A program made the translations under genes and the position numbers. From Natronosalvus halobius (lineage in GTDB: Archaea; Halobacteriota; Halobacteria; Halobacteriales; Natrialbaceae): a stretch of DNA of 64,000 nt. The notes under the pieces were generated by a model. The model had not been told where the DNA came from. It worked only from the letters and a program-made list of their open reading frames with translations, and ran no database searches. Shown one piece after another: positions 1 through 64,000 of this stretch. The stretch lies in assembly GCF_024138145.1 (NCBI RefSeq), contig NZ_CP099997.1, forward strand, positions 3,348,001 through 3,412,000. The letters are read 5' to 3'. How positions within the stretch are numbered: the first letter of the stretch is position 1; each line of letters begins with the position of its first letter.

Positions 1-591
1 TTCGGCGCCCCGTTCATGGCGCTCGTGCTCGTGAGCTTCCTGCTCACGTCCACCGACACGGCCGCTCGCCTCGGCCGATACATGATGGAGGAAATCGTCG
101 GCATGGTCGGAAGCGGTACCGACACCGGCTTCTCCGGCGGTGTCGGCTCGTTCGCTCGCGGTCGATACACGAATCCCGTCATCCAGATCAGCATCGCGTA
201 CGTGCTCATCATTTCCGGTCAGTGGAACACACTGTGGGGGCTGTTCGGCGGTGCCAACCAGCTGCTCGCTGCGCTGGCCCTGCTCACTGGGACGGTCTGG
301 CTGGCCAACTGGGACCGCTCCAAGCAACTCGTCAGCACCGGTGTCCCGATGGCCATCATGGTCGTCATTACCACCCTCGGGCTCACCTGGTTGGCACTCT
401 ACGAGAACTTGTACGTGAACCTGCTACAAGGCGGTGCAGATGGAACCCTCGCGACCGCTTCCGCGTTCGTCCAGATGGTACTCGCCCTCGTGCTCATCTA
501 CCTGGCGCTCTCGCTGATGCGCATCGGGTACGGGAACATCTCGAGTGCGCGGACGGGTCGCGGTCCTGCGGCGGAACCAGGCGACGACTGA
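1..591 (+). CDS. cstA: CstA-family carbon starvation/peptide transporter, C-terminal part (cut by window start)
   Basis: The reading frame is open from base 1, so the start lies upstream and only about 197 C-terminal residues are visible. The segment has several hydrophobic membrane spans and motifs typical of the CstA C-terminus: a STDTAARLGRY stretch near the left edge, then WGLFGGANQLLAALAL. CstA proteins are multi-pass inner-membrane carriers, linked in bacteria to uptake of peptides or pyruvate under carbon limitation; the haloarchaeal substrate is not known to me. The tail ends in a short charged stretch. Family assignment is confident, substrate is not. Confidence 0.85.
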   Translation, partial: FGAPFMALVLVSFLLTSTDTAARLGRYMMEEIVGMVGSGTDTGFSGGVGSFARGRYTNPVIQISIAYVLIISGQWNTLWGLFGGANQLLAALALLTGTVWLANWDRSKQLVSTGVPMAIMVVITTLGLTWLALYENLYVNLLQGGADGTLATASAFVQMVLALVLIYLALSLMRIGYGNISSARTGRGPAAEPGDD

Positions 592-715
592 ATCGAGAAA
601 CAACTACCCCCTGCGGTCCCTGCTTTCTGCCCTCTCGAAAATCGCTACCGGATGGTCCCTCGTCCGCTGAATTATCGCCAGAATCGCTACCGGCCGGTCC
701 GGCGTTTTGCCTCGC

Positions 716-1333
716 CTACCGCCAGAATCGCTTCGCGAACCGCGAGAAGACACCCTCTTCGGGTTCAGTGACGTCGTCCCAGAGTGCGAACGCCTCGGCG
801 ACGTCGGCGACCTCGCTGGCAACGTGGTCCTCCTGGTCGGGAGCAGCGACGACGAGATTGACGTCGTAGTGGCCGTAGTAGCCGAACTTCAACAACGTTC
901 GGTCGCGAAAGCCCGAGACGAACTCGCGGACCGCGTCCGGCAACTCGTCGGCGACGAGCACGAAACTCACGTCCGTCCCGAAGTGCTCCTCGCTGGCGAC
1001 GATCTGCTCGTCAGCCACGTCGTGGCCCAGGTCGACCAACCGCTCGAGTTCGGTGACCGTCGGGTGCGGCTCGCGGCGGGCGAAGAGGTACTCTCGGGCC
1101 TCGTGATCGGCGTACTTCAGCGATGGGTGGAAGAACTGCTTCTGATTGAGCACGCGCAACTCGCCGTAGAGGTCCCACCGCTCGCCGGCAGCGTGTCGAT
1201 CCTTCTCGAGGTCGTAGCTGTACATCAGTCGGTCGGAGACCCGATCGAAGTACTCGTCGTCCCAGTCCGGGACGGCCTCACGGATCTCGGCGGGGAGCTC
1301 CTCGGCCTCGGGGAACTGTTCGCTGTCGCTCAT
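716..1333 (-). CDS. Conserved haloarchaeal protein of unknown function
   Basis: 205 residues, acidic, soluble, with no signal peptide or membrane span. I do not recognise a named domain. The N-terminal half is rich in aromatic and charged residues (DWDDEYFDRVSDRLMYSYDLE) and the C-terminal half looks like an alpha/beta fold (VSFVLVADELPDAVREFV, then DVNLVVAAPDQ). Its ATG overlaps the stop of the upstream cupin gene by four bases, so the two are probably co-translated. It ends in a basic, aromatic FAKRFWR. The function is unknown. Confidence 0.75.
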   Translation of the reverse strand: MSDSEQFPEAEELPAEIREAVPDWDDEYFDRVSDRLMYSYDLEKDRHAAGERWDLYGELRVLNQKQFFHPSLKYADHEAREYLFARREPHPTVTELERLVDLGHDVADEQIVASEEHFGTDVSFVLVADELPDAVREFVSGFRDRTLLKFGYYGHYDVNLVVAAPDQEDHVASEVADVAEAFALWDDVTEPEEGVFSRFAKRFWR

Positions 1334-1734
1334 GCGTCCTCGTATTTGGGTTCGGGTTCAGGATCACGATCGTAGACGCGAGCGTCACTGTCAGCCGCCG
1401 GCGCACCAATTGCCAGGACGGTCACCGGCCCATCGGCGCCCGCCGGGTTATACGCGCGCTGGGGGTGTCCTGGATCGACGACGAACAGACGTTCCTCCGG
1501 CACCTCGTACGTCTCTTCGGGCGTCTCGACGGCGAGGTCGCCCTCGAGGACGTAAAAGGCCTCCTGCTGGGTTTCGTGATAGTGGTACGCCAGCGGCAGT
1601 TCCTCGCCCGGCGCAGCGTGAAATCGATTGATCGCCATCGTCTCGAGCCCACCCGGTTCGGACAGCTTTCGACACTCGCTCGGTCGATCAGGCGCCGGGT
1701 CGACGGCCTCCGGATCGACGATACGATATCCCAT
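1330..1734 (-). CDS. Small cupin-domain protein
   Basis: 134 residues from the internal ATG (MGYRIVDPEAV), preferred over an ATG nine codons upstream because the homologous-looking part begins there. The cupin core is visible: a metal-ligand motif HYHETQQEAFYVLEGDLAVET (around residues 50-70), then VVDPGHPQRAYNP as the second motif. Proteins of this type bind a metal in a beta-barrel and act as small isomerases, oxygenases or sensors; the substrate cannot be told. It overlaps the downstream unknown gene by four bases, which suggests a joint role. Confidence 0.8.
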   Translation of the reverse strand: MGYRIVDPEAVDPAPDRPSECRKLSEPGGLETMAINRFHAAPGEELPLAYHYHETQQEAFYVLEGDLAVETPEETYEVPEERLFVVDPGHPQRAYNPAGADGPVTVLAIGAPAADSDARVYDRDPEPEPKYEDA

Positions 1735-1884
1735 ACCACTCCGTATCGAGCGGGGGAGCAAATAGGCGTCGGTGATCCTGAGGGGTTCGACGATTCAAGC
1801 CCACAGTGAGGACGGCAGTACGCTTACTACTGCGGACGGCGGTACGTTTTTGCCCCTGGAACCGCTATATTGCGAACGAGACAC

Positions 1885-2112
1885 ATGGGAGAGAAACCCA
1901 CCGAATCCTGCGGCCGGTGCGCCATGTCGACGGTCGTCGACGCGACCGAGGCGGACCGTTCCGACGGGGAGCGGGCCGCTCGCGATCCGTACGCCCGCGG
2001 GGCCATCGAGGTCGAGGAGTCGTCGGTTCGCCGCGTTTCACCGGCCGCCTGGCTCGAGGGAATTTCGACTCGACTCGACGACGCTGCACGAAGGTTCATC
2101 TACGGTCGGTAG
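1885..2112 (+). CDS. Possible small haloarchaeal protein
   Basis: About 75 residues with a CGRC pair near the N-terminus followed by an acidic region, ending RRFIYGR. It stands alone between a divergent cupin gene and a convergent small membrane protein. A TATA-like CTATATTG lies at about 1865-1872, so translation might instead begin at the next ATG (1924), giving 62 residues. There is no recognisable family. Codon usage looks typical of the window, but the call rests mainly on the open frame and its place in an otherwise empty gap. Confidence 0.4.
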   Translation: MGEKPTESCGRCAMSTVVDATEADRSDGERAARDPYARGAIEVEESSVRRVSPAAWLEGISTRLDDAARRFIYGR

Positions 2113-2163
2113 CTTCAACAGTCGTTCCCGAAGGGGCGAGTCGTCAGCACAGTCGCGTCCAGG

Positions 2164-2409
2164 TCACGTCATCGTTACCGCGTAGGTCACCGTAAACAGC
2201 AGAATTATCGCCGTCGCGACGTTCACCAGCGTAAACTCGAGGAAGCCGGCGAACGCGAGCCCCCAAACGACGGTCGTGGCGAACAACGTCGACAGGACGG
2301 CGTTCATCGCGAGGAGGACTCGCGGGTCGCCCCGCGAGGAGGACGCAGCCTCGTCGAACCCTTCGGCGTCGCTGTCGGTCCGGCCCTCGACCTCCTCCGG
2401 ATCAGTCAT
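2164..2409 (-). CDS. Small two-span membrane protein
   Basis: 81 residues from the ATG at 2409 (MTDPEEVEGR), chosen over an ATG eight codons upstream because it begins a typical acidic N-terminus. An acidic, Ser-rich N-terminal third is followed by two membrane spans (around residues 34-52 and 58-78). It is divergent from the next small membrane protein with about 60 bases between them. No family is recognised; genes of this kind are common in haloarchaea and uncharacterised. Confidence 0.65.
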   Translation of the reverse strand: MTDPEEVEGRTDSDAEGFDEAASSSRGDPRVLLAMNAVLSTLFATTVVWGLAFAGFLEFTLVNVATAIILLFTVTYAVTMT

Positions 2410-2466
2410 ACCGAACCACGGATGCTCTGGCACTTAGTTTTTGTCGCTCGAAGGTGTCCACACCGC

Positions 2467-2790
2467 ATGCGATTCCGACTTCGAAACCGCGAGGGAACGC
2501 CGGTCGACCCCGTCCCGTTTTTCGTCGTCGCGGGCCTCGCCGTCATGCTCGTCCTCTCGTTTGGACCGCTGTACGGCCAGGCGATCGGCGTCGGCCTCGA
2601 GTATTCGGCTGCCGGTTCTATCGCGCTCTCGTTCGTGTTCACCGTCGGCGCGTACTACCGGCAGGTCTGGACCGTCCGACCGGAGTTCGTCGGCGTCGTC
2701 CCGTCAGAAATGCGCGTCGAGCGCCTGTATTACCTCATGCTCGTGCTTCTGGTGGTCGTCGTCGGCCTGGCGATTCCGCTGGTCCGCTAG
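2467..2790 (+). CDS. Small membrane protein, about three spans
   Basis: 107 residues from the ATG at 2467 (MRFRLRNREG). The open frame extends upstream but without a plausible start. Three hydrophobic segments are seen (about residues 17-35, 42-62 and 82-104), with a basic N-terminus and a charged loop between the second and third. It is divergent from the preceding membrane protein and convergent with the CobW-type gene. No functional family is recognised. Confidence 0.65.
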   Translation: MRFRLRNREGTPVDPVPFFVVAGLAVMLVLSFGPLYGQAIGVGLEYSAAGSIALSFVFTVGAYYRQVWTVRPEFVGVVPSEMRVERLYYLMLVLLVVVVGLAIPLVR

Positions 2791-2877
2791 ATTCGTCTCG
2801 GCGTCTCGAATCGATCAGTACACCCCGCTCGAGCGTCGTGGTCGAACCTGAAACGGGAGCATCCGACCGATCCCCGT

Positions 2878-4137
2878 TCAGGGCTCTCGAAGTACGACTT
2901 CCTCTCCCTGGACGCCAGGAAACGGTCCCTCTCCCTCGACTCCCTCGAGGTCGCGGTCCCACTCCTCGTCGGTCACGAGCGCCTCCGACAGCGCGTCCCG
3001 GAGCGCCGCTTCGTCGTAGTCGGTACCGATGAAGACGAGTTCCGTCCGTCGGTCGCCGTGGTCGTCGTGCCACTCCAGGTTGGGCCGGTTCGACCGGAGC
3101 ATGTCGCGTTCGACGGCGGGGAGGCTGGCGATCCAGGGGCCCTGGGCGGTGGCCCTGATCGAGGGGCCGGCCTGGGCGACCGTCACCCGCATCTCGTTGC
3201 CGGCGAGCCAGGTGGTTCCCTTCGAGCGGACGATTTCCGGCGGGAGCGTCTCGAGGAACGCGGCGAACCGCTCGGGGTGGAAGGGGCGGCGGCGGCGGAA
3301 GACAAACGATGAGACGCCGTAGACTTCGTCGGGGTGGCGGTGGTCGTGGCCGTGAGCGGGCTCTCCATCGTCGTCGTGCGGTTCGCCGTGATCGTGAGAC
3401 GCGTTACCTCTGTGAGTAGCACCCTCCTCGAGCGCGCGTTTCCAGCCCGGCAGGTCAACGAGTCGGTCTGGATCGAACAATTCCCGGCCGAGGAGGCGAC
3501 CGGGATCCACCGCCGAGAACTCTGTCCGGATCGTCTCCGCGTCGGGCTGAAGCGCCCGAACGAGGTCGGCGGCGTGCTCGAGTTCGGCCTCGCTACAGAG
3601 ATCCGCCTTGTTGAGCAAAACCAGGTTCGAGACCTCGACCTGTTCGACCAGCAAATCCGAGAGCGGCCGGTCGTCCTCGGTCCCCCGACGCTCCGGGACC
3701 TCGTCCCCGGCGAAGGACTCGAGGAACGCGGGCGTGTCCAGGACGGTCACGAGCGTGTCGACCGCGTACAGCGCGGCGACGCGGGACTCGGTGGTGAACA
3801 GTCGCGCGACGGGCGCGGGCTCGGAGATGCCCGAGGATTCGACGACCAGGTGGTCGAAATCGCGATCGCGGGCCAGGCGGACGACCGCGGTCTCGAGGTC
3901 GTCCTGGAGTTCACAGCAGATACAGCCGTTCGAGAGTTCAGCGACGCCGTCCTCGAGGTCGAGTTCGGAGCCCTCGGCGATCAGTTCGGCGTCGACGTTG
4001 ACCTCGCCCATGTCGTTGACCAGCACCGCGAGCGACCGGTCCTCGGCGGTCGTCAGCAGGTGATTGAGCAGCGTCGTCTTTCCCGCCCCCAGGCTTCCGG
4101 AGAGAATCGTGACCGGAATCTGTCCCTGTTCGTCCAT
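2878..4137 (-). CDS. CobW/P47K-family GTPase, putative metallochaperone
   Basis: 419 residues from the internal ATG (MDEQGQIPVT), which places the P-loop GSLGAGKT at residues 14-21 as is usual. The metal-site motif CICC is at about residues 72-75 and the base-specificity motif NKAD follows later, so this is a G3E GTPase of the COG0523/CobW group. A His/Asp-rich linker (HDHGEP, HGHDHRH) separates the GTPase from the C-terminal CobW_C domain. Such proteins use GTP hydrolysis to deliver metal, often zinc, to client enzymes. No metal-responsive site was recognised upstream. The metal and client are unknown. Confidence 0.9.
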   Translation of the reverse strand: MDEQGQIPVTILSGSLGAGKTTLLNHLLTTAEDRSLAVLVNDMGEVNVDAELIAEGSELDLEDGVAELSNGCICCELQDDLETAVVRLARDRDFDHLVVESSGISEPAPVARLFTTESRVAALYAVDTLVTVLDTPAFLESFAGDEVPERRGTEDDRPLSDLLVEQVEVSNLVLLNKADLCSEAELEHAADLVRALQPDAETIRTEFSAVDPGRLLGRELFDPDRLVDLPGWKRALEEGATHRGNASHDHGEPHDDDGEPAHGHDHRHPDEVYGVSSFVFRRRRPFHPERFAAFLETLPPEIVRSKGTTWLAGNEMRVTVAQAGPSIRATAQGPWIASLPAVERDMLRSNRPNLEWHDDHGDRRTELVFIGTDYDEAALRDALSEALVTDEEWDRDLEGVEGEGPFPGVQGEEVVLREP

Positions 4138-4235
4138 ACCGGCCACTGGGAGCGCATCGCCTTCAAATCGTTCCTCGAGGTGCCGATACCTGCTACCCAC
4201 GATACCTTTTAGCCGCCGGCCTCGCATATCAGGGC

Positions 4236-4532
4236 ATGGACCTGGCCGATCGCATCGAACGCTTTCGAGAAACGCTCGAGGAGTGGCTCCGTGGGCTCTA
4301 CCACGGGATGATCACGCATCCGGCCTACGAGAAGATCGAGAAGGAAGCCGAGGACATCGAGGACGTGTTCCTGCTCGCGTGTTTCCCCGACGCGTTCGGC
4401 ATCCCCTCGCCCGTGTCGTACTACACCGCCGAACTCCTGCCGTACCTCGAGACCGAGTTCGAGGCCTGGGAACGCCGGCTGTGGGATCGCGACATGCTCA
4501 TCGAGCGCAAAGGCCAGCAGTATCACTTCTGA
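4236..4532 (+). CDS. Small conserved protein preceding a Get3-like ATPase
   Basis: 98 residues beginning MDLADRIERF, largely helical, with an ACFPDAFGIPSPVSYY stretch in the middle and a charged C-terminus. There is no membrane span and no recognised domain. Its stop is only seven bases before the start of the Get3/ArsA-like ATPase, so the two are almost certainly one transcript. It could be a partner or regulator of that ATPase; this is inference from position only. Confidence 0.75.
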   Translation: MDLADRIERFRETLEEWLRGLYHGMITHPAYEKIEKEAEDIEDVFLLACFPDAFGIPSPVSYYTAELLPYLETEFEAWERRLWDRDMLIERKGQQYHF

Positions 4533-4539
4533 TCGACCC

Positions 4540-5514
4540 ATGGAACCCTTCGTTTTCTTCGGCGGCAAAGGCGGGGTCGGCAAGACCACCGTCTCCTGTG
4601 CCTACGGCCTGCGCTGTGCTCGCGACGGACTGCGGACGCTCGTCGTCTCGACCGACCCGGCCCACTCGGTCACCGACGTGTTCGACCAGCCCTTCGACGA
4701 CGATCCGACGCCCGTCGAGGGCGTCGACGGCCTCGAGGCGATGCAACTCGACCCCGAGGAGGAGGTCACGCGCCACCTCGACGACATCCGGCGTGACCTC
4801 TCCGAGCAGGTCTCGGCGGCGATGGTCAACGAGATCAATCGCCAACTCGAGATGGCTCACGGGACGCCCGGGGCCTACGAGTCGGCGCTGTTCGACCGGT
4901 TCATCGAGGTTATGCGCAATTCCGAGGGGTACGATCGAGTCGTCTTCGACACCGCTCCCTCCGGCAGTACGCTTCGCCTGCTCGGCCTGCCGGAGCTGCT
5001 CGAGGGCTGGATCGACCGGCTGATGTACAAACGTCGGACGAGCATCGACCTCTTCGAAAAGGCCGCCATCGGGAACAACGAACCCCGGCGCGTGATGGAC
5101 GGCGACCCCGTCCTCGCGCGCCTCCAGGAGCGAAAGGAGTTCTTCCGGTTCGCCGGAGACACCCTCGGTGACGACGCTGCCTTCTTCCTCGTCTTGAACC
5201 CCGATGAACTCTCGCTGAACGAGACCAAGCGTTCGATCGCCGACCTCGAGGCGAAGGACCTCCCCGTCCGCGGCCTCGTCGCCAACAAACTCACGCCCAA
5301 ACCCGACGACGACGAGAACGGCCGCGGCGCCCGGTACCTCCGTGAGCGCGTCGACACCGAGCGCGCGCATCTCGAGACCATCCGCGAAACATTCGGGCCG
5401 CCGCTGGTGGCCGAAATCGGCTGGCGCACCGCGGAGGTCAAAGGGAGTCTCCTGGAGGACGTCGCCGGCGAACTCGACATCGAGACGGCGGTCGAACCGC
5501 CGACGCACGTTTGA
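4540..5514 (+). CDS. Get3/ArsA-type P-loop ATPase
   Basis: 324 residues. The deviant Walker A motif GGKGGVGKTT is at residues 8-17, the A-loop STDPAHSVTDVF at about 37-48, and the switch region DTAPSGSTLRLL in the middle, as in the ArsA/Get3 family. Family members act as dimeric ATP-driven carriers for tail-anchored membrane proteins (Get3) or arsenite pumps (ArsA). Only two cysteines are present, both right after the P-loop (C20, C26), so the CxxC zinc site of eukaryotic Get3 is absent. There is one ATPase domain and no arsenic genes nearby. A Get3-like role is therefore more likely than arsenite export. Confidence 0.85.
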   Translation: MEPFVFFGGKGGVGKTTVSCAYGLRCARDGLRTLVVSTDPAHSVTDVFDQPFDDDPTPVEGVDGLEAMQLDPEEEVTRHLDDIRRDLSEQVSAAMVNEINRQLEMAHGTPGAYESALFDRFIEVMRNSEGYDRVVFDTAPSGSTLRLLGLPELLEGWIDRLMYKRRTSIDLFEKAAIGNNEPRRVMDGDPVLARLQERKEFFRFAGDTLGDDAAFFLVLNPDELSLNETKRSIADLEAKDLPVRGLVANKLTPKPDDDENGRGARYLRERVDTERAHLETIRETFGPPLVAEIGWRTAEVKGSLLEDVAGELDIETAVEPPTHV

Positions 5515-5562
5515 TCTCGCGTGGGGTTCGAGACCGCTCGATAGGGTCACCTCGACGTTCCG

Positions 5563-5949
5563 TCACCTCGACGTTCCGTAGTCGGTGTACTCGAGGAGCA
5601 GATGAGGGACGATGACGCCGACTACAAAGACGATTCCAAAGACGGCTTCCGACGAGAGACTGGTAAACTCGTAGAGCCCGTACAGCAGTCCCATCGCGAC
5701 CAGAACGAAGGTACCGATAAGCCTGTTTTCGGCAGTGACCAGCCCTTCCCGTCTGACGACGATGTACAGCGAGAGGAGTAGCAATCCGAGCACGCCAACG
5801 AGAACAGCCGTCACCAGTTCGATGGAGTCCGTCGCCAGCGCGTAGAATAGCGCGATGCCGACCGCGACGTACGACAGTCCGAGCGCTACCGGACCGCCTC
5901 GCCCGTCGAAAAAGCGATTGGCGTCCGTTCCGGACGGCGGAGCGTTCAC
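5563..5949 (-). CDS. Four-span membrane protein
   Basis: About 128 residues if translation starts at the GTG at 5949 (VNAPPSG); the open frame continues to an ATG at 6024, but those extra residues are atypical and would overlap the YchF upstream region. Four hydrophobic segments follow a short polar N-terminus. No family is recognised. It lies convergent to the ATPase gene and divergent from the YchF gene. Confidence 0.6.
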   Translation of the reverse strand: MNAPPSGTDANRFFDGRGGPVALGLSYVAVGIALFYALATDSIELVTAVLVGVLGLLLLSLYIVVRREGLVTAENRLIGTFVLVAMGLLYGLYEFTSLSSEAVFGIVFVVGVIVPHLLLEYTDYGTSR

Positions 5950-6089
5950 GTTCCCAACGTGACACTGGAGGACAAAATACGTACCGGCGCGGTCGCTCGA
6001 ACCCTCGATCCGAGACCGTGGCATGCCCCGTCATTTCACACGGCCGCGAGAGCAAAAGCCGTTTAGCCGGGCCGTGCGCACGACCCGTA

Positions 6090-7289
6090 ATGACCAGCAG
6101 TTACCGGATCGGACTCGTCGGCAAACCCTCAGTCGGCAAGTCCTCCTTCTTCAACGCCGCCACGATGAACGACGTCCCCGAGGGGGCCTACCCGTTCACC
6201 ACCATCGACCCCAGCGTCGGCGAGGCCTACGTCCGCGTCGAGTGCGCCGCTCCCGAGTTCGACGAGGAGTGCACCCCCAACGTCGGCTACTGCGAACACG
6301 GAACCCGCTTCGTCCCCACGAAACTCGTCGACGTCGCCGGCCTCATTCCCGGCGCCCACGAGGGCAAAGGCCTCGGGAATCAATTTTTGACTGACCTCAA
6401 CGAGACCGACGTACTCGTCCACGTCGTCGACTTCGCTGGCGAGACGAACCTCGAGGGCGAACCCACCGAGGGTCACGACCCGCGCGAGGACATCGACTTC
6501 CTCGAGACCGAACTCGATCAGTGGTATCTAGGCGTGCTCGAAAAAGGAATAAACCGATATTCGTCGGGCTACGTCACCGAGGACGACGCCATCGAGGAGG
6601 ATCTGGCCGAGCAGATGAGCGCGTTCAAGACGAACGAGGACGAGCTCAAACTCCTCATCCGGCGCGTCGACATCGGCTTCGACCCCGAAGCGTGGGACGA
6701 CGAGGACAAACTCGAACTCGCCCGCGAGATTCGCAAGGCGACGAAGCCGATGGTGATCGCGGCGAACAAGATGGACACCCCCGCAGCCCAGGCCAACTAC
6801 GACGATATCACGAGCGACCCCGAGTACGAGCACCTGACCATCGTTCCCTGTAGCGCCCACGCCGAGAAGGCGCTCAAGTCGGCAGACAAGGCCGGTGTCG
6901 TCGACTACCAGCCAGGTGACGACGGCTTCGAGATCACGGGCGACATCTCCGAGAGCCAGAAGGAAGGCCTCGAACAGATTCGTGACTTCCTCCAATCCTA
7001 CGGTGCGACGGGTGTCCAGGCGGCCCTCGAGACGGCCCTGTTCGACGTGCTCGGCGTGACGCCGGTGTTCCCCGGCGGTGCCAACGGCCTAGGGAACGAG
7101 CGCGGCGAGGTGCTGCCCGACTGCTTCCTGATCCCGCCCGAGTCGACCGCCGAGGACTTTGCGTACAGCCTCCACTCGGACATCGGCGACGGCTTCCTCT
7201 ACGCCATCGACTGCCGGAGCAACCGACAGTTAGGCAAGGACTACCCCGTCGAATCTCGGGACGTGATCGAGATCGTGACGACGAACTGA
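6090..7289 (+). CDS. ychF: YchF/Ola1-family translation-associated GTPase/ATPase
   Basis: 399 residues from the ATG at 6090 (MTSSYRIGLV); an upstream in-frame ATG would add an atypical 24-residue leader. The nucleotide-binding motifs are clear: GLVGKPSVGKSS (G1), DVAGLIPGAHEGKGLG (G3) and NKMD (G4). The C-terminal TGS-like domain (LPDCFLIPPESTAEDFAYSLH to the end) completes the Obg-family layout. YchF proteins bind ribosomes and are widely conserved. The G4 sequence is NKMD rather than the altered form of bacterial YchF, so GTP use is plausible. Confidence 0.92.
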   Translation: MTSSYRIGLVGKPSVGKSSFFNAATMNDVPEGAYPFTTIDPSVGEAYVRVECAAPEFDEECTPNVGYCEHGTRFVPTKLVDVAGLIPGAHEGKGLGNQFLTDLNETDVLVHVVDFAGETNLEGEPTEGHDPREDIDFLETELDQWYLGVLEKGINRYSSGYVTEDDAIEEDLAEQMSAFKTNEDELKLLIRRVDIGFDPEAWDDEDKLELAREIRKATKPMVIAANKMDTPAAQANYDDITSDPEYEHLTIVPCSAHAEKALKSADKAGVVDYQPGDDGFEITGDISESQKEGLEQIRDFLQSYGATGVQAALETALFDVLGVTPVFPGGANGLGNERGEVLPDCFLIPPESTAEDFAYSLHSDIGDGFLYAIDCRSNRQLGKDYPVESRDVIEIVTTN

Positions 7290-7372
7290 CTCTCGAACTG
7301 CACGCGTCTCGAGTTGACTTCGGTCTGGTTCGGGTATCACATTAGACTCTATTTTGGCTCTGATAGCCCGTT

Positions 7373-7556
7373 TCAAACGCCGTTTGAGGCTGGTGACTCG
7401 CTCTTTCGACCTGTCACGGTAACTTCACCCGAGAGCAACTGTTCAGAAGGCGGAGCGAGCGCGATCTCTTCCTCATCGAAGTGTCGTTTTACTAATCGAC
7501 GGAAGTCCGAGCGAATCGTCAAGATGTCCTTGTTATTCGGATCCTCTATAGATTGC
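7373..7556 (-). pseudogene. 3' fragment of an mscS-type channel gene cut by a tnpB element
   Basis: The reverse strand encodes SIEDPNNKDILTIRSDFRR, then VKRHFDEEEIALAPPSEQ and a short tail before the stop. This matches the typical C-terminal end of MscS-family small-conductance mechanosensitive channels (after the beta domain). The matching N-terminal half lies on the same strand beyond the tnpB element, at 9023-9421. By comparison with usual MscS length, roughly 100 residues between the fragments (most of the pore-proximal beta domain) are missing, so a deletion accompanied or followed the insertion. The boundary with the element is approximate. Confidence 0.65.
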
Positions 7557-7569
7557 AAGGCAGAGTACC

Positions 7570-7587
7570 ACGGGTCACTCGACCCGT
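7570..7587. repeat. Left-end hairpin of the tnpB element
   Basis: A seven-base stem (ACGGGTC with GACCCGT) around a four-base loop ACTC, with further imperfect pairing outside it. It is nearly identical to the right-end hairpin, as expected for the subterminal structures recognised by IS605-type TnpA. Confidence 0.7.
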
Positions 7588-7648
7588 AGGTGAATGCCAA
7601 CAGCCCTCAATCAATCCATTTACTAGTACATAAGACAAGTAACTGATA

Positions 7649-8983
7649 ATGCAAGATTCAGAACTAACCCAGACGCTCTCCTTTGGATTAACCATCCACG
7701 AGGGTAGTTCTGACAACTTGCTAGAAGGCTGTCTCGAAGCACGACGAATCAGAAACGAGGTCAACCGTCTCGACCGTGAAGGCTGGGACTGGAACGACAT
7801 CCACGACACGGTAGTGGACACCGCCACCCACGTCAAAAACACCACGCAACTCCTCGTACAGAAAGCACTCACGGAGATTGAAACGTACATCGACCACAAA
7901 GACGATGGCTGGGGCCGACCGTTCCCCTACATTCACGAGCTGTATCCAATGCGAATGAACCACGACGAAGGATACGCACTCACCGTGGACGACTCAGGAA
8001 ACGTACGATTCCGTGTCAGTTATAAGCCATACAACTACGTCAAGGGCGTGCTTCGCGGTAGTCCCGGTCACCTCAACCGCGTGAAGAACGCACTTTCCTC
8101 GGATGCGTGGCGGGTGGGAGTTGCAGAACTCGTTCAGAAACACAACGAGTGGCGACTCCACGTCACCGTCACGCACAAACAGCGCATGGTTCGGGCGCCT
8201 AAAGAGGCTGGCACAGTGGTTGGCGTAGACATCAACGAAGACTGCGTTGGACTCGCCGCGATGGCCCGAGACGGAGACGTACTCGATTCACTCGTTCTTG
8301 AGTATCCAGACATCAAGCGTCTTCGCCACGAATACTTCACGAAGCGCAAGCGGATGCAGAAGGTTGGGCAGACTGCGTTCGAAACCGTGGTTCGGACGAA
8401 AGAACGCGACTTCGTTCACGACCACCTCCACAAAGTATCGCGTGACGTGACTCAGTGGGTTTCGCAATTCAATGACCCGGTAATCGTCTTTGAAGACCTC
8501 AAAGACATGCGAGATTCCATCGACTACGGCACGCGAATGAACCGGCGCTTACACAGCCTCCCGTTCGCCGCACTTCGTGATATGGTGACGTACAAAGCCG
8601 CCTGGGAAGCCATTCCTTCGGATGAAGTTGACCCCGAGTACACGAGCCAGCGGTGTCCACGGACGAAGTGTTTGCACTCAGAGCGAGCGAATCGGTACAA
8701 GAAGCGATTCAAGTGTAAGGAATGCGGGTTCCAAGACCATGCGGATAGGAAGGCAGCAGTTTGTGTGGCGCAAGAATGGTTTGACGAACAGGATGAAAAT
8801 GTGCCGTCTCTCGACACCCTTCCGCGCGTGCGGAAGGTGAGACGGGCGGCATCGGGCCTGTGTGAAGAGGCCGACTCTCACGGAGCAATTTTTGCTTCGG
8901 GTGTTCACCGACACGGATCGTCGACGCGAGGCAACCGCCAAGCGCGAGAGGAATTAAAGACTGTTGCGTCCACGGTGGATTAG
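7649..8983 (+). CDS. tnpB: TnpB RNA-guided endonuclease (IS1341-type transposase homologue)
   Basis: 444 residues, full length for haloarchaeal TnpB. The RuvC-like catalytic residues are all present: D194 in GVDINED, E282 in VFEDLKD, and D366 in HADRKAA. Between the last two lies the zinc finger with C336, C341, C356 and C359. The usual ADxNAA motif reads ADRKAA, a change next to the catalytic Asp. The C-terminus is polar and low in structure, as is common where the coding end doubles as guide RNA. TnpB proteins cut DNA using a guide RNA transcribed from the element's right end. Base composition is lower in GC than the neighbours. Confidence 0.92.
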   Translation: MQDSELTQTLSFGLTIHEGSSDNLLEGCLEARRIRNEVNRLDREGWDWNDIHDTVVDTATHVKNTTQLLVQKALTEIETYIDHKDDGWGRPFPYIHELYPMRMNHDEGYALTVDDSGNVRFRVSYKPYNYVKGVLRGSPGHLNRVKNALSSDAWRVGVAELVQKHNEWRLHVTVTHKQRMVRAPKEAGTVVGVDINEDCVGLAAMARDGDVLDSLVLEYPDIKRLRHEYFTKRKRMQKVGQTAFETVVRTKERDFVHDHLHKVSRDVTQWVSQFNDPVIVFEDLKDMRDSIDYGTRMNRRLHSLPFAALRDMVTYKAAWEAIPSDEVDPEYTSQRCPRTKCLHSERANRYKKRFKCKECGFQDHADRKAAVCVAQEWFDEQDENVPSLDTLPRVRKVRRAASGLCEEADSHGAIFASGVHRHGSSTRGNRQAREELKTVASTVD

Positions 8984-9040
8984 ACACAGACGCCACGGGT
9001 CACCCGACCCGTGGTACTTCACCCAATCGCCAACGTTAAA
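8860..9040 (+). ncRNA. Predicted omega/reRNA (sense-overlapping RNA) of the tnpB element
   Basis: TnpB guide RNAs span the 3' end of tnpB and the right-end hairpin, and the guide is read from the flanking DNA just beyond the right end. Sense-overlapping RNAs of this type have been described for IS1341 elements in haloarchaea. Here the scaffold would include the tnpB 3' end and the hairpin at 8993-9014, and the guide would begin at about 9023 (CCAATCGCCAACG, which is mscS sequence). The limits are inferred from family knowledge. Confidence 0.5.
8993..9014. repeat. Right-end hairpin of the tnpB element
   Basis: A perfect nine-base inverted repeat, CCACGGGTC and GACCCGTGG, around the loop ACCC. 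It lies just past the tnpB stop and is followed by TACTTCAC before mscS coding sequence resumes. Confidence 0.8.
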
Positions 9041-9421
9041 GTCGGGATCAGCGACGAGAAACATCCCGCTGATCAGCGAACTGAACACGTGCTGCCCGGC
9101 GATACCGAGGGCAAACGTGATGGCTGCAATGATGACCGCCGATTCGGAAAACACCCTTCCGTATCCAGCGGCAATTATGCCCGTCAGGATCGCAAACCCG
9201 ATCAGAACCACCCGAAGGTACGTCTTCGTTGCAGTCTCGATCGTGGGGTTATTGCGATTACGCGATCTGACAATTCCAGTGACAAGAGGAATAAGAACGA
9301 TCCGGCCGATGAAATAGACGATCCCGAGGCCCACGAGGAACCAAAACAATTCTGACAACACCTGGTAGTATGCTGACAGTAAATCTGTCACCCATTCTGG
9401 TAGAGAGGTCTGTCCGATCAT
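9023..9421 (-). pseudogene. 5' fragment of an mscS-type mechanosensitive channel gene
   Basis: The reverse strand from the ATG at 9421 encodes an N-terminal region with membrane spans and the MscS signature: GYGRVFSESAVIIAAITFALGIAGQ, then LISGMFLVADPDFNVGDW. In intact channels this is the pore-lining helix and the start of the beta domain. Directly after GDW the frame runs into the tnpB element's right end and stops at 8954 within it. The remaining C-terminal end lies at 7373-7556. The channel is therefore broken; whether the 155-residue read-through product is stable is unknown. Confidence 0.8.
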
Positions 9422-9669
9422 GCCCTACGGTTAGGGTATGCGAATAAAAACACACTTGCTGGCTGCTCAATGCTATCACGCGTAATCAGGTCATGCCGTT
9501 TTTCTGGCCATTGTACAAGACTCGCGCTGTGAATTCAGCACAGTTGGCTGAACTACTCTAATTCTGCCAGAAACGCTGTGACCGATACAGAGGATGGATG
9601 CAGTACGGTGGCGCTATTTATTTCACGCACTCAAACCGGAACCAACCGCTACATACGGCTGCGAACTAG

Positions 9670-9957
9670 TCACTCGATTTCTAACTGACCGCTCCCGCCG
9701 TCCCCCTCATTGCCGTTCTCGTCCCATTCGAGTTCGAACTCGATACTCAATTCTCCGGGGCCGTCCGTTGGCCCTTCGCGTTCGGCTTTGACCTCAAACG
9801 TCGGGCGTGATGGCGGTTCCATTGTCACGGACTCGGAACCGGATTTGAGTGTGATTGTATCCCCTTGTTCGAGCTTATCAGCGACACTGCGGAGATACGA
9901 GGCGATGTCTTCTCGGGTCTGGTCACTCTCTGATTTGAACAGGACTTCTTCAGGCAT
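9670..9957 (-). CDS. Amphi-Trp domain protein
   Basis: 95 residues from the ATG at 9957 (MPEEVLFKSE); an upstream ATG would add a hydrophobic stretch not seen in the family. The sequence REDIASYLRSVADKLEQGDTITLKSG followed by a beta-rich ELSIEFELEW pattern matches the small amphi-Trp domain family found in haloarchaea and some bacteria. Its function is unknown. The gene is alone, between the broken channel and dihydroorotase. Confidence 0.8.
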   Translation of the reverse strand: MPEEVLFKSESDQTREDIASYLRSVADKLEQGDTITLKSGSESVTMEPPSRPTFEVKAEREGPTDGPGELSIEFELEWDENGNEGDGGSGQLEIE

Positions 9958-10314
9958 AATGAAGGATACGCTGCCTGCACCGATAAATGAATCCCCTGTA
10001 CTGAACGACCACCACCGGCACAATCGAGCCAAATCTCATGCGACATTCGCGCTCTGTATTCAGCACGTCTTCTGAAACTTACTTCAAGCCAAGAGTTTCA
10101 ACATAAATTTATTTTCTATAGTAATATCGAGCTTCGATGGAACGGCCGATTTTCCCGTCGGCCGTCTCGACCGCGCCTTCGAATCTCTCCAACGCGATTC
10201 GTACCCAATCTCGGCCACTCGAACTCGTCACCTTCGAGCCACCGCTCGTCGAAAATGGCCGACGGAACCCGCCCGAACAGAAGCTATTTCCCCGCGGCTT
10301 CGGAACCTCGAGCC
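9958..10314. other. Gene-free interval with AT-rich promoter-like patch
   Basis: 357 bases between two divergent genes. An AT-rich patch at about 10096-10127 (CATAAATTTATTTTCTATAG) could hold TATA elements for either side. I see no convincing ORF; a plus-strand frame from 10137 only overlaps the dihydroorotase gene out of phase. Confidence 0.4.
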
Positions 10315-11679
10315 ATGACCGTGGATCTCGTTATTCACAACGGAACCGTCCTCACGCCTGCGGGCCGGAGCCCGAATTCGGGTATCGCCGTCCAGGACGA
10401 CACGATCGTCGCCGTCGGTCGTAGCGATCAGCTTCCGAGTGCTCGAAAAACGCTCGACGCCGAGGGAAACGTCATCGCCCCCGGCGTCGTCGATTGCCAC
10501 ATCCACAACCGCGAACCTGGCCTCGAGTACAAGGAAGACTGGGAGTCGGCTACCCGGGCGGCCGCCGCAGGCGGCGTCACGACCGTCGTCGGCATGCCCA
10601 ACACCGACCCCGTCATCGACCGGCCCGAGCACCTCGAGTTGAAACTCGAGCGCGGCGACGCGAGCGCCCACGTCGACTTCGGGAGCTACGTCGTCGTCAC
10701 CTCCAAGAACCTCGACCACATCCCTGCCCTGGACGAGGCGGGCGCGCTGGGGTACAAAATCTTCCTGGGCTCGACCGTCGGCGACGTCCCGCCGCCGAAC
10801 GACGGCGAGATCCTGGAGGCGATGGAGCGCATTCGAGAGACGGGGAAGCGACTCGGCTTCCACGAGGAGAACGGCGAGATCATCGACCACTATACACGCC
10901 AATTCCAGGAGGCGGGGAAGAATCGGCCGATCGACCACGCTCACTCTCGACCCGTTATCGCCGAGCAGGAGGCCATCGAGCGCATGCTCACCTTCGCCGA
11001 GGAAACCGGCGCGAAGATCCACATGTTCCACGTCTCCTCGGGGTCGGGTGCGGAGGCGGTCGCCCGCGGGAAAGAGCGTGGGATCGACGTGACCGCCGAA
11101 ACTTGCCCGCACTACCTCTGGTTCACCGAGTCGGTCCTCGAGGAGAAGGGCAACGTCGCCCGGATCCAGCCACCGATCCGGGACGCCGACCAGCGCGAAC
11201 GGCTTTGGACGGCCTTCCAGACCGGCGCCATCGACTGCGTCGCTACCGACCACGCGCCCCACACCCCCGAGGAGAAACTAGTCGGCGACCCCTTCGGGAA
11301 CACCTGGGACGCCATCTCTGGATTCGTCGGCCTCGAGACCGAGGTCCCCGCACTGCTCTCGTTCGTCGAGCAGGGACGGCTCACGCTCGAGGAGTGGGCC
11401 TACCACCACGCGGCGCGCCCCGCCCAGGTCTGGGGGTTGTACCCACAGAAGGGATCGCTGCAGGTGGGCACGGACGCCGATATTACGGTCGTCGACCCCG
11501 ACTTCGAGTGGACGCTCGAGGACGCCTCCGAGTTACACTCGAAGAACTGCGTGACGCCGTTCGAGGGCGAGACTTTTACCGGGAAGGCGGTGACGACGGT
11601 CGTCCGCGGCGAGGTCGTCTACGACGACGGCGAGGTCGTCGGGGAACCCGGGCACGGGGCTCGAGTCGAGCCGAACTGA
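10315..11679 (+). CDS. pyrC: Dihydroorotase (class I amidohydrolase)
   Basis: 454 residues from the ATG at 10315 (MTVDLVIHNG), where the family normally begins. It catalyses ring closure of carbamoyl aspartate to dihydroorotate, the third step of pyrimidine synthesis. Metal-site motifs are present: CHIHNREPG (usually HxHxREPG), the bridging-lysine region GYKIFLGS, HFH-type HMFHVSS, and ATDHAPHT near the C-terminal third. The related allantoinase is the main alternative, but no purine-degradation genes are nearby and pyrD lies 21 kb downstream. The gene appears monocistronic. Confidence 0.88.
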   Translation: MTVDLVIHNGTVLTPAGRSPNSGIAVQDDTIVAVGRSDQLPSARKTLDAEGNVIAPGVVDCHIHNREPGLEYKEDWESATRAAAAGGVTTVVGMPNTDPVIDRPEHLELKLERGDASAHVDFGSYVVVTSKNLDHIPALDEAGALGYKIFLGSTVGDVPPPNDGEILEAMERIRETGKRLGFHEENGEIIDHYTRQFQEAGKNRPIDHAHSRPVIAEQEAIERMLTFAEETGAKIHMFHVSSGSGAEAVARGKERGIDVTAETCPHYLWFTESVLEEKGNVARIQPPIRDADQRERLWTAFQTGAIDCVATDHAPHTPEEKLVGDPFGNTWDAISGFVGLETEVPALLSFVEQGRLTLEEWAYHHAARPAQVWGLYPQKGSLQVGTDADITVVDPDFEWTLEDASELHSKNCVTPFEGETFTGKAVTTVVRGEVVYDDGEVVGEPGHGARVEPN

Positions 11680-12804
11680 AGCGGTCAAGGGGTTCAGCGC
11701 AGAACGCGTATTGGCCCGAGGGTGATTCAGTGGTCGACAAAGGCGAACAGACGCTCGTTTAACTACCTGTTTCCCCTCTGGGGAAGTGGTTACAACCAGT
11801 CCTTCATCGAGGATTCTAACAGAGCTTCCATGATCATAATCACTGTAACGTCCGGAAGATGTGTGGCGGGGAGGTTTGAGAACGAAACTAGGAAGAAGGA
11901 GACGTGCGTGGGAAGTTTTTGCTCGAGATGACGCACAGAGCGGCGTCAGGCTTGAACGGAAGAGAGAAGAACAACGCGAGGGGATGTGAAGAGCGATAAA
12001 ATTACGCTCTCAAAGAGTTCATAATCGGTTTCCGTATGGCGTTTTCAGTGCTGAGCAGGGATCGATAGACGATGGGTCGAAATGGTGGCTCGACCTCGCT
12101 ATCCCGATTCGAATTCGACGGTATGAAGCCCTCTCCGAAGGGATTTGGCCTGCCACGTTGAGTAAGTAAACACCTCCCATGTTATGCTATCCAGAAGTTC
12201 ATAATCGGGTTCCTGCTATCGATTTTAGGACAATTTATCTGCTTAGACGGTTGTATAGATAGATCTTCAACACAAGACTTGTAAACTGCCCTCTTAGAGC
12301 GCCTCGATCCGTTATTCAGGGAGAGTGCACTGAGAACAATCTCGGATGATCGGACGACGACGTTGAGACGTACCGTGCTCATCTGCCGATCTGATTTACC
12401 CTGTTATTCTCCCAGGCACCTATAAATGGCCTTGAGGCCCCTCTACCCAACGTTCGCACAATCAAGCGCATTTCTCGTGGCGATATCGATCTTACAATCC
12501 TGCAGTGCGCCTCTTCCTAGATGCTCTCTAAAACACTCTCTACACACATCTTCCGGACGTATATCCCAATTATGAACCATCTTGAACACAGCTAGTACTG
12601 TTCTCGAAGCCACTCTGCGGGGTAGACAGCAGTCATACCTGGCGTATTGATTCGGGGCTACTTAGGGGCGGCAACGTCGAGGCAAAGTGTTTCTCGATTC
12701 GAGACGCGCGCTCTGCGGGATCGGCGATGTCGAGTCGGTGTAAGCTACTCTCTTAACCGACTACGCAGGGGCGTGTGGGGCTGCGCCGTCACGCCGATAG
12801 TGTC
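11680..12804. other. Gene-free 1.1-kb interval, AT-richer than surroundings
   Basis: No reading frame here resembles a gene; the longest (minus strand 12182-12382, 66 codons) has no recognisable features. Base composition is clearly less GC-rich than the flanks. Two copies of an 18-19-base sequence, GTTCATAATCGGKTTCC, occur at about 12017-12033 and 12196-12212. This looks like a decayed insertion or other remnant, but I cannot identify the source. Confidence 0.5.
12017..12212. repeat. Pair of short direct repeats, GTTCATAATCGGKTTCC
   Basis: Two copies about 180 bases apart, differing at one internal base (GGTTTCC against GGGTTCC). They lie in the AT-rich gene-free stretch and could be terminal remnants of a lost element. 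Confidence 0.45.
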
Positions 12805-14154
12805 TCACTCCTCGTCTTCTTCGTCATCCTCTTCGTCCTCGCCACCGTCTTCTTCACCGTCATCCGCAACATCGTCATCTTCATCTTCAGTCTCGTCATC
12901 ATCGTCATCGCTTTCTTCCTCGTCGTCGCTCTCGTCACTTTCGTCCTCGTCTCCTTCATCGTCTTCACTTTCGTCTCCACCCTCGCTCGAGTCTTCGTCG
13001 GACTCGGATTCATCGCCCTCGTCCGTGTCGCCGTCGTCGCCGTCCTCGCCAGCATCGTCTTCGCTGACAGTATCGTCATCGTCGCCACCTTCGGCGCCGT
13101 CCGCGTCGGCACCCGATTCCTCGCCGCCGTCGTCTGCGCCCCCTGATCCGGGTGCGTCCGGCGGCGTCTCCACCGTGACCCAGAAGTACGTGTACTCCAT
13201 GGCATCCTCCATCGTGGCCGTCTCGGGGGCGTCTCCCTCGAAGAGCATCACGGCGATGCGAACCGTCTCACCGTCCGCCGCGGTCGGCGTCACCGACCGC
13301 TCGGCGGTGATCTGTCCGCCGTCTTCGGACTGGCTGATAGCCGACACCTCCTGGTGGGTCACCCGATCGACGACCTCGCCGTCAGCGACCACCTGCTCTT
13401 GCATCACCACGGTGTACTCCATCTCCCGGCCCTCCTCGTTGTGGATCTGGAAGGTAATCGGGATCGGATCCCCGGGGGCGACCGTGTCGGGCATCTCAGC
13501 CTCGAGATCGCCGTCGTCCTGGGCCGTGTAGATGGCAAGCTGGGTGAATCCCCCGGCGGCCATCGGCGCCGTGAACGAGTACAGCAACACGCCGACGGCG
13601 GCGACGACTGCGAGGCCGAGCAAGAGCGACGAGGCACGGGTCGCTCCGGTTTCGTTCGCGCTCGAGAAGCGGTTTCGCAGGCCGGCCAGCGACACCGTAA
13701 AGCGGTCCGCGGGCGGGACGCGGAGCCGGCGGATCACCGCGAACTGGGCGACCAGGACGGTCACTGCCGCGAGCGCGCCGACGGTCGAACTGACTGTGAG
13801 GCCCCAGTGCGTCAGTGGGAGTGCCAGCACGACGATCGGGACGACCGCGATCGAAAGTCCCAGGCCGAGCGCCAGCCGTTCGACGGCGTCGATACCGCCT
13901 GGACGGGCCTCGGCGGCCGCCTGTGGTCCCGGACCCCGTGCCCTGGCCCGAACCGGGAAGAGCATCGAGACGAGCGCGTAGCCCGGCAGGAACGAGACGA
14001 ACGCCAGCGCGGACAGCAGGCGGAGGCCGCTTCCCGGCGACAGGTTCGTGACGAGCACGTACGCGAGGATCGTCGCGAGCGTGACGAACGCGAGGTCGGT
14101 TGGATAGCGACCGACCGCCCCGACGGTGTTCTGGGTCTTCGTGGTGAGACTCAT
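12805..14154 (-). CDS. DUF1616 membrane protein with long Asp/Glu/Ser tail
   Basis: 449 residues from the ATG at 14154 (MSLTTKTQNT). The N-terminal 150 or so residues hold four membrane spans with the DUF1616 pattern (DLAFVTLATILAYVLV, LSALAFVSFLPGYALVSMLFP). A fifth span (about 175-195) leads to an extracellular Ig-like region, and the last 130 residues are almost pure D, E, S and G. DUF1616 genes often sit with archaeal glycosylation loci, but the function is unknown. The surface-gene motif ATAACAAAGGC lies 72 bases upstream (14227-14237). The tail's coding strand explains the long Ser-rich frame on the other strand. Confidence 0.85.
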   Translation of the reverse strand: MSLTTKTQNTVGAVGRYPTDLAFVTLATILAYVLVTNLSPGSGLRLLSALAFVSFLPGYALVSMLFPVRARARGPGPQAAAEARPGGIDAVERLALGLGLSIAVVPIVVLALPLTHWGLTVSSTVGALAAVTVLVAQFAVIRRLRVPPADRFTVSLAGLRNRFSSANETGATRASSLLLGLAVVAAVGVLLYSFTAPMAAGGFTQLAIYTAQDDGDLEAEMPDTVAPGDPIPITFQIHNEEGREMEYTVVMQEQVVADGEVVDRVTHQEVSAISQSEDGGQITAERSVTPTAADGETVRIAVMLFEGDAPETATMEDAMEYTYFWVTVETPPDAPGSGGADDGGEESGADADGAEGGDDDDTVSEDDAGEDGDDGDTDEGDESESDEDSSEGGDESEDDEGDEDESDESDDEEESDDDDDETEDEDDDVADDGEEDGGEDEEDDEEDEE

Positions 14155-14226
14155 CGATTCCGCCTCCACAGGAGTCGGTCAGGGACACCGGACATACTCG
14201 AATCAGTGAATTGCTCGTGGTAGCCG

Positions 14227-14237
14227 GCCTTTGTTAT
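14227..14237 (-). promoter_or_regulatory. Shared surface-gene motif copy upstream of DUF1616 gene
   Basis: Reverse-strand ATAACAAAGGC, 72 bases before the chosen start. It matches the consensus ATAACAAWGSC at all positions. Confidence 0.5.
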
Positions 14238-14535
14238 GGCTGGATTACCATCCTGGAGTCGGTGTCCGCCGTTCGATTCCGCCGTGAAGCGTGGTTGCGG
14301 CTGCCGGTCGTCTGATTGTTGACTGTCGACCGTCGGCCGTCGACCAGAGCACGACCAGAGCGTTCGACCTGGAGCGAGTGGGCGGCGCGATTGCGCTCGG
14401 CAGCGGTGACCCCGGGGCGGAGTCGGGTGCGTGAGGATCTCGAGAGGGGCCTCGTTTTGACGCCTCGAGCGGCCTCATTCACGTGTCCGTTCGACGGGGA
14501 CGCTACCCGTCGACGGTGATCACGTCACCCGTTCC

Positions 14536-14634
14536 TCGTTACACGTCACTCGTCGCTCGTCACTCGTCACTCGTCACTCATCACTCGTCACTCATCACTC
14601 GTTGCTCGTCGCTCGTCACTCGTCACTCGTCGCT
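14536..14634. repeat. Degenerate tandem heptamer tract (CGTCACT)
   Basis: About thirteen consecutive seven-base units of CGTCACT, with variants CATCACT, CGTCGCT and CGTTGCT. The unit length is a multiple of neither three nor the spacing of CRISPR repeats, so it is a simple sequence tract. Confidence 0.85.
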
Positions 14635-14761
14635 TACCACTGGCCGACGACCGGAAAATGATGCCGAGGATCGTTCTGGGCGCCGTTCGCCGCTCGCGCC
14701 CGACGTCGACGGGTGACGCCAATCGTATCGCTAGACGTCGGTCGTTGACGGCCGCCGTCCC

Positions 14762-15037
14762 CTAGACGTCGACGTACTGGGCCTCCCAGTCGCGGCGCTC
14801 GTTGATCCGATCGAGTCCCTCGTCAGTAATCGCGTAATAGTTCGTTCGCCTGTCGAGTTGTCCCTTTTCGACCAGCTCCTTGTTGACGAGCGTATCGAGG
14901 TTCGGGTATAGCCGCCCGTGGTTGATTTCGGAGCTGTAGTACTGTTCGACTTCCTCTTTGACGGTCTGGCCGGACGGACGGTCCGCGCCGGCGATCACGT
15001 ATAGCAGGTCTCGCTGGAATCCAGTCAGGTCGTGCAT
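14762..15037 (-). CDS. PadR-family winged-helix transcriptional regulator
   Basis: 91 residues. The PadR fold is clear: FQRDLLYVIAG at the start, then SGQTVKEEVEQYY, HGRLYPNLDTLVNKELVEKGQ (recognition helix and wing) and RTNYYAITDEGL. It lacks the C-terminal dimerisation domain of long PadR proteins, as is usual in haloarchaeal versions. A partial copy of the surface-gene motif (ATAACAAATAT, within the imperfect palindrome GGATAACAAATATCC) lies 32 bases upstream. The target genes are unknown. Confidence 0.88.
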   Translation of the reverse strand: MHDLTGFQRDLLYVIAGADRPSGQTVKEEVEQYYSSEINHGRLYPNLDTLVNKELVEKGQLDRRTNYYAITDEGLDRINERRDWEAQYVDV

Positions 15038-15236
15038 TGCTCAATCACATGGACCGTTCCGTTGATTGGATATTTGTTATCCGCATCATACAGCCGTTGC
15101 TCGCTCTCGCTCGTATCAACGATCAATATTGTTCCCCAGCTACGTTCGCCTTACGTGCGCGAACTCGGATCGCCCGCTTCCTAGAGCGCCACCCCGTCGT
15201 GTTCTCCCGATCTGATCGCGATACCGGGTCGCGAAT

Positions 15237-15614
15237 TTACCGATTACCGCCACGTCGCGTCTGCACGCTCGTCTCGGATTCCCCCTTGTGGCCCGACGCG
15301 GTCGAAACCGTGATGCCCGTCTCGCCGATCTCGACCTGGACGCGGTCGACGGTCGACTCGTAGGCCGTCGTATGCGTTCCGTCCGGTTCGAATCGGATGC
15401 ACTCCGTCAGCAACTCGCTCTCGAGGAGGTTGTTGATCCGTCGATAGATTGTCGCCGACGAGCAGTCGGTTCGTTCTGTCAGCTCTTTCGCCGTCCGTGG
15501 CCCTTCGCTGGCAGCGATGAGGATCGTTCGCGCACACTCGTCGCCGAGAACGTCGAGCTGGGCCGCCGGGTTGACTGTCGATTCCGCCGCCGTGTTGTTT
15601 ACGTGAGTGGACAT
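15237..15614 (-). CDS. ArsR-like winged-helix transcriptional regulator
   Basis: 125 residues from the ATG at 15614 (MSTHVNN). The central part is a winged helix: LGDECARTILIAASEGPRTAKELTERTDCSSATIYRRINNLLE, followed by a wing and a beta-strand-rich tail. It is the type of small single-HTH regulator common in haloarchaea. A TATA-like sequence TTATAAAATA lies on the same strand at about 15730-15740. No ligand-binding domain is visible. Targets are unknown; it sits in a cluster of five small regulators. Confidence 0.8.
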   Translation of the reverse strand: MSTHVNNTAAESTVNPAAQLDVLGDECARTILIAASEGPRTAKELTERTDCSSATIYRRINNLLESELLTECIRFEPDGTHTTAYESTVDRVQVEIGETGITVSTASGHKGESETSVQTRRGGNR

Positions 15615-16088
15615 GTGTGGCATCTCCGTTGTCAGACTGTAATCGGGTCGTGGGGCAGTACCGACGTCAACTGTCGACAGTGACAGGCCATCGGTACGTT
15701 CTAACCATCTAACCCGTAAGGAGGACTAGTATTTTATAACGGACAGCCTTATCCAGCGAAGGGCGCCCGTTCCGTCTCGAAAGCTGGAATTTCCCGATGG
15801 AAAGCTCGAATTTCGGTTCCCAGTCCCGGCTTCCTGGACCGTGAATTCGAGCGAACCCGGCTAAATCCGGCCGGAGGCCGTCGGTCGGTGAACCCCTTCA
15901 ATATTGGCCACAGTGGCCCAGACGTCGCGAAAACAGCGAATTAACACGTTCTCATCGCCTTGCCCGGACTGAACAGTCGGCCTCCTTTATTCGGATCTGA
16001 ACACGTCGCTTGGAGTACTGCTCGAACGTTCCCCCGTTCGGGTGTGGGTACAGCCAGGACGACCGCATCGAATCCCCCTTTCCAATCC
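15615..16088. other. Intergenic interval between divergent regulators
   Basis: 474 bases. It includes the reverse-strand TATA-like box for the HTH gene (about 15730-15740) and a near-palindrome TTGGCCACAGTGGCCCA at about 15904-15920. No convincing gene is seen. Confidence 0.4.
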
Positions 16089-16280
16089 ATGACAACGACT
16101 CGACTCAACTGGACTCCGAACGAATCGTCGGCGACAGGCACGCGGTGTGAGAACTGCGGCACGCACGTGACTCAGCAGTTCGCTCGCGTCTTCGGCGACA
16201 ACGGCGACGTCGTACACGGCTGCCCGGCGTGTACGACCTATCGCGAGATGCAATCAGGCGGCCATCTTCCTTCTCGTTAA
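16089..16280 (+). CDS. DUF7563-type small zinc-finger protein
   Basis: 63 residues from the ATG at 16089 (MTTTRLNWTP). Two cysteine pairs, CENC and CPAC, flank a conserved VTQQFARVFGDNGDVVHG core, as in the haloarchaeal DUF7563 family. Such small zinc-ribbon proteins are abundant in haloarchaea; a few have been linked to motility or biofilm control, but not this one. It lies directly upstream of a DUF7344 gene on the same strand, about 200 bases apart. Confidence 0.8.
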   Translation: MTTTRLNWTPNESSATGTRCENCGTHVTQQFARVFGDNGDVVHGCPACTTYREMQSGGHLPSR

Positions 16281-16480
16281 CTCGGCTCTCGACCGAGCGA
16301 TTTCTCCACGACACGGCGATGCGATCGTCGATACGTGTCAGTTCCGGGCGGTTTCGTTCGTCGATATCGTCTAGCACATTTTACATCAGATTGAAGGGTG
16401 CAGTACGCGAATTGAGAGGCAGTACGATGGTAGGTGGTGGAATGTCTTCCAGCGATATCCGCTGTCGAGGCAGCTGAATC

Positions 16481-16984
16481 ATGTCGGTACAGCAGAGCCG
16501 AACGGGATCGCTCGCCGAGAGCGATGTCTTTCACATTCTCGGTAACGATCGACGGCGAGCGATCGTTCAGTTGCTCGCGGACGAACACGGCCGACTCGAC
16601 GTTTCCGACGTCGCTTCAGAGATTGCTTCGAGGGAAACCGACGGGAGTTCCGTTCCGAACAATCTCTACAAGAGCGTCTACGTCTCTCTACAGCAGACCC
16701 ACCTGCCCCAGCTCGAGGAAGATGGCGTCATCGAGTACGATTCCACGGCGAAGACGATCACGCCGGGGCCGAACTTCGAGACGGTCTACGGCTACGTCGA
16801 CGGCGATCAGTCGACGAACCGATCCGTCCTGGTCGGCCACCTCCTGGTGGGCGTCTTCGGTCTGGTTCTGATCGCGGTGGCCGGCCTCGAGGCACCCCTC
16901 GTCTCGAGTATCGATCCCGTGCTCTCGAGCGTGCTGGTCTTGCTCGCAGTGGCGGCGAGCAGCCTGTATCGACTGTTGAGTTGA
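16481..16984 (+). CDS. DUF7344 winged-helix protein with membrane anchor
   Basis: 167 residues. An N-terminal winged helix (FHILGNDRRRAIVQLLADEHG, then YVSLQQTHLPQLEEDGVIEYD) of the DUF7344 type is followed by two hydrophobic spans at the C-terminus (about 115-135 and 142-165). It could be a membrane-tethered DNA-binding regulator. A homologous gene lies on the opposite strand 185 bases downstream. A short in-frame peptide start (ATG 16428) ends just before this gene and may be chance. Confidence 0.82.
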   Translation: MSVQQSRTGSLAESDVFHILGNDRRRAIVQLLADEHGRLDVSDVASEIASRETDGSSVPNNLYKSVYVSLQQTHLPQLEEDGVIEYDSTAKTITPGPNFETVYGYVDGDQSTNRSVLVGHLLVGVFGLVLIAVAGLEAPLVSSIDPVLSSVLVLLAVAASSLYRLLS

Positions 16985-17169
16985 GAACACGGATGGGGCG
17001 AAAAACCCCTCTCGCTGATGGTACCGCCGTGATCACGAGGCGCTTCGACTCTCGAACGACGTGTTCCCGACAGTCTGGAGAGCCATCTCTCTCCAGCGTA
17101 TTTCAACGGCCGTCGGTCGGGCCCAACCGCGACGGAGAAAGCGATTACCGATAGCCGGCGATCGGTGAA

Positions 17170-17712
17170 TCAGAATCGCCTGGTCGCGAACGGAAGGCTG
17201 AATTTGGATCGACTGGACGCGCGATGGGTGATTGCGAGGACCAGAACGAGAACGCAGAGGCCCAGTGCGACGAACGGGAGGAGTCCGGGCGTCAGGGTAC
17301 CGACGGAAAGCCCGGCCAGGACGGCGACGGCGGCACCGACGACCGAGACCGACGCGTAGTACCAGTGCCAGGGCCGCTGGTTCTCGAGGTCGCGGTCCAG
17401 GTACGGCTCGAACGTCTCCTCGTTCGGCAACAACTCGATGCGATGGGCGTCGGGATCCCAGTCGACGATGCCGTGGTCTTCGAGCATCGGCAGGTGGGTC
17501 TGGTAGAGCGAGATGTACACGCGCCGACGCTGGGCGCGCGTCACATCGTCGGTCGTCGTGTCGTTTTCCCAGGCGGCGACCTGTTCGACCAGCGGTGCCA
17601 GATCGCAGGCTCCGTGATGGCGTTTGAGGTACTGTACCGTCTGTCGTCGTCTGGCGTTGCTGAACACGTCGAACAGCTCCGCCTGTGTAAGCGTGCCATC
17701 GGTCATGGTCAT
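17170..17712 (-). CDS. DUF7344 winged-helix protein with membrane anchor
   Basis: 180 residues from the ATG at 17712 (MTMTDGTLTQ); a second ATG two codons later is equally possible, and one 17 codons upstream is less likely. The winged helix LFDVFSNARRRQTVQYLKRHHG and the motif YISLYQTHLPMLEDHGIVDWD match the neighbouring DUF7344 protein, as do the two C-terminal membrane spans (about 115-155). The two genes converge, so they look like an old inverted duplication or two independent members of an abundant family. Confidence 0.82.
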   Translation of the reverse strand: MTMTDGTLTQAELFDVFSNARRRQTVQYLKRHHGACDLAPLVEQVAAWENDTTTDDVTRAQRRRVYISLYQTHLPMLEDHGIVDWDPDAHRIELLPNEETFEPYLDRDLENQRPWHWYYASVSVVGAAVAVLAGLSVGTLTPGLLPFVALGLCVLVLVLAITHRASSRSKFSLPFATRRF

Positions 17713-18101
17713 CGATGTCCTCGAAACCGCTCCCAGATACACGTCGTCGAGAGACTCACGCACTCAGGTGCCACCGAGTGACACTTTACTATCTCGCGGC
17801 TACCGTCTCGAAATCGGCTTGTACCGATCTGATCCGGTGTTTCTCACCAATTTCGAACGGTCACGCACGCGTGAACGTAGATACCACCCGCTCGTCGCCG
17901 AAAGGCCGGTCGTCGCTCCGGTCTCGAGCCGACGCCTGGTCGCTCGTAGTGGCGCGCTACCCGCGCTCAGGCCGGGGATAACAAAGCCCGATTACCGGAT
18001 GATCCTACGTGATTACCCAACCGGGTATCGATCTCTATGTACACTCACCGATATCGACGAACGGACGACCGAACGGCATCGACGACGCGGGGTGACCGGC
18101 C
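17713..18101. other. Promoter region of the nucleotide-sugar operon
   Basis: 389 bases between divergent genes. It contains the surface-gene motif at 17978-17988, 113 bases before the operon's GTG start. No gene is seen in it. Confidence 0.5.
17978..17988 (+). promoter_or_regulatory. Shared surface-gene motif copy upstream of sugar operon
   Basis: ATAACAAAGCC on the plus strand, 113 bases before the first gene. Nearly the same distance is seen at the S-layer gene and at the GT2 gene. Confidence 0.55.
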
Positions 18102-18698
18102 GTGGCGGTAACCAACGCGACCTACACGGCGGGCGACCGGTGTTCGATCGACGATGGAGCGGTCGTCGGCTACGGAGTCGACGACGCGTTCGAGCCGACC
18201 ACGCTGGGTGACGATGCGACAATCCGTCGGGGATCGATCGTCTACGGTGACGTCGTCGTCGGGAACGACTTCACGACGGGCCACGACGTGCTCGTCCGCG
18301 AGGAGACGACGATCGGCCACGACGTCCTCCTGGGAACGAAGACGATCGTCGACGGGCGAACCGACATCGGATCGCACGTGAGCATTCAGTCGGCCGTCTA
18401 CGTCCCGACTGACACGACCATTGGCGACAACGTGTTCGTCGGCCCCGGTGCCGTCCTCACGAACGACCAGTACCCCATCCGGACCGAGGTCGACCTCGAG
18501 GGACCGACCGTCCAGGACGGCGCCTCGATCGGCGCGAACGCGACCATCCTCCCCGGTGTCACGATTGGCGAGAACGCGTTCGTCGGGGCGGGGGCGCTGG
18601 TGACCGAGGACGTCCCCCCGGACACGCTCGCAATCGGCGCGCCGGCGAAATCGAGAGCCCTCCCGGCACCCCTCGAGGGGCCGAACCGAATCGCATGA
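18102..18698 (+). CDS. Left-handed beta-helix N-acetyltransferase (WlbB/WbpD-like)
   Basis: 198 residues, GTG start. Hexapeptide repeats run through most of the chain (ATIRRGSIVYGDVVVGNDF, IGDNVFVGPGAVLTNDQYP, IGANATILPGVTIGENAFVGAGALVTEDVPP), which is the trimeric left-handed beta-helix fold. With its neighbours it fits the enzyme that acetylates the 3-amino group of UDP-2-acetamido-3-amino-2,3-dideoxy-glucuronic acid. It is the first gene of a four-gene operon and overlaps the next by four bases. The acceptor is inferred from context. Confidence 0.85.
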   Translation: MAVTNATYTAGDRCSIDDGAVVGYGVDDAFEPTTLGDDATIRRGSIVYGDVVVGNDFTTGHDVLVREETTIGHDVLLGTKTIVDGRTDIGSHVSIQSAVYVPTDTTIGDNVFVGPGAVLTNDQYPIRTEVDLEGPTVQDGASIGANATILPGVTIGENAFVGAGALVTEDVPPDTLAIGAPAKSRALPAPLEGPNRIA

Positions 18699-19807
18699 GT
18701 GGCGACATCTCCATCGCCGACCCCGACCTGGGCGAGGCGGTCTACGATCGGGTTCACGCGATCCTGGAGAGCGGCCAGCTCGCCGATGGCCCCGAAGTCC
18801 GCCGGTTCGAGTCCGAGTTCGCCCGCTACTGTGGCGCCGATCACGGCATCGCGACGACGAACGGAACCACGGCGCTCGTCACCGCCCTCGAGGCGCTGGG
18901 CGTCGAGGCGGGCGACGCCGTCGTCACCTCGCCGTTCTCGTTCGTCGCCAGCGCGAACGCGATCAGGCTGACTGGAGCGACGCCGGTCTTCGCCGACATC
19001 GATCCCGAGACGTACACGATCGACCCCGACGCCGTCGAGGCGGTCGTGCGCGAGCGCGAGGACGTTGTCGGCATCCTGCCGGTCCACCTCTACGGCCTGC
19101 CTGCGGCGATGGGTCCGCTTCGCGAGATCGGTGAGGCGCACGACCTGTTCGTCCTGGAGGACGCCTGCCAGGCCCACGGCGCGGCCATCGACGGCGAGCG
19201 CGTCGGCAGCCTCGGGGACGCCGCTTGCTTCTCGTTTTACCCGACGAAGAACATGACGACCGGCGAGGGCGGCATGATCACGACCGACAGCGAAGACGTG
19301 GCGAACGCCGCTGCGAGCTACGTCAACCACGGCCGGGACGTGACCGGAACCCGCGGCTACGACCACGTCTCCCTCGGCGGGAACCACCGCATGACCAGCC
19401 TCGCCGCCGCCATCGGCCGGGCGCAACTCGAGCGCCTGCCGGACTTCACCGAGGCGAGGCGGGCGAACGCGGCGTACTACGACGACGAGCTGGCCGACGT
19501 TTCAGTGCAGACGCCGACCGTTCCCGACGGGATAACCCACGTCTACCACCAGTACACCGTCGCGGCGGACGACCGGGACGATCTGGCCGACTGGCTCGAT
19601 GAGCGCGGTATCGGGACGGGCGTCTACTACCCGACGCCGATCCACCGCCAGCCGGCCTACGAGACGGTGAGCACGGCGGCCGCGACGCTGCCGAACGCCG
19701 AACGGGCCGCCGAGCGCGTGCTGTCGCTGCCCGTGCACCCGAACCTCGAGCCCGCCGACCGCGAGCGGGTGGTCGAGGCGATAACTGACTACTACGACTC
19801 ACAATGA
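18695..19807 (+). CDS. DegT/DnrJ/EryC1 sugar aminotransferase (WlbC/WbpE-like)
   Basis: 370 residues. A PLP-dependent sugar aminotransferase with the cofactor lysine at K185 in FYPTKNMTTGEGG and the pyridine-nitrogen Asp at D156 in LEDACQAHG. It would convert a 3-keto-uronic acid nucleotide to the 3-amino sugar using glutamate. Start and stop overlap both neighbours by four bases (ATGA). Length is normal. The assignment to the WbpE step rests on the operon with the matching dehydrogenases and acetyltransferase. Confidence 0.88.
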   Translation: MSGDISIADPDLGEAVYDRVHAILESGQLADGPEVRRFESEFARYCGADHGIATTNGTTALVTALEALGVEAGDAVVTSPFSFVASANAIRLTGATPVFADIDPETYTIDPDAVEAVVREREDVVGILPVHLYGLPAAMGPLREIGEAHDLFVLEDACQAHGAAIDGERVGSLGDAACFSFYPTKNMTTGEGGMITTDSEDVANAAASYVNHGRDVTGTRGYDHVSLGGNHRMTSLAAAIGRAQLERLPDFTEARRANAAYYDDELADVSVQTPTVPDGITHVYHQYTVAADDRDDLADWLDERGIGTGVYYPTPIHRQPAYETVSTAAATLPNAERAAERVLSLPVHPNLEPADRERVVEAITDYYDSQ

Positions 19808-20790
19808 CTCGACAGACTACTTCGACCGAGACGGTACGGGCCGGCGTCATCGGCGTCGGTTCGATGGGAGAGAACCACGCGCGCGTCTACAGCGAGTGCC
19901 GGGACGTCGACCTCGTCGGCGTCAGCGACCTGGACGAGGCGCTCGCGGAGACGGTCGCCGCTCGCTACGGCACCGCCGCCGTACCGATGGACGACCTGCT
20001 CGCGAACTGTGACGTCGTCACCGTCGCGGTGCCGACTCACGCCCATTACGAGACGGTCTCGGCGTGTCTCGAAGCCGGCGTGCACGTGCTGGTCGAGAAG
20101 CCGATCGCCGAAACCGTCGATCAGGGCCGCGCCCTCGCGCGGAAGGCCGAGGAGGCCGGCCTCGTCCTGCAGGTCGGCCACGTCGAGCGGTTCAACCCGG
20201 CCGTCGACACCCTCGAGTCGGTCATCGCCGACCTGGACGTGATCGCCGTCGAGGCCGAGCGTCTCGGCCCGCCGGTCGACCGCACGGCGACCGACGGCGT
20301 CGTCCTCGACCTGATGATCCACGACATCGACGTCGTCGGCTCGCTGCTCGAGTCCCGTCCCGAGGTAGTCTCGGCGACGAGCACCGACGATGGCCAGTAC
20401 GCGACGGCGACGATGATGGCCGACGACGTGATCGTCTCGCTGACGGCGAGTCGCCGCACCCAGAAGAAGGTGCGACGGCTCACGGTGACCGCCAGCGAGT
20501 GCCTCGTCGAGGTCGACTACCTCCAGCAGTCGGTGCTGATCCACCGGGATTCCTACCCCGAGTACGTCACCGACGAGGGGACGAACCGCCACCGCCACGA
20601 GAGCGTCGTCGAGCGCCCGCGCGTCGAGAACGGGGAACCGCTCAAGCGCGAACTCGCGTCGTTCGTCGACGCCGTGCGAACCGGTGGCGAGCCGGTGGTC
20701 ACCGGCGAAGACGGCGTCGCCGCCCTCGAGATGGTCGAGCGAATCGACCGATTCGTCGCCGACGAGGATCAGGAGGTGGTTGCTCGATGA
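19804..20790 (+). CDS. Gfo/Idh/MocA oxidoreductase (WlbA/WbpB-like 3-dehydrogenase)
   Basis: 328 residues. The N-terminal Rossmann motif GVIGVGSMGENHARVY binds NAD; HVLVEKPIAET carries the conserved EKP lysine; VGHVERFNPAV follows as in sugar dehydrogenases of this family. The likely reaction is oxidation of C3 of UDP-N-acetylglucosaminuronic acid to the keto form, used by the upstream aminotransferase. It overlaps both neighbours by four bases. Confidence 0.86.
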   Translation: MTRQTTSTETVRAGVIGVGSMGENHARVYSECRDVDLVGVSDLDEALAETVAARYGTAAVPMDDLLANCDVVTVAVPTHAHYETVSACLEAGVHVLVEKPIAETVDQGRALARKAEEAGLVLQVGHVERFNPAVDTLESVIADLDVIAVEAERLGPPVDRTATDGVVLDLMIHDIDVVGSLLESRPEVVSATSTDDGQYATATMMADDVIVSLTASRRTQKKVRRLTVTASECLVEVDYLQQSVLIHRDSYPEYVTDEGTNRHRHESVVERPRVENGEPLKRELASFVDAVRTGGEPVVTGEDGVAALEMVERIDRFVADEDQEVVAR

Positions 20791-22295
20791 GTCGGGCGAC
20801 GACGCCCCTGTACGGTTCGGGAGATACCGAGGCCGCGAAGCGACGGGCGCTGACGAACGGGTCGGTCCCGGTCGCGGTCTACGGTCTCGGCAAGATGGGC
20901 CTCCCGCTCGCCGCAGTCTTCGCCGAGGTGACAGGCGCGGTGACCGGTGTTGACGTCGATCCGGACGTCGTCGAGTCGGTGAACGCCGGCCGAAGCCACG
21001 TCGGCGGCGAACCTGGTCTCGACGACCTGGTGGCCGAGCAGGTCTCGCAGGGTCGACTACGGGCGACGACCGACGGGGCTGCCGCCGCCAGCGAGGCGCG
21101 CGTCCACGTGATCATCGTCCCGACGCTGATCACCGAAGCCGACGAACCGGACCTCTCGATTATCGAGGCGGTCCTGGACGACGTCGCCAGCGGCCTCGAG
21201 CCAGGCGACCTCGTGATCGCGGAATCGACCTTGCCACCGGGCACCTGTCGGGACGTCGTCGCCCCGTTTCTGGCGGAGCGAAGCGGCCTCGAGCCCGGTA
21301 CCTTCGGCGTCGCGTTCTGCCCCGAACGAACCGCCTCGGGGACGGCTCTGCGGGACATCCGCGGGCAGTACCCGAAGGTCGTCGGCGGCGTCGACGAGGC
21401 GAGCGGGCGGGCGGCTGCGCTGGTCTACGACGAACTCTCGGACAACGCGGTCCACCTGGTCTCGGACGCGACGACGGCGGAAGCCGTCAAGGTGTTCGAG
21501 GGGGTCTACCGCGACGTCAACATCGCGCTGGCGAACCAGTTCGCGGGCACCGCCGACGACCTCGGGATCTCGGTGCGCGAGGCGATCGAGACGGCCAACC
21601 ACATTCCGATGTGTCACCTGCACGACCCGGGTCCGGGTGTCGGCGGTCACTGCATCCCCTACTATCCACACTTTCTGCTCGCCCAGACCGACGCCCCGCT
21701 CTCGATGGTCGAACTGGGCCGCGAGATCAACCGCGAGATGCCCGCGCGCACGGTGTCGATGCTCGAGGCTGCGCTCGACGGTACAGGCACGGATGCGGGT
21801 ACGGACGAAAGCGAAAACGAACGCGATAGCCACGGGGAGGAACCCGACAGCAGCCTCGAGGACGCGACGGTCCTCGTCCTCGGGTTCACCTACCGACCGG
21901 GCGTCGAGGAGACGCGCGCCTCCCCCGCCATCGGCGTCGTCGAGTCCCTCCGCGAGCGCGGCGCCGAGGTCTGGGGTTGTGACCCGCTAGTCGACCCGGC
22001 CGAGTTTGGCGCTCGAGCGATCGACGTCCAGGACCTGGCATCGGGCCCGGCGTTCGACGCGGCGATTCTCGTGACGCCCCAGGACGACTTCGAGCGGATT
22101 CCGTGGGCCAACCTCGAGCGGATGGTGGTCCTGGACGGCCGGGATGTGCTCTCGCTGTCGGGCACGGACCACCGCGTCGTCACGCTCGGTGGTGCGCGCG
22201 ATGGCCGACCGACGGTCGTCGACGGCGACGTGCCGACCGATACTGGCACCTCGACGATCGGCCGTCCGGCGGCGTTCGACGCGACCGGGCGGTAG
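20787..22295 (+). CDS. UDP-sugar 6-dehydrogenase (WecC/WbpA-type)
   Basis: 502 residues from the ATG at 20787, which overlaps the previous stop. An NAD-binding motif VYGLGKMGLPLAAVFAE is followed by the central domain (KVFEGVYRDVNIALANQFA) and the catalytic-cysteine motif GGHCIPYYP. These enzymes oxidise C6 of UDP-GlcNAc or UDP-ManNAc to the uronic acid. In this operon a UDP-GlcNAc 6-dehydrogenase role fits. A short acidic, Glu/Asp/Ser-rich insertion (about residues 330-355) separates the central and C-terminal domains, typical of haloarchaeal loop expansion. Confidence 0.9.
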   Translation: MSRATTPLYGSGDTEAAKRRALTNGSVPVAVYGLGKMGLPLAAVFAEVTGAVTGVDVDPDVVESVNAGRSHVGGEPGLDDLVAEQVSQGRLRATTDGAAAASEARVHVIIVPTLITEADEPDLSIIEAVLDDVASGLEPGDLVIAESTLPPGTCRDVVAPFLAERSGLEPGTFGVAFCPERTASGTALRDIRGQYPKVVGGVDEASGRAAALVYDELSDNAVHLVSDATTAEAVKVFEGVYRDVNIALANQFAGTADDLGISVREAIETANHIPMCHLHDPGPGVGGHCIPYYPHFLLAQTDAPLSMVELGREINREMPARTVSMLEAALDGTGTDAGTDESENERDSHGEEPDSSLEDATVLVLGFTYRPGVEETRASPAIGVVESLRERGAEVWGCDPLVDPAEFGARAIDVQDLASGPAFDAAILVTPQDDFERIPWANLERMVVLDGRDVLSLSGTDHRVVTLGGARDGRPTVVDGDVPTDTGTSTIGRPAAFDATGR

Positions 22296-22386
22296 CCCGC
22301 GCTTTTCGTCGATCGAAAGGTCCACAGGTACCGGTTAGCCGACCGCGAGCGATCGTAGCCGGTCCCGACCCGCTGGAAGTCGCAGA

Positions 22387-22397
22387 ATAACGAAACC
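22387..22397 (+). promoter_or_regulatory. Near match to the shared surface-gene motif
   Basis: ATAACGAAACC, 99 bases before the GTG at 22497. It differs from the copy at 27617-27627 by one base. It is weaker evidence than the seven main copies. Confidence 0.3.
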
Positions 22398-22496
22398 ACC
22401 GATAGTCGTCCGTGCGTTCATGAACGAACTGTTCGCGCTCGAGCGAGCTGACGGCCGGCACGCGGCCTCGATCTCGAGGGATCGGCAGAGGTCGCC

Positions 22497-23996
22497 GTGA
22501 AGACCGTCGTTTTCGCGTTCGAGGGCGTGACGAACCGACACATCGAGCGCTTCGCCGACGCGATGCCGACCGTTTCCGACCTCCGAACCCGCGGCGTTTC
22601 GGGGTCGCTCGAATCGACCGTTCCGGCCAGTCCGGCGAGCGCCTGGACGTCGGTCCTGACGGGGACCGATCCGAGTTACCACGGCGTCTTCGACGACGTC
22701 GTCCGCGCGAACTACCCCGACGGCGACCGCCGGCCAGCCTCCGCGGTCGACGTTCGCCGGCCGCCCCTCTGGGCGTACCTCACCGGCGAGGGAGCCTCCA
22801 CGGTGGCCTGTGGATTGCCGATGACCGATCCACCGGGACCGGTGACCGGTGTCGTGGTTCCTGGACGGCGCCCCGCGCGATCGGTCGACGGCCGTACACC
22901 GGATGCCCCCGCGGACGCGAGACTCCCGTCCGGTTCACCCGATTCACCGTGGACGCTCCAGGACCTCGAGGATCCGGCCGATGTGCCGACGCTCCTCGAG
23001 ACGAGACGTCGCCTCGCCTGCGACCTGCTCGACGGCGAGTCCTGGGAGCTGGCGCTCGTCCACGTTCCGATCGCCGATCCGGACCTCCTCGGGGCCGTCG
23101 ACGCTGACGCCGGCGACCGCGCTCTCGAGGCTGCGTGCCGGGCCGCGGACCGACTCGTCCTGGACGTCCTCGAGATTGCTCCCGAGGAATCGACCGTTAT
23201 CGGGTGTTCGCCGCTCGGCGTCGAGCGCTCGCGAGGATACCGCGTCCACGTCAACGAGGGGCTCGCCGATCACGACCTGCTCGAGCGGAGCGCGTGGGAC
23301 AGGGGGTGGCGATTGCCGGGGGCCCTCGAGTCGATACTGGGCGTCGTCAGGGGCTCGTTCGGCGGCGACGAGAACGGGAGCCGTCGGGACGGCGACGGGT
23401 ACCGATGGGCGACCTCGGAGGCGTTCTTCCCGAGTGCGACCGGCGCGGGTGTCCGCCTCAACGTCGCCGGGCGGGAACGCTACGGTCGGGTCGTCAACTC
23501 GACGTACGAGGAGACCCGCTCGCGAGTGCTCGAGGCGCTGGCCGGCCTCGCGGACCCGAACGGGAACCCAGCCTTCGAGTTCGCCTGTCGACGCGAGCAC
23601 CTCTACGGGGGGCCGTTCGCCCGCGAGGCACCCGACGTGCTCGTCTCCACGGCGGGGACGGACTGCACGGTGTCGGCCGCTCCCGCGGAACGGCGGTTCA
23701 CGCGATCCGAGGGCGTGACGCGAACGGATGTCGGGACGTTCTTCGCGGCCGGGCCGACGATCCAGGAGTCCGCGGAACCGGCCTGCCTCACCGCCGCGGA
23801 CGTCGCGCCGCTGGTGATGGCGACGCTGGGCCGCCCGGTTCCCAATCTGATGACCGGGCGCGATCCGTCGGCGCTGACGACCGCTCCCGTCGGCTACGGC
23901 ACGTACGCGAACGTTGCTCACGGCACGGCCTGCGACGATCCCACGTTCGACGACACGCTCCTGGGGGAGCGCCTCGAGGAGTTCGATTACCGATAG
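22497..23996 (+). CDS. Phosphodiesterase/alkaline-phosphatase-fold protein with degenerate active site
   Basis: 499 residues, GTG start. The overall pattern (PTVSDLRTRGVSGSLEST, then AWTSVLTGTDPSYHGVF) matches type I phosphodiesterase/nucleotide pyrophosphatase proteins. Several metal ligands seem lost. The first Asp (usual LDG) is Glu, FEG at residue 9. The usual nucleophile TP reads SP at about residue 45. The DxxxxxH motif lacks its His (ADPDLLGAV, about 193-201). The usual SDHG is GCSPLG (236-241). The nearby paralogue at 27854 keeps all of these. A binding or scaffold role is possible. Confidence 0.75.
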   Translation: MKTVVFAFEGVTNRHIERFADAMPTVSDLRTRGVSGSLESTVPASPASAWTSVLTGTDPSYHGVFDDVVRANYPDGDRRPASAVDVRRPPLWAYLTGEGASTVACGLPMTDPPGPVTGVVVPGRRPARSVDGRTPDAPADARLPSGSPDSPWTLQDLEDPADVPTLLETRRRLACDLLDGESWELALVHVPIADPDLLGAVDADAGDRALEAACRAADRLVLDVLEIAPEESTVIGCSPLGVERSRGYRVHVNEGLADHDLLERSAWDRGWRLPGALESILGVVRGSFGGDENGSRRDGDGYRWATSEAFFPSATGAGVRLNVAGRERYGRVVNSTYEETRSRVLEALAGLADPNGNPAFEFACRREHLYGGPFAREAPDVLVSTAGTDCTVSAAPAERRFTRSEGVTRTDVGTFFAAGPTIQESAEPACLTAADVAPLVMATLGRPVPNLMTGRDPSALTTAPVGYGTYANVAHGTACDDPTFDDTLLGERLEEFDYR

Positions 23997-24114
23997 TGGC
24001 GTTCCAGGCCTGAATTGATGGGTGACACAATAGCGTTCATCCGGTTTTACGCACCAGTCGACGCCTGGAAGGGGACTGGTCTCGCTCGAGGCCGAGGTCT
24101 CCCTGGCAGTCGAA

Positions 24115-24861
24115 CTACCGGTCGCCCGGTTCGAACGCCTCGAGCGCGTCCTCGGTCACGCCCTCCCGGGAGAGCAGCGTCAGGAGGTCGTCGGGTTCGA
24201 TTTCGGTGTCGCCACGAGGGGTCAACACGGCGTCGTCGCGCTCGATAGCGATCACGAGCACGTCGTCGGCGAGAACGCCCTCTCTGGCGGCGCGCTCGAG
24301 GGAGAGCCCCGCAATGGGAGCCGATTTGGCGACGGTCACCTCGACGACCTCGGCGCCGCCGGTCAGACTGATGTAATCGGAGAGGGGCTGTGGCGTCCGG
24401 TCGTCGGGGCCGAAGGGGCGGTAGGCCTGATAGTGTTCGGCCTGGAGTAAGTCCTCGTCCTCGATGTCGATCCCGAGGGAGGCGATCTCGCGGGCGATTC
24501 GGCGCAGGTCGTTCGTGTCCGTGCCGACGGCGAGCACGTGGAGGTTTCGCCGGCCGGTCATGAGCTCGCGGACGTTGATCACGCCGGGAATCAGCCGTAC
24601 CTGGTGGGCCATGCGCTCGCGGTCGTCGACCGGGGCGTTACAGAGGTAGAGGTTTCGCAGTCGCCCGTCGCCGCGCTCGAAGTCGACGTTGGCGTGGTAT
24701 CCCTCGATCACGCCCGCCTCCTCGAGTTGACTGATTCGATTGCGGATCGTCGCCGCGGAAACGCCCACCTCGTCGGCGATCATCGGCGCCGAGATGGACC
24801 GCGCGTCCTCCATGAGGGCGTGGATGATGCGCCTGTTGACCTCGTCCAGACGAATGTCCAT
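24115..24861 (-). CDS. Lrp/AsnC-family regulator with TrkA-C domain
   Basis: 248 residues. The N-terminal winged helix (LDEVNRRIIHALMEDARSISAPMIADEVGVSAATIRNRISQLEEAGVIEGY) and RAM-like region are followed by a C-terminal TrkA-C domain (about 160-245; GAEVVEVTVAKSAPIAGLSLE). Such fusions in haloarchaea are thought to couple small-ligand binding to gene control, often near transporters. The gene is alone on its strand, next to a small zinc-ribbon gene. Confidence 0.88.
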   Translation of the reverse strand: MDIRLDEVNRRIIHALMEDARSISAPMIADEVGVSAATIRNRISQLEEAGVIEGYHANVDFERGDGRLRNLYLCNAPVDDRERMAHQVRLIPGVINVRELMTGRRNLHVLAVGTDTNDLRRIAREIASLGIDIEDEDLLQAEHYQAYRPFGPDDRTPQPLSDYISLTGGAEVVEVTVAKSAPIAGLSLERAAREGVLADDVLVIAIERDDAVLTPRGDTEIEPDDLLTLLSREGVTEDALEAFEPGDR

Positions 24862-24914
24862 ACGGTCCGTTCACGCGACAGTATTAAGGAGACTGTGTTT
24901 CGATCCCGCGAGCG

Positions 24915-25118
24915 TCAGTCGATGGGGTACTCGACGATCTCGTCGTGGTCGCAGTGGGGACACCGACTCGTCTTCGGATCGACCGTCGTCCCACAGTTTC
25001 GACACTCGTAGACGACCGTCGTCGGCCCGTCCACGTGGGCGCCGCGTGGCGCGTCGGGTGACTCCGGCTCGGCGTCCGTCCCCGGCAGGAGTCCAGTAAA
25101 TATATCGGAGAGTGACAT
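24915..25118 (-). CDS. Small zinc-ribbon protein
   Basis: 67 residues. Two cysteine pairs CRNC and CPHC, about twelve residues apart, form a zinc ribbon in the C-terminal half, ending HDEIVEYPID. A TATA-like TTATAC on the same strand at about 25149-25154 would start transcription a few bases before the ATG, giving a nearly leaderless mRNA. No specific function is known. Confidence 0.7.
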   Translation of the reverse strand: MSLSDIFTGLLPGTDAEPESPDAPRGAHVDGPTTVVYECRNCGTTVDPKTSRCPHCDHDEIVEYPID

Positions 25119-25376
25119 TGATCGTCCTGACAGCCGCTTCTATGTTCACCAGTATAAGCGTTTCGTCGACTATCGATAGGTGGTATATATATGCCGTTGC
25201 TGGAACCGAAATATTGGCGGACTCGAGTTCGTCAACCGGCTCGAGTGTGACCCACGTCTGACGGACCCTGCTCGACGCTCGGGGTCGACGGACCTGTCTC
25301 GAGTCGCGTCCGGCCGGGCCCGAAATCGGGAGCGACTCGATCCAGGCGGGCGGCCCCCTCGAGGCGAAGGCCGTTC

Positions 25377-25387
25377 CTAACAAAGCG
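25377..25387 (+). promoter_or_regulatory. Shared surface-gene motif copy upstream of glycosyltransferase
   Basis: CTAACAAAGCG, 24 bases before the ATG at 25412. It differs from the consensus at the first and last bases. Confidence 0.4.
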
Positions 25388-25411
25388 CATTCCCGGTGGC
25401 CTCTCGGTCGA

Positions 25412-26374
25412 ATGGACGTACTCACGCTGACGAACGCCGCGGATGCGCCGTTTCTGAACCAGCAACAGGCTGCCCTCGAACGACGCGGCGTTCGATTCGA
25501 GACGCTGTCGGTCGCCGGCGACGCGACCGGTGAGAACGCTCGCGGGCCGCGCGAGTACCTCCGGTTCTTTCGGACGGTGCGTCGCGAACTGGATCGCGAA
25601 TACGACCTGATCCACGCCCACTACGGGCTCACGGCCCCAATGGCGCTCGCCCAGCGACGCGTGCCGGTCGTCTGCTCGCTCTGGGGATCGGACGTCCACG
25701 GTCCCGTCGCACCCGTGAGTCGCTTCTGTGCACCCTTCTGTGACGAGGTAATCGTCATGTCCGAGGCGATGGCCGACGCGCTCGGTCGAGAATGTCGCGT
25801 GATCCCTGACGGCGTCGACCTCGAAACCTTCCGGCCGGGGTCACAGGCGGCCGCTCGGGACCGCGTCGGCTGGCCCACCGACGAGCACACGGTCCTGTTC
25901 CCCTACGCGCCCGACCGGTCGGTGAAGAACTATCCGCGGGCGAAACGGATCGTCGACCGAGCGGCCGACCGACTCGAACGCCCCGTCTCCCTGCGAACGA
26001 TTTCGGGCGTCGACCACGACGAGATGCCCCACTACATGAACGCCGCCGACGCCCTCCTGGTGACCTCCCACAGCGAGGGCTCGCCCAATGCCGTCAAGGA
26101 AGCGATGGCCTGTGACCTCCCGGTGGTCGCCGTCGACGTCGGCGACGTCCGCGAGCGCCTCGAGGACGTCTCTCCCTCGTGCGTGGCCGACGCGGACGCC
26201 GTCCTGGTCGACGGCCTGACCACGATCCTCGAGTCGGGCGCCCGGTCGAACGGCCGGAAGGCCGCCCGCGAGGTGAGCCTGGAGCACACGACCGACGCCA
26301 TCCTCGAGGTCTACGAGTCGGTGACGGGTCTCGAGCGAATAGACCAGCGGCGAACGCGAGTGACGCGGTCCTGA
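25412..26374 (+). CDS. Glycosyltransferase family 4-type enzyme
   Basis: 320 residues. A GT-B fold glycosyltransferase: an N-terminal acceptor domain with YDLIHAHYGLTAPMA, then VIPDGVDLETFRPG and the donor-binding motif SHSEGSPNAVKEAMACDLPVV, with the paired glutamates of the GT4 family. It would transfer a sugar from a nucleotide-sugar donor, probably onto a lipid or surface glycan given the surrounding genes. It has no membrane spans. Donor and acceptor are unknown. Confidence 0.88.
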   Translation: MDVLTLTNAADAPFLNQQQAALERRGVRFETLSVAGDATGENARGPREYLRFFRTVRRELDREYDLIHAHYGLTAPMALAQRRVPVVCSLWGSDVHGPVAPVSRFCAPFCDEVIVMSEAMADALGRECRVIPDGVDLETFRPGSQAAARDRVGWPTDEHTVLFPYAPDRSVKNYPRAKRIVDRAADRLERPVSLRTISGVDHDEMPHYMNAADALLVTSHSEGSPNAVKEAMACDLPVVAVDVGDVRERLEDVSPSCVADADAVLVDGLTTILESGARSNGRKAAREVSLEHTTDAILEVYESVTGLERIDQRRTRVTRS

Positions 26375-26558
26375 GCGCGGGTCGCGTAGTCTCGAGCGCG
26401 TGCCGGTAGCACGGTCCCGAGCGCAGGCGATCGTGGACGCGTAAGCGGTCCCTACCGGAATCTAAAACTATCGTTTCTATAGTTATATCCTGACTATCAT
26501 CGACAGGCCAGCCGCGTCACGGTCTCGAAGAGTTCCCGCTTTCGCTCGCGAACCTGGA

Positions 26559-27545
26559 TTAGTCGTCGCCACCGACCGCCTGCGTGACGCTCGTCTCGAG
26601 TCCGTCCGCGTTCTCGCGTTCGGCGGCGTCCTCAGTCGACTCGCTGACTCGAGCGGCGACCTCGTCCATCGTCTCCACGGTGAGGTCGGTCTCTCGACGC
26701 TGCCGGTCGATATAGGCGAGGATCGCCCGCATCCGCTCGTCGTCGCGATCAGTCGTGAGGTTGTTCGGGTGGAGCCAGAGGTGACAGAGTCGGTCGTCGT
26801 CGGCCGCGACGGCCTGGTCGATCGCCCGGCGGGCCGTCACGACCATCGGATCGGCCCAGACGGACTCGGCGACCGTCCTGGAGACGCCCTCGAACCCGAA
26901 GCAAAACAGCGAGGCCGGCACGTTCACCAGGCCGTGCTCCTCGACCGTCGGTTCGACCAGCACCGAGCGCCCGCCCAGGCCGGTCTCCAGGACTGCCCGG
27001 AATCCCTCCGGCGTCGGCGTTCGGCCCCGGTAGGCGGTGAAGCCGGCCTCGGCGAGCGCCGCCCGGTGGCCGACGTCGTTTCGCGGGTAGACGAACGACG
27101 AGCACTCGAGGCCCCACTCGTCGGCCAGTTCGAGCGCCCGTTCGAACTCGGCGCGGGCCAGATCCCGATCGGTGCTCGGCGCGCCGAAGAGGATGTGGGA
27201 GAACGAGTGGCTCGCGAACTCGTGGTCGACCGGCGACTCGAGCACGGAACGGACCAGGTCGGGACCGAACCGGAGGTCGGGGCGATCCTTCCAGTCGGTC
27301 CGCTCGCGCTCGAACCAGCCTGCCGGGGCGGGGTGGTCGACGTGGCGGCCGTCGCAGTCTTCGAGCATGAGGTGGCCGACGACGGCCCACGTGGCGGGGA
27401 CGTCGTAGGCTTCGAAGGCCTCACAAAGGGCGTGCCAGCCGCGTCGGCAGTGCTCGATGCGGTGGGCCGGCGGCGGGTGGAGGTCGAGAAATCCCCAGCC
27501 GAGTTCGGCGTCGACCGAGACGACGACGCTACCCACGACGATCAC
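26559..27545 (-). CDS. Polysaccharide deacetylase (NodB-fold) family protein
   Basis: 328 residues, GTG start at 27545. NodB motifs: SVDAELGWG (motif 1, D12), then HEFASHSFSHILF (metal His H113 and H117) and FVYPRNDVGH. Family members remove N- or O-acetyl groups from glycans using a divalent metal. The acidic C-terminal tail is dispensable-looking. There is no signal peptide, so it probably acts in the cytoplasm on a precursor. The surface-gene motif lies 71 bases upstream. Confidence 0.85.
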   Translation of the reverse strand: MIVVGSVVVSVDAELGWGFLDLHPPPAHRIEHCRRGWHALCEAFEAYDVPATWAVVGHLMLEDCDGRHVDHPAPAGWFERERTDWKDRPDLRFGPDLVRSVLESPVDHEFASHSFSHILFGAPSTDRDLARAEFERALELADEWGLECSSFVYPRNDVGHRAALAEAGFTAYRGRTPTPEGFRAVLETGLGGRSVLVEPTVEEHGLVNVPASLFCFGFEGVSRTVAESVWADPMVVTARRAIDQAVAADDDRLCHLWLHPNNLTTDRDDERMRAILAYIDRQRRETDLTVETMDEVAARVSESTEDAAERENADGLETSVTQAVGGDD

Positions 27546-27616
27546 CTGCCACCCGCTCGCGGTCGCGACTCGGAGCGTCGACGGGAGCGAACATGCCTGG
27601 TGGATTCTCTCGTAAC

Positions 27617-27627
27617 GGTTTTGTTAT
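27617..27627 (-). promoter_or_regulatory. Shared surface-gene motif copy upstream of deacetylase
   Basis: Reverse-strand ATAACAAAACC, 71 bases before the GTG at 27545. Confidence 0.5.
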
Positions 27628-27789
27628 GGGCGGCCTGCCGCCGCGCTGTGGTCGCTTGCGCTCGGACGGGTTGGAACGACCACCTCAGGTGTGCTTCCCA
27701 CCGAATCCCGCGGTAGTACCCATCGAGTGAACCGTCTCGAGCGAGCGACTGTGTTCCGTTCGTGGTGGTTTCCCGACGGCAGTCGCTGG

Positions 27790-27800
27790 ATAACAAAGGC
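27790..27800 (+). promoter_or_regulatory. Shared surface-gene motif copy upstream of phosphodiesterase-like gene
   Basis: ATAACAAAGGC, 53 bases before the ATG at 27854. Identical to the DUF1616 copy. Confidence 0.5.
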
Positions 27801-27853
27801 GTCAGTACGCCATGTCACCGACAGCAGGCGTCACCGACGCCTTGAGTATCATC

Positions 27854-29449
27854 ATGAGCGGATCTACATCGACGACGGCGTCCGAGCGAGCGTTCGTTCT
27901 CGGGCTCGACGGCGTCCCCTGGAACTTGATCGAACGCTGGACCGACGAGGGCGCGCTCCCGAACTTCGCCCGACTGCGCGAGGAGGGAGCGTCCGGCCCG
28001 CTCGACAGCACGCGGCCGGCGACGACGCCGCTGGCGTGGCCCTCGATCGCAACCGGAGTGTGGCCCGATAAACACGGGATTTACGGGTTCCAGCAGCTCT
28101 CTTCATCGTACTCACACCAGATGTACACCAGCCGGGACTGCAAGCAGCCGCCGCTGTGGGAGCAACTCGGCCCCGCGGTCGTCGGCAACGTCCCGATGAC
28201 GTATCCGGCGACCGAGATCGACGGTGAGGTGGTCACGGGGATGATGACGCCCTCGCTCGAGCACGACTTCACCCATCCGCCGGAACTCGCCGACGAAATC
28301 GTCGACCGGATTCCCGACTACCAGATCAGTCTCAACTACCCCGACTACGCCGACCGCCTCGACGAGTTCGAGGTTGCGGTCTCGGACATCCTCCGGAAGC
28401 GCCGGGAACTGATGCGATTGCTGATGGAGCGTCGGGACGACTGGGAGCTGTTCTTCTTCGTCTATACCGCGCCCGACCGCTTCCAGCATCTCATCTGGGA
28501 CGAAGACCGCATCCTGGAGCAGTACCGTGCGCTCGACGACATTCTCGGCGAGGTGATGGACTACACCGACAAGCACGACGCCGACCTCTACGTGGTCTCC
28601 GACCACGGGTTCGGCCCCATCGACGAACTCGCCTACCCGAACCACTTCCTGGAGCGGGAGGGGTACCTCTTCGAGGAGGAAGACGACGGGACCCGGGGGG
28701 CGCTCGCGAGCCTGGGTATCTCCCGGGAACGCGTCTCGAGTGCGCTAAACCGGGTCGGAATCTCCGAGGAGTTCCTGGTCTCGAAGGTGCCGCGCCGGTT
28801 GCTCGACTCCGTCGCCGAGCAGATCCCCGGCCAGCACGCCCTCTACGACGTGGACTACGAGCGAACCGTCGCGTTCGTCCACGACGCTGGCAACCTCTAC
28901 GTCAACGACTCGGATCGGTTCGACCACGGCGTCGTCTCGCCGCGGGAGATCCCGGCGCTCAAGGCCGAACTCACCGACCTCTTCGAATCGATCACCGACG
29001 ACGCGGGCGAGCGCGTCTTCGTCGTCTACGACGGCGACGACCTCTTCCCGACGGATCCCGACTCGCCGAACCTCATCGTCAACGGGACGAACCGCTACGA
29101 GGGGCGCAACGGCGTCACCGACGAACCGTTTGGCGACCCGTCGCCGACCGCCGCGAGCCACCGCCCCGAGGGAATCATGCTCTGTCGCGGCCCCTCGATA
29201 GAACCCGGGGCGACGCTGCGGGGTGCACGGGTCGTCGACGTCGCCCCCACGCTGCTCCACGGCATCGGCAAGCCCGTCCCCACGAATGCCGACGGGCGGG
29301 TTCTCTTCGACGCGTTCCGCCCGGACGCCGAACCGACCGGAACCAAGGTCGCCCGCCAGGATGTTTCGAGCGAGCGTGACCAAGAGAGCGTCAACGATGA
29401 CTTTTCGGGCGTCGAGGACCGATTGAAGGGCCTCGGCTACATGGAGTGA
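27854..29449 (+). CDS. Type I phosphodiesterase/nucleotide pyrophosphatase-family protein
   Basis: 531 residues from the ATG at 27854 (MSGSTSTTAS); an upstream ATG at 27812 would start 11 bases after the surface-gene motif and is less likely. The metal and nucleophile motifs are intact: VLGLDGVPW (D19), PATTPLAWPSIATG (T58) with PDKHGIYGF, the APDRFQHLIW stretch, VVSDHGFG, and a late His region. This alkaline-phosphatase superfamily group is common in archaeal glycosylation clusters, where substrates may be phospho-sugars or lipid-linked intermediates. There is no signal peptide. Compare the degenerate paralogue at 22497. Confidence 0.85.
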   Translation: MSGSTSTTASERAFVLGLDGVPWNLIERWTDEGALPNFARLREEGASGPLDSTRPATTPLAWPSIATGVWPDKHGIYGFQQLSSSYSHQMYTSRDCKQPPLWEQLGPAVVGNVPMTYPATEIDGEVVTGMMTPSLEHDFTHPPELADEIVDRIPDYQISLNYPDYADRLDEFEVAVSDILRKRRELMRLLMERRDDWELFFFVYTAPDRFQHLIWDEDRILEQYRALDDILGEVMDYTDKHDADLYVVSDHGFGPIDELAYPNHFLEREGYLFEEEDDGTRGALASLGISRERVSSALNRVGISEEFLVSKVPRRLLDSVAEQIPGQHALYDVDYERTVAFVHDAGNLYVNDSDRFDHGVVSPREIPALKAELTDLFESITDDAGERVFVVYDGDDLFPTDPDSPNLIVNGTNRYEGRNGVTDEPFGDPSPTAASHRPEGIMLCRGPSIEPGATLRGARVVDVAPTLLHGIGKPVPTNADGRVLFDAFRPDAEPTGTKVARQDVSSERDQESVNDDFSGVEDRLKGLGYME

Positions 29450-29520
29450 CCGATCTCGGAATCGAGTCCTCGGAACGCAACGTCGGTAACGTCACCGTAA
29501 CCCGGTTGCATGCATGTCCG

Positions 29521-29540
29521 GGAACCGATATATAGGTTCC
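29521..29540 (+). promoter_or_regulatory. Palindrome GGAACC-N8-GGTTCC enclosing a TATA box
   Basis: A perfect six-base inverted repeat surrounds GATATATA, so a regulator binding here would occlude TBP. The TATA centre at about 29531 predicts transcription start at about 29557-29561, right at the ATG of the leader peptide. Confidence 0.6.
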
Positions 29541-29560
29541 AATTCGTACCTGGTAACGCA

Positions 29561-29629
29561 ATGAAACCAGTTTGCAACTACGGATCGAACCGCCCCACGA
29601 CCGCCCGCGACCTCGAGGTGAGCGCCTGA
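29561..29629 (+). CDS. 22-residue leader peptide overlapping doxX start
   Basis: Begins ATGAAACCAGTTTGC, encodes MKPVCNYGSNRPTTARDLEV followed by two residues, and stops at TGA 29627-29629. The stop shares one base with the doxX ATG (TGATG), the arrangement used for translational coupling. The promoter position suggests a leaderless mRNA starting at this ATG. Its sequence resembles no protein I know. It may be only a device to start translation. Confidence 0.45.
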   Translation: MKPVCNYGSNRPTTARDLEVSA

Positions 29630-30042
29630 TGTTCGAGTCTGCCGGCGCCGACGTGGCGTTCCTGCTCGCGCGCGTGATCTTCGGTGGCGTCCTCGCGTTC
29701 ATGGGATTCAACCACTTCCTCGACGTCGAGGGGATGGCCGGCTACGCGGAGTTCAAGGGCCTGCCAGCACCGAAAGCATCCGTTGTGCTGAGCGGAGTCC
29801 TCCTCGTCCTCGGCGGGCTCTCGCTCGTCGCGGGCGTGTTCCCCGCTATCGGAGCCGGCGCGCTCGCGGTATTCCTCGTCGTCTCGGCGCTGAAGATGCA
29901 CGACTTCTGGAACGCCGAGGGCGAAGAGGCCCAGAACGAGATGACGGCGTTTCTCAAGAACGTCTACGGCGCCGGTGCGGCCCTCGCGTTCCTCGCGGTC
30001 AGCAATGCCGCCTGGCCCTATGCGCTGAACATCGGGCTCTAG
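29629..30042 (+). CDS. DoxX-family membrane protein
   Basis: 137 residues, ATG at 29629. Four membrane spans: LLARVIFGGVLAFMGFNHFL at the N-terminus with the NHF motif, KASVVLSGVLLVLGGLSLVAG, IGAGALAVFLVVSALKMHDFWN, and a final span. It matches DoxX/SURF4-related quinone-associated proteins, whose role is often redox or stress linked. It is preceded by a short leader ORF and a palindromic promoter. A poly-purine linker AEGEEAQNEM joins spans 3 and 4. Confidence 0.85.
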   Translation: MFESAGADVAFLLARVIFGGVLAFMGFNHFLDVEGMAGYAEFKGLPAPKASVVLSGVLLVLGGLSLVAGVFPAIGAGALAVFLVVSALKMHDFWNAEGEEAQNEMTAFLKNVYGAGAALAFLAVSNAAWPYALNIGL

Positions 30043-30184
30043 GCACTCGAGAGCGACGGGTACGACGTTCATCGGATGAGCTGGTCGATCCCGTTCCGAG
30101 CACGTCCGCCGAACTCGAGCAGCACCATACTGATGGGTAAATGACACCTATTCTTACGCTGCTCTAGAAGTAATTCAGGAGTGA

Positions 30185-30240
30185 CTGTATGCGGATTAAA
30201 TAAGAACGATACGTAACAACACAGTATTATATGGCGGAAT
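30185..30240 (+). promoter_or_regulatory. AT-rich promoter-like patch upstream of Tat nuclease-like gene
   Basis: Contains GATTAAATAAG and TATTATATGG, both TATA-like. The second is about 52 bases before the GTG start and would give a short leader of roughly 25 bases. Confidence 0.35.
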
Positions 30241-30281
30241 ATTGATGCTTGGCCGTCAGACAATCACTGTCGTGTTACACA

Positions 30282-32732
30282 GTGAAACGGCGCACCTTCA
30301 TTAAAACTGTCACGAGCACGCTCGCGGGATTGGCTGCGACCCAACCCACGCAGGCCGCAGATTCCGCCCTCGACTGTGGCGTCTGGTACGACGCCGAGAT
30401 CACACGCGTCGTCGACGGCGACACCTTCGACGTCTACGTCTACGAAACCGGCAAGGAGTACAACGTCCGCACACTCGGGCACGACACGCCCGAGAAAACC
30501 GGCAACACGAGTTACGAGATGATCGAGGAGTGGGAGTTCATCGAGGACGAGGCGCACCTCGAGCACTGGGGCAACGAGGCGACTAACTTCGCCGAGGCGG
30601 AGCTCCCTGCGGGCTCGGCGTGCCAGGTCCAAGTCGACTGCGCCTCCGAGGAGATCGACCAATTCGGCCGTCTCCTCGCGAAGATAAGGTACGATCGGGA
30701 CGGCGACGGGACGTACACGGTTTACAACAAACTCACCCTCGAGGAGGGGTATGCCCGAGTGTACGCTGCAAGCCTGACGAACACGGACGAGTACCTCGAG
30801 GCCCAGGAGGCCGCCCGGGCGGCCGGGCGCGGGCTCTGGGTCGCCGACGACGGGTACGTCTCGGAGTGGCGAAACGACGACGTCGCGGCAACGTTTCACC
30901 CGCACACCTCGAGCGTCAGGACGACGGACGGCCCCGTCCCTGACTCGCGAGTACCGGTCTGGGCGGAGGACACCGCCGTCCAGGAGAACACCACCGCGAG
31001 CACCGTCGACTACGACTCGATTCCGATGGTCGGCGTCGACGAATCGCACAACCTCGCGTACTTCGGCGGCTGTACGATCAACGAACGCTGGGAGGGCGAG
31101 TCGGCCGACCTGAACCACTTCACGTTCGTCACGAACCTGATCGACCACCTCCACGACAGCGACGATCCCTCCGGGCCGGTGCTGGTCGACGGCGGCCACC
31201 GAACCTTCGAGCAGGACAACGCGGTTTCGGCGGAGGACACTGCGTACTACCAGCGCCACCTCGAAGGGCTCGGTATCGAACTCCACAGCATCAACGCCTA
31301 CGGGAACGGACGTGGGTACAGCCTGTCGGATGCTCGCGCGCTCGTCGCTTCCTGTAGCCCGGAGGCGTGGACCGGGGCGGAAATCGCGGAGGTACAGGAG
31401 TTCGTCGACCAGGGTGGCGTCGTCCTCCTGCTGGGCAGCGGCAGCGAGACCGCTGGGGAGCGAGCCAACCTCGACGACCTCGCTGCGGGCCTCGGATCGG
31501 ATCTCCGGCTCAACTACGACGACGTTCGCGACGACACGAACTACGCCGGCGATAGTCGAAAACTCCTCCAAACGGGGCAGCTGAACACGACCGACTTCGA
31601 CCTCTGGTCGGCTTACGAGAGCGGCAAAGGTGTTCGAACGGATGTCTTGCGTGCGTCGCCAAACGATCCCGGCGCCGACGCGGATCACGAGTGGACGCTC
31701 GCTGACCCCGCCGACGAGTTCGCCGGCGAGCTCGATACGATCACCGTCGACTACCCCGACGGGACCAGTCTGGACGGCCTCACGAACGACGACGTGACCG
31801 TCTACCTGGACCGAGACAGCGACGGGACGGTCGACGAGATTCCGGTCAACGCCGATTCCTACGCTGGGAGCACCGCTACCTTCGACCTCGACGGTCGGTA
31901 CAATACCTCGGTCGAGGGCGAGGTTCGCGTCGAGGTCGCCGGCGTCACGAATCCAAAGTCGGGCGAGTACGTCGCGGCGGAGACGCTCGAGGGCGACGAT
32001 TACCTCTCGATCGACGTCGAGTACAACGTCACCGAGTTGCGGGCCGCGACAGATTCGGCCACTCGCGTCGGCGACGCGTCGGCGACGCTGAACGGAACGC
32101 TCGAGGACCTCGACGGCGCGGACTGGGGCGAAGTGTACTTCGAGTGGGGGCCGGCGGGCGACTTCGTGAACACCACTCCCTCCCGCTTACTCGAGGAAAC
32201 GGGATCCTTCGGCGAAGAGATCGACGGTCTCGAGGCTGGTCGGGAGTACGAGTTCCGTGCCGTCGTCGAATCGAACCACGGCTACACGGCCTACGGTTCC
32301 GTGCGGTCGTTCACCGCCCAGAGCGACGTTCGATCCGACGTCCTCGAGGCCGATCCGAACACGGCCGGCGCCGAGTCCTATCACACCTGGACGCTCGCAG
32401 ACCCCTCGGGTGACTTCGACGGCGAGGTGGACGCCATCGCGGTCGATTACCCCGACGGAACCAGTCTGGATGGCCTCACGAACGACGACGTGACCGTCTA
32501 CATGGATCGATACGGCGACGGCACGGTCGACGAGATCGCCGTCAACTCCGACGAGTACGGTGGAAGCGCGGCGACCTTCGACCTCAACGGCGTCTACAAT
32601 ACGTCGGTCGAGGGCGAGGTTCGTGTCGAGATCGACGGTGTGACCAATCCCGATTCAGGAGAGTACGTCACCAACGAGACGCTCGACGGGGAGGACTACC
32701 TCTCCGTGGACGCCGAATTCGTCGTGGACTAG
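30282..32732 (+). CDS. Tat-exported nuclease-like multidomain surface protein
   Basis: 816 residues from the GTG at 30282; this puts the Tat motif RRTFIK at residues 3-8, followed by a hydrophobic h-region and QAAD near residue 25. Domain order: a thermonuclease (SNase) domain about 32-190 with R63, E71 and R130 at the places of the known catalytic residues; a GATase1/DUF4350-like region about 285-445 (GPVLVDGGHRTF to LLLGSGSET); a copy of a 135-residue repeat from about 450 (DVLRASPN to YLSIDVEYNV); a fibronectin-III-like region about 585-680; then a second repeat copy to the end. No C-terminal anchor. Calcium-like DxDxDG sites occur in the repeats. Confidence 0.85.
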   Translation: MKRRTFIKTVTSTLAGLAATQPTQAADSALDCGVWYDAEITRVVDGDTFDVYVYETGKEYNVRTLGHDTPEKTGNTSYEMIEEWEFIEDEAHLEHWGNEATNFAEAELPAGSACQVQVDCASEEIDQFGRLLAKIRYDRDGDGTYTVYNKLTLEEGYARVYAASLTNTDEYLEAQEAARAAGRGLWVADDGYVSEWRNDDVAATFHPHTSSVRTTDGPVPDSRVPVWAEDTAVQENTTASTVDYDSIPMVGVDESHNLAYFGGCTINERWEGESADLNHFTFVTNLIDHLHDSDDPSGPVLVDGGHRTFEQDNAVSAEDTAYYQRHLEGLGIELHSINAYGNGRGYSLSDARALVASCSPEAWTGAEIAEVQEFVDQGGVVLLLGSGSETAGERANLDDLAAGLGSDLRLNYDDVRDDTNYAGDSRKLLQTGQLNTTDFDLWSAYESGKGVRTDVLRASPNDPGADADHEWTLADPADEFAGELDTITVDYPDGTSLDGLTNDDVTVYLDRDSDGTVDEIPVNADSYAGSTATFDLDGRYNTSVEGEVRVEVAGVTNPKSGEYVAAETLEGDDYLSIDVEYNVTELRAATDSATRVGDASATLNGTLEDLDGADWGEVYFEWGPAGDFVNTTPSRLLEETGSFGEEIDGLEAGREYEFRAVVESNHGYTAYGSVRSFTAQSDVRSDVLEADPNTAGAESYHTWTLADPSGDFDGEVDAIAVDYPDGTSLDGLTNDDVTVYMDRYGDGTVDEIAVNSDEYGGSAATFDLNGVYNTSVEGEVRVEIDGVTNPDSGEYVTNETLDGEDYLSVDAEFVVD

Positions 32733-32768
32733 TCGGCCTCTAGAGTGACCCGTTCACGATGACCGGCG

Positions 32769-33833
32769 TCACTCGAGGTCGGCACCAATCGCGTCTTCGA
32801 CCGACGAAAACCCGTCCTCGCGGAGCAATTCGAGGAGCCCACGATTGATCTCCTGGGCCGTCGACGGCCCGTTGTAGACGAAACCGGTGTAGAGTTGCAC
32901 CAACGAGGCCCCGGCGCGGATCTTCTCGTAGGCGCGCTCGGCGGAGTCGACGCCGCCGACGCCGATAATGGGCACGTCGGTGTTCGACGCCAGGAGGCGA
33001 ACGACGTCCGTCGATCGGTCCCGCAGCGGAGCACCGCTCAGCCCGCCCCACTCATCGCGCTCGGGCGAGTGCAGTCCGTCGCGCCCGGTCGTCGTGTTCG
33101 TCGCGACGATTCCGTCGACCCCCTGGGCCTCGACAATTTCGAGCAACTCGAGGACCGACTCCTCCGGCGAATCGGGACCGATCTTCACCAGGAGGGGGAC
33201 GTCGGCGTCGTTCTCGGCGTGGAGGGTCTCGAAGATGGCCTCGATGTGCTCGGGCGAACTCTCGTCGAACTCGTCGGGCGTGTTCGGACAGGAGACGTTG
33301 ACGACGACGTAGTCGGCGAACGGTGCCAGTCTGGTAAACACGCGGCGGTAATCCTCGATCGCCTCGCGCTCGCTCGAGATGTTCATCTTCCCGACGTTGA
33401 CGCCGAGGGGAATCCGAGGCGTGCCGTCAGCTTCTAGCCGTTTTCGGACTCGATCCATCCCGTCGCCGTTGAATCCCATTCGGTTGACCATCGCCTCGTC
33501 CTCCTGGAGGCGGAACAGGCGTGGGCGTTCGTTGCCGGTCTGGGCGTACGGCGTCACGGTGCCAATTTCGACGAAACCGAATCCGAGGGCGGTCAGGGCG
33601 TGCGTGCACTCGGCGTTCTTGTCGAAGCCCGCGGCCACGCCGACGGGGTTGGGGAACGTCGACCCCAGGCAGTCGACCTCCAGGGCGGGGTGTTCGTACC
33701 GGTAGGCCGACTCCAGGGCCCACCTGGACGGTCGCGTCGACTGGGCTGCCCGGAGGAGCGTCTTCCCGGCGTCGTGAGCCGTTTCGGGCGGCAACGCGAA
33801 CGCCAGCGGCCGGAGCCGCGAGTACAGCGTCAT
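32769..33833 (-). CDS. pyrD: Dihydroorotate dehydrogenase, class 2-like
   Basis: 354 residues. The N-terminal helical extension (LYSRLRPLAFALPPETAHDAGK) and the FMN-site motifs (NPVGVAAGFDKNAE, GFVEIGTVTPYAQTGNERPRLFRL, NRMGFNGDG) are those of membrane-associated, quinone-using class 2 enzymes. The catalytic-base position, Ser in class 2 enzymes, is Cys here: NVSCPNTP with C182, the residue used by class 1 enzymes. The fourth step of pyrimidine synthesis. It ends near the Tat protein gene on the opposite strand. Confidence 0.9.
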   Translation of the reverse strand: MTLYSRLRPLAFALPPETAHDAGKTLLRAAQSTRPSRWALESAYRYEHPALEVDCLGSTFPNPVGVAAGFDKNAECTHALTALGFGFVEIGTVTPYAQTGNERPRLFRLQEDEAMVNRMGFNGDGMDRVRKRLEADGTPRIPLGVNVGKMNISSEREAIEDYRRVFTRLAPFADYVVVNVSCPNTPDEFDESSPEHIEAIFETLHAENDADVPLLVKIGPDSPEESVLELLEIVEAQGVDGIVATNTTTGRDGLHSPERDEWGGLSGAPLRDRSTDVVRLLASNTDVPIIGVGGVDSAERAYEKIRAGASLVQLYTGFVYNGPSTAQEINRGLLELLREDGFSSVEDAIGADLE

Positions 33834-34109
33834 CGAGTATCGACTCCTACTTTAGTGGGAAAACACCTAAAAGACTCGAAACCACAATCCTGGAAACGCG
33901 TTCCGGAACCCGAAAAATTCCCCGTGCTATCTGGCGGATAACGAAATAGTTTTCCTCCGGCTACCGCTTGAGTCGACTATCAGACAACAGCGCCATGAGT
34001 AACGAATATCGTACGCGCTCGAGCGTCGTCTTCGGGGCCGGATCAGGGGCTGAAACCAGGGCGACTCGAGCGGGTCGCCCGCACGGGCGTTCGATCGGAG
34101 GGAACCGCC

Positions 34110-35228
34110 GTGGCGGCTGACCGCCTGCTCGTCCCGCTCTCTGAGTCGTCTACCGTCCGCCAGACGGTTGCCTACGCGGTCCAGTCGAGCCTCGAGTCCG
34201 ACCCCGAGGAACTCGTCTGTCACCTCGTGGTCGCCGTCCCCTTCGAGGCTGACGTCCCCGAGGAGCGCGCGGAACTCGAGGCCGCCGAGCGCTTGCTCGA
34301 GCGGGCAGCGACGTGGGTCGGCGAGGACACCGATGACGTCGAGGTGACCGTCACCGTCGAGACGGCCATCATCGGCGCCGACGAGTACCTCTTCGGCCCG
34401 AAGGACTACGCCAACGCGTTCGCGGCCTACGCCGAGACGCACCACCTCGATCGACTCGTCCTGGATCCGGAGTACCAGCCCGGGGCGACCGCGCCGCTGC
34501 TGCAGCCGCTGGAGCGCGAACTCGCGCGAATCGATCTGCCCTTCGACGAAGCGCCGGTCGACCGACCGGCCCAGCACGCACGATTCGTCAGTACCGGCGG
34601 CTGGCGTCGCTTCTTCGGCCTCTTCGGCATCTCGTTCGTGTTCTACCTTGTCCTCGGCGACCCGACCTACTGGTTCGACCTCGTCACCGGCGTCGCCGTC
34701 GCCGGCATCGTCTCGCTGACGCTCTCGCAGGTCACGTTCATCCGCGAACCGTCGATCAAGCGCGGCCCCGTGCTGTTGATTCGCTTTCTCCTCTACGTTC
34801 CGTACCTCCTCTTCGAGATCATCAAGGCCAACGTGGCCGTCTCGATCACCATCCTTCGGCCCTCGATGCCGATCGAGCCGACGATGACGCGCGTCGACGC
34901 CCGCGTCAAGAGCGGCCTGCCACTGCTCGCGTTGGCCAACAGCATCACGCTCACGCCAGGGACGCTGACCGTTCGGGCGAACGACCAGTCGCTGGTCGTT
35001 CACACGCTGATCCCCGCCGCGCAGGCGGACCTCTTCGACGGCGGTCTCGAGCGAGCAATTCGGTTCGTCTTCCACGGCCGACAGTCCGCGGCCATCGCGT
35101 CGCCTCGAGAACGGGGGGATGCCGAGGTCGTCTATCCGGAGCCCGCTCGCGTCGCCGACGCGGACGCGGATAACGCTGACACGGACGCTGACGTTGATTC
35201 GCCCACCGAAAGAGGTGACGAACGATGA
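34110..35228 (+). CDS. mrpE: Mrp antiporter subunit E with N-terminal Usp-like domain
   Basis: 372 residues, GTG start, first gene of the Mrp operon. The C-terminal part (from about 165) is MrpE: membrane spans, then IIKANVAVSITILRPSMPIEP and KSGLPLLALANSITLTPGTLT. The N-terminal 150 residues form an alpha/beta domain resembling universal-stress/nucleotide-binding proteins (RLLVPLSESSTVRQTVAYAV, HLDRLVLDPEYQPG), a fusion not found in bacterial MrpE, which is about 160 residues. It could sense a nucleotide and adjust antiport. It overlaps mrpF by four bases and ends in an acidic Asp/Thr tail. Confidence 0.88.
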   Translation: MAADRLLVPLSESSTVRQTVAYAVQSSLESDPEELVCHLVVAVPFEADVPEERAELEAAERLLERAATWVGEDTDDVEVTVTVETAIIGADEYLFGPKDYANAFAAYAETHHLDRLVLDPEYQPGATAPLLQPLERELARIDLPFDEAPVDRPAQHARFVSTGGWRRFFGLFGISFVFYLVLGDPTYWFDLVTGVAVAGIVSLTLSQVTFIREPSIKRGPVLLIRFLLYVPYLLFEIIKANVAVSITILRPSMPIEPTMTRVDARVKSGLPLLALANSITLTPGTLTVRANDQSLVVHTLIPAAQADLFDGGLERAIRFVFHGRQSAAIASPRERGDAEVVYPEPARVADADADNADTDADVDSPTERGDER

Positions 35229-35506
35229 TGCCGACCGACCTCAGCGAGATCTTCCTCGTCGCTGCCGCGGTGTTCGTCGTGCTCGCCATCGTCATGTTCT
35301 ACCGGGCGGTCGCCGGCCCGACGACCCAGGACCGTCTCCTCGCGGTCAACGTCCTCGGGACGAACACGGTCGTCATCCTCGCCCTGCTCTCGGTGGCACT
35401 CGAGCAGCCGTGGTACCTCGACATCGCGCTGATCTACGCCCTGTTGAACTTCCTGATGGCAATCGCCATCTCGAAGTTCACCGTCGAGCGAGGTGGGGTA
35501 CTGTGA
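35225..35506 (+). CDS. mrpF: Mrp antiporter subunit F
   Basis: 93 residues, three membrane spans. The motif FYRAVAGPTTQDRLLAVNVLGTN and the LYALLNFLMAIAISKF end are typical of MrpF. It overlaps mrpE and mrpG by four bases each. Confidence 0.88.
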   Translation: MMPTDLSEIFLVAAAVFVVLAIVMFYRAVAGPTTQDRLLAVNVLGTNTVVILALLSVALEQPWYLDIALIYALLNFLMAIAISKFTVERGGVL

Positions 35507-35856
35507 TCGAAACGATCCGCTTCTGGGCCATCGTCGGCCTCGTCGGTGCGGGCGTGTTCTTCACGCTCGTCTCCGCGGTTGGCGTCATCCGCCTTCCAGA
35601 CGTCTACACGCGCGCGCACACGGCCTCCCAGACGGACACCCTCGGCGCGGGCTTCACGCTCGCGGCAGTCGCGCTGGCGCTCGGGTGGCAACACGCGACG
35701 GCGTACACCGTCCTCCTGCTGTTCTTCGTGTTCGTCACGAACCCGACGGCCGCCCACGCCATCGCGCGATCAGCCTCCGACGTCGGTATCGACCCGTGGA
35801 CCGCCGACGACGCCCGCGAGGACACCCGCGACGACACGGGAGGTGACTCGCGATGA
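35503..35856 (+). CDS. mrpG: Mrp antiporter subunit G
   Basis: 117 residues, GTG start overlapping the mrpF stop. Three spans; GVIRLPDVYTRAHTASQTDTLG is the MrpG signature. The acidic tail of about 25 residues (DPWTADDAREDT) is an extension common in haloarchaea. Confidence 0.88.
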   Translation: MIETIRFWAIVGLVGAGVFFTLVSAVGVIRLPDVYTRAHTASQTDTLGAGFTLAAVALALGWQHATAYTVLLLFFVFVTNPTAAHAIARSASDVGIDPWTADDAREDTRDDTGGDSR

Positions 35857-36392
35857 GCGCCGTCGCCTACACCCTCGCGGTGTTCGTCTTGCTGTCGGCC
35901 GTCGCGACCGCGCTGTTCCGGGACGTCCTCTCGGTCATCGTCGTCTTCGGCGCTTACAGCCTGGGGATGGCGATTCTCTACGCCTTCCTGCTGGCGCCCG
36001 ACGTGGCCATGACCGAGGCCGCCATCGGTGCCGGCGTGACGACGGTGCTCCTGTTGCTCACCATCGCCCGGACGGCCCGCCCGACGACCGAGGACCGCTT
36101 CGAGTCGATTCACGTACCCTCACTCGTCGTCGTCGGGGCGTTCGTCCTCGTGCTCGTGACGGCAGTCCTGCCCGAAATGTACGCCGTCGGCTCCCAGGAG
36201 GCGCCCATCTGGGCGAACGCCGAGGTGACCCAGGCGTACCTCGAGTCGGCCTACGATGACACGGGAGTCGAAAACGCGGTAACGGCCGTCCTGGCGGCCT
36301 ACCGTGGCTTCGACACGTTCGGGGAGGCGGTCGTCGTCTTCGCGGCGGGAATCGCCACCCTGCTCGTCCTGAAACGGGAGGTGTTCGTCTGA
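35853..36392 (+). CDS. MrpB-type/MbhD-like antiporter subunit
   Basis: 179 residues. The N-terminal half matches the DUF4040/MbhD module (FGAYSLGMAILYAFLLAPDVAMTEAAIGAG), and the C-terminal half is an MbhE-like extension ending VVFAAGIATLLVLKREVFV. In many bacteria this module is fused to MrpA's C-terminus; here it is separate, as in archaeal and hydrogenase-linked Mrp operons. It overlaps both neighbours. Confidence 0.85.
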   Translation: MSAVAYTLAVFVLLSAVATALFRDVLSVIVVFGAYSLGMAILYAFLLAPDVAMTEAAIGAGVTTVLLLLTIARTARPTTEDRFESIHVPSLVVVGAFVLVLVTAVLPEMYAVGSQEAPIWANAEVTQAYLESAYDDTGVENAVTAVLAAYRGFDTFGEAVVVFAAGIATLLVLKREVFV

Positions 36393-36892
36393 TGAGCGAT
36401 CGAGAACCCGTCAACGGCGGGTTCGAGGACACCTACACCGAGAGCCAGGTGATCCTCGTGGCGGTCAGGATCATCGCCCCGTTTACGCTCACCTACGGCC
36501 TGTTCATGGCCCTCCACGGAGCGGACACGCCCGGCGGGAGCTTCCAGGGCGGCGCCATCGTCGGCGTCACGATCCTCATGATCGCCTTCGCGTTCGGCAT
36601 CGAGCCGACCCGGCAGTGGCTCACAAACAGCGCCATCGTCGCCCTCGTGACCGGAGGCGTCGCCGTCTTCGTCGGGATCGGCCTCGCGACCATCGTCCTG
36701 GACGGGGCGTTCCTCGAGTACGAGCGCTTCGAGACGATCGGCATCGCCGGCAAGTGGGGAATGGAGGCCATCGAGGTCGGCGGCATCGCCCTGATCGTCT
36801 CGGGCGTGATCGTCACGCTGTTCTTCGCGACGGCGGCCGGCTTTGGGACCAACGGACTCGACGACGAGACGGAGGGATCCACCGATGATTGA
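36392..36892 (+). CDS. mrpB: Mrp antiporter subunit B
   Basis: 166 residues, four spans. The MrpB motif FTLTYGLFMALHGADTPGGSFQGGAIVG is clear. Its ATG shares one base with the previous stop (TGATG). Confidence 0.88.
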   Translation: MSDREPVNGGFEDTYTESQVILVAVRIIAPFTLTYGLFMALHGADTPGGSFQGGAIVGVTILMIAFAFGIEPTRQWLTNSAIVALVTGGVAVFVGIGLATIVLDGAFLEYERFETIGIAGKWGMEAIEVGGIALIVSGVIVTLFFATAAGFGTNGLDDETEGSTDD

Positions 36893-37247
36893 GTTACTTG
36901 CAAGCCACTACATCTACGGCCTGGTGTTCGTCGTGCTCGGCATCGGGCTCTACATGACCATCGCCAGCCAGAACCTCGTGAAGAAGCTGATTGGCGTCAA
37001 TCTGTTTCAGTCGGCGATCTTTCTGTTCTTCGTCGCCACGGCCTACGTCGAGGGCGGGCGGGCGCCAATTCTCCACACGGGCACGGACGCACCGCTCGCG
37101 AGCCCGCTCCCGCAGGTGATCGTGCTCACCGCCATCGTCGTCGGCGTCGCGTTGACGGCGGTCGGCCTCGCGCTCATCGTCCGCATTCACGGCGAGTACG
37201 GGACGCTTCGGGAGGACACCCTCCGGGAGGTGCGCACCGATGAGTAG
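36885..37247 (+). CDS. mrpC: Mrp antiporter subunit C (NuoK-like)
   Basis: 120 residues from the ATG at 36885, overlapping mrpB by eight bases. Three membrane spans with GLYMTIASQNLVKKLIGVNLFQSAI and LPQVIVLTAIVVGVALTAVGLAL, the NuoK/MrpC pattern, with a conserved Gly and Glu-free span typical of Mrp rather than complex I. Confidence 0.9.
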   Translation: MIELLASHYIYGLVFVVLGIGLYMTIASQNLVKKLIGVNLFQSAIFLFFVATAYVEGGRAPILHTGTDAPLASPLPQVIVLTAIVVGVALTAVGLALIVRIHGEYGTLREDTLREVRTDE

Positions 37248-38856
37248 TCTCGAGACGCTCGTCGTCTTGCTGATCGTCGCGCCGATCCTGCTGTCGCTGG
37301 CGCCGATCGCGCTCGGCCTCCGATACGACCGCGTCGGCTGGCCGGTCGCGACGATCACGACGGCGGGGTTGTTCGCCGCCGCTCTCGCGCTGGCGTCGGA
37401 CGTCTTCGTCGCCGAGGGGACGAACCGCGAGGTCGCCCGGATTCACGTCCTCGGCAACTTCGATGTCCCGATGGGGATCGAACTCGTCGCGGATCCGCTC
37501 TCGACCCTGATCGCCCTCCTGATCACCGGAACGGCGTTCGCCGTCCTCCTTCACACCCGGACGAACGGCCCGCGGGGGAACACGTTCTACACGGCCTACC
37601 TGCTGCTCGTCGGCGGCCTGCTGGGCATCACGCTCACCGGCGACGTGTTCAACCTGTTCGTCTTCCTCGAGATCACGAGCCTCGCGACCTACGCGCTGGT
37701 CGCCAGCGGCGACGGCCCCGAGTCGGCGGTCGCCGCCCTGAAGTACCTGATCCTGGGGACGGTCGCGGCCTCGCTGTACCTCATGGGCGTCGGCCTCCTG
37801 TTCATGGGAACGGGGACGCTCAACATGGCCGACCTGGCCGCGACGATTCCGGCGCTCGAAGGACAGAACGTCACCCTCGCTCGCGCGGGGCTGGCGTTCA
37901 TTGTCGTCGGCTTCGCGATCAAGGTCGCCCAGTGGCCCCTCCATAGCTGGCAGCCAGATGCCTACCAGCACGCCCCCGACGGCGTGACGGCGGTGATCGC
38001 CTCGCTCGTCTCGACAGCCTCGGCGTACGCTCTCGGGCGCGTCCTCTTCGGGGTCTACGGCCCCGAATTTATCGCCTCGACGCCCAACGCGTCGGCGGTC
38101 GTCGTGACCATCGGCTGTCTCAGCGTCGTCGCCGGGAGCACCCTCGCGGTGATCCAGCGCGACGTCACGCGAATGCTCGCGTACTCCTCGGTGTCGCAGT
38201 TCGGCCTGATCGTCGCCGCTTACGGCGTGCTCACCGAACAGGCGCTCTCGGGTGCGCTGATCCACCTCGTCGGCCACGGCCTGACGAAGGCCGGCCTGTT
38301 CGTTGCCGTCGGCTGGATCGCCATCGCTCACGGCGCCCGAACGGTCGACGAGTACGCCGGCCTCGCCGGTCGACAGCCGTTCGTCGCCGGGGCGATAGCC
38401 ATCCTCTTGCTCTCGCTCGTCGGCATCCCACCCTCGATCGGCTTCGTCGGCAAGTGGTACATCGCCCTCGGCGCCGTCGAGGCCCAGGCCTGGCCCGTCG
38501 CCGCCGTCATCCTCTTTAGCACCATGCTTACTCTCGCCTACGTCGCCCGGTTGCTCGAGACCATGTACGTCACCCCACCCCTCGATTCGGCGGTCGAACC
38601 GGCACACGACACCCCGGCAGCGACCGACGGAGGACGACCGGGATCTGGCGCCAGTACTAGCACCGATACCGGATCCGATCCCAGCGAACCTGGCCTCGAA
38701 CGCACCGGGATCACGACCCAGAAGTCGGTCCCGCTCGGTACCCTCGCGGTACTCGTTCTCGCCGCCGTCCTCGCCGTCGCGCTCGGGTTCGCCGGTGAAC
38801 TATTCGTCGACGTGCTCGAGCCGTTCCTGGAGAGCGTCCTGGAGGTGTCTTCCTGA
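37240..38856 (+). CDS. mrpD: Mrp antiporter subunit D (NuoN/NuoM-like)
   Basis: 538 residues, about 14 spans. Conserved proton-path residues: a Glu in FVFLEITSLATYAL and a Lys in AALKYLILG; the block AIKVAQWPLHSWQPDAYQHAPD follows. A polar Asp/Ser/Thr-rich stretch (about residues 450-490) precedes the last span, a haloarchaeal insertion. It overlaps both neighbours (8 bases and 1 base). Confidence 0.9.
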   Translation: MSSLETLVVLLIVAPILLSLAPIALGLRYDRVGWPVATITTAGLFAAALALASDVFVAEGTNREVARIHVLGNFDVPMGIELVADPLSTLIALLITGTAFAVLLHTRTNGPRGNTFYTAYLLLVGGLLGITLTGDVFNLFVFLEITSLATYALVASGDGPESAVAALKYLILGTVAASLYLMGVGLLFMGTGTLNMADLAATIPALEGQNVTLARAGLAFIVVGFAIKVAQWPLHSWQPDAYQHAPDGVTAVIASLVSTASAYALGRVLFGVYGPEFIASTPNASAVVVTIGCLSVVAGSTLAVIQRDVTRMLAYSSVSQFGLIVAAYGVLTEQALSGALIHLVGHGLTKAGLFVAVGWIAIAHGARTVDEYAGLAGRQPFVAGAIAILLLSLVGIPPSIGFVGKWYIALGAVEAQAWPVAAVILFSTMLTLAYVARLLETMYVTPPLDSAVEPAHDTPAATDGGRPGSGASTSTDTGSDPSEPGLERTGITTQKSVPLGTLAVLVLAAVLAVALGFAGELFVDVLEPFLESVLEVSS

Positions 38857-40787
38857 TGGTAGAACACGCCGTTACCGACCCGCGACCGCTGGCGGCCGTC
38901 CTCGTCTCGGCGGTCACCGTCGCCCTGATCATCGCCTCGTATCGCCATCCGAACGTCCGCGAGGGCTGGTCCGTCCTGGCCGCGCTCTCGAAGTTCGCCA
39001 TCGTCGCGAGCATGCTCCCCGGCGTGATGGACGGGACCGTCTACCAGTGGCGCCTCAGCGAGGCGACGGGCTACACGTTCGTCTCGGGGATCGACTTCAC
39101 CCTGCGGGCCGACCCGCTGGGTCTCTTCTTCGCGCTGCTCGCGAGCTTCCTGTGGATCTTCACCTCGTTCTACGCCGCGGGCTACATGCGCGGGCTGGAC
39201 GAACACGCCCAGACGAGGTTCTTCGCCGCCTTCGCGGCCAGTCTCTCGACGGCTGTCGGCATCGCGTTTGCCGGCAATCTGGTCACTATCTTCGTGTTCT
39301 ACGAACTCCTCTCGCTCGTGACCTACCCACTGGTCGCGCACAACGAGGACGACGAGGCCCGGATCGCCGGCCGGAAGTACCTCTTCTACACGTTCTTCGG
39401 CGGCGGCGTCCTCCTGCTCGCAGGTACAGTACTAGTGTACTGGCTCACCGCGGGCGTCGGCGACCCCACGGTCGCCTTCGAGTCCGGCGGCATGTCGGCG
39501 CTCGCTGACGCCGCTGCGGCCGATCCCGCGATGGCCCAGGCCGCCTTCTACCTCCTGATTGCCGGCTTCGGCGTCAAGGCCGCGGTCATGCCGCTTCACT
39601 CCTGGCTCGCCGACGCGATGGTCGCGCCGACGCCTGTCTCCGGCCTGCTCCACGCCGTCGCCGTCGTCAAGTCCGGCGCCTTCGGCGTCGCCAGGGTCAT
39701 CCTGGAGGTGTACGGCCCCGAGACCATCCGGGACCTGCCCCTTTCAGTGCCTGGCGTCGGCGAGGTAGGACTCAACATTCCCGTGGCGATCATGGCCGCG
39801 TTCACGCTGACCGCGGCGAGTATCATCGCCATGCGGAAGGATCACCTCAAGCGACGGCTGGCCTACTCGACGACGGCCCAGCTATCGTACATCGTCCTCG
39901 GGCTCTCCTTGCTCCATCCGTGGACGATCTTCGGCGCTCTGTTTCACATCCCGGCCCACGCCTTCGGAAAGCTTACGCTGTTCTTCTGCGCCGGGGCGAT
40001 CCACGTCGAGACCCACACCGACTACATCAGCGAGATGGCCGGTATCGGCAAGCGGATGCCGCTCACCCTGTCGGCGTTCACCATCGGTGCGGCCGGAATG
40101 GCCGGCATGCCGCTGGTCGCCGGCTTCGTCAGCAAGTTCTACATGCTGATCGGCTCGGTCCGACTCGAGGGGTCGGAGTGGATCTACCTGGACGGCTGGG
40201 GCTGGCTGTTCGCGGCCACCCTCCTGCTCTCGGGCGTGCTCAACGTCGCGTACTTCTGGCCCATCGTCTACACCGCGTTCTTCGAGCGCGAGGACCGCCA
40301 CGACGCGAAGCCGCTCGTCGAGTTCCCGATGGGCGGACAGTTTCGGTCCTACACCGGGCGCGTGGCTGACCCCATCCGACCCGATGGCGGGCGCAATCAC
40401 GAGGTCGATGCGGACGCCGGGGGCCTCGAGGGCGAACCCGAACACGAGGGCGAGACCGACGCTGAAGTCGACGGCCACGCGAGCCACGCCGTCGACGCGA
40501 ACCCGAGCGACGCCGACGTCCCGTTCGGGGCCGGGACGCGTCGCGGGCCCCGCGGGGAGCCCGTTCCCATCGATAGCGACCACGGCCACGGCCACCACGG
40601 CGGCCCGCCCGCCGACGGCTGGGCACGCCACACCCCGCTCACCGAGAGCACGTGGCTCATGCTCGTCCCCATCACCGTGATCGCCACCGGCGCTGTCGTC
40701 CTCGGCGTGATTCCCGACTACGCGATCTTCCTCGAGCTGGCGGGAACCATCGTCGAGAACGTCACCGGGGAGGTGATCCTCGGATGA
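38856..40787 (+). CDS. Mrp-type antiporter subunit, NuoL/NuoM-like (second D/A-type)
   Basis: 643 residues, about 14 spans of the complex I antiporter type (VFYELLSLVTYPLV, KAAVMPLHSWLADAMVAPTPVSGLLHAVAVVKSG). A long hydrophilic, His/Asp/Gly-rich loop near the C-terminus (about 500-600; DHGHGHHGG) separates the last span. Of the three large subunits here this one best resembles the Mrp subunit with the broadest NuoL-like core. His-rich loops of this kind can bind metal, but that is untested. Confidence 0.88.
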   Translation: MVEHAVTDPRPLAAVLVSAVTVALIIASYRHPNVREGWSVLAALSKFAIVASMLPGVMDGTVYQWRLSEATGYTFVSGIDFTLRADPLGLFFALLASFLWIFTSFYAAGYMRGLDEHAQTRFFAAFAASLSTAVGIAFAGNLVTIFVFYELLSLVTYPLVAHNEDDEARIAGRKYLFYTFFGGGVLLLAGTVLVYWLTAGVGDPTVAFESGGMSALADAAAADPAMAQAAFYLLIAGFGVKAAVMPLHSWLADAMVAPTPVSGLLHAVAVVKSGAFGVARVILEVYGPETIRDLPLSVPGVGEVGLNIPVAIMAAFTLTAASIIAMRKDHLKRRLAYSTTAQLSYIVLGLSLLHPWTIFGALFHIPAHAFGKLTLFFCAGAIHVETHTDYISEMAGIGKRMPLTLSAFTIGAAGMAGMPLVAGFVSKFYMLIGSVRLEGSEWIYLDGWGWLFAATLLLSGVLNVAYFWPIVYTAFFEREDRHDAKPLVEFPMGGQFRSYTGRVADPIRPDGGRNHEVDADAGGLEGEPEHEGETDAEVDGHASHAVDANPSDADVPFGAGTRRGPRGEPVPIDSDHGHGHHGGPPADGWARHTPLTESTWLMLVPITVIATGAVVLGVIPDYAIFLELAGTIVENVTGEVILG

Positions 40788-42607
40788 CTGCCACCAGCGT
40801 CGAGACGCTCGTCTACGCCTACCCGCCACTGCTCGTCCTGGTGGCGGCGCTGCTCGCGCTCATCCTTCCCCGTGCCCTCGGCTACGCCGTCGGCGCGCTC
40901 TCGCTGTTCGGCGTCCTCGCCGTCTCCCTGCTCGTTCCGGAGGGCCAGCACCTGACGACGACGTTCCTCGGGTTCGCCGACGTCCAGCCGTTCTTCGTCG
41001 ACGACTTCAGCCGGATGATCGGGACCGGGATCGGCTTCCTCGGGGGCATGGCCGTCGTCTACGCCTACTCGTGCGAGGCCAGCCGTCGACTCCTGGGGTT
41101 GGCGCTGTTCTACGTCGCCTCCTGTCTCGGCGCAGCGTTCGCGGGTGACTGGCTCGCGCTCGTCTTCATGTGGGAACTCATGGCGATGACCAGCACCCTG
41201 CTGGTGTGGCTCCACGGCGACGACGCCGTCCGCGCGGGCTTTCGCTACGCGCTGTTCCACGGCATCGGCGGCGTACTGGTGCTGTTCGCCGTCACCGCCC
41301 ACTACGCCCAGACAGGGACGTTCGCCTACGAGGGCGGTATCGCGGGCGGCATCCCGACGGTCCTGGCGATGGTCGGCATCGGCGTCAACGTCGGCTTCGT
41401 CGGCCTGCACACCTGGCTCCCGGACACCTACCCACGTCCGCACATCGCCGCGTCGGTGTTCCTCTCGGTATTCACCACGAAGACGAGCGCGTACGTGCTC
41501 TACCGGGCGTTCCCCGGCGACGGCGATCTCGCGCTGGCGTACATGGGCGGGCTGATGGCCGTCTACGGCGCCACCTTCGCGCTGCTCCAGCACGACATGC
41601 GCGCGCTGCTGTCGTACCACATCCAGGCCCAGGTCGGCTACATGGTCGCCGGCATCGGCATCGCCTCGAACCTGGCCGTCGCCGGCGCGATGGGCCACCT
41701 GTTCAACAACGTCCTCTACAAGAGCCTGCTGTTCATGGCCGTCGGCGTCATCATCTACCGGACCGGCGAGGAGGACCTGTACAAACTCGGCGGTCTCTGG
41801 CGCGAGATGCCCCTGACCGCCGCCGCGTTCGGTCTCGGCGCGCTCTCGATCACCGCCGTTCCCGGGTTCAACGGCTACATCAGCAAGGGGATGATCCTCG
41901 ACGCGGCCGATCCGGGCTACTACGGCGCGCCCGAGTACCAGGCGCTTTACTACCTGCTCTGGCTCGGCGCCATCGGGACGTTCCTCTCGTTCATCAAACT
42001 CGGCTACTACGCCTTCCTCCACGGGGAGAGCGACGTCCAGGTGGCCGACGCGCGTCCAGGACAGACCGTCGCCATGCTGTCGGTCGGCGGCGCGTGTCTC
42101 CTCCTGGGCGTCTGGTGGCAAGGCTTCGTCGACTTCCTGCCGCTGATCGAGGGGACGGCCTTCGAGTATCCGGGCGGCGAGAGCCACCTCGACCCCTACA
42201 GCGAGAGCCACCTGATTGATTCAGCCCTGCTCCTGGGCATCTCGGTCGTCGGCTTCGCGCTCGTCCGCAAGCCGCTCTCGAAACTCGACCTCGCGGACCC
42301 CGCGACGGTGGTCTACCCCGTCGGCTACGCCGTCGGGCGGTGGTCGACCCTCGCCGTCACCGAACTGTTCGCTGCCGTCGACCGGGCCGCCGTCTCGCTC
42401 GTACGGTCGGGCTACTGGGTCGGAAACAACCCCGTACTCGCCGTCGAGCGGGCGACGCGAGGCCTGCCATCGTGGCTCGTCGACCTCGAGGAGACGGGAC
42501 GAACTGACGGCGGCCGACCCTCGACGCTCTCGCTGCGGGTGACTATTGGGACGAGCGTTCTTCTCATTACGCTCGTCCTGACCGTCGTCCTCGCGCTCGT
42601 ACTCTGA
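40784..42607 (+). CDS. Mrp-type antiporter subunit, NuoL-like (third large subunit)
   Basis: 607 residues from the ATG at 40784, overlapping the previous stop by four bases; the open frame runs further upstream but only inside the previous gene. The core motifs VFMWELMAMTSTLLVWL and GFVGLHTWLPDTYPRPHIAASVFLS are present, with GHLFNNVLYKSLLFM later. About 14 spans and a final hydrophobic segment at the very end. Having three large antiporter-like subunits is usual for archaeal Mrp operons, in place of the bacterial MrpA+MrpD pair. Confidence 0.88.
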   Translation: MTATSVETLVYAYPPLLVLVAALLALILPRALGYAVGALSLFGVLAVSLLVPEGQHLTTTFLGFADVQPFFVDDFSRMIGTGIGFLGGMAVVYAYSCEASRRLLGLALFYVASCLGAAFAGDWLALVFMWELMAMTSTLLVWLHGDDAVRAGFRYALFHGIGGVLVLFAVTAHYAQTGTFAYEGGIAGGIPTVLAMVGIGVNVGFVGLHTWLPDTYPRPHIAASVFLSVFTTKTSAYVLYRAFPGDGDLALAYMGGLMAVYGATFALLQHDMRALLSYHIQAQVGYMVAGIGIASNLAVAGAMGHLFNNVLYKSLLFMAVGVIIYRTGEEDLYKLGGLWREMPLTAAAFGLGALSITAVPGFNGYISKGMILDAADPGYYGAPEYQALYYLLWLGAIGTFLSFIKLGYYAFLHGESDVQVADARPGQTVAMLSVGGACLLLGVWWQGFVDFLPLIEGTAFEYPGGESHLDPYSESHLIDSALLLGISVVGFALVRKPLSKLDLADPATVVYPVGYAVGRWSTLAVTELFAAVDRAAVSLVRSGYWVGNNPVLAVERATRGLPSWLVDLEETGRTDGGRPSTLSLRVTIGTSVLLITLVLTVVLALVL

Positions 42608-42704
42608 CCGGAGTCAGTCGATTCCGATCGGCCACCGACGACGCTCGAGGCTCGCCGGAACGCCCATCGCGATAGCTCGAGACTACAGGTTCCGCAAGCG
42701 TCGC

Positions 42705-42715
42705 ATAACAATGGG
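42705..42715 (+). promoter_or_regulatory. Shared surface-gene motif copy upstream of GT2 gene
   Basis: ATAACAATGGG, 110 bases before the GTG at 42826, close to the spacing at the sugar operon (113) and S-layer gene (114). Confidence 0.5.
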
Positions 42716-42825
42716 CGGACGGACGAATCACAGTCGTAGATGAGACGCACTGCTACCTACGTCCCGCTTTCGGCTCTCCGCGGATCCGACGCTCGCCCTC
42801 CGAGCACGTCGTCGGTACTGCGGAG

Positions 42826-44121
42826 GTGAGTACCGTGTACCGAGCACACAGCGTCGGCGTCGTGGTGCCCGCCTACAACGAGGAGGGGTTCGTCGGCCGA
42901 GTGATCGAGACGATGCCCGCGTTCGTCGACCGGGTGTACGTCGTCGACGACCGCTCGACGGACGGCACCTGGGAGGAGATCACGCGCTACGCCGAGCGGG
43001 CGACCCCACAACTGGTGACGGATGGAAACGGTTCCTCGAGCGCCGTCCAGGCCTCGAGCGATGGAGGGGGTCGGGCCGACCGTTCCAGCGGATCCGAGCG
43101 ATCCGGCAAGTCCAACCGATCCGATCGGACGGCTCCCGACGGCGGCTCGAGCGTCGCCTCCAGCACCGATGCCGAGACGGACCGCCTGCCAGAGACGGAC
43201 CTGGGCAGTATCGAGCGAGAACGTGAACTCGATCGCCCGACCGACGACCATGCACAGCAGTCCGACGCCCCCCTCGAGGACGCCGACCGATCGAGTCAGC
43301 GAGACGAGGAGGCCAGCGAGGACGCCTCGACGACGGTCGTCCCCATTCGCCACGAGCGAAACCGTGGCGTCGGCGGCGCGATCAAGACCGGTTACCGCCG
43401 TGCTCTCCAGGACGGGATGGACGTCACCGCGGTCATGGCCGGCGACGCCCAGATGGATCCCGATCAGCTCCACCGGCTGCTCGATCCCATCGTCGAGGGC
43501 CAGGCCGACTACGCCAAGGGTAACCGCCTCGCGGGGCGAGACCACCGGGAGTCGATGTCGAACTGGCGGCTCTTCGGCAACGTCACCCTGACCGTCCTGA
43601 CGAAGGTTGCCAGTGGCTACTGGGAGATGATGGATCCCCAGAACGGTTACACGGCCATCTCGAGGGGAGCGCTCGAGGCCGTCGACCTGGACGCCCTCTA
43701 CGAGGAGTACGGCTTCGCGAACGACCTGCTCGTCGAACTCAACACGGCCGGCTACCGGATCGCGGACGTGTCGATGCCGGCGGTCTACGGCGACGAACGG
43801 AGTCACATCGAGTACCGGACCTTCGTGCCGCGGCTCTCGAAGCTCCTCCTGGCGGGCTTCTTGCGCCGGCTCGGCCGACGGTACGTCGTCCGTGAGTTCC
43901 ACCCGCTGGTGGTGCTCTACGGGCTCGGCGTCGCGGGCTGGCTGCTGGCGACGGCGGCGTTCGGGTGGGCGGCGGCCAACCGCGCCCGTGCCGAGACACG
44001 AACCGGTCGCATCGGCTGGACCGTCCTCTACGCCTTCCTCGGGGCGATGTGTCTCGCGTTCGCGATGACGCTCGACCACGAGGCCAACGTCGGCACGGTG
44101 ACGGTGGTGAGCGACCGATGA
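42826..44121 (+). CDS. GT2-family lipid-linked sugar transferase with low-complexity insertion
   Basis: 431 residues, GTG start at 42826 (another GTG three codons later is possible). The GT-A core begins VGVVVPAYNEEGFVGRVIE and VYVVDDRSTDGTWEE, is broken by a roughly 100-residue Ser/Gly/Asp-rich insertion (about 65-168), and resumes with HERNRGVGGAIKTGYRRAL and the metal-site MAGDAQMDP. The C-terminus has two membrane spans, as in AglD/DPM1-like enzymes that load a lipid carrier. It overlaps the DUF354 gene by four bases. The insertion is unusual; the rest is a standard dolichyl-phosphate-sugar synthase type. Confidence 0.85.
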   Translation: MSTVYRAHSVGVVVPAYNEEGFVGRVIETMPAFVDRVYVVDDRSTDGTWEEITRYAERATPQLVTDGNGSSSAVQASSDGGGRADRSSGSERSGKSNRSDRTAPDGGSSVASSTDAETDRLPETDLGSIERERELDRPTDDHAQQSDAPLEDADRSSQRDEEASEDASTTVVPIRHERNRGVGGAIKTGYRRALQDGMDVTAVMAGDAQMDPDQLHRLLDPIVEGQADYAKGNRLAGRDHRESMSNWRLFGNVTLTVLTKVASGYWEMMDPQNGYTAISRGALEAVDLDALYEEYGFANDLLVELNTAGYRIADVSMPAVYGDERSHIEYRTFVPRLSKLLLAGFLRRLGRRYVVREFHPLVVLYGLGVAGWLLATAAFGWAAANRARAETRTGRIGWTVLYAFLGAMCLAFAMTLDHEANVGTVTVVSDR

Positions 44122-45197
44122 AGGCAATCGTCACCATCCAGCACCCCGCCCACGTCCACTTCTACCGTCACGTCATCGACGAACTTGAGGCGCGAGGCCA
44201 CGAAGTGTTCGTCTTCGCTCGCGAGAACGACCTGGCGGTGCCGCTGCTCAACGCCTACGGCATCCCCCACGAGGTGCTGACGGGCCCCCAGGACTCGCTG
44301 TCGGAACTCGCGAAGGTGCAACTGGCCTACGAACTCCGCCTGCTCCGGCGGGCCCGGAAAATCGACCCGGACGTGATGACCGCCATTGGTGGCGTGGCGG
44401 TCTCTCACGTCGCCCCGCTCGTCGGCGCCCGGAGCGTCGTCTTCGTCGACAACGAGGGGACGACCTCCCACCGGATCACGACGCCGTTCGCCCACGTTGT
44501 CGCCACCCCGCGCAACTACGACGAGGACTACGGCGCGAACCACGTCCGCTACGACGGCTTCCACGAACTCGCCTACCTCCACCCGGATTCCTTCGAACCC
44601 AACCCGGACGCGCTGGTCGCCCACGGTGTCGACCCCGACGCCACCTACTTCGTCCTCCGGTTTCGCCGGTGGGACGCGCTCCACGACGTCGGCGAGGGCG
44701 GCCTCTCGCTCGAGGGCAAACGCCGTCTCGTCTCGATGCTCTCGGAGTACGGCGACGTCTACATCACGAGCACGGACCCGCTTCCGTCGGACCTCGAGAC
44801 CTACCAGCTGCCGGTGGCGCCGACGCTGATCCACGACCTGCTCTACTTCGCCGACTGCTACGCGGGAGACTCGGCGACGATGGCGACCGAGTCGGCATTG
44901 CTCGGGACGCCGACCGTTCGCATCCAGTCGTTCGCCGCTCGCGAGACGGACATGACCAACTTCGTCGAACTCGAGGAGACCTACGACCTCCTCCGGTCGA
45001 CGCCCGACGAGGAGAAGGGACTCGACCTGGTTCGGGAGATCGTCCAGGACCCCGAGACGAGGACGCGCTGGCGGGCGCGTCGGGAACGGTTGTTCGAGGA
45101 CAAAATCGACGTCGCGGCGTACGTCACGGAGTTGCTCTGTGAGCAGGGTGGGGCGGCGGTGGAAACGGTCGAGCAGCGGGCCGTTTCGGCGGACTGA
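44118..45197 (+). CDS. DUF354-family protein, possible glycosyltransferase
   Basis: 359 residues from the ATG at 44118, overlapping the GT2 gene. It begins MKAIVTIQHPAHVHFYRHVIDE and has ARENDLAVPLL and TPRNYDEDYG blocks of the DUF354 family, whose fold resembles GT-B glycosyltransferases (UDP-GlcNAc 2-epimerase/MurG group). A late GDSATMATESALLGTPTVR matches the family's sugar-nucleotide site. Together with the GT2 enzyme this suggests two steps of a lipid-linked glycan pathway. Confidence 0.85.
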   Translation: MKAIVTIQHPAHVHFYRHVIDELEARGHEVFVFARENDLAVPLLNAYGIPHEVLTGPQDSLSELAKVQLAYELRLLRRARKIDPDVMTAIGGVAVSHVAPLVGARSVVFVDNEGTTSHRITTPFAHVVATPRNYDEDYGANHVRYDGFHELAYLHPDSFEPNPDALVAHGVDPDATYFVLRFRRWDALHDVGEGGLSLEGKRRLVSMLSEYGDVYITSTDPLPSDLETYQLPVAPTLIHDLLYFADCYAGDSATMATESALLGTPTVRIQSFAARETDMTNFVELEETYDLLRSTPDEEKGLDLVREIVQDPETRTRWRARRERLFEDKIDVAAYVTELLCEQGGAAVETVEQRAVSAD

Positions 45198-45217
45198 TCG
45201 CGGGACCTCGACACGGG

Positions 45218-45231
45218 CGTTTTTCCTTTTC
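45218..45231 (+). terminator. T-rich tract after DUF354 gene
   Basis: GTTTTTCCTTTTC about 20 bases after the stop, typical of haloarchaeal U-rich termination. No stem-loop is needed in archaea. Confidence 0.4.
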
Positions 45232-45310
45232 GGTCAGGGTTCGTGTACGGTTTCCGTCGATCAGGACTCGTACGATTTCCGCCGATTAGAGTTCGTCCGC
45301 GCCCCCGCGA

Positions 45311-46453
45311 TCAGGATTCGTCCGCGTCCCCGTCTCCACCCGTCACCCCATCCGCACCGCCGCGGCCCAACTCGAGTCGATCCTCGACGACGGCGATCGA
45401 CTGCTCCGACGACTGCTGGCGGAGGGCCGTCTCCACCGAGGCTTGCTCGCCTGGATAGGTCCGCTCGCCTAACCCCGTTCGGGCTCCCCGCGGGGTCAGG
45501 TAGTCTCCACCGACGTCGATCTCGGCGGCCGTACACAGCCGCTTCAGAATCGAGCGCGCGCCCTCGGTGGTGATCGCCGGCGGCGCGATAGCGAACCGTC
45601 GCGAGAGTTCCGCGGACGTGTGCTTCTCACAGAGCGATTCGATCTCGTCGTCTTCGAACCCTCTGTCCTCGAGGACCGTCCGCACCCGCCGGGAGACCGA
45701 GGGGGCGTGTCGCGTCGGGAACAGCGGCCACTCGTTCGAGGGCGGATCCTGGACGACGCGGTAACGCCGGAGCGGCGTTCGCGCGGAGGCCGGCAACGGG
45801 ACGTCCTCGAGGCGCTGTGATCGCCCCAGGACGCGGATGGTCCCGGAGTAGAAGTCGACATCGGCCCAGGTCGCCCCAGTGCGGCGGTCGTCCTCGGGAA
45901 CCCTGAAGAGTTCGGCGCCGCGGACGCCCGAGTGAGCCAGCACGGCGACCATCGCGTACTCGCGCAGTCGGGCGAGGCGCTCGGTCCTGGAGGCGTCTTC
46001 GGCCTCGAGCGATCGCTCACGGACGAACGCCTCAAGCGCGTCGCGCTGATCGCGTGTCCAGGATCGGTCGCTGACGTCGGCGCCGTCGTCGACCGGGAGG
46101 GCCCCCTCGGCGTCGTCGGTCGCCGCGGGATTGGTCTCGAGGATGCCGCCGCGGACGCACCAGGAGAGGAAGGCCCTGACGACGGCGAAGTAGGTGCCGG
46201 CCGTCGAGGCGGTGTAGTCGCCCCGGCGCGTTCTGTCGTCGAGTTCCTCGGCGTAGGCGCGCATGTGGGCGACGTCGAGGTCGAACAACGAGGCGACGTC
46301 GTGTTCGCGTTCGAGCCACTCCGCCCATCGACGGAGGACGGACTCGGCGTTCGAGGCGTAGGTGCCGGCGCCAGGTCCGTCCGGGTTGCCGACAGCCTTT
46401 CGCTGGAGGTAGGCGTCGACGGCGTCGGCGACGCGAACGCGGACCTCGCTCAC
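45311..46453 (-). CDS. Tyrosine-recombinase fold protein with altered catalytic residues
   Basis: 380 residues. An N-terminal SAM-like core-binding domain (about 8-110) and a C-terminal catalytic-fold domain are present. The first Arg box AHSGVRGAELF (R178) is kept, and TPRGARTG (320-327) keeps the second Arg but replaces the usual His of HxxR by Arg (R322). The RH box reads RQQS (345-348) and the expected Tyr position in EQSIAVVED reads Val. So H, H and the nucleophile Tyr are lost. It is probably catalytically dead but may bind DNA. It stands alone, with no other provirus genes nearby. Confidence 0.75.
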   Translation of the reverse strand: MSEVRVRVADAVDAYLQRKAVGNPDGPGAGTYASNAESVLRRWAEWLEREHDVASLFDLDVAHMRAYAEELDDRTRRGDYTASTAGTYFAVVRAFLSWCVRGGILETNPAATDDAEGALPVDDGADVSDRSWTRDQRDALEAFVRERSLEAEDASRTERLARLREYAMVAVLAHSGVRGAELFRVPEDDRRTGATWADVDFYSGTIRVLGRSQRLEDVPLPASARTPLRRYRVVQDPPSNEWPLFPTRHAPSVSRRVRTVLEDRGFEDDEIESLCEKHTSAELSRRFAIAPPAITTEGARSILKRLCTAAEIDVGGDYLTPRGARTGLGERTYPGEQASVETALRQQSSEQSIAVVEDRLELGRGGADGVTGGDGDADES

Positions 46454-46749
46454 GTGGCGCTCACCTCACGTCCGTTGGGTTCATCGTATCGGTCGCGTTC
46501 CTCACGCTCGTCGGGTTCTACACGCCCCTCACTCCGGGTGTGACGTCGAGCGCTCGAGAAACGAGACTGTGACCGGGTCCGGGACCGAGGTCGGAACGGT
46601 GAAACAGGAGACGCGACGGTCGGCGCGGCCTCCACGAGGCACCTGCCTGCCGAGCGAAACTCGACGGTCATTCTCGTCGTATCCTACTCGAGCCTCGTAC
46701 ATCTGCGTTACGGTCTTCAGAAACGGAAAGAAAGTTGCTGCTGCGGCCG

Positions 46750-48282
46750 TCAGTCGTCCGCCGTTGGCGTCTCCGGACGGTACGATCGGCTGATTCGCTT
46801 CCACTTTCCCGTCGAGAACCGGTAGTAGTTGATCGCCGCGGGAACGGCCGTCTCGGCGACGAACGCGAGGTACAGCCCCATCAGCCCGATCGCGGGTATC
46901 GAGACGCCGGGGACCGCGACCGTGGCATCGAAGAGGGGGACGGCGGCGTCGAGCGGCGGAAGCTCGAGGCCGTTCGCGCCGAGGTACGCGAGCGGGATCG
47001 CGAAGCCGAACATCGCGAGGAACTGGCTGTAGAACGGCCAGCGGGTGTCACCGCTCGCGTTGAGCGGACCGGAGGCACCGCCGGACACGCCGCGAAGCAC
47101 GACGGCCACGCAGGCGGCGTGGACGAGCGAGACGGCGATCGGAATCGCGGGATCCGTCGGATCGTTGCTAAACAGCAACGTGATCTGCTCGGCGAAGACG
47201 AAGACCAGGAACGCAGAGACCGCGTAGACGGCGACGGCGAAGCGGATGATCTCGCGGCCGTACTGTTCGGCCGTCCCCTCGTCGCCGGTGCCGAGTTCCT
47301 GGCCGACCAGACTCGAGGAAGCCAGCCCGAAGCCCCAGCCGGGGGTGTTCATGACGCCCCAGATGCGTCGAGCGATGACGTAGGCGGCGACGGTGTCCTC
47401 GCCGAAGACGTCGACGATGGCGAGCATGGGGAACTCGGCGAGGGTCCAGACGAGGTTGGTACCGAACACGGGGAGACCGATGGTGACCAGGTCCCGCAGC
47501 GTCGGGGCGTCCACGTAACTGCCGACGGGATCGACCCGGACGGGGAACGCCCTCGCCCCGGGCAGTCGACCGGCGGTCAGGCCAGCCGCGAAGACCGCGG
47601 TGACGACGATGTTCGAGAGGACGGTCCCGAGGGCGGCGCCGACGACGCCCATGTCCAGGCCGAAGATCAACACGGCGTTGATCCCGATGTTGGCGACGGC
47701 GCCGCCGGCCCGGACGACCATCGGGGTCCAGGCGTCGTCCATGCCGACGAACACGCGGCTTCCGATGAGGTTGAGTCCCGCGAAGGGGATGCCGAGGGCG
47801 ACGACCTGGAGGTAGTCGGACCCGTACCGAATCGCGTCCGGGTTGGACGTGATCAGTCCGATGAATGACTCGGCGAACAGCCAGAAGGTGACCGTGATCG
47901 GGAGCGAGACGACGACCACGAGGAAGGCGCTCGAGCGAACGGCCTGTCCGAGCTGGTCGTAGGCCTCGGCACCGTAGCGCTGGGAAACGAGCGCGATGGT
48001 GCCGCCGGCGACCCCGCCGCCGACCGAAAACGCGAGCCCCCAGAACGGGCCGGCGAACCCGACGCCGGCGATAGCCGACGAGCCGATGGCGAGGCCGACC
48101 ATCGCGACGTCGACGGCGCTCTTCGACATGCGGGCGATGCCGGTGACGATGCGCGGCCACGCGAGGTCGGTCGTCCGCCGGGCCCGTTCGCGCTCGATCA
48201 GCCCCACTCGCGCGAGGGCGAAGCCGATCCAGAGAATCAGCAATCGAAACGGGTTTGGGACGCGACGGACCACCGGAATCAC
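46750..48282 (-). CDS. MATE-family multidrug/toxin exporter
   Basis: 510 residues, twelve membrane spans in two homologous halves. N-terminal MSKSAVDVAMVGLAIGSSAIAGVGFAGP and the GLDMGVVGAALGTVLSN block are MATE signatures, with RVFVGMDDAWTP and SGDTRWPFYSQF in matching places. These carriers export organic cations or drugs using Na+ or H+ gradients. The N-terminal 25 residues precede the usual first span; the start could be later. The substrate is unknown. Confidence 0.85.
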   Translation of the reverse strand: MIPVVRRVPNPFRLLILWIGFALARVGLIERERARRTTDLAWPRIVTGIARMSKSAVDVAMVGLAIGSSAIAGVGFAGPFWGLAFSVGGGVAGGTIALVSQRYGAEAYDQLGQAVRSSAFLVVVVSLPITVTFWLFAESFIGLITSNPDAIRYGSDYLQVVALGIPFAGLNLIGSRVFVGMDDAWTPMVVRAGGAVANIGINAVLIFGLDMGVVGAALGTVLSNIVVTAVFAAGLTAGRLPGARAFPVRVDPVGSYVDAPTLRDLVTIGLPVFGTNLVWTLAEFPMLAIVDVFGEDTVAAYVIARRIWGVMNTPGWGFGLASSSLVGQELGTGDEGTAEQYGREIIRFAVAVYAVSAFLVFVFAEQITLLFSNDPTDPAIPIAVSLVHAACVAVVLRGVSGGASGPLNASGDTRWPFYSQFLAMFGFAIPLAYLGANGLELPPLDAAVPLFDATVAVPGVSIPAIGLMGLYLAFVAETAVPAAINYYRFSTGKWKRISRSYRPETPTADD

Positions 48283-48454
48283 GCGAGCCTAAAAGCCTCC
48301 GCTTAAAAGCACTTCCCGACGCGGCATGGTCGACCGGTTTCGATTCGAAACCATCTGTCACGGGTGGCGTTCGCATGCCTAACCCTTGATCCCACCTCCA
48401 ACCCTCGACCCTAACCCCTTTCCCGACCCACCAGTACGCTCGACTGGTCGGCCG

Positions 48455-48760
48455 TCACGTTCCGGAACCAACGCTCCCGGTCGTCTCGAGTCGCCGTTCG
48501 TACTTTGCGAGCGATTCTTCGAGAGCGGCCCCGGCGTCGACGCCGACTTCGGTACAGAGCGCGAGCAGGGCGAAGAGTGCGTCCCCGAGTTCGTCCCGTT
48601 CGATGGCAGCGGTCTCGGGGTTGGCCCCGTACGCCGTCGACTCGTTGAGTTCCTTCGCCACCTCGCCGACCTCCGAGGTGAGGTCGAGGGTGCGGTAGGC
48701 CGGATCCGTCTCGAGGTCGTGTCGTTCGAGAAACGCCGCGACGTCGTCCTGGGCGTCCAT
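48455..48760 (-). CDS. MazG-like nucleotide pyrophosphohydrolase
   Basis: 101 residues. The all-alpha NTP pyrophosphatase motif is present: EVGEVAKE (metal Glu pair), then ERDELGDALFALLAL (metal EExxD-type set). Short MazG proteins hydrolyse aberrant or stress nucleotides to monophosphates. It stands alone between the MATE gene and the acidic secreted protein. Confidence 0.85.
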   Translation of the reverse strand: MDAQDDVAAFLERHDLETDPAYRTLDLTSEVGEVAKELNESTAYGANPETAAIERDELGDALFALLALCTEVGVDAGAALEESLAKYERRLETTGSVGSGT

Positions 48761-48936
48761 GACTGAGACGTGAGCCGATCGATCGAAAAAAGCGTCGGTT
48801 TCGTGACTACTCGAGCGAGTCGCTCGATTTGCTCCGTCGGTCGTTCGTTAATAACTCGTCAGTTTCTCGAGCGGACGCACGTTCACGGGTCTGGCGATGG
48901 ACGGCTGAAAAATAGCGACTCGACGTCCGGTCGTGC

Positions 48937-50790
48937 TTAGACCAGTCCGATGACACCGATCGGAATACGGGAGTCCGTATCCGTGTCGTCGGTTTCGTTG
49001 TCGTCGGTCTCGTTATCGTCGTAGTCGTCAGTCTCGTCAGTGTCGTTGTCGTCAGCGTCGGTTTCGTTATCGTCCGCGTCGTCCGCATCGGTCTCGGTGT
49101 CGTCCATCTCGTCTTCCTCGGTCAACTCGAGGAAGGCCACCTCGCCGAACTCGTCAGTGAGGATCATGTGGACGTACTCGCCGGCTTCCAGCTCGCCGGT
49201 TTCGACCTCGAACTCGACCGTATCGCTCTCGTCACCGTCGAGCGTCACCGATTGTGACTCGATGAGGTCGCCGTCGACCCTGAACTCGACGTCCTGGGTG
49301 GCTTCCTCGTCGTTGGGGTTGGTGACGGTCGCATTGACCGTGATGGTGTCACCGACGGTCGCGTTCTCCGGTGCGTCGAGATTTTCGACGGTGAACGATT
49401 CCATGTCGTCGTCGCCGACGTCGGTGTCGTTGTCGTCGACGCCGGTATCTGTCTCGTTATCGTCCATGTCGTCGCCATCACCGACACCTGCATCGGTTTC
49501 GTTGTCGTCTGCGTCGTCGTCATCGTCGACGTCGGTTTCGTCGTCATCGCCGACGTCGGTCTCGTTGTCGTCTGCGTCGTCGGTTTCGTCGTCACCGATG
49601 TCGGATTCGTTGTCGTCGACGCCGGTATCCGTCTCGTTGTCGTCCATGTCGTCGTCATCGCCGACGTCGGTCTCGTTGTCGTCACCGATGTCGGATTCGT
49701 CGTCGTCGACACCGTCACCGGCATCGGTTTCGTTGTCGTCAGTTTCGTGATCGTCACCGACGTCGGTTTCGTTGTCGTCGTAGTCGTCGGTCTCGTTGTC
49801 GTCGACGCCATCCATCTCGTCTTCACCGTCGACGACGGTCACGTTCTCTTCGTCTCCCAGCATCTCCGCGAGCCGGTCGAGTGCCTCCTCGTCGTCGAGG
49901 ACGAGGATGTAGACGTTTTCGATCGTGACTTGCTCGATCGTCACCGAGGAGAAGTTCGCGTTGATGATCGTTACGCCGTCTTCGACGGCGTCAGCGTCGG
50001 GCTCCATGACGGGAGCGTCGTCAGCGTCGTCGGCCGGTTCTTCGTCAGCGTCGTCGGCCGGTTCTTCGTCAGCGTCGTCGGCCGGTTCTTCGTCAGCGTC
50101 GTCGGCCGGTGGTTCGGCTTCGGCGTCGTCGCCGTCATCCTCCTCGACGGGGCAATCAGACGGCTTCTCGGCTGCGTCGTCGTCCGTCTCGGTATCGGTT
50201 TCCGAGTCATCGGCGTCATCGGCGTCGTCAGCCGGTTCTTCCGCCGACTCGAGGGTCACTGCAGCCTCGTCGGTCACCGGCTCACCGTCTTCGGTGAGGT
50301 AGGGACCGTCGTCTTCGCCCTCGGTCTCGACGAAGTCGTACGTCTCGTTGTCGTTCGTATCGAGGTGGGGCATCGCGATCAGCGTCTCGCTCTCCTCGAG
50401 CGTGGTGTCGAGGTGGATCTCGACGTCTTCGTGCGTGCCCGCCTCGAGGTACTCGGAGGTTCCGAGGACGCTCTCGAGAGCGTTGCCGACGAGCAGCGAG
50501 CTATCGTGGATCGTCACGAAGCCGCCCTCCTCCATCGTCACCTCGTCGACGACGACGGAGGTTCCGTCGGTGGTCTGGTCACTGAACGTTACGCTCGCGG
50601 ACGGTTGTGCCGTTTCGTCGTCCGCCTCGTCTGTGTCGTTCGATGTATCGTTCGATGTGTCGTTCGCCTCGTCGTCCTGTACTGACAGGCTCGCCCCTGC
50701 TGATGCGGATGCCGCCCCCACCAGGGCAACACCACTCGTCAGCATCATGAGGGCGACGAGTACGACGACTACGTGTTTTCGTGTGCTCAT
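48937..50790 (-). CDS. Secreted DUF7282 protein with acidic, sequon-rich repeats
   Basis: 617 residues from the ATG at 50790 (MSTRKHVVVV), which begins a clear Sec signal peptide (hydrophobic to GAASASA at about 30); an upstream ATG would hide it. Domains: a DUF7282-like beta domain (about 60-185), EPADDAD repeats (about 225-270), a second short beta segment, an acidic block of D/E/N with recurring DDNETD (about 330-440), a CARDB-like beta domain (about 450-540; NATVGDTITVNATVTNPNDEEA), and an acidic tail ending SRIPIGVIGLV. Many DNET units are N-x-T glycosylation sequons. No C-terminal membrane anchor is seen. Confidence 0.82.
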   Translation of the reverse strand: MSTRKHVVVVLVALMMLTSGVALVGAASASAGASLSVQDDEANDTSNDTSNDTDEADDETAQPSASVTFSDQTTDGTSVVVDEVTMEEGGFVTIHDSSLLVGNALESVLGTSEYLEAGTHEDVEIHLDTTLEESETLIAMPHLDTNDNETYDFVETEGEDDGPYLTEDGEPVTDEAAVTLESAEEPADDADDADDSETDTETDDDAAEKPSDCPVEEDDGDDAEAEPPADDADEEPADDADEEPADDADEEPADDADDAPVMEPDADAVEDGVTIINANFSSVTIEQVTIENVYILVLDDEEALDRLAEMLGDEENVTVVDGEDEMDGVDDNETDDYDDNETDVGDDHETDDNETDAGDGVDDDESDIGDDNETDVGDDDDMDDNETDTGVDDNESDIGDDETDDADDNETDVGDDDETDVDDDDDADDNETDAGVGDGDDMDDNETDTGVDDNDTDVGDDDMESFTVENLDAPENATVGDTITVNATVTNPNDEEATQDVEFRVDGDLIESQSVTLDGDESDTVEFEVETGELEAGEYVHMILTDEFGEVAFLELTEEDEMDDTETDADDADDNETDADDNDTDETDDYDDNETDDNETDDTDTDSRIPIGVIGLV

Positions 50791-50989
50791 GTCATCTCGT
50801 GCCGTAAAGGCGTTCGAAACTTGTCGAAGGCGGGCATAAACCGGTCCAACGCTTTCGACGGGAAACGACAAACTGCTCCTTACCGACGTCGTTCCAACCG
50901 GCGCCCGCGGCAGAAATGAGGCATTTCGTTGGGGTTTACGTCGGACACCGCGTCGTGTACTCGACACCTACTCGATACCTATTCGATAC

Positions 50990-51505
50990 CTACTGTGGAT
51001 CGCGCGGTGGCTCACTCGAGCGGGTCGCGGTGGGCTCGTTCCCGCGAATACACACGAGGTTCTCGCGACCGATCCGCAACTTCGTGATCTCGCCGTCGTC
51101 CTCGAGGTCGGCCAGGAGGCGACTCACCTTCGCCTTCGACCAGTCGACGGAGTCGACGATCGCCGACTGCTTCATCCGCCCGCCGTTTCGCTGGATCAGC
51201 GAGCACACCCGCTCGCGATCGGTGAGCATCGACTCGCCCTCGGTCGAATCCCTCGACTCCGCTTCGGTCCCGGCCTCGAGTCGTTTCCGGAGAACCAGGC
51301 CACCGCCCAGAAACGCCAGCGCCAGGATGCCCACGATTGCGGCCAGGTGGGACTCCTCGCCGCCCTGGGTCTGGGCCTGGAGGTGTGTCTGGAGCGCGAA
51401 CACCTGTGCACGTGTCTCGACACCGATACCGGTGATCGACCACTCGAAGGTCGACCACTCGGCCGGGACGAATACGACCGGGTTGTAGATGGTGGCTGGA
51501 TTCAT
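50990..51505 (-). CDS. Membrane-anchored winged-helix regulator (DUF7343-type)
   Basis: 171 residues. A short N-terminal segment, one membrane span (about 55-75; LAAIVGILALAFLGGGLVLRK), a linker, and a C-terminal winged helix: TDRERVCSLIQRNGGRMKQSAIVDSVDWSKAKVSRLLADLEDDGEI. This layout suggests a membrane-bound transcription factor. It lies directly upstream, in transcription order, of the secreted acidic protein (same strand, about 200 bases apart), which it may control. Confidence 0.82.
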   Translation of the reverse strand: MNPATIYNPVVFVPAEWSTFEWSITGIGVETRAQVFALQTHLQAQTQGGEESHLAAIVGILALAFLGGGLVLRKRLEAGTEAESRDSTEGESMLTDRERVCSLIQRNGGRMKQSAIVDSVDWSKAKVSRLLADLEDDGEITKLRIGRENLVCIRGNEPTATRSSEPPRDPQ

Positions 51506-51819
51506 GCGACGAGTGTAAACCGGTTGAAACTGGTCGAAACGCCGTTCTGTGGGGGTCTGTCAGCAATCATCGACGCGCGGCGCTAAAGTAGTTTTTATAA
51601 GAGTACAAGTGATATTGTATTCGGCGACACTCAGGTGACTCGAGAGGTCGGCTCGATACTCGCGTCCGGCGGGGGGAGAGCCGGCGTGTGACGTCCATCG
51701 AGCGGTGTGATCGAGGAGGCGAGGAGTTGAGTAGCCGGGGTGGTGAGTGGTTGACAGCTCGACGGTTCGACGACAACGAAACCGACGACTCGACGACCAC
51801 TCGACCCGGCAGACTCGGC
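51506..51819. other. Intergenic interval with reverse-strand TATA-like box
   Basis: 314 bases between two minus-strand genes. TTATAAAAAC on the reverse strand at about 51591-51600 is a likely TATA box for the DUF7343 gene (leader about 60 bases). No gene is present in it. Confidence 0.4.
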
Positions 51820-52179
51820 TCAGACGCCCGGGACCCCCGCGGCGTCGAACGTCGTCACGCCGAGGAACGCGAGGATGTAGAGCACGATGAGCACGCTCAA
51901 CCACGCCACGAGCGTGATCGCCGCCGCCTGAATCCAGCCGCCTGGATAGCGAGCGTTGATCACCGTGAGATACGCGACGAGGACGATCGCTGGGCCCAGG
52001 AGGGGAATCCAGCCGAGGAAGAACCCGACTATCCCCCAGACGATCGCTCCGATGAGGGCCGTGACCAGGGCGTAGGTGTAATCCTCCGTGTCGACGATGA
52101 CTTTGGCCCCGACGTAGATTCCGAGGGCTCCGATGAGCAAGCTCACGGCGAACACGATGATGCTGTCGATTGTAGCCAT
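51820..52179 (-). CDS. Four-span membrane protein
   Basis: 119 residues, almost entirely hydrophobic with four spans: ATIDSIIVFAVSLLIGALGIY, ALVTALIGAIVWGIVGFFLGW, PLLGPAIVLVAYLTVI and AAAITLVAWLSVLIVLYILAFLG. It resembles small haloarchaeal membrane proteins of unknown function. It is not obviously in an operon with either neighbour. Confidence 0.75.
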   Translation of the reverse strand: MATIDSIIVFAVSLLIGALGIYVGAKVIVDTEDYTYALVTALIGAIVWGIVGFFLGWIPLLGPAIVLVAYLTVINARYPGGWIQAAAITLVAWLSVLIVLYILAFLGVTTFDAAGVPGV

Positions 52180-52403
52180 ACCCAGGGAGTAGGGTCGCTC
52201 CCTCGTTAGTTATCGGCGGCCTACACGCACACGAAAGTGACTCCCAAGAAGCTGTGGCTGTCTCGGGTCGCTCTCACGTGGCCGCTTCGTCGGATTCTCG
52301 TCGCCGTACGTTACAGCTTCCATGATGGTCACCGAGTCAGAAAACAAAACCTGGCCCGAATCGCGGGCGATGTCGGCCTCCACTTCTTGCGCGCCCTGCA
52401 CGT

Positions 52404-53414
52404 CTACGCATCCTGCCGGCTGCCGGCCGTCCCCCGCTCGCCACCGACTTCGTTCGTCGGTCGGCCCTCTGCCCGTTGCGACGCTCGAGTGTCCGTCTCC
52501 GCTTCGACGAGGCGTTCGAGCCCCGCCTCGAGGTCGATTCGTGCCGTGAAGTCCAGCTCGTCGCTCGCCCGCGCCACGGACGCGACGCTGTGGCGGACGT
52601 CGCCCGGGCGGGATTCGATGTGGACGATGTCCGAGTCCGAATCAGTGACGTCCTGGATCGTCTCGGCGAGGTTTCGAATCGACGTCCGCGTACCCGTTCC
52701 GACGTTGTACGCCCGCCCGACCGCGTCGGTCGTCGCCGCCAGGAGGTTCGCCTGGACGACGTCCGAGACGTGGACGAAGTCGCGCGTCTGCTCACCGTCG
52801 CCCTCGATGGTGATCGGCTCGCCGGCGCGAGCCTGCTCCAGGAACGTCGCGATCACGCCGCTGTAGGGCCCCTGCTGGCGGGGACCGTAGGCGTTGAAGT
52901 AGCGCAGGGCGACGGTCTCGAGCCCGTATAACTGGTTGTACGCGCGTGCGTAGTGATCCAGAGCGAGCTTCTGGATCCCGTACGGCGAGGTCGGCCGCAA
53001 GGCGTCCGTCTCTGCGACCGGGACGCTCTCTGGGTGGCCGTAGATCGCCGCGCTCGAGGCCAGGACGACCCGGGCGTCCTGGAGGCGGGCCTGCTCGAGC
53101 ACGCCCAGGGTTCCCTCGAGGTTGACGTCGTTCGTGTGCCGGGGATCGTCGACGCTCTCGGTGACGCTGACGATGGCGCCCTCGTGAAAGATGACGTCGA
53201 CGTTCCTGGCTGCCCGCTGGAGAGCGATCGGATCGCGGAGGTCGCCCTCGATCACGGTCGCGTCGTCGTGGACGTGCTCGCGAGTCCCGTTGACGAAGTT
53301 GTCCAGGACGCGAACCTCGGCGTGGGGGGCCAGGGCGTCGACGAGGTGGCTGCCGATGAAGCCGGCGCCGCCGGTGACGAGGACGCGACGATCGGCGAGT
53401 GGGTGGTGCTCCAT
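52404..53414 (-). CDS. NAD-dependent epimerase/dehydratase (GalE-like)
   Basis: 336 residues from the ATG at 53414. The extended SDR motif VTGGAGFIGSHLVDAL and the active-site pair ASSAAIYG with SPYGIQKLALDHYARAY (YxxxK) identify a nucleotide-sugar epimerase or dehydratase. NAYGPRQQGPYSGVI and GDGEQTRDFVHVSDVV are the substrate-binding signatures. It would supply a sugar such as UDP-galactose for glycan building. The last 25 residues are a polar haloarchaeal tail. Confidence 0.85.
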   Translation of the reverse strand: MEHHPLADRRVLVTGGAGFIGSHLVDALAPHAEVRVLDNFVNGTREHVHDDATVIEGDLRDPIALQRAARNVDVIFHEGAIVSVTESVDDPRHTNDVNLEGTLGVLEQARLQDARVVLASSAAIYGHPESVPVAETDALRPTSPYGIQKLALDHYARAYNQLYGLETVALRYFNAYGPRQQGPYSGVIATFLEQARAGEPITIEGDGEQTRDFVHVSDVVQANLLAATTDAVGRAYNVGTGTRTSIRNLAETIQDVTDSDSDIVHIESRPGDVRHSVASVARASDELDFTARIDLEAGLERLVEAETDTRASQRAEGRPTNEVGGERGTAGSRQDA

Positions 53415-53617
53415 CGGGGAGGCCAACCAGTCGTCGGCGGTTTAGTATAGGTGGCGTACCCTGTCGTATCCGATTCCTACGGGTGGCGAGGCGCTCAGGA
53501 GATGGGGCCCAACGTTTCGACCCGTCGGCGGCCATCCGTGCCGACCACGGCGTTCGGGTTTCGAGTGGGTCGTCTCGAAATTCGCGAACGGTGTCCGAGG
53601 CCGCCTCGAACGACTCG

Positions 53618-53757
53618 AGACGGGCGTTTCGAGACGGGCGCTCGGAGACAGGCGCTCCGAAACGGGTGTTCCGGGACGGTTGTTCGAAACGGCCGTGCCG
53701 AAACGGGCGCTCCGAAACGGTCGTCGATCGTTTCGAGACAAGCGTTCCGAAACGGCG
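53618..53757. repeat. Degenerate GC-rich repeats, CGAAACGGGCG unit
   Basis: About eight irregular copies of a 14-18-base unit around CGAAACGGGCGCTC lie just upstream of the ITPase stop. Both strands read poorly biased frames through it. Confidence 0.7.
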
Positions 53758-54354
53758 CTACCGATCCGCGTACCAGTCCGTGAACGCCGCCAGCGCTCGT
53801 CCGCGGTGGGAGATGGCGTTCTTCTCCGCGGCCGTCATCTCCGCGAACGTCTGCCCGTTGTACTCGAAGATCGGATCGTAGCCAAAGCCCGCCTCCCCGC
53901 GGGGGGCAACGATGGTCCCGGCGACCGACCCCTCGAACGTCTCGACGCCCTCGGCATCGGCGTAGGCCATGACCGTGCGGAAGTGTGCGCGACGATTGGC
54001 TTCGTCCTCGGCCTCGAGCAGTCGCCAGACGCGTTCGACGCCGACGGTCGTCTCGACGTAGGCCGAGTACGGTCCCGGGAAGCCGCCGAGGGCGTCGACG
54101 AACAGGCCGGTGTCGTCGACCAGGACGCCGTCGACGTCGCTCCCGTCGACGTCGCTCTCGCTGTCGTCGGCTCCCTCGGTCGTCATCGTATCGTAGGTCT
54201 CCCGAGCGCCTGTCGCGGCGATCTCGCCCAGGTCGTCGCTCTGGATCTCGGTGTAGTCGTACTCGACCTGCTCGAGGGCCGCCTGTCCGTCGAGGTACTC
54301 GCGGGCCTCCTCGAGTTTGCCCGCGTTACCGGTGGCGAAATACAGGGTGTCCAT
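53758..54354 (-). CDS. Non-canonical purine NTP pyrophosphatase (Ham1/RdgB-type ITPase)
   Basis: 198 residues. The family motif FATGNAGKLEEAREYL at the N-terminus, DDTGLFVDALGGFPGPYSAYVETTVG in the middle, and GEAGFGYDPIFEY plus KNAISHRGRAL at the end are all present. The enzyme removes ITP and XTP from the nucleotide pool. A short acidic DSESDVDGSDVDG insertion (about 63-75) precedes the DDTG motif. Confidence 0.9.
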   Translation of the reverse strand: MDTLYFATGNAGKLEEAREYLDGQAALEQVEYDYTEIQSDDLGEIAATGARETYDTMTTEGADDSESDVDGSDVDGVLVDDTGLFVDALGGFPGPYSAYVETTVGVERVWRLLEAEDEANRRAHFRTVMAYADAEGVETFEGSVAGTIVAPRGEAGFGYDPIFEYNGQTFAEMTAAEKNAISHRGRALAAFTDWYADR

Positions 54355-54464
54355 ACGCGTGGGCGCGCACGGGAACGGGAAAGCGCCGTCGATTTCTCCG
54401 TTCTCTCCCTCCGCCGGTCGCCGCCTCCGCTAGCCTTTTCCTCCCGGCGACCGAGTTTCTGGGC

Positions 54465-55229
54465 ATGGACGCTACGCTCGATCACGTCATGTTGCGCGTC
54501 GAAGACCTGGAGGAGAGCCTGGAGTGGTACGGCACCCACTTCGACTACGAGGAGAAGGGACGCTGGGAGGCCGACACCTTCACCAACGTCTACCTCGGTC
54601 CCGAGGACGACCACGAGGACGGCGCGGTCCTGGAGCTGACGTACAACCACGACGACCGGAGCTACGAACTGGGCGACGCCTGGGGCCACATCGCCGTCCG
54701 GGTCCCCGAGGACGAACTCGAGTCGAGCTACCAGCAGCTGATGGACGAGGGCGTCGAGGACTACCGCGATCCCGAATCCTGCGGGAACCGTTACGCGTTC
54801 GTGAAGGACCCGGACGGTCACGAGATCGAGATCGTCAAGCGCGACTACGGGGCGAAGTGGAGCCTCGACCACACGATGATCCGCGTCCAGGACGCCGACG
54901 AGGCGCTGGGGTACTGGACCCGAAAGTTCGAGTACGACGAGATCAGTCGCTGGGAGTCCGACACCTTCGCGAACTACTTCGTCCAGCGGGAGGGTGCAGC
55001 TCCGGAGGAGATGACTGTCGAACTCACCTACAACTACGACGGCCGGAGCTACGACATGGGTGACGCCTGGGGGCACCTTGCAGTTTCCGTGGACGACCTA
55101 GACGAGGCCTGGGACGAGTTGCTCGAGCGCGAGAGCGAGGACTACCGGGATCCGGAGTCGTGTGACGACCGTTACGCGTTCACGAAGGACCAGGATGGTC
55201 ACGAGATCGAGATCGTGACTCGAGACTGA
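54465..55229 (+). CDS. Double VOC-domain (glyoxalase-like) protein
   Basis: 254 residues from the ATG at 54465, just 110 bases from the divergent ITPase gene. Two tandem VOC domains, about 1-122 and 128-254, each with HVMLRVEDLEES / HTMIRVQDADEA, WEADTFTNVY / WESDTFANYF, GHIAVRV / GHLAVSV and GHEIEIV ends. The metal-ligand His and Glu positions recur in both halves. Members of this superfamily include glyoxalases, extradiol dioxygenases and epimerases. The duplication inside one chain replaces the usual dimer. Substrate unknown. Confidence 0.85.
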   Translation: MDATLDHVMLRVEDLEESLEWYGTHFDYEEKGRWEADTFTNVYLGPEDDHEDGAVLELTYNHDDRSYELGDAWGHIAVRVPEDELESSYQQLMDEGVEDYRDPESCGNRYAFVKDPDGHEIEIVKRDYGAKWSLDHTMIRVQDADEALGYWTRKFEYDEISRWESDTFANYFVQREGAAPEEMTVELTYNYDGRSYDMGDAWGHLAVSVDDLDEAWDELLERESEDYRDPESCDDRYAFTKDQDGHEIEIVTRD

Positions 55230-55257
55230 GTTTCCGGTAGCGATCGACGGTCACGAA

Positions 55258-55280
55258 CGCTCTTTTTCTCTTTCTCGTTT
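55258..55280 (+). terminator. T-rich tract after VOC gene
   Basis: Repeated CTTTTTCTCTTTCTCG pattern about 30 bases past the stop, fitting haloarchaeal termination. Confidence 0.4.
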
Positions 55281-55763
55281 TCGAATCAGCCGGTCAGATC
55301 GATGCCGTAGTATCACGGCTCCGTGTGGCTCGAATGGTTCGTCCGGTTCGAGCGATTCGAGTAGTACATCCCTCGAGTGATCCGGCCTTCGAGACCTGGC
55401 TCCTGATGACCACGCTGCGCGACGATTCGTCCTGGACGAAGACGACGAATCGTTGTGACTTCGTCGCGTTCACAACTCCCGGGACCGGTTGGATCGACGA
55501 CCGGTAATCCGGTCTTACAATCGCTCGAATAATCCATCCTCTCGGTAGTCCTGGACACTCACTGCCGGTGGATTGTTCGGTCTGGGAACCAGTGTTGGCG
55601 GCCGTCCTGCGCTTAACTGTGACCCTCACCGATCCGTGACAGTTACTGGGCTTTATATGTGTTTTCGAGTTGCAGGTCGACCGTGTTCGGCGCTAATACC
55701 GGTCTAAGCGGGGTCTCAGGGTGATTGTGTAGGGTTGGCACACCTCGAGACCACCACAAAGCA

Positions 55764-55777
55764 TTTATAACAATGGC
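55764..55777 (+). promoter_or_regulatory. S-layer gene TATA box overlapping shared surface-gene motif
   Basis: TTTATAACAATGGC contains a TATA-like sequence and the motif ATAACAATGGC (55767-55777), 114 bases before the ATG. Transcription would start near 55795, giving a leader of about 95 bases, similar to leaders known for haloarchaeal S-layer genes. Confidence 0.6.
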
Positions 55778-55891
55778 TCTTCGGTATCTAATACCCCTAC
55801 CCAGGGTGACAGTAGTAAGTATGGCCTCACGCACGGTAATGTGCGATTGGCAGGAACGATACTGTTGCCGTAACAGAATACAACGATAACA

Positions 55892-58414
55892 ATGACAGGC
55901 AATTACAAGGATAAATTCAGCGCAGTCCTCATGGCTACGCTGATGGTCCTCTCCGTTGTTGCGATCGGTGGCGCTGCCCTCGCGGGCTCCGCGACCGCGG
56001 CGCACAACGACAGTACGGACCACGACGTCGAATTCGACGTCGACAACGACGAATTGGAAGACAGTGATGTCTATATTGGACAGACTGTAAACGTAACTAA
56101 TGGCACGAACGGCTTCGAAGGAGCTGTTCGTGTGAAGGAAGGTGTCCCAGGTGACGATGGCGACACTGTTACCACCGTCCGTCTAAACGACGATGGTAGT
56201 ATCACGTTCACTGTCGACGAAGACAGTTACGCCGATGGTGAACCATATTACCTGGAAGACACTGGTAGCGACGAAACCTACGGTCCATTCTGGGTCAACG
56301 AACAGGCCATTAGTGCCGAGTTCAACCCGTCTGCTGTCGAAGTTGGATCTACCGATGACGTCAACCTCACGTACTCCGACGACAGCGACGTCCCACGAGA
56401 TTCCGCTGTGACCGTCCAAGTGAGTGCCGAAGATGCTGATGGCAACGCCGTCAGCGCTGAAGCCCTCGAAGCGGCCTTCGAGAATGTTCATTACGCGGAT
56501 GATGAAGGTGATTACATCCTCATCGAAAATGTCGAAAACGAGGACGACCTCACCAGTGACTTCAGCGACTTCGATCTCGGTGATTACACGTTCACCGTGA
56601 GCGTTACTGACACCACGGCTGAAGCTACTGCCGATCTGTCCGTCGTCGAAGAGCAGGACTTTACTGCATCCTTCGGCGAGGACTACTACGAGCAGGAAGT
56701 CGGTGACGTCGTCGAGTTCACCGTCGATCTCTCCGAGACCGACGAAGACAGCGCATACGTCACGCTCGAGGACGAGCACGGCGCGTACAGCGCTAACTTC
56801 ACCATCGACGAGACTGGTGATGACGACATCGCGACGATCCAGTTCAACACCTACCTGGCTGGTCACGCTGACGCTGACGAAGTCATCACAGGTGTTGAAG
56901 GAACTGAAATCAGCAGCGTAGAGAATGAAAGCTCGCTTGGCGATGAGCACCTCATCCCGAGTGAGTTCGAGATGGAAGTCGCTTCGACGACTCTTCAGAA
57001 CGAAGCCGTCGACATTGGCTTCATCCAGCTCACGGAGCGCTCCACTGACGATCTGCACACGTGGGTCACCGCCCTCGACGCCGATGATGTCACGGCAGAC
57101 AACATCGACGAAGAAGCTCTTGCGACCGATCAGGTCGCGAACGGTGACAACGTCATCGTTCAGGTCGAAGCATCCGGTCTGTACGGATACTTCAACGACA
57201 CCACCAACTTCGGTGCGTACGGCGTCAACATGACGCTCCAGAGCACCGAGGAAACGGCATACGGCAATGCCCCAACTGTCGACATTAATGACCTGAGCCA
57301 CGAGCTCATCATTGACGAGGAGAACAACCAGTTCTTCGTAGTCTTCAACAGTGAGGAGCTCGGTGACGAGCTCAACGCAGAGGGTGACGAATACGAAGTT
57401 GACGTCTCCTTCACTGTTGACGAAGGCAACGCCTACGTCGACAGCGCAGACGACGAAGAATCCGTTAGCCAGACTCTGAACGCCGTCGCACCGTCCCTCG
57501 AGATTGTGGGCGACTTCGACGACGACGATCGTCTGCAGGTCGGCCAGAGTAACGAGGCCGTGATCAACGCGGAGACGAACGTCGCACCCGGTCAGGATGT
57601 CGACTTCCGACTCCGCTTCACCGAGACGATCGTCCGCGGTAGCGGCACTGTCGCTGACGACGGATCGATCGAAGCTACGTTCGACCTCAGCGAGCGAGAT
57701 GTTGGTGACGAATTCACCGTCACGCCTCGTATCTCGGGCACCCCGTACGGGATCTCTGAAGACGACACCCAGGTCAATGCAGTCCTCGTCGAAGGCGAAG
57801 ACGACTCTGACGAAGAGTCCGGCGCTGACTGGAAGGCAACCGCAACCCTCCCTGAGAACGCTGTCGAAGGTGAGGTCCTCGAGTTCTCCGTTGATCTCGA
57901 GAACAACGGTGACGCCGAAGGCACGACCACCGTTCAGCTCGTCTTCGACGAGAAGAACGTCATTGACTCTGAAGAGACCGTCGGCGCTGGCGAATCCGTC
58001 ACGCTCGAAGGTACGGACGAGAAGGCCTCCGCTGGAGACTACGAGTGGTCGCTCGTCGTTGGTGACAATGTCATCGACGAGGGCACCCTCACGGTCGACG
58101 CCTCCGACGATTCCGACGAATCTGACGAGTCCGATGAATCCGACGAGTCCGACGAATCCGACGAGTCCGACGAATCTGACGAATCCGACGAGTCCGACGA
58201 ATCTGACGAATCCGACGAGTCCGACGAATCTGACGAGTCCGACGAGTCCGACGCGGACGAATCCGACGAGTCTGACGAGTCCGACGAATCCGACGAGTCC
58301 GACGAATCCGACGAGTCCGACGAAGGCGATGACGGTACGCCCGGCTTCGGCGTCGCTGTCGCTCTCGCCGCACTCCTCGGCGCTGCGATGCTGGCACTCC
58401 GCCGCCAGGACTAA
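55892..58414 (+). CDS. csg: S-layer glycoprotein with PGF-CTERM anchor
   Basis: 840 residues. A surface-glycoprotein signal peptide (about 1-34; ATLMVLSVVAIGGAALAG) is followed by a long acidic beta-rich region with N-glycosylation sequons (NVT, NGT, NLT, NFT, NDT, NMT among them). A spacer of about 70 residues is built from SDE units (739-810), and the end is GTPGFGVAVALAALLGAAML with basic residues, the PGF-CTERM signal cut by archaeosortase and replaced by lipid. It forms the cell wall lattice. Codons are less GC-rich than in neighbours, as expected for a very highly expressed gene. The Ser/Asp/Glu spacer replaces the Thr-rich one of some relatives. Confidence 0.92.
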   Translation: MTGNYKDKFSAVLMATLMVLSVVAIGGAALAGSATAAHNDSTDHDVEFDVDNDELEDSDVYIGQTVNVTNGTNGFEGAVRVKEGVPGDDGDTVTTVRLNDDGSITFTVDEDSYADGEPYYLEDTGSDETYGPFWVNEQAISAEFNPSAVEVGSTDDVNLTYSDDSDVPRDSAVTVQVSAEDADGNAVSAEALEAAFENVHYADDEGDYILIENVENEDDLTSDFSDFDLGDYTFTVSVTDTTAEATADLSVVEEQDFTASFGEDYYEQEVGDVVEFTVDLSETDEDSAYVTLEDEHGAYSANFTIDETGDDDIATIQFNTYLAGHADADEVITGVEGTEISSVENESSLGDEHLIPSEFEMEVASTTLQNEAVDIGFIQLTERSTDDLHTWVTALDADDVTADNIDEEALATDQVANGDNVIVQVEASGLYGYFNDTTNFGAYGVNMTLQSTEETAYGNAPTVDINDLSHELIIDEENNQFFVVFNSEELGDELNAEGDEYEVDVSFTVDEGNAYVDSADDEESVSQTLNAVAPSLEIVGDFDDDDRLQVGQSNEAVINAETNVAPGQDVDFRLRFTETIVRGSGTVADDGSIEATFDLSERDVGDEFTVTPRISGTPYGISEDDTQVNAVLVEGEDDSDEESGADWKATATLPENAVEGEVLEFSVDLENNGDAEGTTTVQLVFDEKNVIDSEETVGAGESVTLEGTDEKASAGDYEWSLVVGDNVIDEGTLTVDASDDSDESDESDESDESDESDESDESDESDESDESDESDESDESDESDESDADESDESDESDESDESDESDESDEGDDGTPGFGVAVALAALLGAAMLALRRQD
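58105..58325 (+). repeat. Codon-level repeat encoding Ser-Asp-Glu units in S-layer gene
   Basis: A nine-base unit, TCCGACGAR/TCTGACGAR, is repeated about two dozen times with one interruption (GCGGACGAA). Synonymous codon shuffling keeps the frame and limits exact identity. Confidence 0.9.
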
Positions 58415-58449
58415 GCAGCTGAACTAACCGGAGCAGTTCCGGTCCCGCG

Positions 58450-58461
58450 ATTTTCATTTTA
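58450..58461 (+). terminator. T-rich tract after S-layer gene
   Basis: ATTTTCATTTTA about 36 bases past the csg stop. Confidence 0.45.
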
Positions 58462-59130
58462 TCGAACGCTACACCGGCCAGCGACAGCGTTCGTTCTCGA
58501 ACCCCAGTACTGACGACACACCCCGAACGCCGCTGTGTCCACTGAATCCCCCGAGTCACGCTCGACCAACCGAACCGTTTCCGACGCCACAGCTGTGCAT
58601 CGGACGACGGCGCTGGGTCACGCGACCGACGACCAGTCGAGCCCCACGAATTGGCACCCATGAGATGTGGACTCTCCTGGCTGCGTTCGTTGAACGTCAC
58701 TCCGTACTCTATTTCTCCACTCTCATATCCCCAATCACCCACGGGTCGAGACCCGCTTGCTTCTCGATAACCGACCCATTTCGAGCAGTCGTCAGGGGTG
58801 TCTCCCTCTTAGCGTGCCCCTGCCGAGTGAACCACGATCTACGCTTTTCCTCTGGCTCCTGGAGTGCATCGCTCTATAGAGCAGAGAGACGGTGAGCATG
58901 GGCCGTCGCCCAGACCGCACTTGCCTCGCGAGACCACGAGCACCGAGTAGTCTCGAGCGGCGTGCCTTCGAGGCGTCTGCGGGCTACCGCGTGAACAATC
59001 GACCGATCCTCGACCGATACGTCGTCTATCGGTTGCTATATGTCTATACCATCTTCCTCTCGAGTCGTCGATACTGGGGATTCGTTTCGCGGCAGTCGTA
59101 CTGCACTCGTGTGGCTCGCCCCCGAGCCTC

Positions 59131-59182
59131 ACCGCACATACGTCATCGTCCCCGAGTCCCACCGCACATACGTCATCGCCCC
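59131..59182. repeat. Tandem pair of CCGCACATACGTCATCG units
   Basis: Two copies of CCGCACATACGTCATCG, 30 bases apart, each followed by YCCCCGAG. Low-copy, position in the gene-free interval. Confidence 0.6.
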
Positions 59183-59525
59183 CGAGGTTTCCGGCGGTTT
59201 CGATAGCTCACGACGCTCGATACTCGTCCTTCCCCAGAAGACGATCACGTTCATCTCCCGACTCCTGGATCCCTACCGCCTGACCCCTACGCCACGTTCG
59301 ACGTCTCGAGCGCTTCGTCCGGTTCGCAGACCCGTATCCGGTATCCAGGACTGGAGGTATCTTGCGCACGGTCGACGGTACTGTCCTGGAGGCCGGAGAC
59401 GCGAAGTACACGGATCGCCAGCGAACTATTCGAGCGTGACGATCGTACGGAATCGTTCCGGGCGCGGTATTCTCGAACAACCGCCGTACTCGTGTGGACA
59501 CTCCGATCGAGTCGTTTCAATCGTG

Positions 59526-61067
59526 CTACGCAGAGTCCTGGACGAAGTCGCCCGAACAGTCGTACTCGATGAGTTTGAATCGGGCTATGTCCTGCTCGTC
59601 GTCGTACGGCTCGGCGAGATCCGTCAGTCCATAGATGGTAACGGACTCGATGTTGGTCTCGTGCTCGGCGTTCCAGCGTTCACAGAGGTAATTGGCACTG
59701 TACGAACGGTGGTTCTCGTTGCTGGCGTAGCGCATATTCAGGAGGTACTTTCGCCAGCGCGAGCTTTCGTACGTTTGTTCGACGCTCGGTGGTCGGTCCC
59801 AGGTGACTTCCCCGCCGTTCAGGGCGTCGACTTCGGATCCGTTCTCGAGTTCGCCGGGAGCGACGAGCCACCGAGCGTTGGACGTCGGTTCGGGTGCGAA
59901 CATCCGCCAGCTTTGATCGGTTTTCGTGGTATCGAGTATCTCTTCGCCGGGGTCTGGGACCTCGGTGTAATCGACGGCGGCGGCGTTCGAAAACAGGATG
60001 AGAAGCAAGAACACTGCGGGGACCACGGAGAGGAATACGCCGCGTCCGAGGGAGGCAATCTTCGGGATCGAGGGGTTCGAGACGGACGGTGACGGCAGTC
60101 TCGGCACCGTTCGTTGCAGCCACTCGAGTCGACCTCGCAGTGGTGACGCGATACCGAAGCGGTCGGCGAGAGCGTCTACCCTGTCCCAGACCACCGGGGG
60201 ATAAAACAACAACAAACCGGCGAGCGAGATCAGGGGAAACAGGTCGATGCGTAGCGTGAGGAACATTCCGACGTGCATGCCAGCGAACGCCGTGGCCAGC
60301 GCGGCGCGAGGATACCCGGTGAGGAGGATCAACAGCGGGGAGGCGAAGATGCAGACGAGCCAGGCGTACGTGAACAGCCTGAGCAGCATGAACTGGTCTG
60401 CGAGCACGTTGCCGAATAGAATCGTCAGATGATCCGCCTGAAAGATATACAGGACCGCTTCGCCGTCCATCCACGTATCGCTTCGATATTTGTGGATCGC
60501 GTTCGTGGCGTACATCAGGAAGACCTGCAAGAGCACGGCCATCGTCGCTTCGCTGGCGACCGTCGACCGTGATCGGTCGACTTCACGGGCATCGATCGAC
60601 CAGCGCTCACCGAGCGGGAGGAAGATTCCCCAGAACACCAACAGACGCAAGAGGGCGTCGCCACCATTGAGCACCATCGGGTTTCGGATGTGCAACGACA
60701 TGAGCAAGAGCCAGGAGACGATCGTTACGAAACGGGTTCGATAACCAAAAATCATCGCGAGCGCGAACGCACCTGCGATGAGGAAGAGGAGCGCCTGCAC
60801 CCAGGCTTCGCCCGAGAGTGCGTGTAACGAGTACACGTCCGAATAATCCGAATAGAGCGCCTTTATTGGGAGAATACCCGCATCAGTGTGAAAGTCGTGA
60901 AAGTCTCGAGTCCGATTCAACAGGTCGAGGATGATGAGTAGCCCGAGCGCGATTCGAAACGCGGCGAGCGCCCGGAGGTCTATCTCGAACCGTCGCTGGA
61001 GGGCGGCGGCGAATCGATCCATAGCGGCTGACAGCCGGTCCAGACTGGAGGTGGGTTGCGAGGACAT
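59526..61067 (-). CDS. HTTM-domain membrane protein (gamma-carboxylase-like)
   Basis: 513 residues. About five to seven membrane spans in the first 300 residues, with HTTM-family stretches: LRALAAFRIALGLLIILDL, YSLHALSGEAWVQALLFLIAG, MSLHIRNPMVLNGGDALLRLLVFW and LMYATNAIHKYRSDTWMDGEAV. These include His and Lys residues at places conserved in vitamin-K-dependent carboxylase relatives. The C-terminal 150 residues form a soluble, probably outer, domain. It is divergent from the DCC1-type gene, 246 bases apart. Confidence 0.82.
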   Translation of the reverse strand: MSSQPTSSLDRLSAAMDRFAAALQRRFEIDLRALAAFRIALGLLIILDLLNRTRDFHDFHTDAGILPIKALYSDYSDVYSLHALSGEAWVQALLFLIAGAFALAMIFGYRTRFVTIVSWLLLMSLHIRNPMVLNGGDALLRLLVFWGIFLPLGERWSIDAREVDRSRSTVASEATMAVLLQVFLMYATNAIHKYRSDTWMDGEAVLYIFQADHLTILFGNVLADQFMLLRLFTYAWLVCIFASPLLILLTGYPRAALATAFAGMHVGMFLTLRIDLFPLISLAGLLLFYPPVVWDRVDALADRFGIASPLRGRLEWLQRTVPRLPSPSVSNPSIPKIASLGRGVFLSVVPAVFLLLILFSNAAAVDYTEVPDPGEEILDTTKTDQSWRMFAPEPTSNARWLVAPGELENGSEVDALNGGEVTWDRPPSVEQTYESSRWRKYLLNMRYASNENHRSYSANYLCERWNAEHETNIESVTIYGLTDLAEPYDDEQDIARFKLIEYDCSGDFVQDSA

Positions 61068-61313
61068 CGTTCAGTTCGATCGTTTCCGTGGTGTCACGCG
61101 CAATGACGCATAAGTTTGTTGTCTCCTTTCTCGCTCAGTTTCGATCGGCGTGGTTTCGAGGAAACTCCTGGCAGCGTACTCGAGAAACTTCTGGCGCGTA
61201 CTCTAACTGCAAACGCGCGCGTTCGCACATCCGCGAGAATCTCGAGCTAAGGCACATCGAGACCAGGTACCATCACCGGAACGCTGAATTAGACACCGAC
61301 CGAAAATCGACCA

Positions 61314-61736
61314 ATGAGCGTCGATCTCGAGGTTCCCGCAGATGCCCCCATTCTCCTCTTCGACGGCGTCTGCAACCTCTGCAACGGCTTCGTCCAGTTC
61401 GTCGTGCCCCGCGATACGGAGGAGCAGTTCTACTTCGCATCCCTCCAGTCCGATGTGGGCAAAGCGCTGTGTGCCGAGCACGGCCTCCCGACCGACGAAC
61501 TCGAGTCGGTCGTCCTGGTCGAGGGTGACGAGAGCTACGTCAAGTCAGGGGCGATCATCCGCACCGCGAGACGTCTCGGCGGGATCTACGCCCTGCTGTC
61601 GCCGTTTCGGTTCGTCCCGCGCCCAGTTCGGGACTGGGCGTACGACTTCGTTGCGAACCGGCGCTATCGCTGGTTCGGGAAGAAAGAGCAGTGTATGATG
61701 CCGACGGGGGATGTGCAGTCGCGGTTCCTCGAGTGA
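61314..61736 (+). CDS. DCC1-type thiol-disulfide oxidoreductase-like protein (DUF393)
   Basis: 140 residues. The motif LLFDGVCNLCNGFVQF holds the DGxCxxC site that gives the family its name. The rest (YFASLQSDVGKALC, YVKSGAIIRTARRLGG and the final YRWFGKKEQC) follows the family pattern. These proteins are thought to act as redox partners and are often fused to or beside HTTM/VKGC-like proteins. The neighbour on the other strand is such an HTTM protein. Confidence 0.88.
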   Translation: MSVDLEVPADAPILLFDGVCNLCNGFVQFVVPRDTEEQFYFASLQSDVGKALCAEHGLPTDELESVVLVEGDESYVKSGAIIRTARRLGGIYALLSPFRFVPRPVRDWAYDFVANRRYRWFGKKEQCMMPTGDVQSRFLE

Positions 61737-61749
61737 GCGAATCCTGAGA

Positions 61750-61895
61750 ATAGACGTCGGCCGTCAGTGTGGGTCGACAGTTGTCGGCCGTCAGTTGTAG
61801 GTCGTTAGCCGTCAGCCGTTAGCCGTCAGTCGTCAACTGCACCCAGCAGTCGCCAACTGTTAGTTGTTAGCCGACAGCCGTTAGTCGTCAGCAGC
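61750..61895. repeat. Degenerate repeats, CGTTAGCCGTCAG units
   Basis: About ten imperfect copies of a 7-13-base unit (CCGTCAG, CGTTAGC, CGTCAGTTGT) lie between the convergent DCC1 and thioredoxin reductase genes, and read into the last codons of the latter. Confidence 0.7.
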
Positions 61896-63254
61896 GGGAA
61901 CTTCCTCGCTCTCCCCGAGCACGGCCTCCTCGCGCTCTCGCTCGAGGTCCTCCAGGTACTCGTCGGCGTCGATGGCGGCCTTCGACCCCATGCCAGCGGC
62001 GGTGACGGCCTGCTGGTAGTGGTAGTCGACGACGTCGCCGGCACCGAAGATGCCGGGGACGGCGGTTTCGGTCTGGCCGCCGCCGTCGCCGCCGTTCGTC
62101 TCGAGATATCCCTCTTCGTCGGTCTCGATGCCGAGTCCCTCGAGGTAGTCGGTGTTGGGCGTGTGGCCGATAGCGAAGAAGACGGCACCGACGTCGAAGT
62201 CGAACTCCTCGGTTTCGGGGTCGTCGAGGCGGTCGGTCGGGTGCCCCTTCTCGTTGCGAACGAGGGTGACGTGGTCGACCCCCTCCTCCTGGGAGCCGTG
62301 GATCTCGACCAACTCGGTGTTCTTCATGATCTCGATGTTGCCGTCCTGGACGTGCTCGTGGACGCGGTCGATCCAGTAATCTTCTGCGCGGAATTCCTCG
62401 CGGCGGTGGGCCAGGTAGACCGTGTCGGCGAACTTCGTGAGGAACGAGGCTTCCTCCATGGCCGCGTCACCGCCGCCGACGACGAGCATGTCCTCGTCGC
62501 GGAAGAAGGCGCCGTCGCAGGTCGCACACGTCGAGAGGCCGTAGCCCATGAGTTCGTCCTCGCCGGGGATGCCGAGGGTGCGGGCGCTGGCGCCGGAGGC
62601 GACGATGACGGCGTCGGCGGTGTAGCGGTCGCCGTTGGTGAGGTCGACGCAGAAGGAGTCCTCGGTGGCGTCCTCGACGTCCTCCACGACGGAAGGATCC
62701 TCGAGCCGCTCGACGTTTTCGACGATGCCGTTTTTCAGTTCGGCGCCGAACTGGCGGGCCTGTTCCTTCATGTTGTTCACGAGTTCCGGGCCGCTGATCC
62801 CCTCGGGGAAGCCCGGGTAGTTCGCCACGTCGGTCGTCAGGGTGAGCTGGCCGCCGGGTTCGTCGCCCTCGATGACCAGGGGCTCGTTGTTCGAGCGCCC
62901 AGCGTAGATGGCAGCCGTCAGGCCAGCGATGCCCGTTCCGGCGATGAGCAGGCGACGGTGCTCGACGACCTCGCAGTCGTCATCGCGGGCGATGCCGAGC
63001 ATCTCGTCGAGTTCGCCGGTTTCGTCGAGGGCGCTGGTCTCGTCCCAGCCGCCGATCAGTTCGTCGTTCACGAATACCTCGGGGGCGGTCTTGCGGCCCT
63101 CGGCGCGGTCGACCATCTCCTCGAACAGGTCCTCGTCGCCCGTGACGTTGTACGTCTCGTACTCGACCTCTTTGGCGTCGAAGAGGTTCTTCGCCTTCTC
63201 GCAGTACGGGCAGTTCTCTTTGGTGTAAATTTCGACTCGAGGGGCGTCGCTCAT
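61881..63254 (-). CDS. Glutaredoxin-thioredoxin reductase fusion
   Basis: 457 residues. Residues 1-85 are a glutaredoxin domain with CPYC (about 15-18). From about 95 follows a thioredoxin reductase: FAD site AGTGIAGLTAAIYAGRS, the redox pair CATC, the NADPH site GGGDAAMEEASF with HRREEFRA, and the C-terminal FAD motif GIFGAGDVVDYHYQQ. Electrons from NADPH would pass through FAD and the CATC disulfide to the attached glutaredoxin. Such fusions exist in some haloarchaea. The C-terminal tail (LEREREEAVLGESEEVPAADD) is extra and acidic. Confidence 0.9.
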   Translation of the reverse strand: MSDAPRVEIYTKENCPYCEKAKNLFDAKEVEYETYNVTGDEDLFEEMVDRAEGRKTAPEVFVNDELIGGWDETSALDETGELDEMLGIARDDDCEVVEHRRLLIAGTGIAGLTAAIYAGRSNNEPLVIEGDEPGGQLTLTTDVANYPGFPEGISGPELVNNMKEQARQFGAELKNGIVENVERLEDPSVVEDVEDATEDSFCVDLTNGDRYTADAVIVASGASARTLGIPGEDELMGYGLSTCATCDGAFFRDEDMLVVGGGDAAMEEASFLTKFADTVYLAHRREEFRAEDYWIDRVHEHVQDGNIEIMKNTELVEIHGSQEEGVDHVTLVRNEKGHPTDRLDDPETEEFDFDVGAVFFAIGHTPNTDYLEGLGIETDEEGYLETNGGDGGGQTETAVPGIFGAGDVVDYHYQQAVTAAGMGSKAAIDADEYLEDLEREREEAVLGESEEVPAADD

Positions 63255-63278
63255 GTATCCGTAGTACGCACAGGCGAC

Positions 63279-64000
63279 CTAAACGCCTTGCGTTCCTGGC
63301 GTTCCTGGCATTCCCCGCATTCCTGGCATTCCCCGCATTCCTAGCATTCCGCGATCGACCGCGTGTCGACTCGCCGAGTCGAGGCGAGCGTCACCACGGT
63401 CCGTTCCGGTGTCCCGATCGACGTACTCGACGGTCACCTCGATCTGGCGACCCGTCCGATCCTCGAGGGCGTCTTCGAGCGTGGGGACGAGGTCCGGATA
63501 GGCGACGCCGTCGGGGCGACGAACCACGGCGGTCACCTCGTACGACGAGGCCAGGTCGCCCCCGACGAACTCCGTTCGGAGGTCGACCAGCTCGAGCCGA
63601 TCGTACTCGGGGTCGTCCAGGGCGGTCCGAACCTCCTCGTTGACGTCGTTCTCGAAGGAGACGTGGTGAAAGAGGACGCCGCCGGCGAGCAGACAGACTA
63701 GCGAGAGGACGAGCACGGCGGGAACGATCGCGCCGAGGCGGTCGCGGGTCAGGTTCTGACCTAGATCCCCCGGAACCCAGTCGCCGGGCCGGTAGCCGAG
63801 GTACCAGAAGACGGCGAGGCCGGAGAGGACGATGGACGCGGCGTTGATCGTGAGCAGGACGAACGCCCCGGCCGCGACCAGGGGCGCGTTCCAGGCCAGG
63901 CCGATGCCGACGGCCGCCGCGGCGGGGATGAGCGCTGCGGCGATCATGACGCCGACCAGCGAGACGGGCAGGGCGGTCGCCAGACCGAACGCGCCCGCAG
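63279..64000 (-). CDS. DUF389 (TIGR00341-type) membrane protein, 5' end cut by window edge
   Basis: The frame is open to the right end, so about 239 C-terminal residues are visible. The block GLATALPVSLVGVMIAAALIPAAAAVGIGLAW is the signature of the DUF389 family, multi-pass membrane proteins of unknown role. The visible part has several spans and a C-terminal soluble domain (VRTALDDPEYDRLELVDLR, then RQIEVTVEYVD). The last 23 residues are a Gly-Met-x repeat (GMLGMRGMPGMRGMPGTPG), encoded by a short tandem repeat at 63293-63350, that looks like a late extension of the gene. Confidence 0.82.
   Translation of the reverse strand, partial: AGAFGLATALPVSLVGVMIAAALIPAAAAVGIGLAWNAPLVAAGAFVLLTINAASIVLSGLAVFWYLGYRPGDWVPGDLGQNLTRDRLGAIVPAVLVLSLVCLLAGGVLFHHVSFENDVNEEVRTALDDPEYDRLELVDLRTEFVGGDLASSYEVTAVVRRPDGVAYPDLVPTLEDALEDRTGRQIEVTVEYVDRDTGTDRGDARLDSASRHAVDRGMLGMRGMPGMRGMPGTPGTQGV
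63293..63350. repeat. Short tandem repeats at the DUF389 gene end
   Basis: Units of about 9 bases (GCATTCCTG, GCATTCCCC) repeat about five times and code for a GMRGMPG-like tail on the reverse strand. Confidence 0.75.

Follow-up and report, generated by a model that had tools for sequence, protein, structure and literature searches.

The SNase-GIFT gene of Natronosalvus halobius

The window analyzed, a stretch of 64,000 nucleotides from the genome of Natronosalvus halobius, contains a gene whose predicted product combines a Tat-type signal peptide, a SNase-type nuclease domain, a GIFT/DUF4350-type domain, and two Ig-like repeats separated by an Fn3-like domain. The features are summarized in Table 1. 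An alternative TTG start at position 30249 gives a longer open frame of 827 aa. The adjoining genes encode a type I phosphodiesterase-family protein, a DoxX protein and, on the opposite strand, dihydroorotate dehydrogenase (DHO_dh, pyrD). Homologues identified in two congeneric genomes are full-length and share 93% and 89% identity with the N. halobius protein. Compared with these, the whole gene gave dN/dS ratios of 0.116 and 0.102, with values of 0.05 for the SNase and 0.06-0.11 for the GIFT domain, showing that the gene is under purifying selection.

Table 1. Features of the SNase-GIFT gene and its product in the window, with one example of a nested GIFT domain from a relative.
Feature	Position	Strand	Basis or conservation
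SNase-GIFT gene	30282..32732	+	ORF, GTG start to stop, 816 aa
Tat-type signal peptide (putative), VKRRTFIK...TQA, residues 1-27	30282..30362	+	Read from translation; RR pattern; pLDDT <50 at residues 1-24
SNase (OB-fold nuclease) domain, residues 33-187	30378..30842	+	Pfam PF00565; model superposition on 1snc
D45 and D47, DGDT motif	30414..30422	+	88/88 GIFT-linked SNase domains
Catalytic R63	30468..30470	+	88/88; family profile aligned to SNase
D68-T69-P70-E71, including catalytic E71	30483..30494	+	D and E 88/88, T 84/88
EWEFI loop (EWEGI in relatives), residues 82-86	30525..30539	+	Just ahead of the GIFT insertion place in 14 relatives
Catalytic R130	30669..30671	+	88/88
GIFT/DUF4350-type (GATase-superfamily) domain, residues ~196-447	30867..31622	+	Family alignment; Pfam in relatives; IMPa-like fold; without conserved Cys
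Ig-like repeat 1 (REP1), residues 455-583	31644..32030	+	Repeat profile, model, fold search
Fn3-like domain, residues 586-680	32037..32321	+	Likeness to L103 fn3 stretch; pLDDT of blocks ~48-77
Ig-like repeat 2 (REP2), residues ~686-816	32337..32729	+	Repeat profile, model
Nested GIFT example, residues 289-724	L093 frame 5827-8893		GIFT inside SNase

When each segment was searched for known domains, as the first-pass annotation had proposed, the SNase scored above its Pfam cut-off and the DUF4350/GIFT and Fn3 regions below theirs, with homologous relatives scoring above, and no Pfam family was assigned to the repeats. All of the single domains belong to already known kinds but the repeat, for which Pfam has no model.

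The Tat-type signal suggested earlier was found again as a sequence pattern: two adjacent arginines are present in VKRRTFIK, and the RR pattern occurs in 46 of the 49 family members analyzed, the N. halobius protein included. A pattern search of the N. halobius protein found no lipobox-like sequence, and the mature protein is acidic with a pI of 4.05. Judged from its sequence, the protein is apparently exported. The mature protein contains five cysteines (C32, C114, C120, C264, and C358). The LDCG and C-x5-C cysteines are kept in the close relatives L040, L041, and L059 and are absent from most of the family alignment; being limited to close relatives, they could form a lineage-specific disulfide.

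The nuclease domain

The N-terminal domain matches PF00565 with an E-value of 6.2e-11 and 43.1 bits, against a curated cut-off of 21, and the AlphaFold model of this domain superimposes on staphylococcal nuclease (1snc) over 132 residues with an rmsd of 1.9 angstrom, a Z-score of 19.2, and 25% identity. A profile built from 20 relatives matched staphylococcal nuclease across the catalytic region (E 4e-13); the single N. halobius protein, searched against solved structures, gave no match at E-values up to 1. The first-pass annotation had regarded the catalytic Arg, Glu, and Arg of the thermonuclease domain as intact. This is correct, as D45, D47, R63, D68, E71, and R130 are kept in all 88 GIFT-linked SNase domains (74 plain and 14 with an insert), and also in each of 40 SNase-only domains. 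The catalytic residues (R63, E71, and R130) and the Ca2+ ligands (D47, D68, and T69) are thus all in place. We take D45/D47 to be equivalent to D19/D21 of staphylococcal nuclease, R63 to R35, D68/T69 to D40/T41, E71 to E43, and R130 to R87. The best NCBIfam match of the domain was the calcium-activated nuclease EcnA (NF047969, a model of 151 positions); membership was rejected, the score of 92.8 bits being below the equivalog cut-off of 180.

At E <= 0.01, PF00565 matches two proteins of the N. halobius genome (95% complete), each of them a GIFT fusion. The use of DNA through SNase in this organism, if any, would thus probably proceed via the SNase-GIFT family. The paralogue (L007, complement 6823-11316) is encoded on a second contig and has 1498 aa with a Tat-type start, followed by several GIFT copies, one REP, the SNase, a GIFT, and two PKD domains.

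Distribution and origin of the SNase-GIFT unit

Matches to the N. halobius protein were found somewhere in 88 of the 125 genomes of the same family (E <= 0.001), and the 37 genomes with no match at this threshold show that the protein is dispensable. The full-length layout is present in three of the 125 (N. halobius itself, G112, and G114), all belonging to one genus, and appears therefore to be a lineage-specific elaboration of a common core; SNase-GIFT-REP was observed in two further genomes of the family (G095 and G088). In the phyletic search for this architecture, the exact layout was restricted, and the SNase-GIFT core far more widespread. A second scan, seeded by two peptide patterns of the family and hence covering near relatives, gave 62 loci, all from haloarchaea or halobacterial MAGs. 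Across the Halobacteria, 265 of 391 genomes match the family profile at 1e-30, many of them with SNase only, and a hand count placed the core unit in at least 98 of the 391, counting matches that span from profile position 62 or below to position 406 or above and leaving split matches uncounted. Extending the search to the phylum gave matches at 1e-20 in 33 genomes that do not belong to the Halobacteria; the listed matches of these all end at or before position 175, corresponding to SNase only. Matches were also found in eight plasmid records, all from haloarchaeal genera, where the annotations read "thermonuclease family", "lamin tail domain-containing", and "PKD domain-containing protein". 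Neither the exact layout, of which the first-pass annotation knew no described case, nor an SNase-GIFT or SNase-DUF4350 fusion, the nested form included, was found described in the open PubMed Central literature.

In the 49 members analyzed with Pfam (N. halobius included), SNase was identified in 48, ABC_transp_aux in 42, GIFT in 41, DUF4350 in 40, and LTD in 26. The usual layout is GIFT-SNase-GIFT, with an upstream GIFT domain in 56 of the 70 distinct full-core frames, the N. halobius protein being among the 14 frames without. In an unrooted tree of 114 SNase domains, in which domains split by an insert were excluded and the SNase-only rows were drawn from Halobacteria and the wider phylum, a single branch separates 74 GIFT-linked from 40 SNase-only domains (100/99, and 100% of 200 bootstrap trees). 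With this tree, a single origin would fit the SNase-GIFT unit. The middle region had earlier been described as an unrelated GATase1-like region. Its placement in the GATase superfamily and its likeness to DUF4350 hold; its presence beside the nuclease is not incidental, since it is part of a widespread SNase-GIFT unit in which a second GIFT often precedes the SNase and is sometimes nested in it.

L055, L078, and L117 have the core distributed over two frames, owing to frameshifts that are either genuine or due to the assembly, and some copies may thus be broken. Stops inside matches were initially taken as a mark of decayed copies; this was dropped, as the frames of L042 and L048, the two that are comparable, end at the domain end.

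The GIFT/DUF4350 domain

Taken alone, the region following the nuclease of the N. halobius protein remains under the Pfam cut-offs (DUF4350, 19.6 bits against 30.4; GIFT, 16.5 against 27.2). In the relative L044, which aligns with it over the whole domain, a single stretch of the post-SNase domain scores 40.7 bits for GIFT, above the cut-off of 27.2, and in multi-copy relatives the whole-protein scores, summed over copies, reach 85 bits for DUF4350, 81 for ABC_transp_aux, and 64 for GIFT. By this alignment, the N. halobius region is clearly homologous to a GIFT domain scoring above cut-off. SNase and Fn3/Ig chains took up the hit list when the complete model was used for the fold search, and GIFT and REP1 were therefore modelled and searched together as a separate piece. 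In this model, 340 of 390 residues have a pLDDT of 90 or higher, and the best match of GIFT among solved structures is residues 90-297 of the O-glycopeptidase IMPa (5kdw; Z 12.0, 189 residues aligned, rmsd 3.8 angstrom).

Conserved elements of the domain are [D/E]GGH (DEGH in N-type copies), a Glu in the next helix, and LRLN..V.D (FRFNDDQV.D). A His is kept in 69/74 C-type and 58/61 N-type copies, with Asp or Glu three residues before it in 70/74 and 61/61, respectively. Together with membership of the GATase-like superfamily, this conservation could suggest that GIFT is itself an enzyme, either an amidotransferase or a sugar-active one, and the protein bifunctional. We find this highly improbable, as none of the 257 alignment columns has the Cys nucleophile of class I GATases, or any other Cys, in more than 5 of the 74 C-type or 5 of the 61 N-type copies, and an active amidotransferase was rejected on this ground. 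Moreover, sugar binding has been proposed for GIFT domains elsewhere (PMC7226087), and complex formation for membrane-anchored archaeal DUF4350 proteins, from their likeness to GldG and to the trimerisation domain of beta-galactosidase (PMC5898192). Based on the lack of a conserved Cys and on these proposals, GIFT probably serves in binding or oligomerisation rather than as an amidotransferase.

GIFT domains nested inside the nuclease

In some relatives a GIFT domain is located inside the SNase fold. The split was first noticed in L093 and L094, and further cases were taken from listed places in 12 genomes where a match starts at position 59-62 and reaches 406 or beyond. In all 14 split loci (L093, L094, and L160-L171) the insertion lies at the same place just past the EWEGI loop, although the loci were picked for their split matches and the count is thus not a frequency. 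The SNase match halts at model position 58-65, GIFT follows, and the SNase restarts at position 59-62. L170 contains two inserted GIFT copies, GIFT was matched in part in L160, L163, and L164, and the boundary of the second half is loose in L168. In six comparison loci (L172-L177) the SNase is unsplit. An independent Pfam check of L161 and L093 recovered DUF4350 in three stretches, and the SNase only from profile position 18 onwards. All six catalytic and ligand residues are present in each of the 14 nested SNase domains. In a quick tree, 13 of the 14 nested rows group together (SH-aLRT 80), two changes being needed owing to the very long branch of L171; the grouping makes a single insertion event plausible.

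The nesting of GIFT in the SNase argues for a working unit. One may go further and regard SNase-GIFT as a secreted nuclease of a kind not yet described, to which GIFT is indispensable, the inserted copy in one lineage perhaps gating the active site or feeding substrate such as glycan- or protein-bound DNA. The basis is that the SNase is followed by GIFT in the whole clade and often also preceded by it, and that in one lineage GIFT was inserted at the loop past the active-site segment. We consider this reading possible, with the chances somewhat against it. The nested layout also offers a natural experiment on GIFT/DUF4350, for which functions have only been proposed, within an enzyme of very well known mechanism.

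Ig-like repeats and the Fn3-like region

The first-pass annotation described two repeats split by a fibronectin-III-like region, and this arrangement was recovered. REP1 and REP2 share 72% amino acid identity (dS 0.69). Against an iterated repeat profile that includes both among its members, they reach 190 and 196 bits, respectively; their likeness therefore exceeds chance. No Pfam family matches the repeat well (best E 0.15, for REP1). The region between them scores 14.1 bits with Fn3 (PF00041), under the cut-off of 25, and is 46% identical to a stretch of L103 that scores 27.3 bits with fn3. The REP1 model is Ig-like and comes closest, among solved structures, to YcnI, a Nocardia Ig-like protein, YweA, TTHA1873, and BslA (Z 9.4-10.3), a level (Z ~8-10) at which the common Ig-like arrangement may be all that is shared. 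The term adhesion-like, used earlier for these modules, is interpretative: the repeats are Ig-like, with structural matches that are middling.

These modules bear on the possibility that the protein is a biofilm or surface factor, in which the nuclease would trim matrix eDNA, and the Ig-like repeats, Fn3, and GIFT would anchor the protein to the S-layer, to glycans, or to other cells. REP1 gave Z-scores of 8.8-9.4 with the Ig-like domains of surface proteins such as BslA, SpaD, UafA, and PrgB, and the C-terminal modules vary across relatives (LTD, PKD, Fn3, Ig, and REP); in addition, the neighbourhoods described for archaeal DUF4350 membrane proteins include Ig-like and S-layer proteins (PMC5898192). 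However, the Z-scores may reflect the Ig-like arrangement alone, none of the 49 members has a C-terminal hydrophobic stretch or PGF by the threshold used, and REP is found in just 12 of the 70 distinct full-core frames. A surface role is thus considered unlikely.

Gene neighbourhood

In a survey of genes adjoining SNase-GIFT loci, 132 ORFs were chosen by a greedy longest-frame rule and without a gene caller, which sometimes picked a wrong frame, e.g., an antisense frame over the N. halobius DoxX gene. The survey used 119 of these, including a neighbour of the L039 gene. Thirteen were omitted by hand: six from the duplicate loci L061, L089, and L092, five short ones (L108, L109, L110, L112, and L114), and two family-related ones, namely the neighbour with REP domains in L100 and that with a GIFT domain in L105. 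Among the best 25 of 73 neighbour families, no Pfam family occurred in more than three of the 119 ORFs, and DHO_dh was found in two. Owing to the rough frame picking, the hand omissions, and the restriction to 25 families, this is weak evidence for the absence of a recurrent partner.

In three loci (L052:5942-8753, L053:6037-8845, and L100:8475-11400) a gene with two REP domains adjoins the SNase-GIFT gene, with which it may form a two-gene unit. The two-REP protein of L053 also contains carboxypeptidase-regulatory-like domains and, by eye, bactofilin-like short repeats. In L105 (4295-5729), a frame directly before the SNase-GIFT gene contains a further GIFT domain.

Secreted nucleases have roles against phage or competitor DNA, and the N. 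halobius enzyme could likewise be a weapon or a means of defence, or could trim DNA for natural uptake. Bacterial secreted nucleases that take part in natural transformation have been described (PMC3929857). However, the family had no match in a phage collection, which says little on a cellular defence protein, and no partner of such kind was found among the best 25 of the 73 neighbour families. We regard these roles as improbable.

Probable function

The reading that we favour, and consider reasonably likely, is that of an exported, active SNase-type nuclease for extracellular DNA, equipped with a GIFT companion and repeat modules and probably serving nutrition. The exported and soluble protein would act as a Ca2+-dependent endonuclease cleaving extracellular DNA, and perhaps RNA, in brine, and the cleaved DNA would most likely be a source of phosphorus, nitrogen, and nucleosides. 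Directly after the nuclease, the GIFT/DUF4350 domain would be non-catalytic, probably binding the substrate or a sugar polymer or oligomerising the protein, and the Fn3-like domain and both Ig-like repeats may act as spacers or attachment modules. Among DNA uptake, nutrition, and biofilm, nutrition appears to be the best supported role, on the analogy of Hvo_1477 (see below).

Comparison with known systems

The N. halobius nuclease resembles staphylococcal nuclease in its OB-fold, in the equivalents of R35, E43, and R87, and in the Ca2+ ligands, and differs from it by the extra EWEFI (EWEGI) loop, the Tat-type signal, and the large accessory domains. The GIFT domain is homologous to DUF4350, ABC_transp_aux, and IFT52 GIFT (PF14258, PF09822, and PF23355), for which relatives score above the cut-offs. 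Elsewhere GIFT domains are found in GldG, IFT52, and Wbp1 (PMC10191852, PMC7226087), and archaeal membrane-anchored DUF4350 proteins (arCOG01314) have been assigned to a predicted secretion complex (PMC5898192). Unlike in these proteins, the domain is coupled to, or nested in, a nuclease in the SNase-GIFT family. The N-terminal region of IMPa, which shares 13% identity with the GIFT domain, is likewise joined to a metallopeptidase and not to a nuclease.

The closest functional counterpart is Hvo_1477 of Haloferax volcanii, a putative lipoprotein SNase that is needed for normal growth on DNA, its loss diminishing growth (PMC3929857). Both are haloarchaeal SNase-type proteins that carry a signal for export and, at the C-terminus, a further module, in Hvo_1477 a lamin tail domain, which is also present in 26 of the 49 SNase-GIFT members scanned. 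In contrast to the N. halobius protein, which lacks the lipobox pattern and has no LTD match at E <= 10, Hvo_1477 is a protein of 327 aa with a lipobox, and GIFT is not among the features listed for it (PMC3929857). Further, the SNase-GIFT clade stands apart from the 40 SNase-only domains (100/99) in a tree that does not include Hvo_1477 itself, and the role of Hvo_1477 may thus not carry over. A simple transfer of function is made less likely by the position in a clade of its own, by the absence of lipobox and LTD, and by the rough neighbour survey, which gave no telling partner, and the N. halobius nuclease is best read as working like Hvo_1477 without being of the Hvo_1477 kind. The experimental basis for haloarchaeal growth on extracellular DNA, as described in PMC3929857, is this one gene. 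The use of DNA by species that lack an Hvo_1477-type gene could be explained by the SNase-GIFT proteins, a second clade of SNases that are modular and apparently exported and that occur in roughly a quarter of the Halobacteria sampled, or more.
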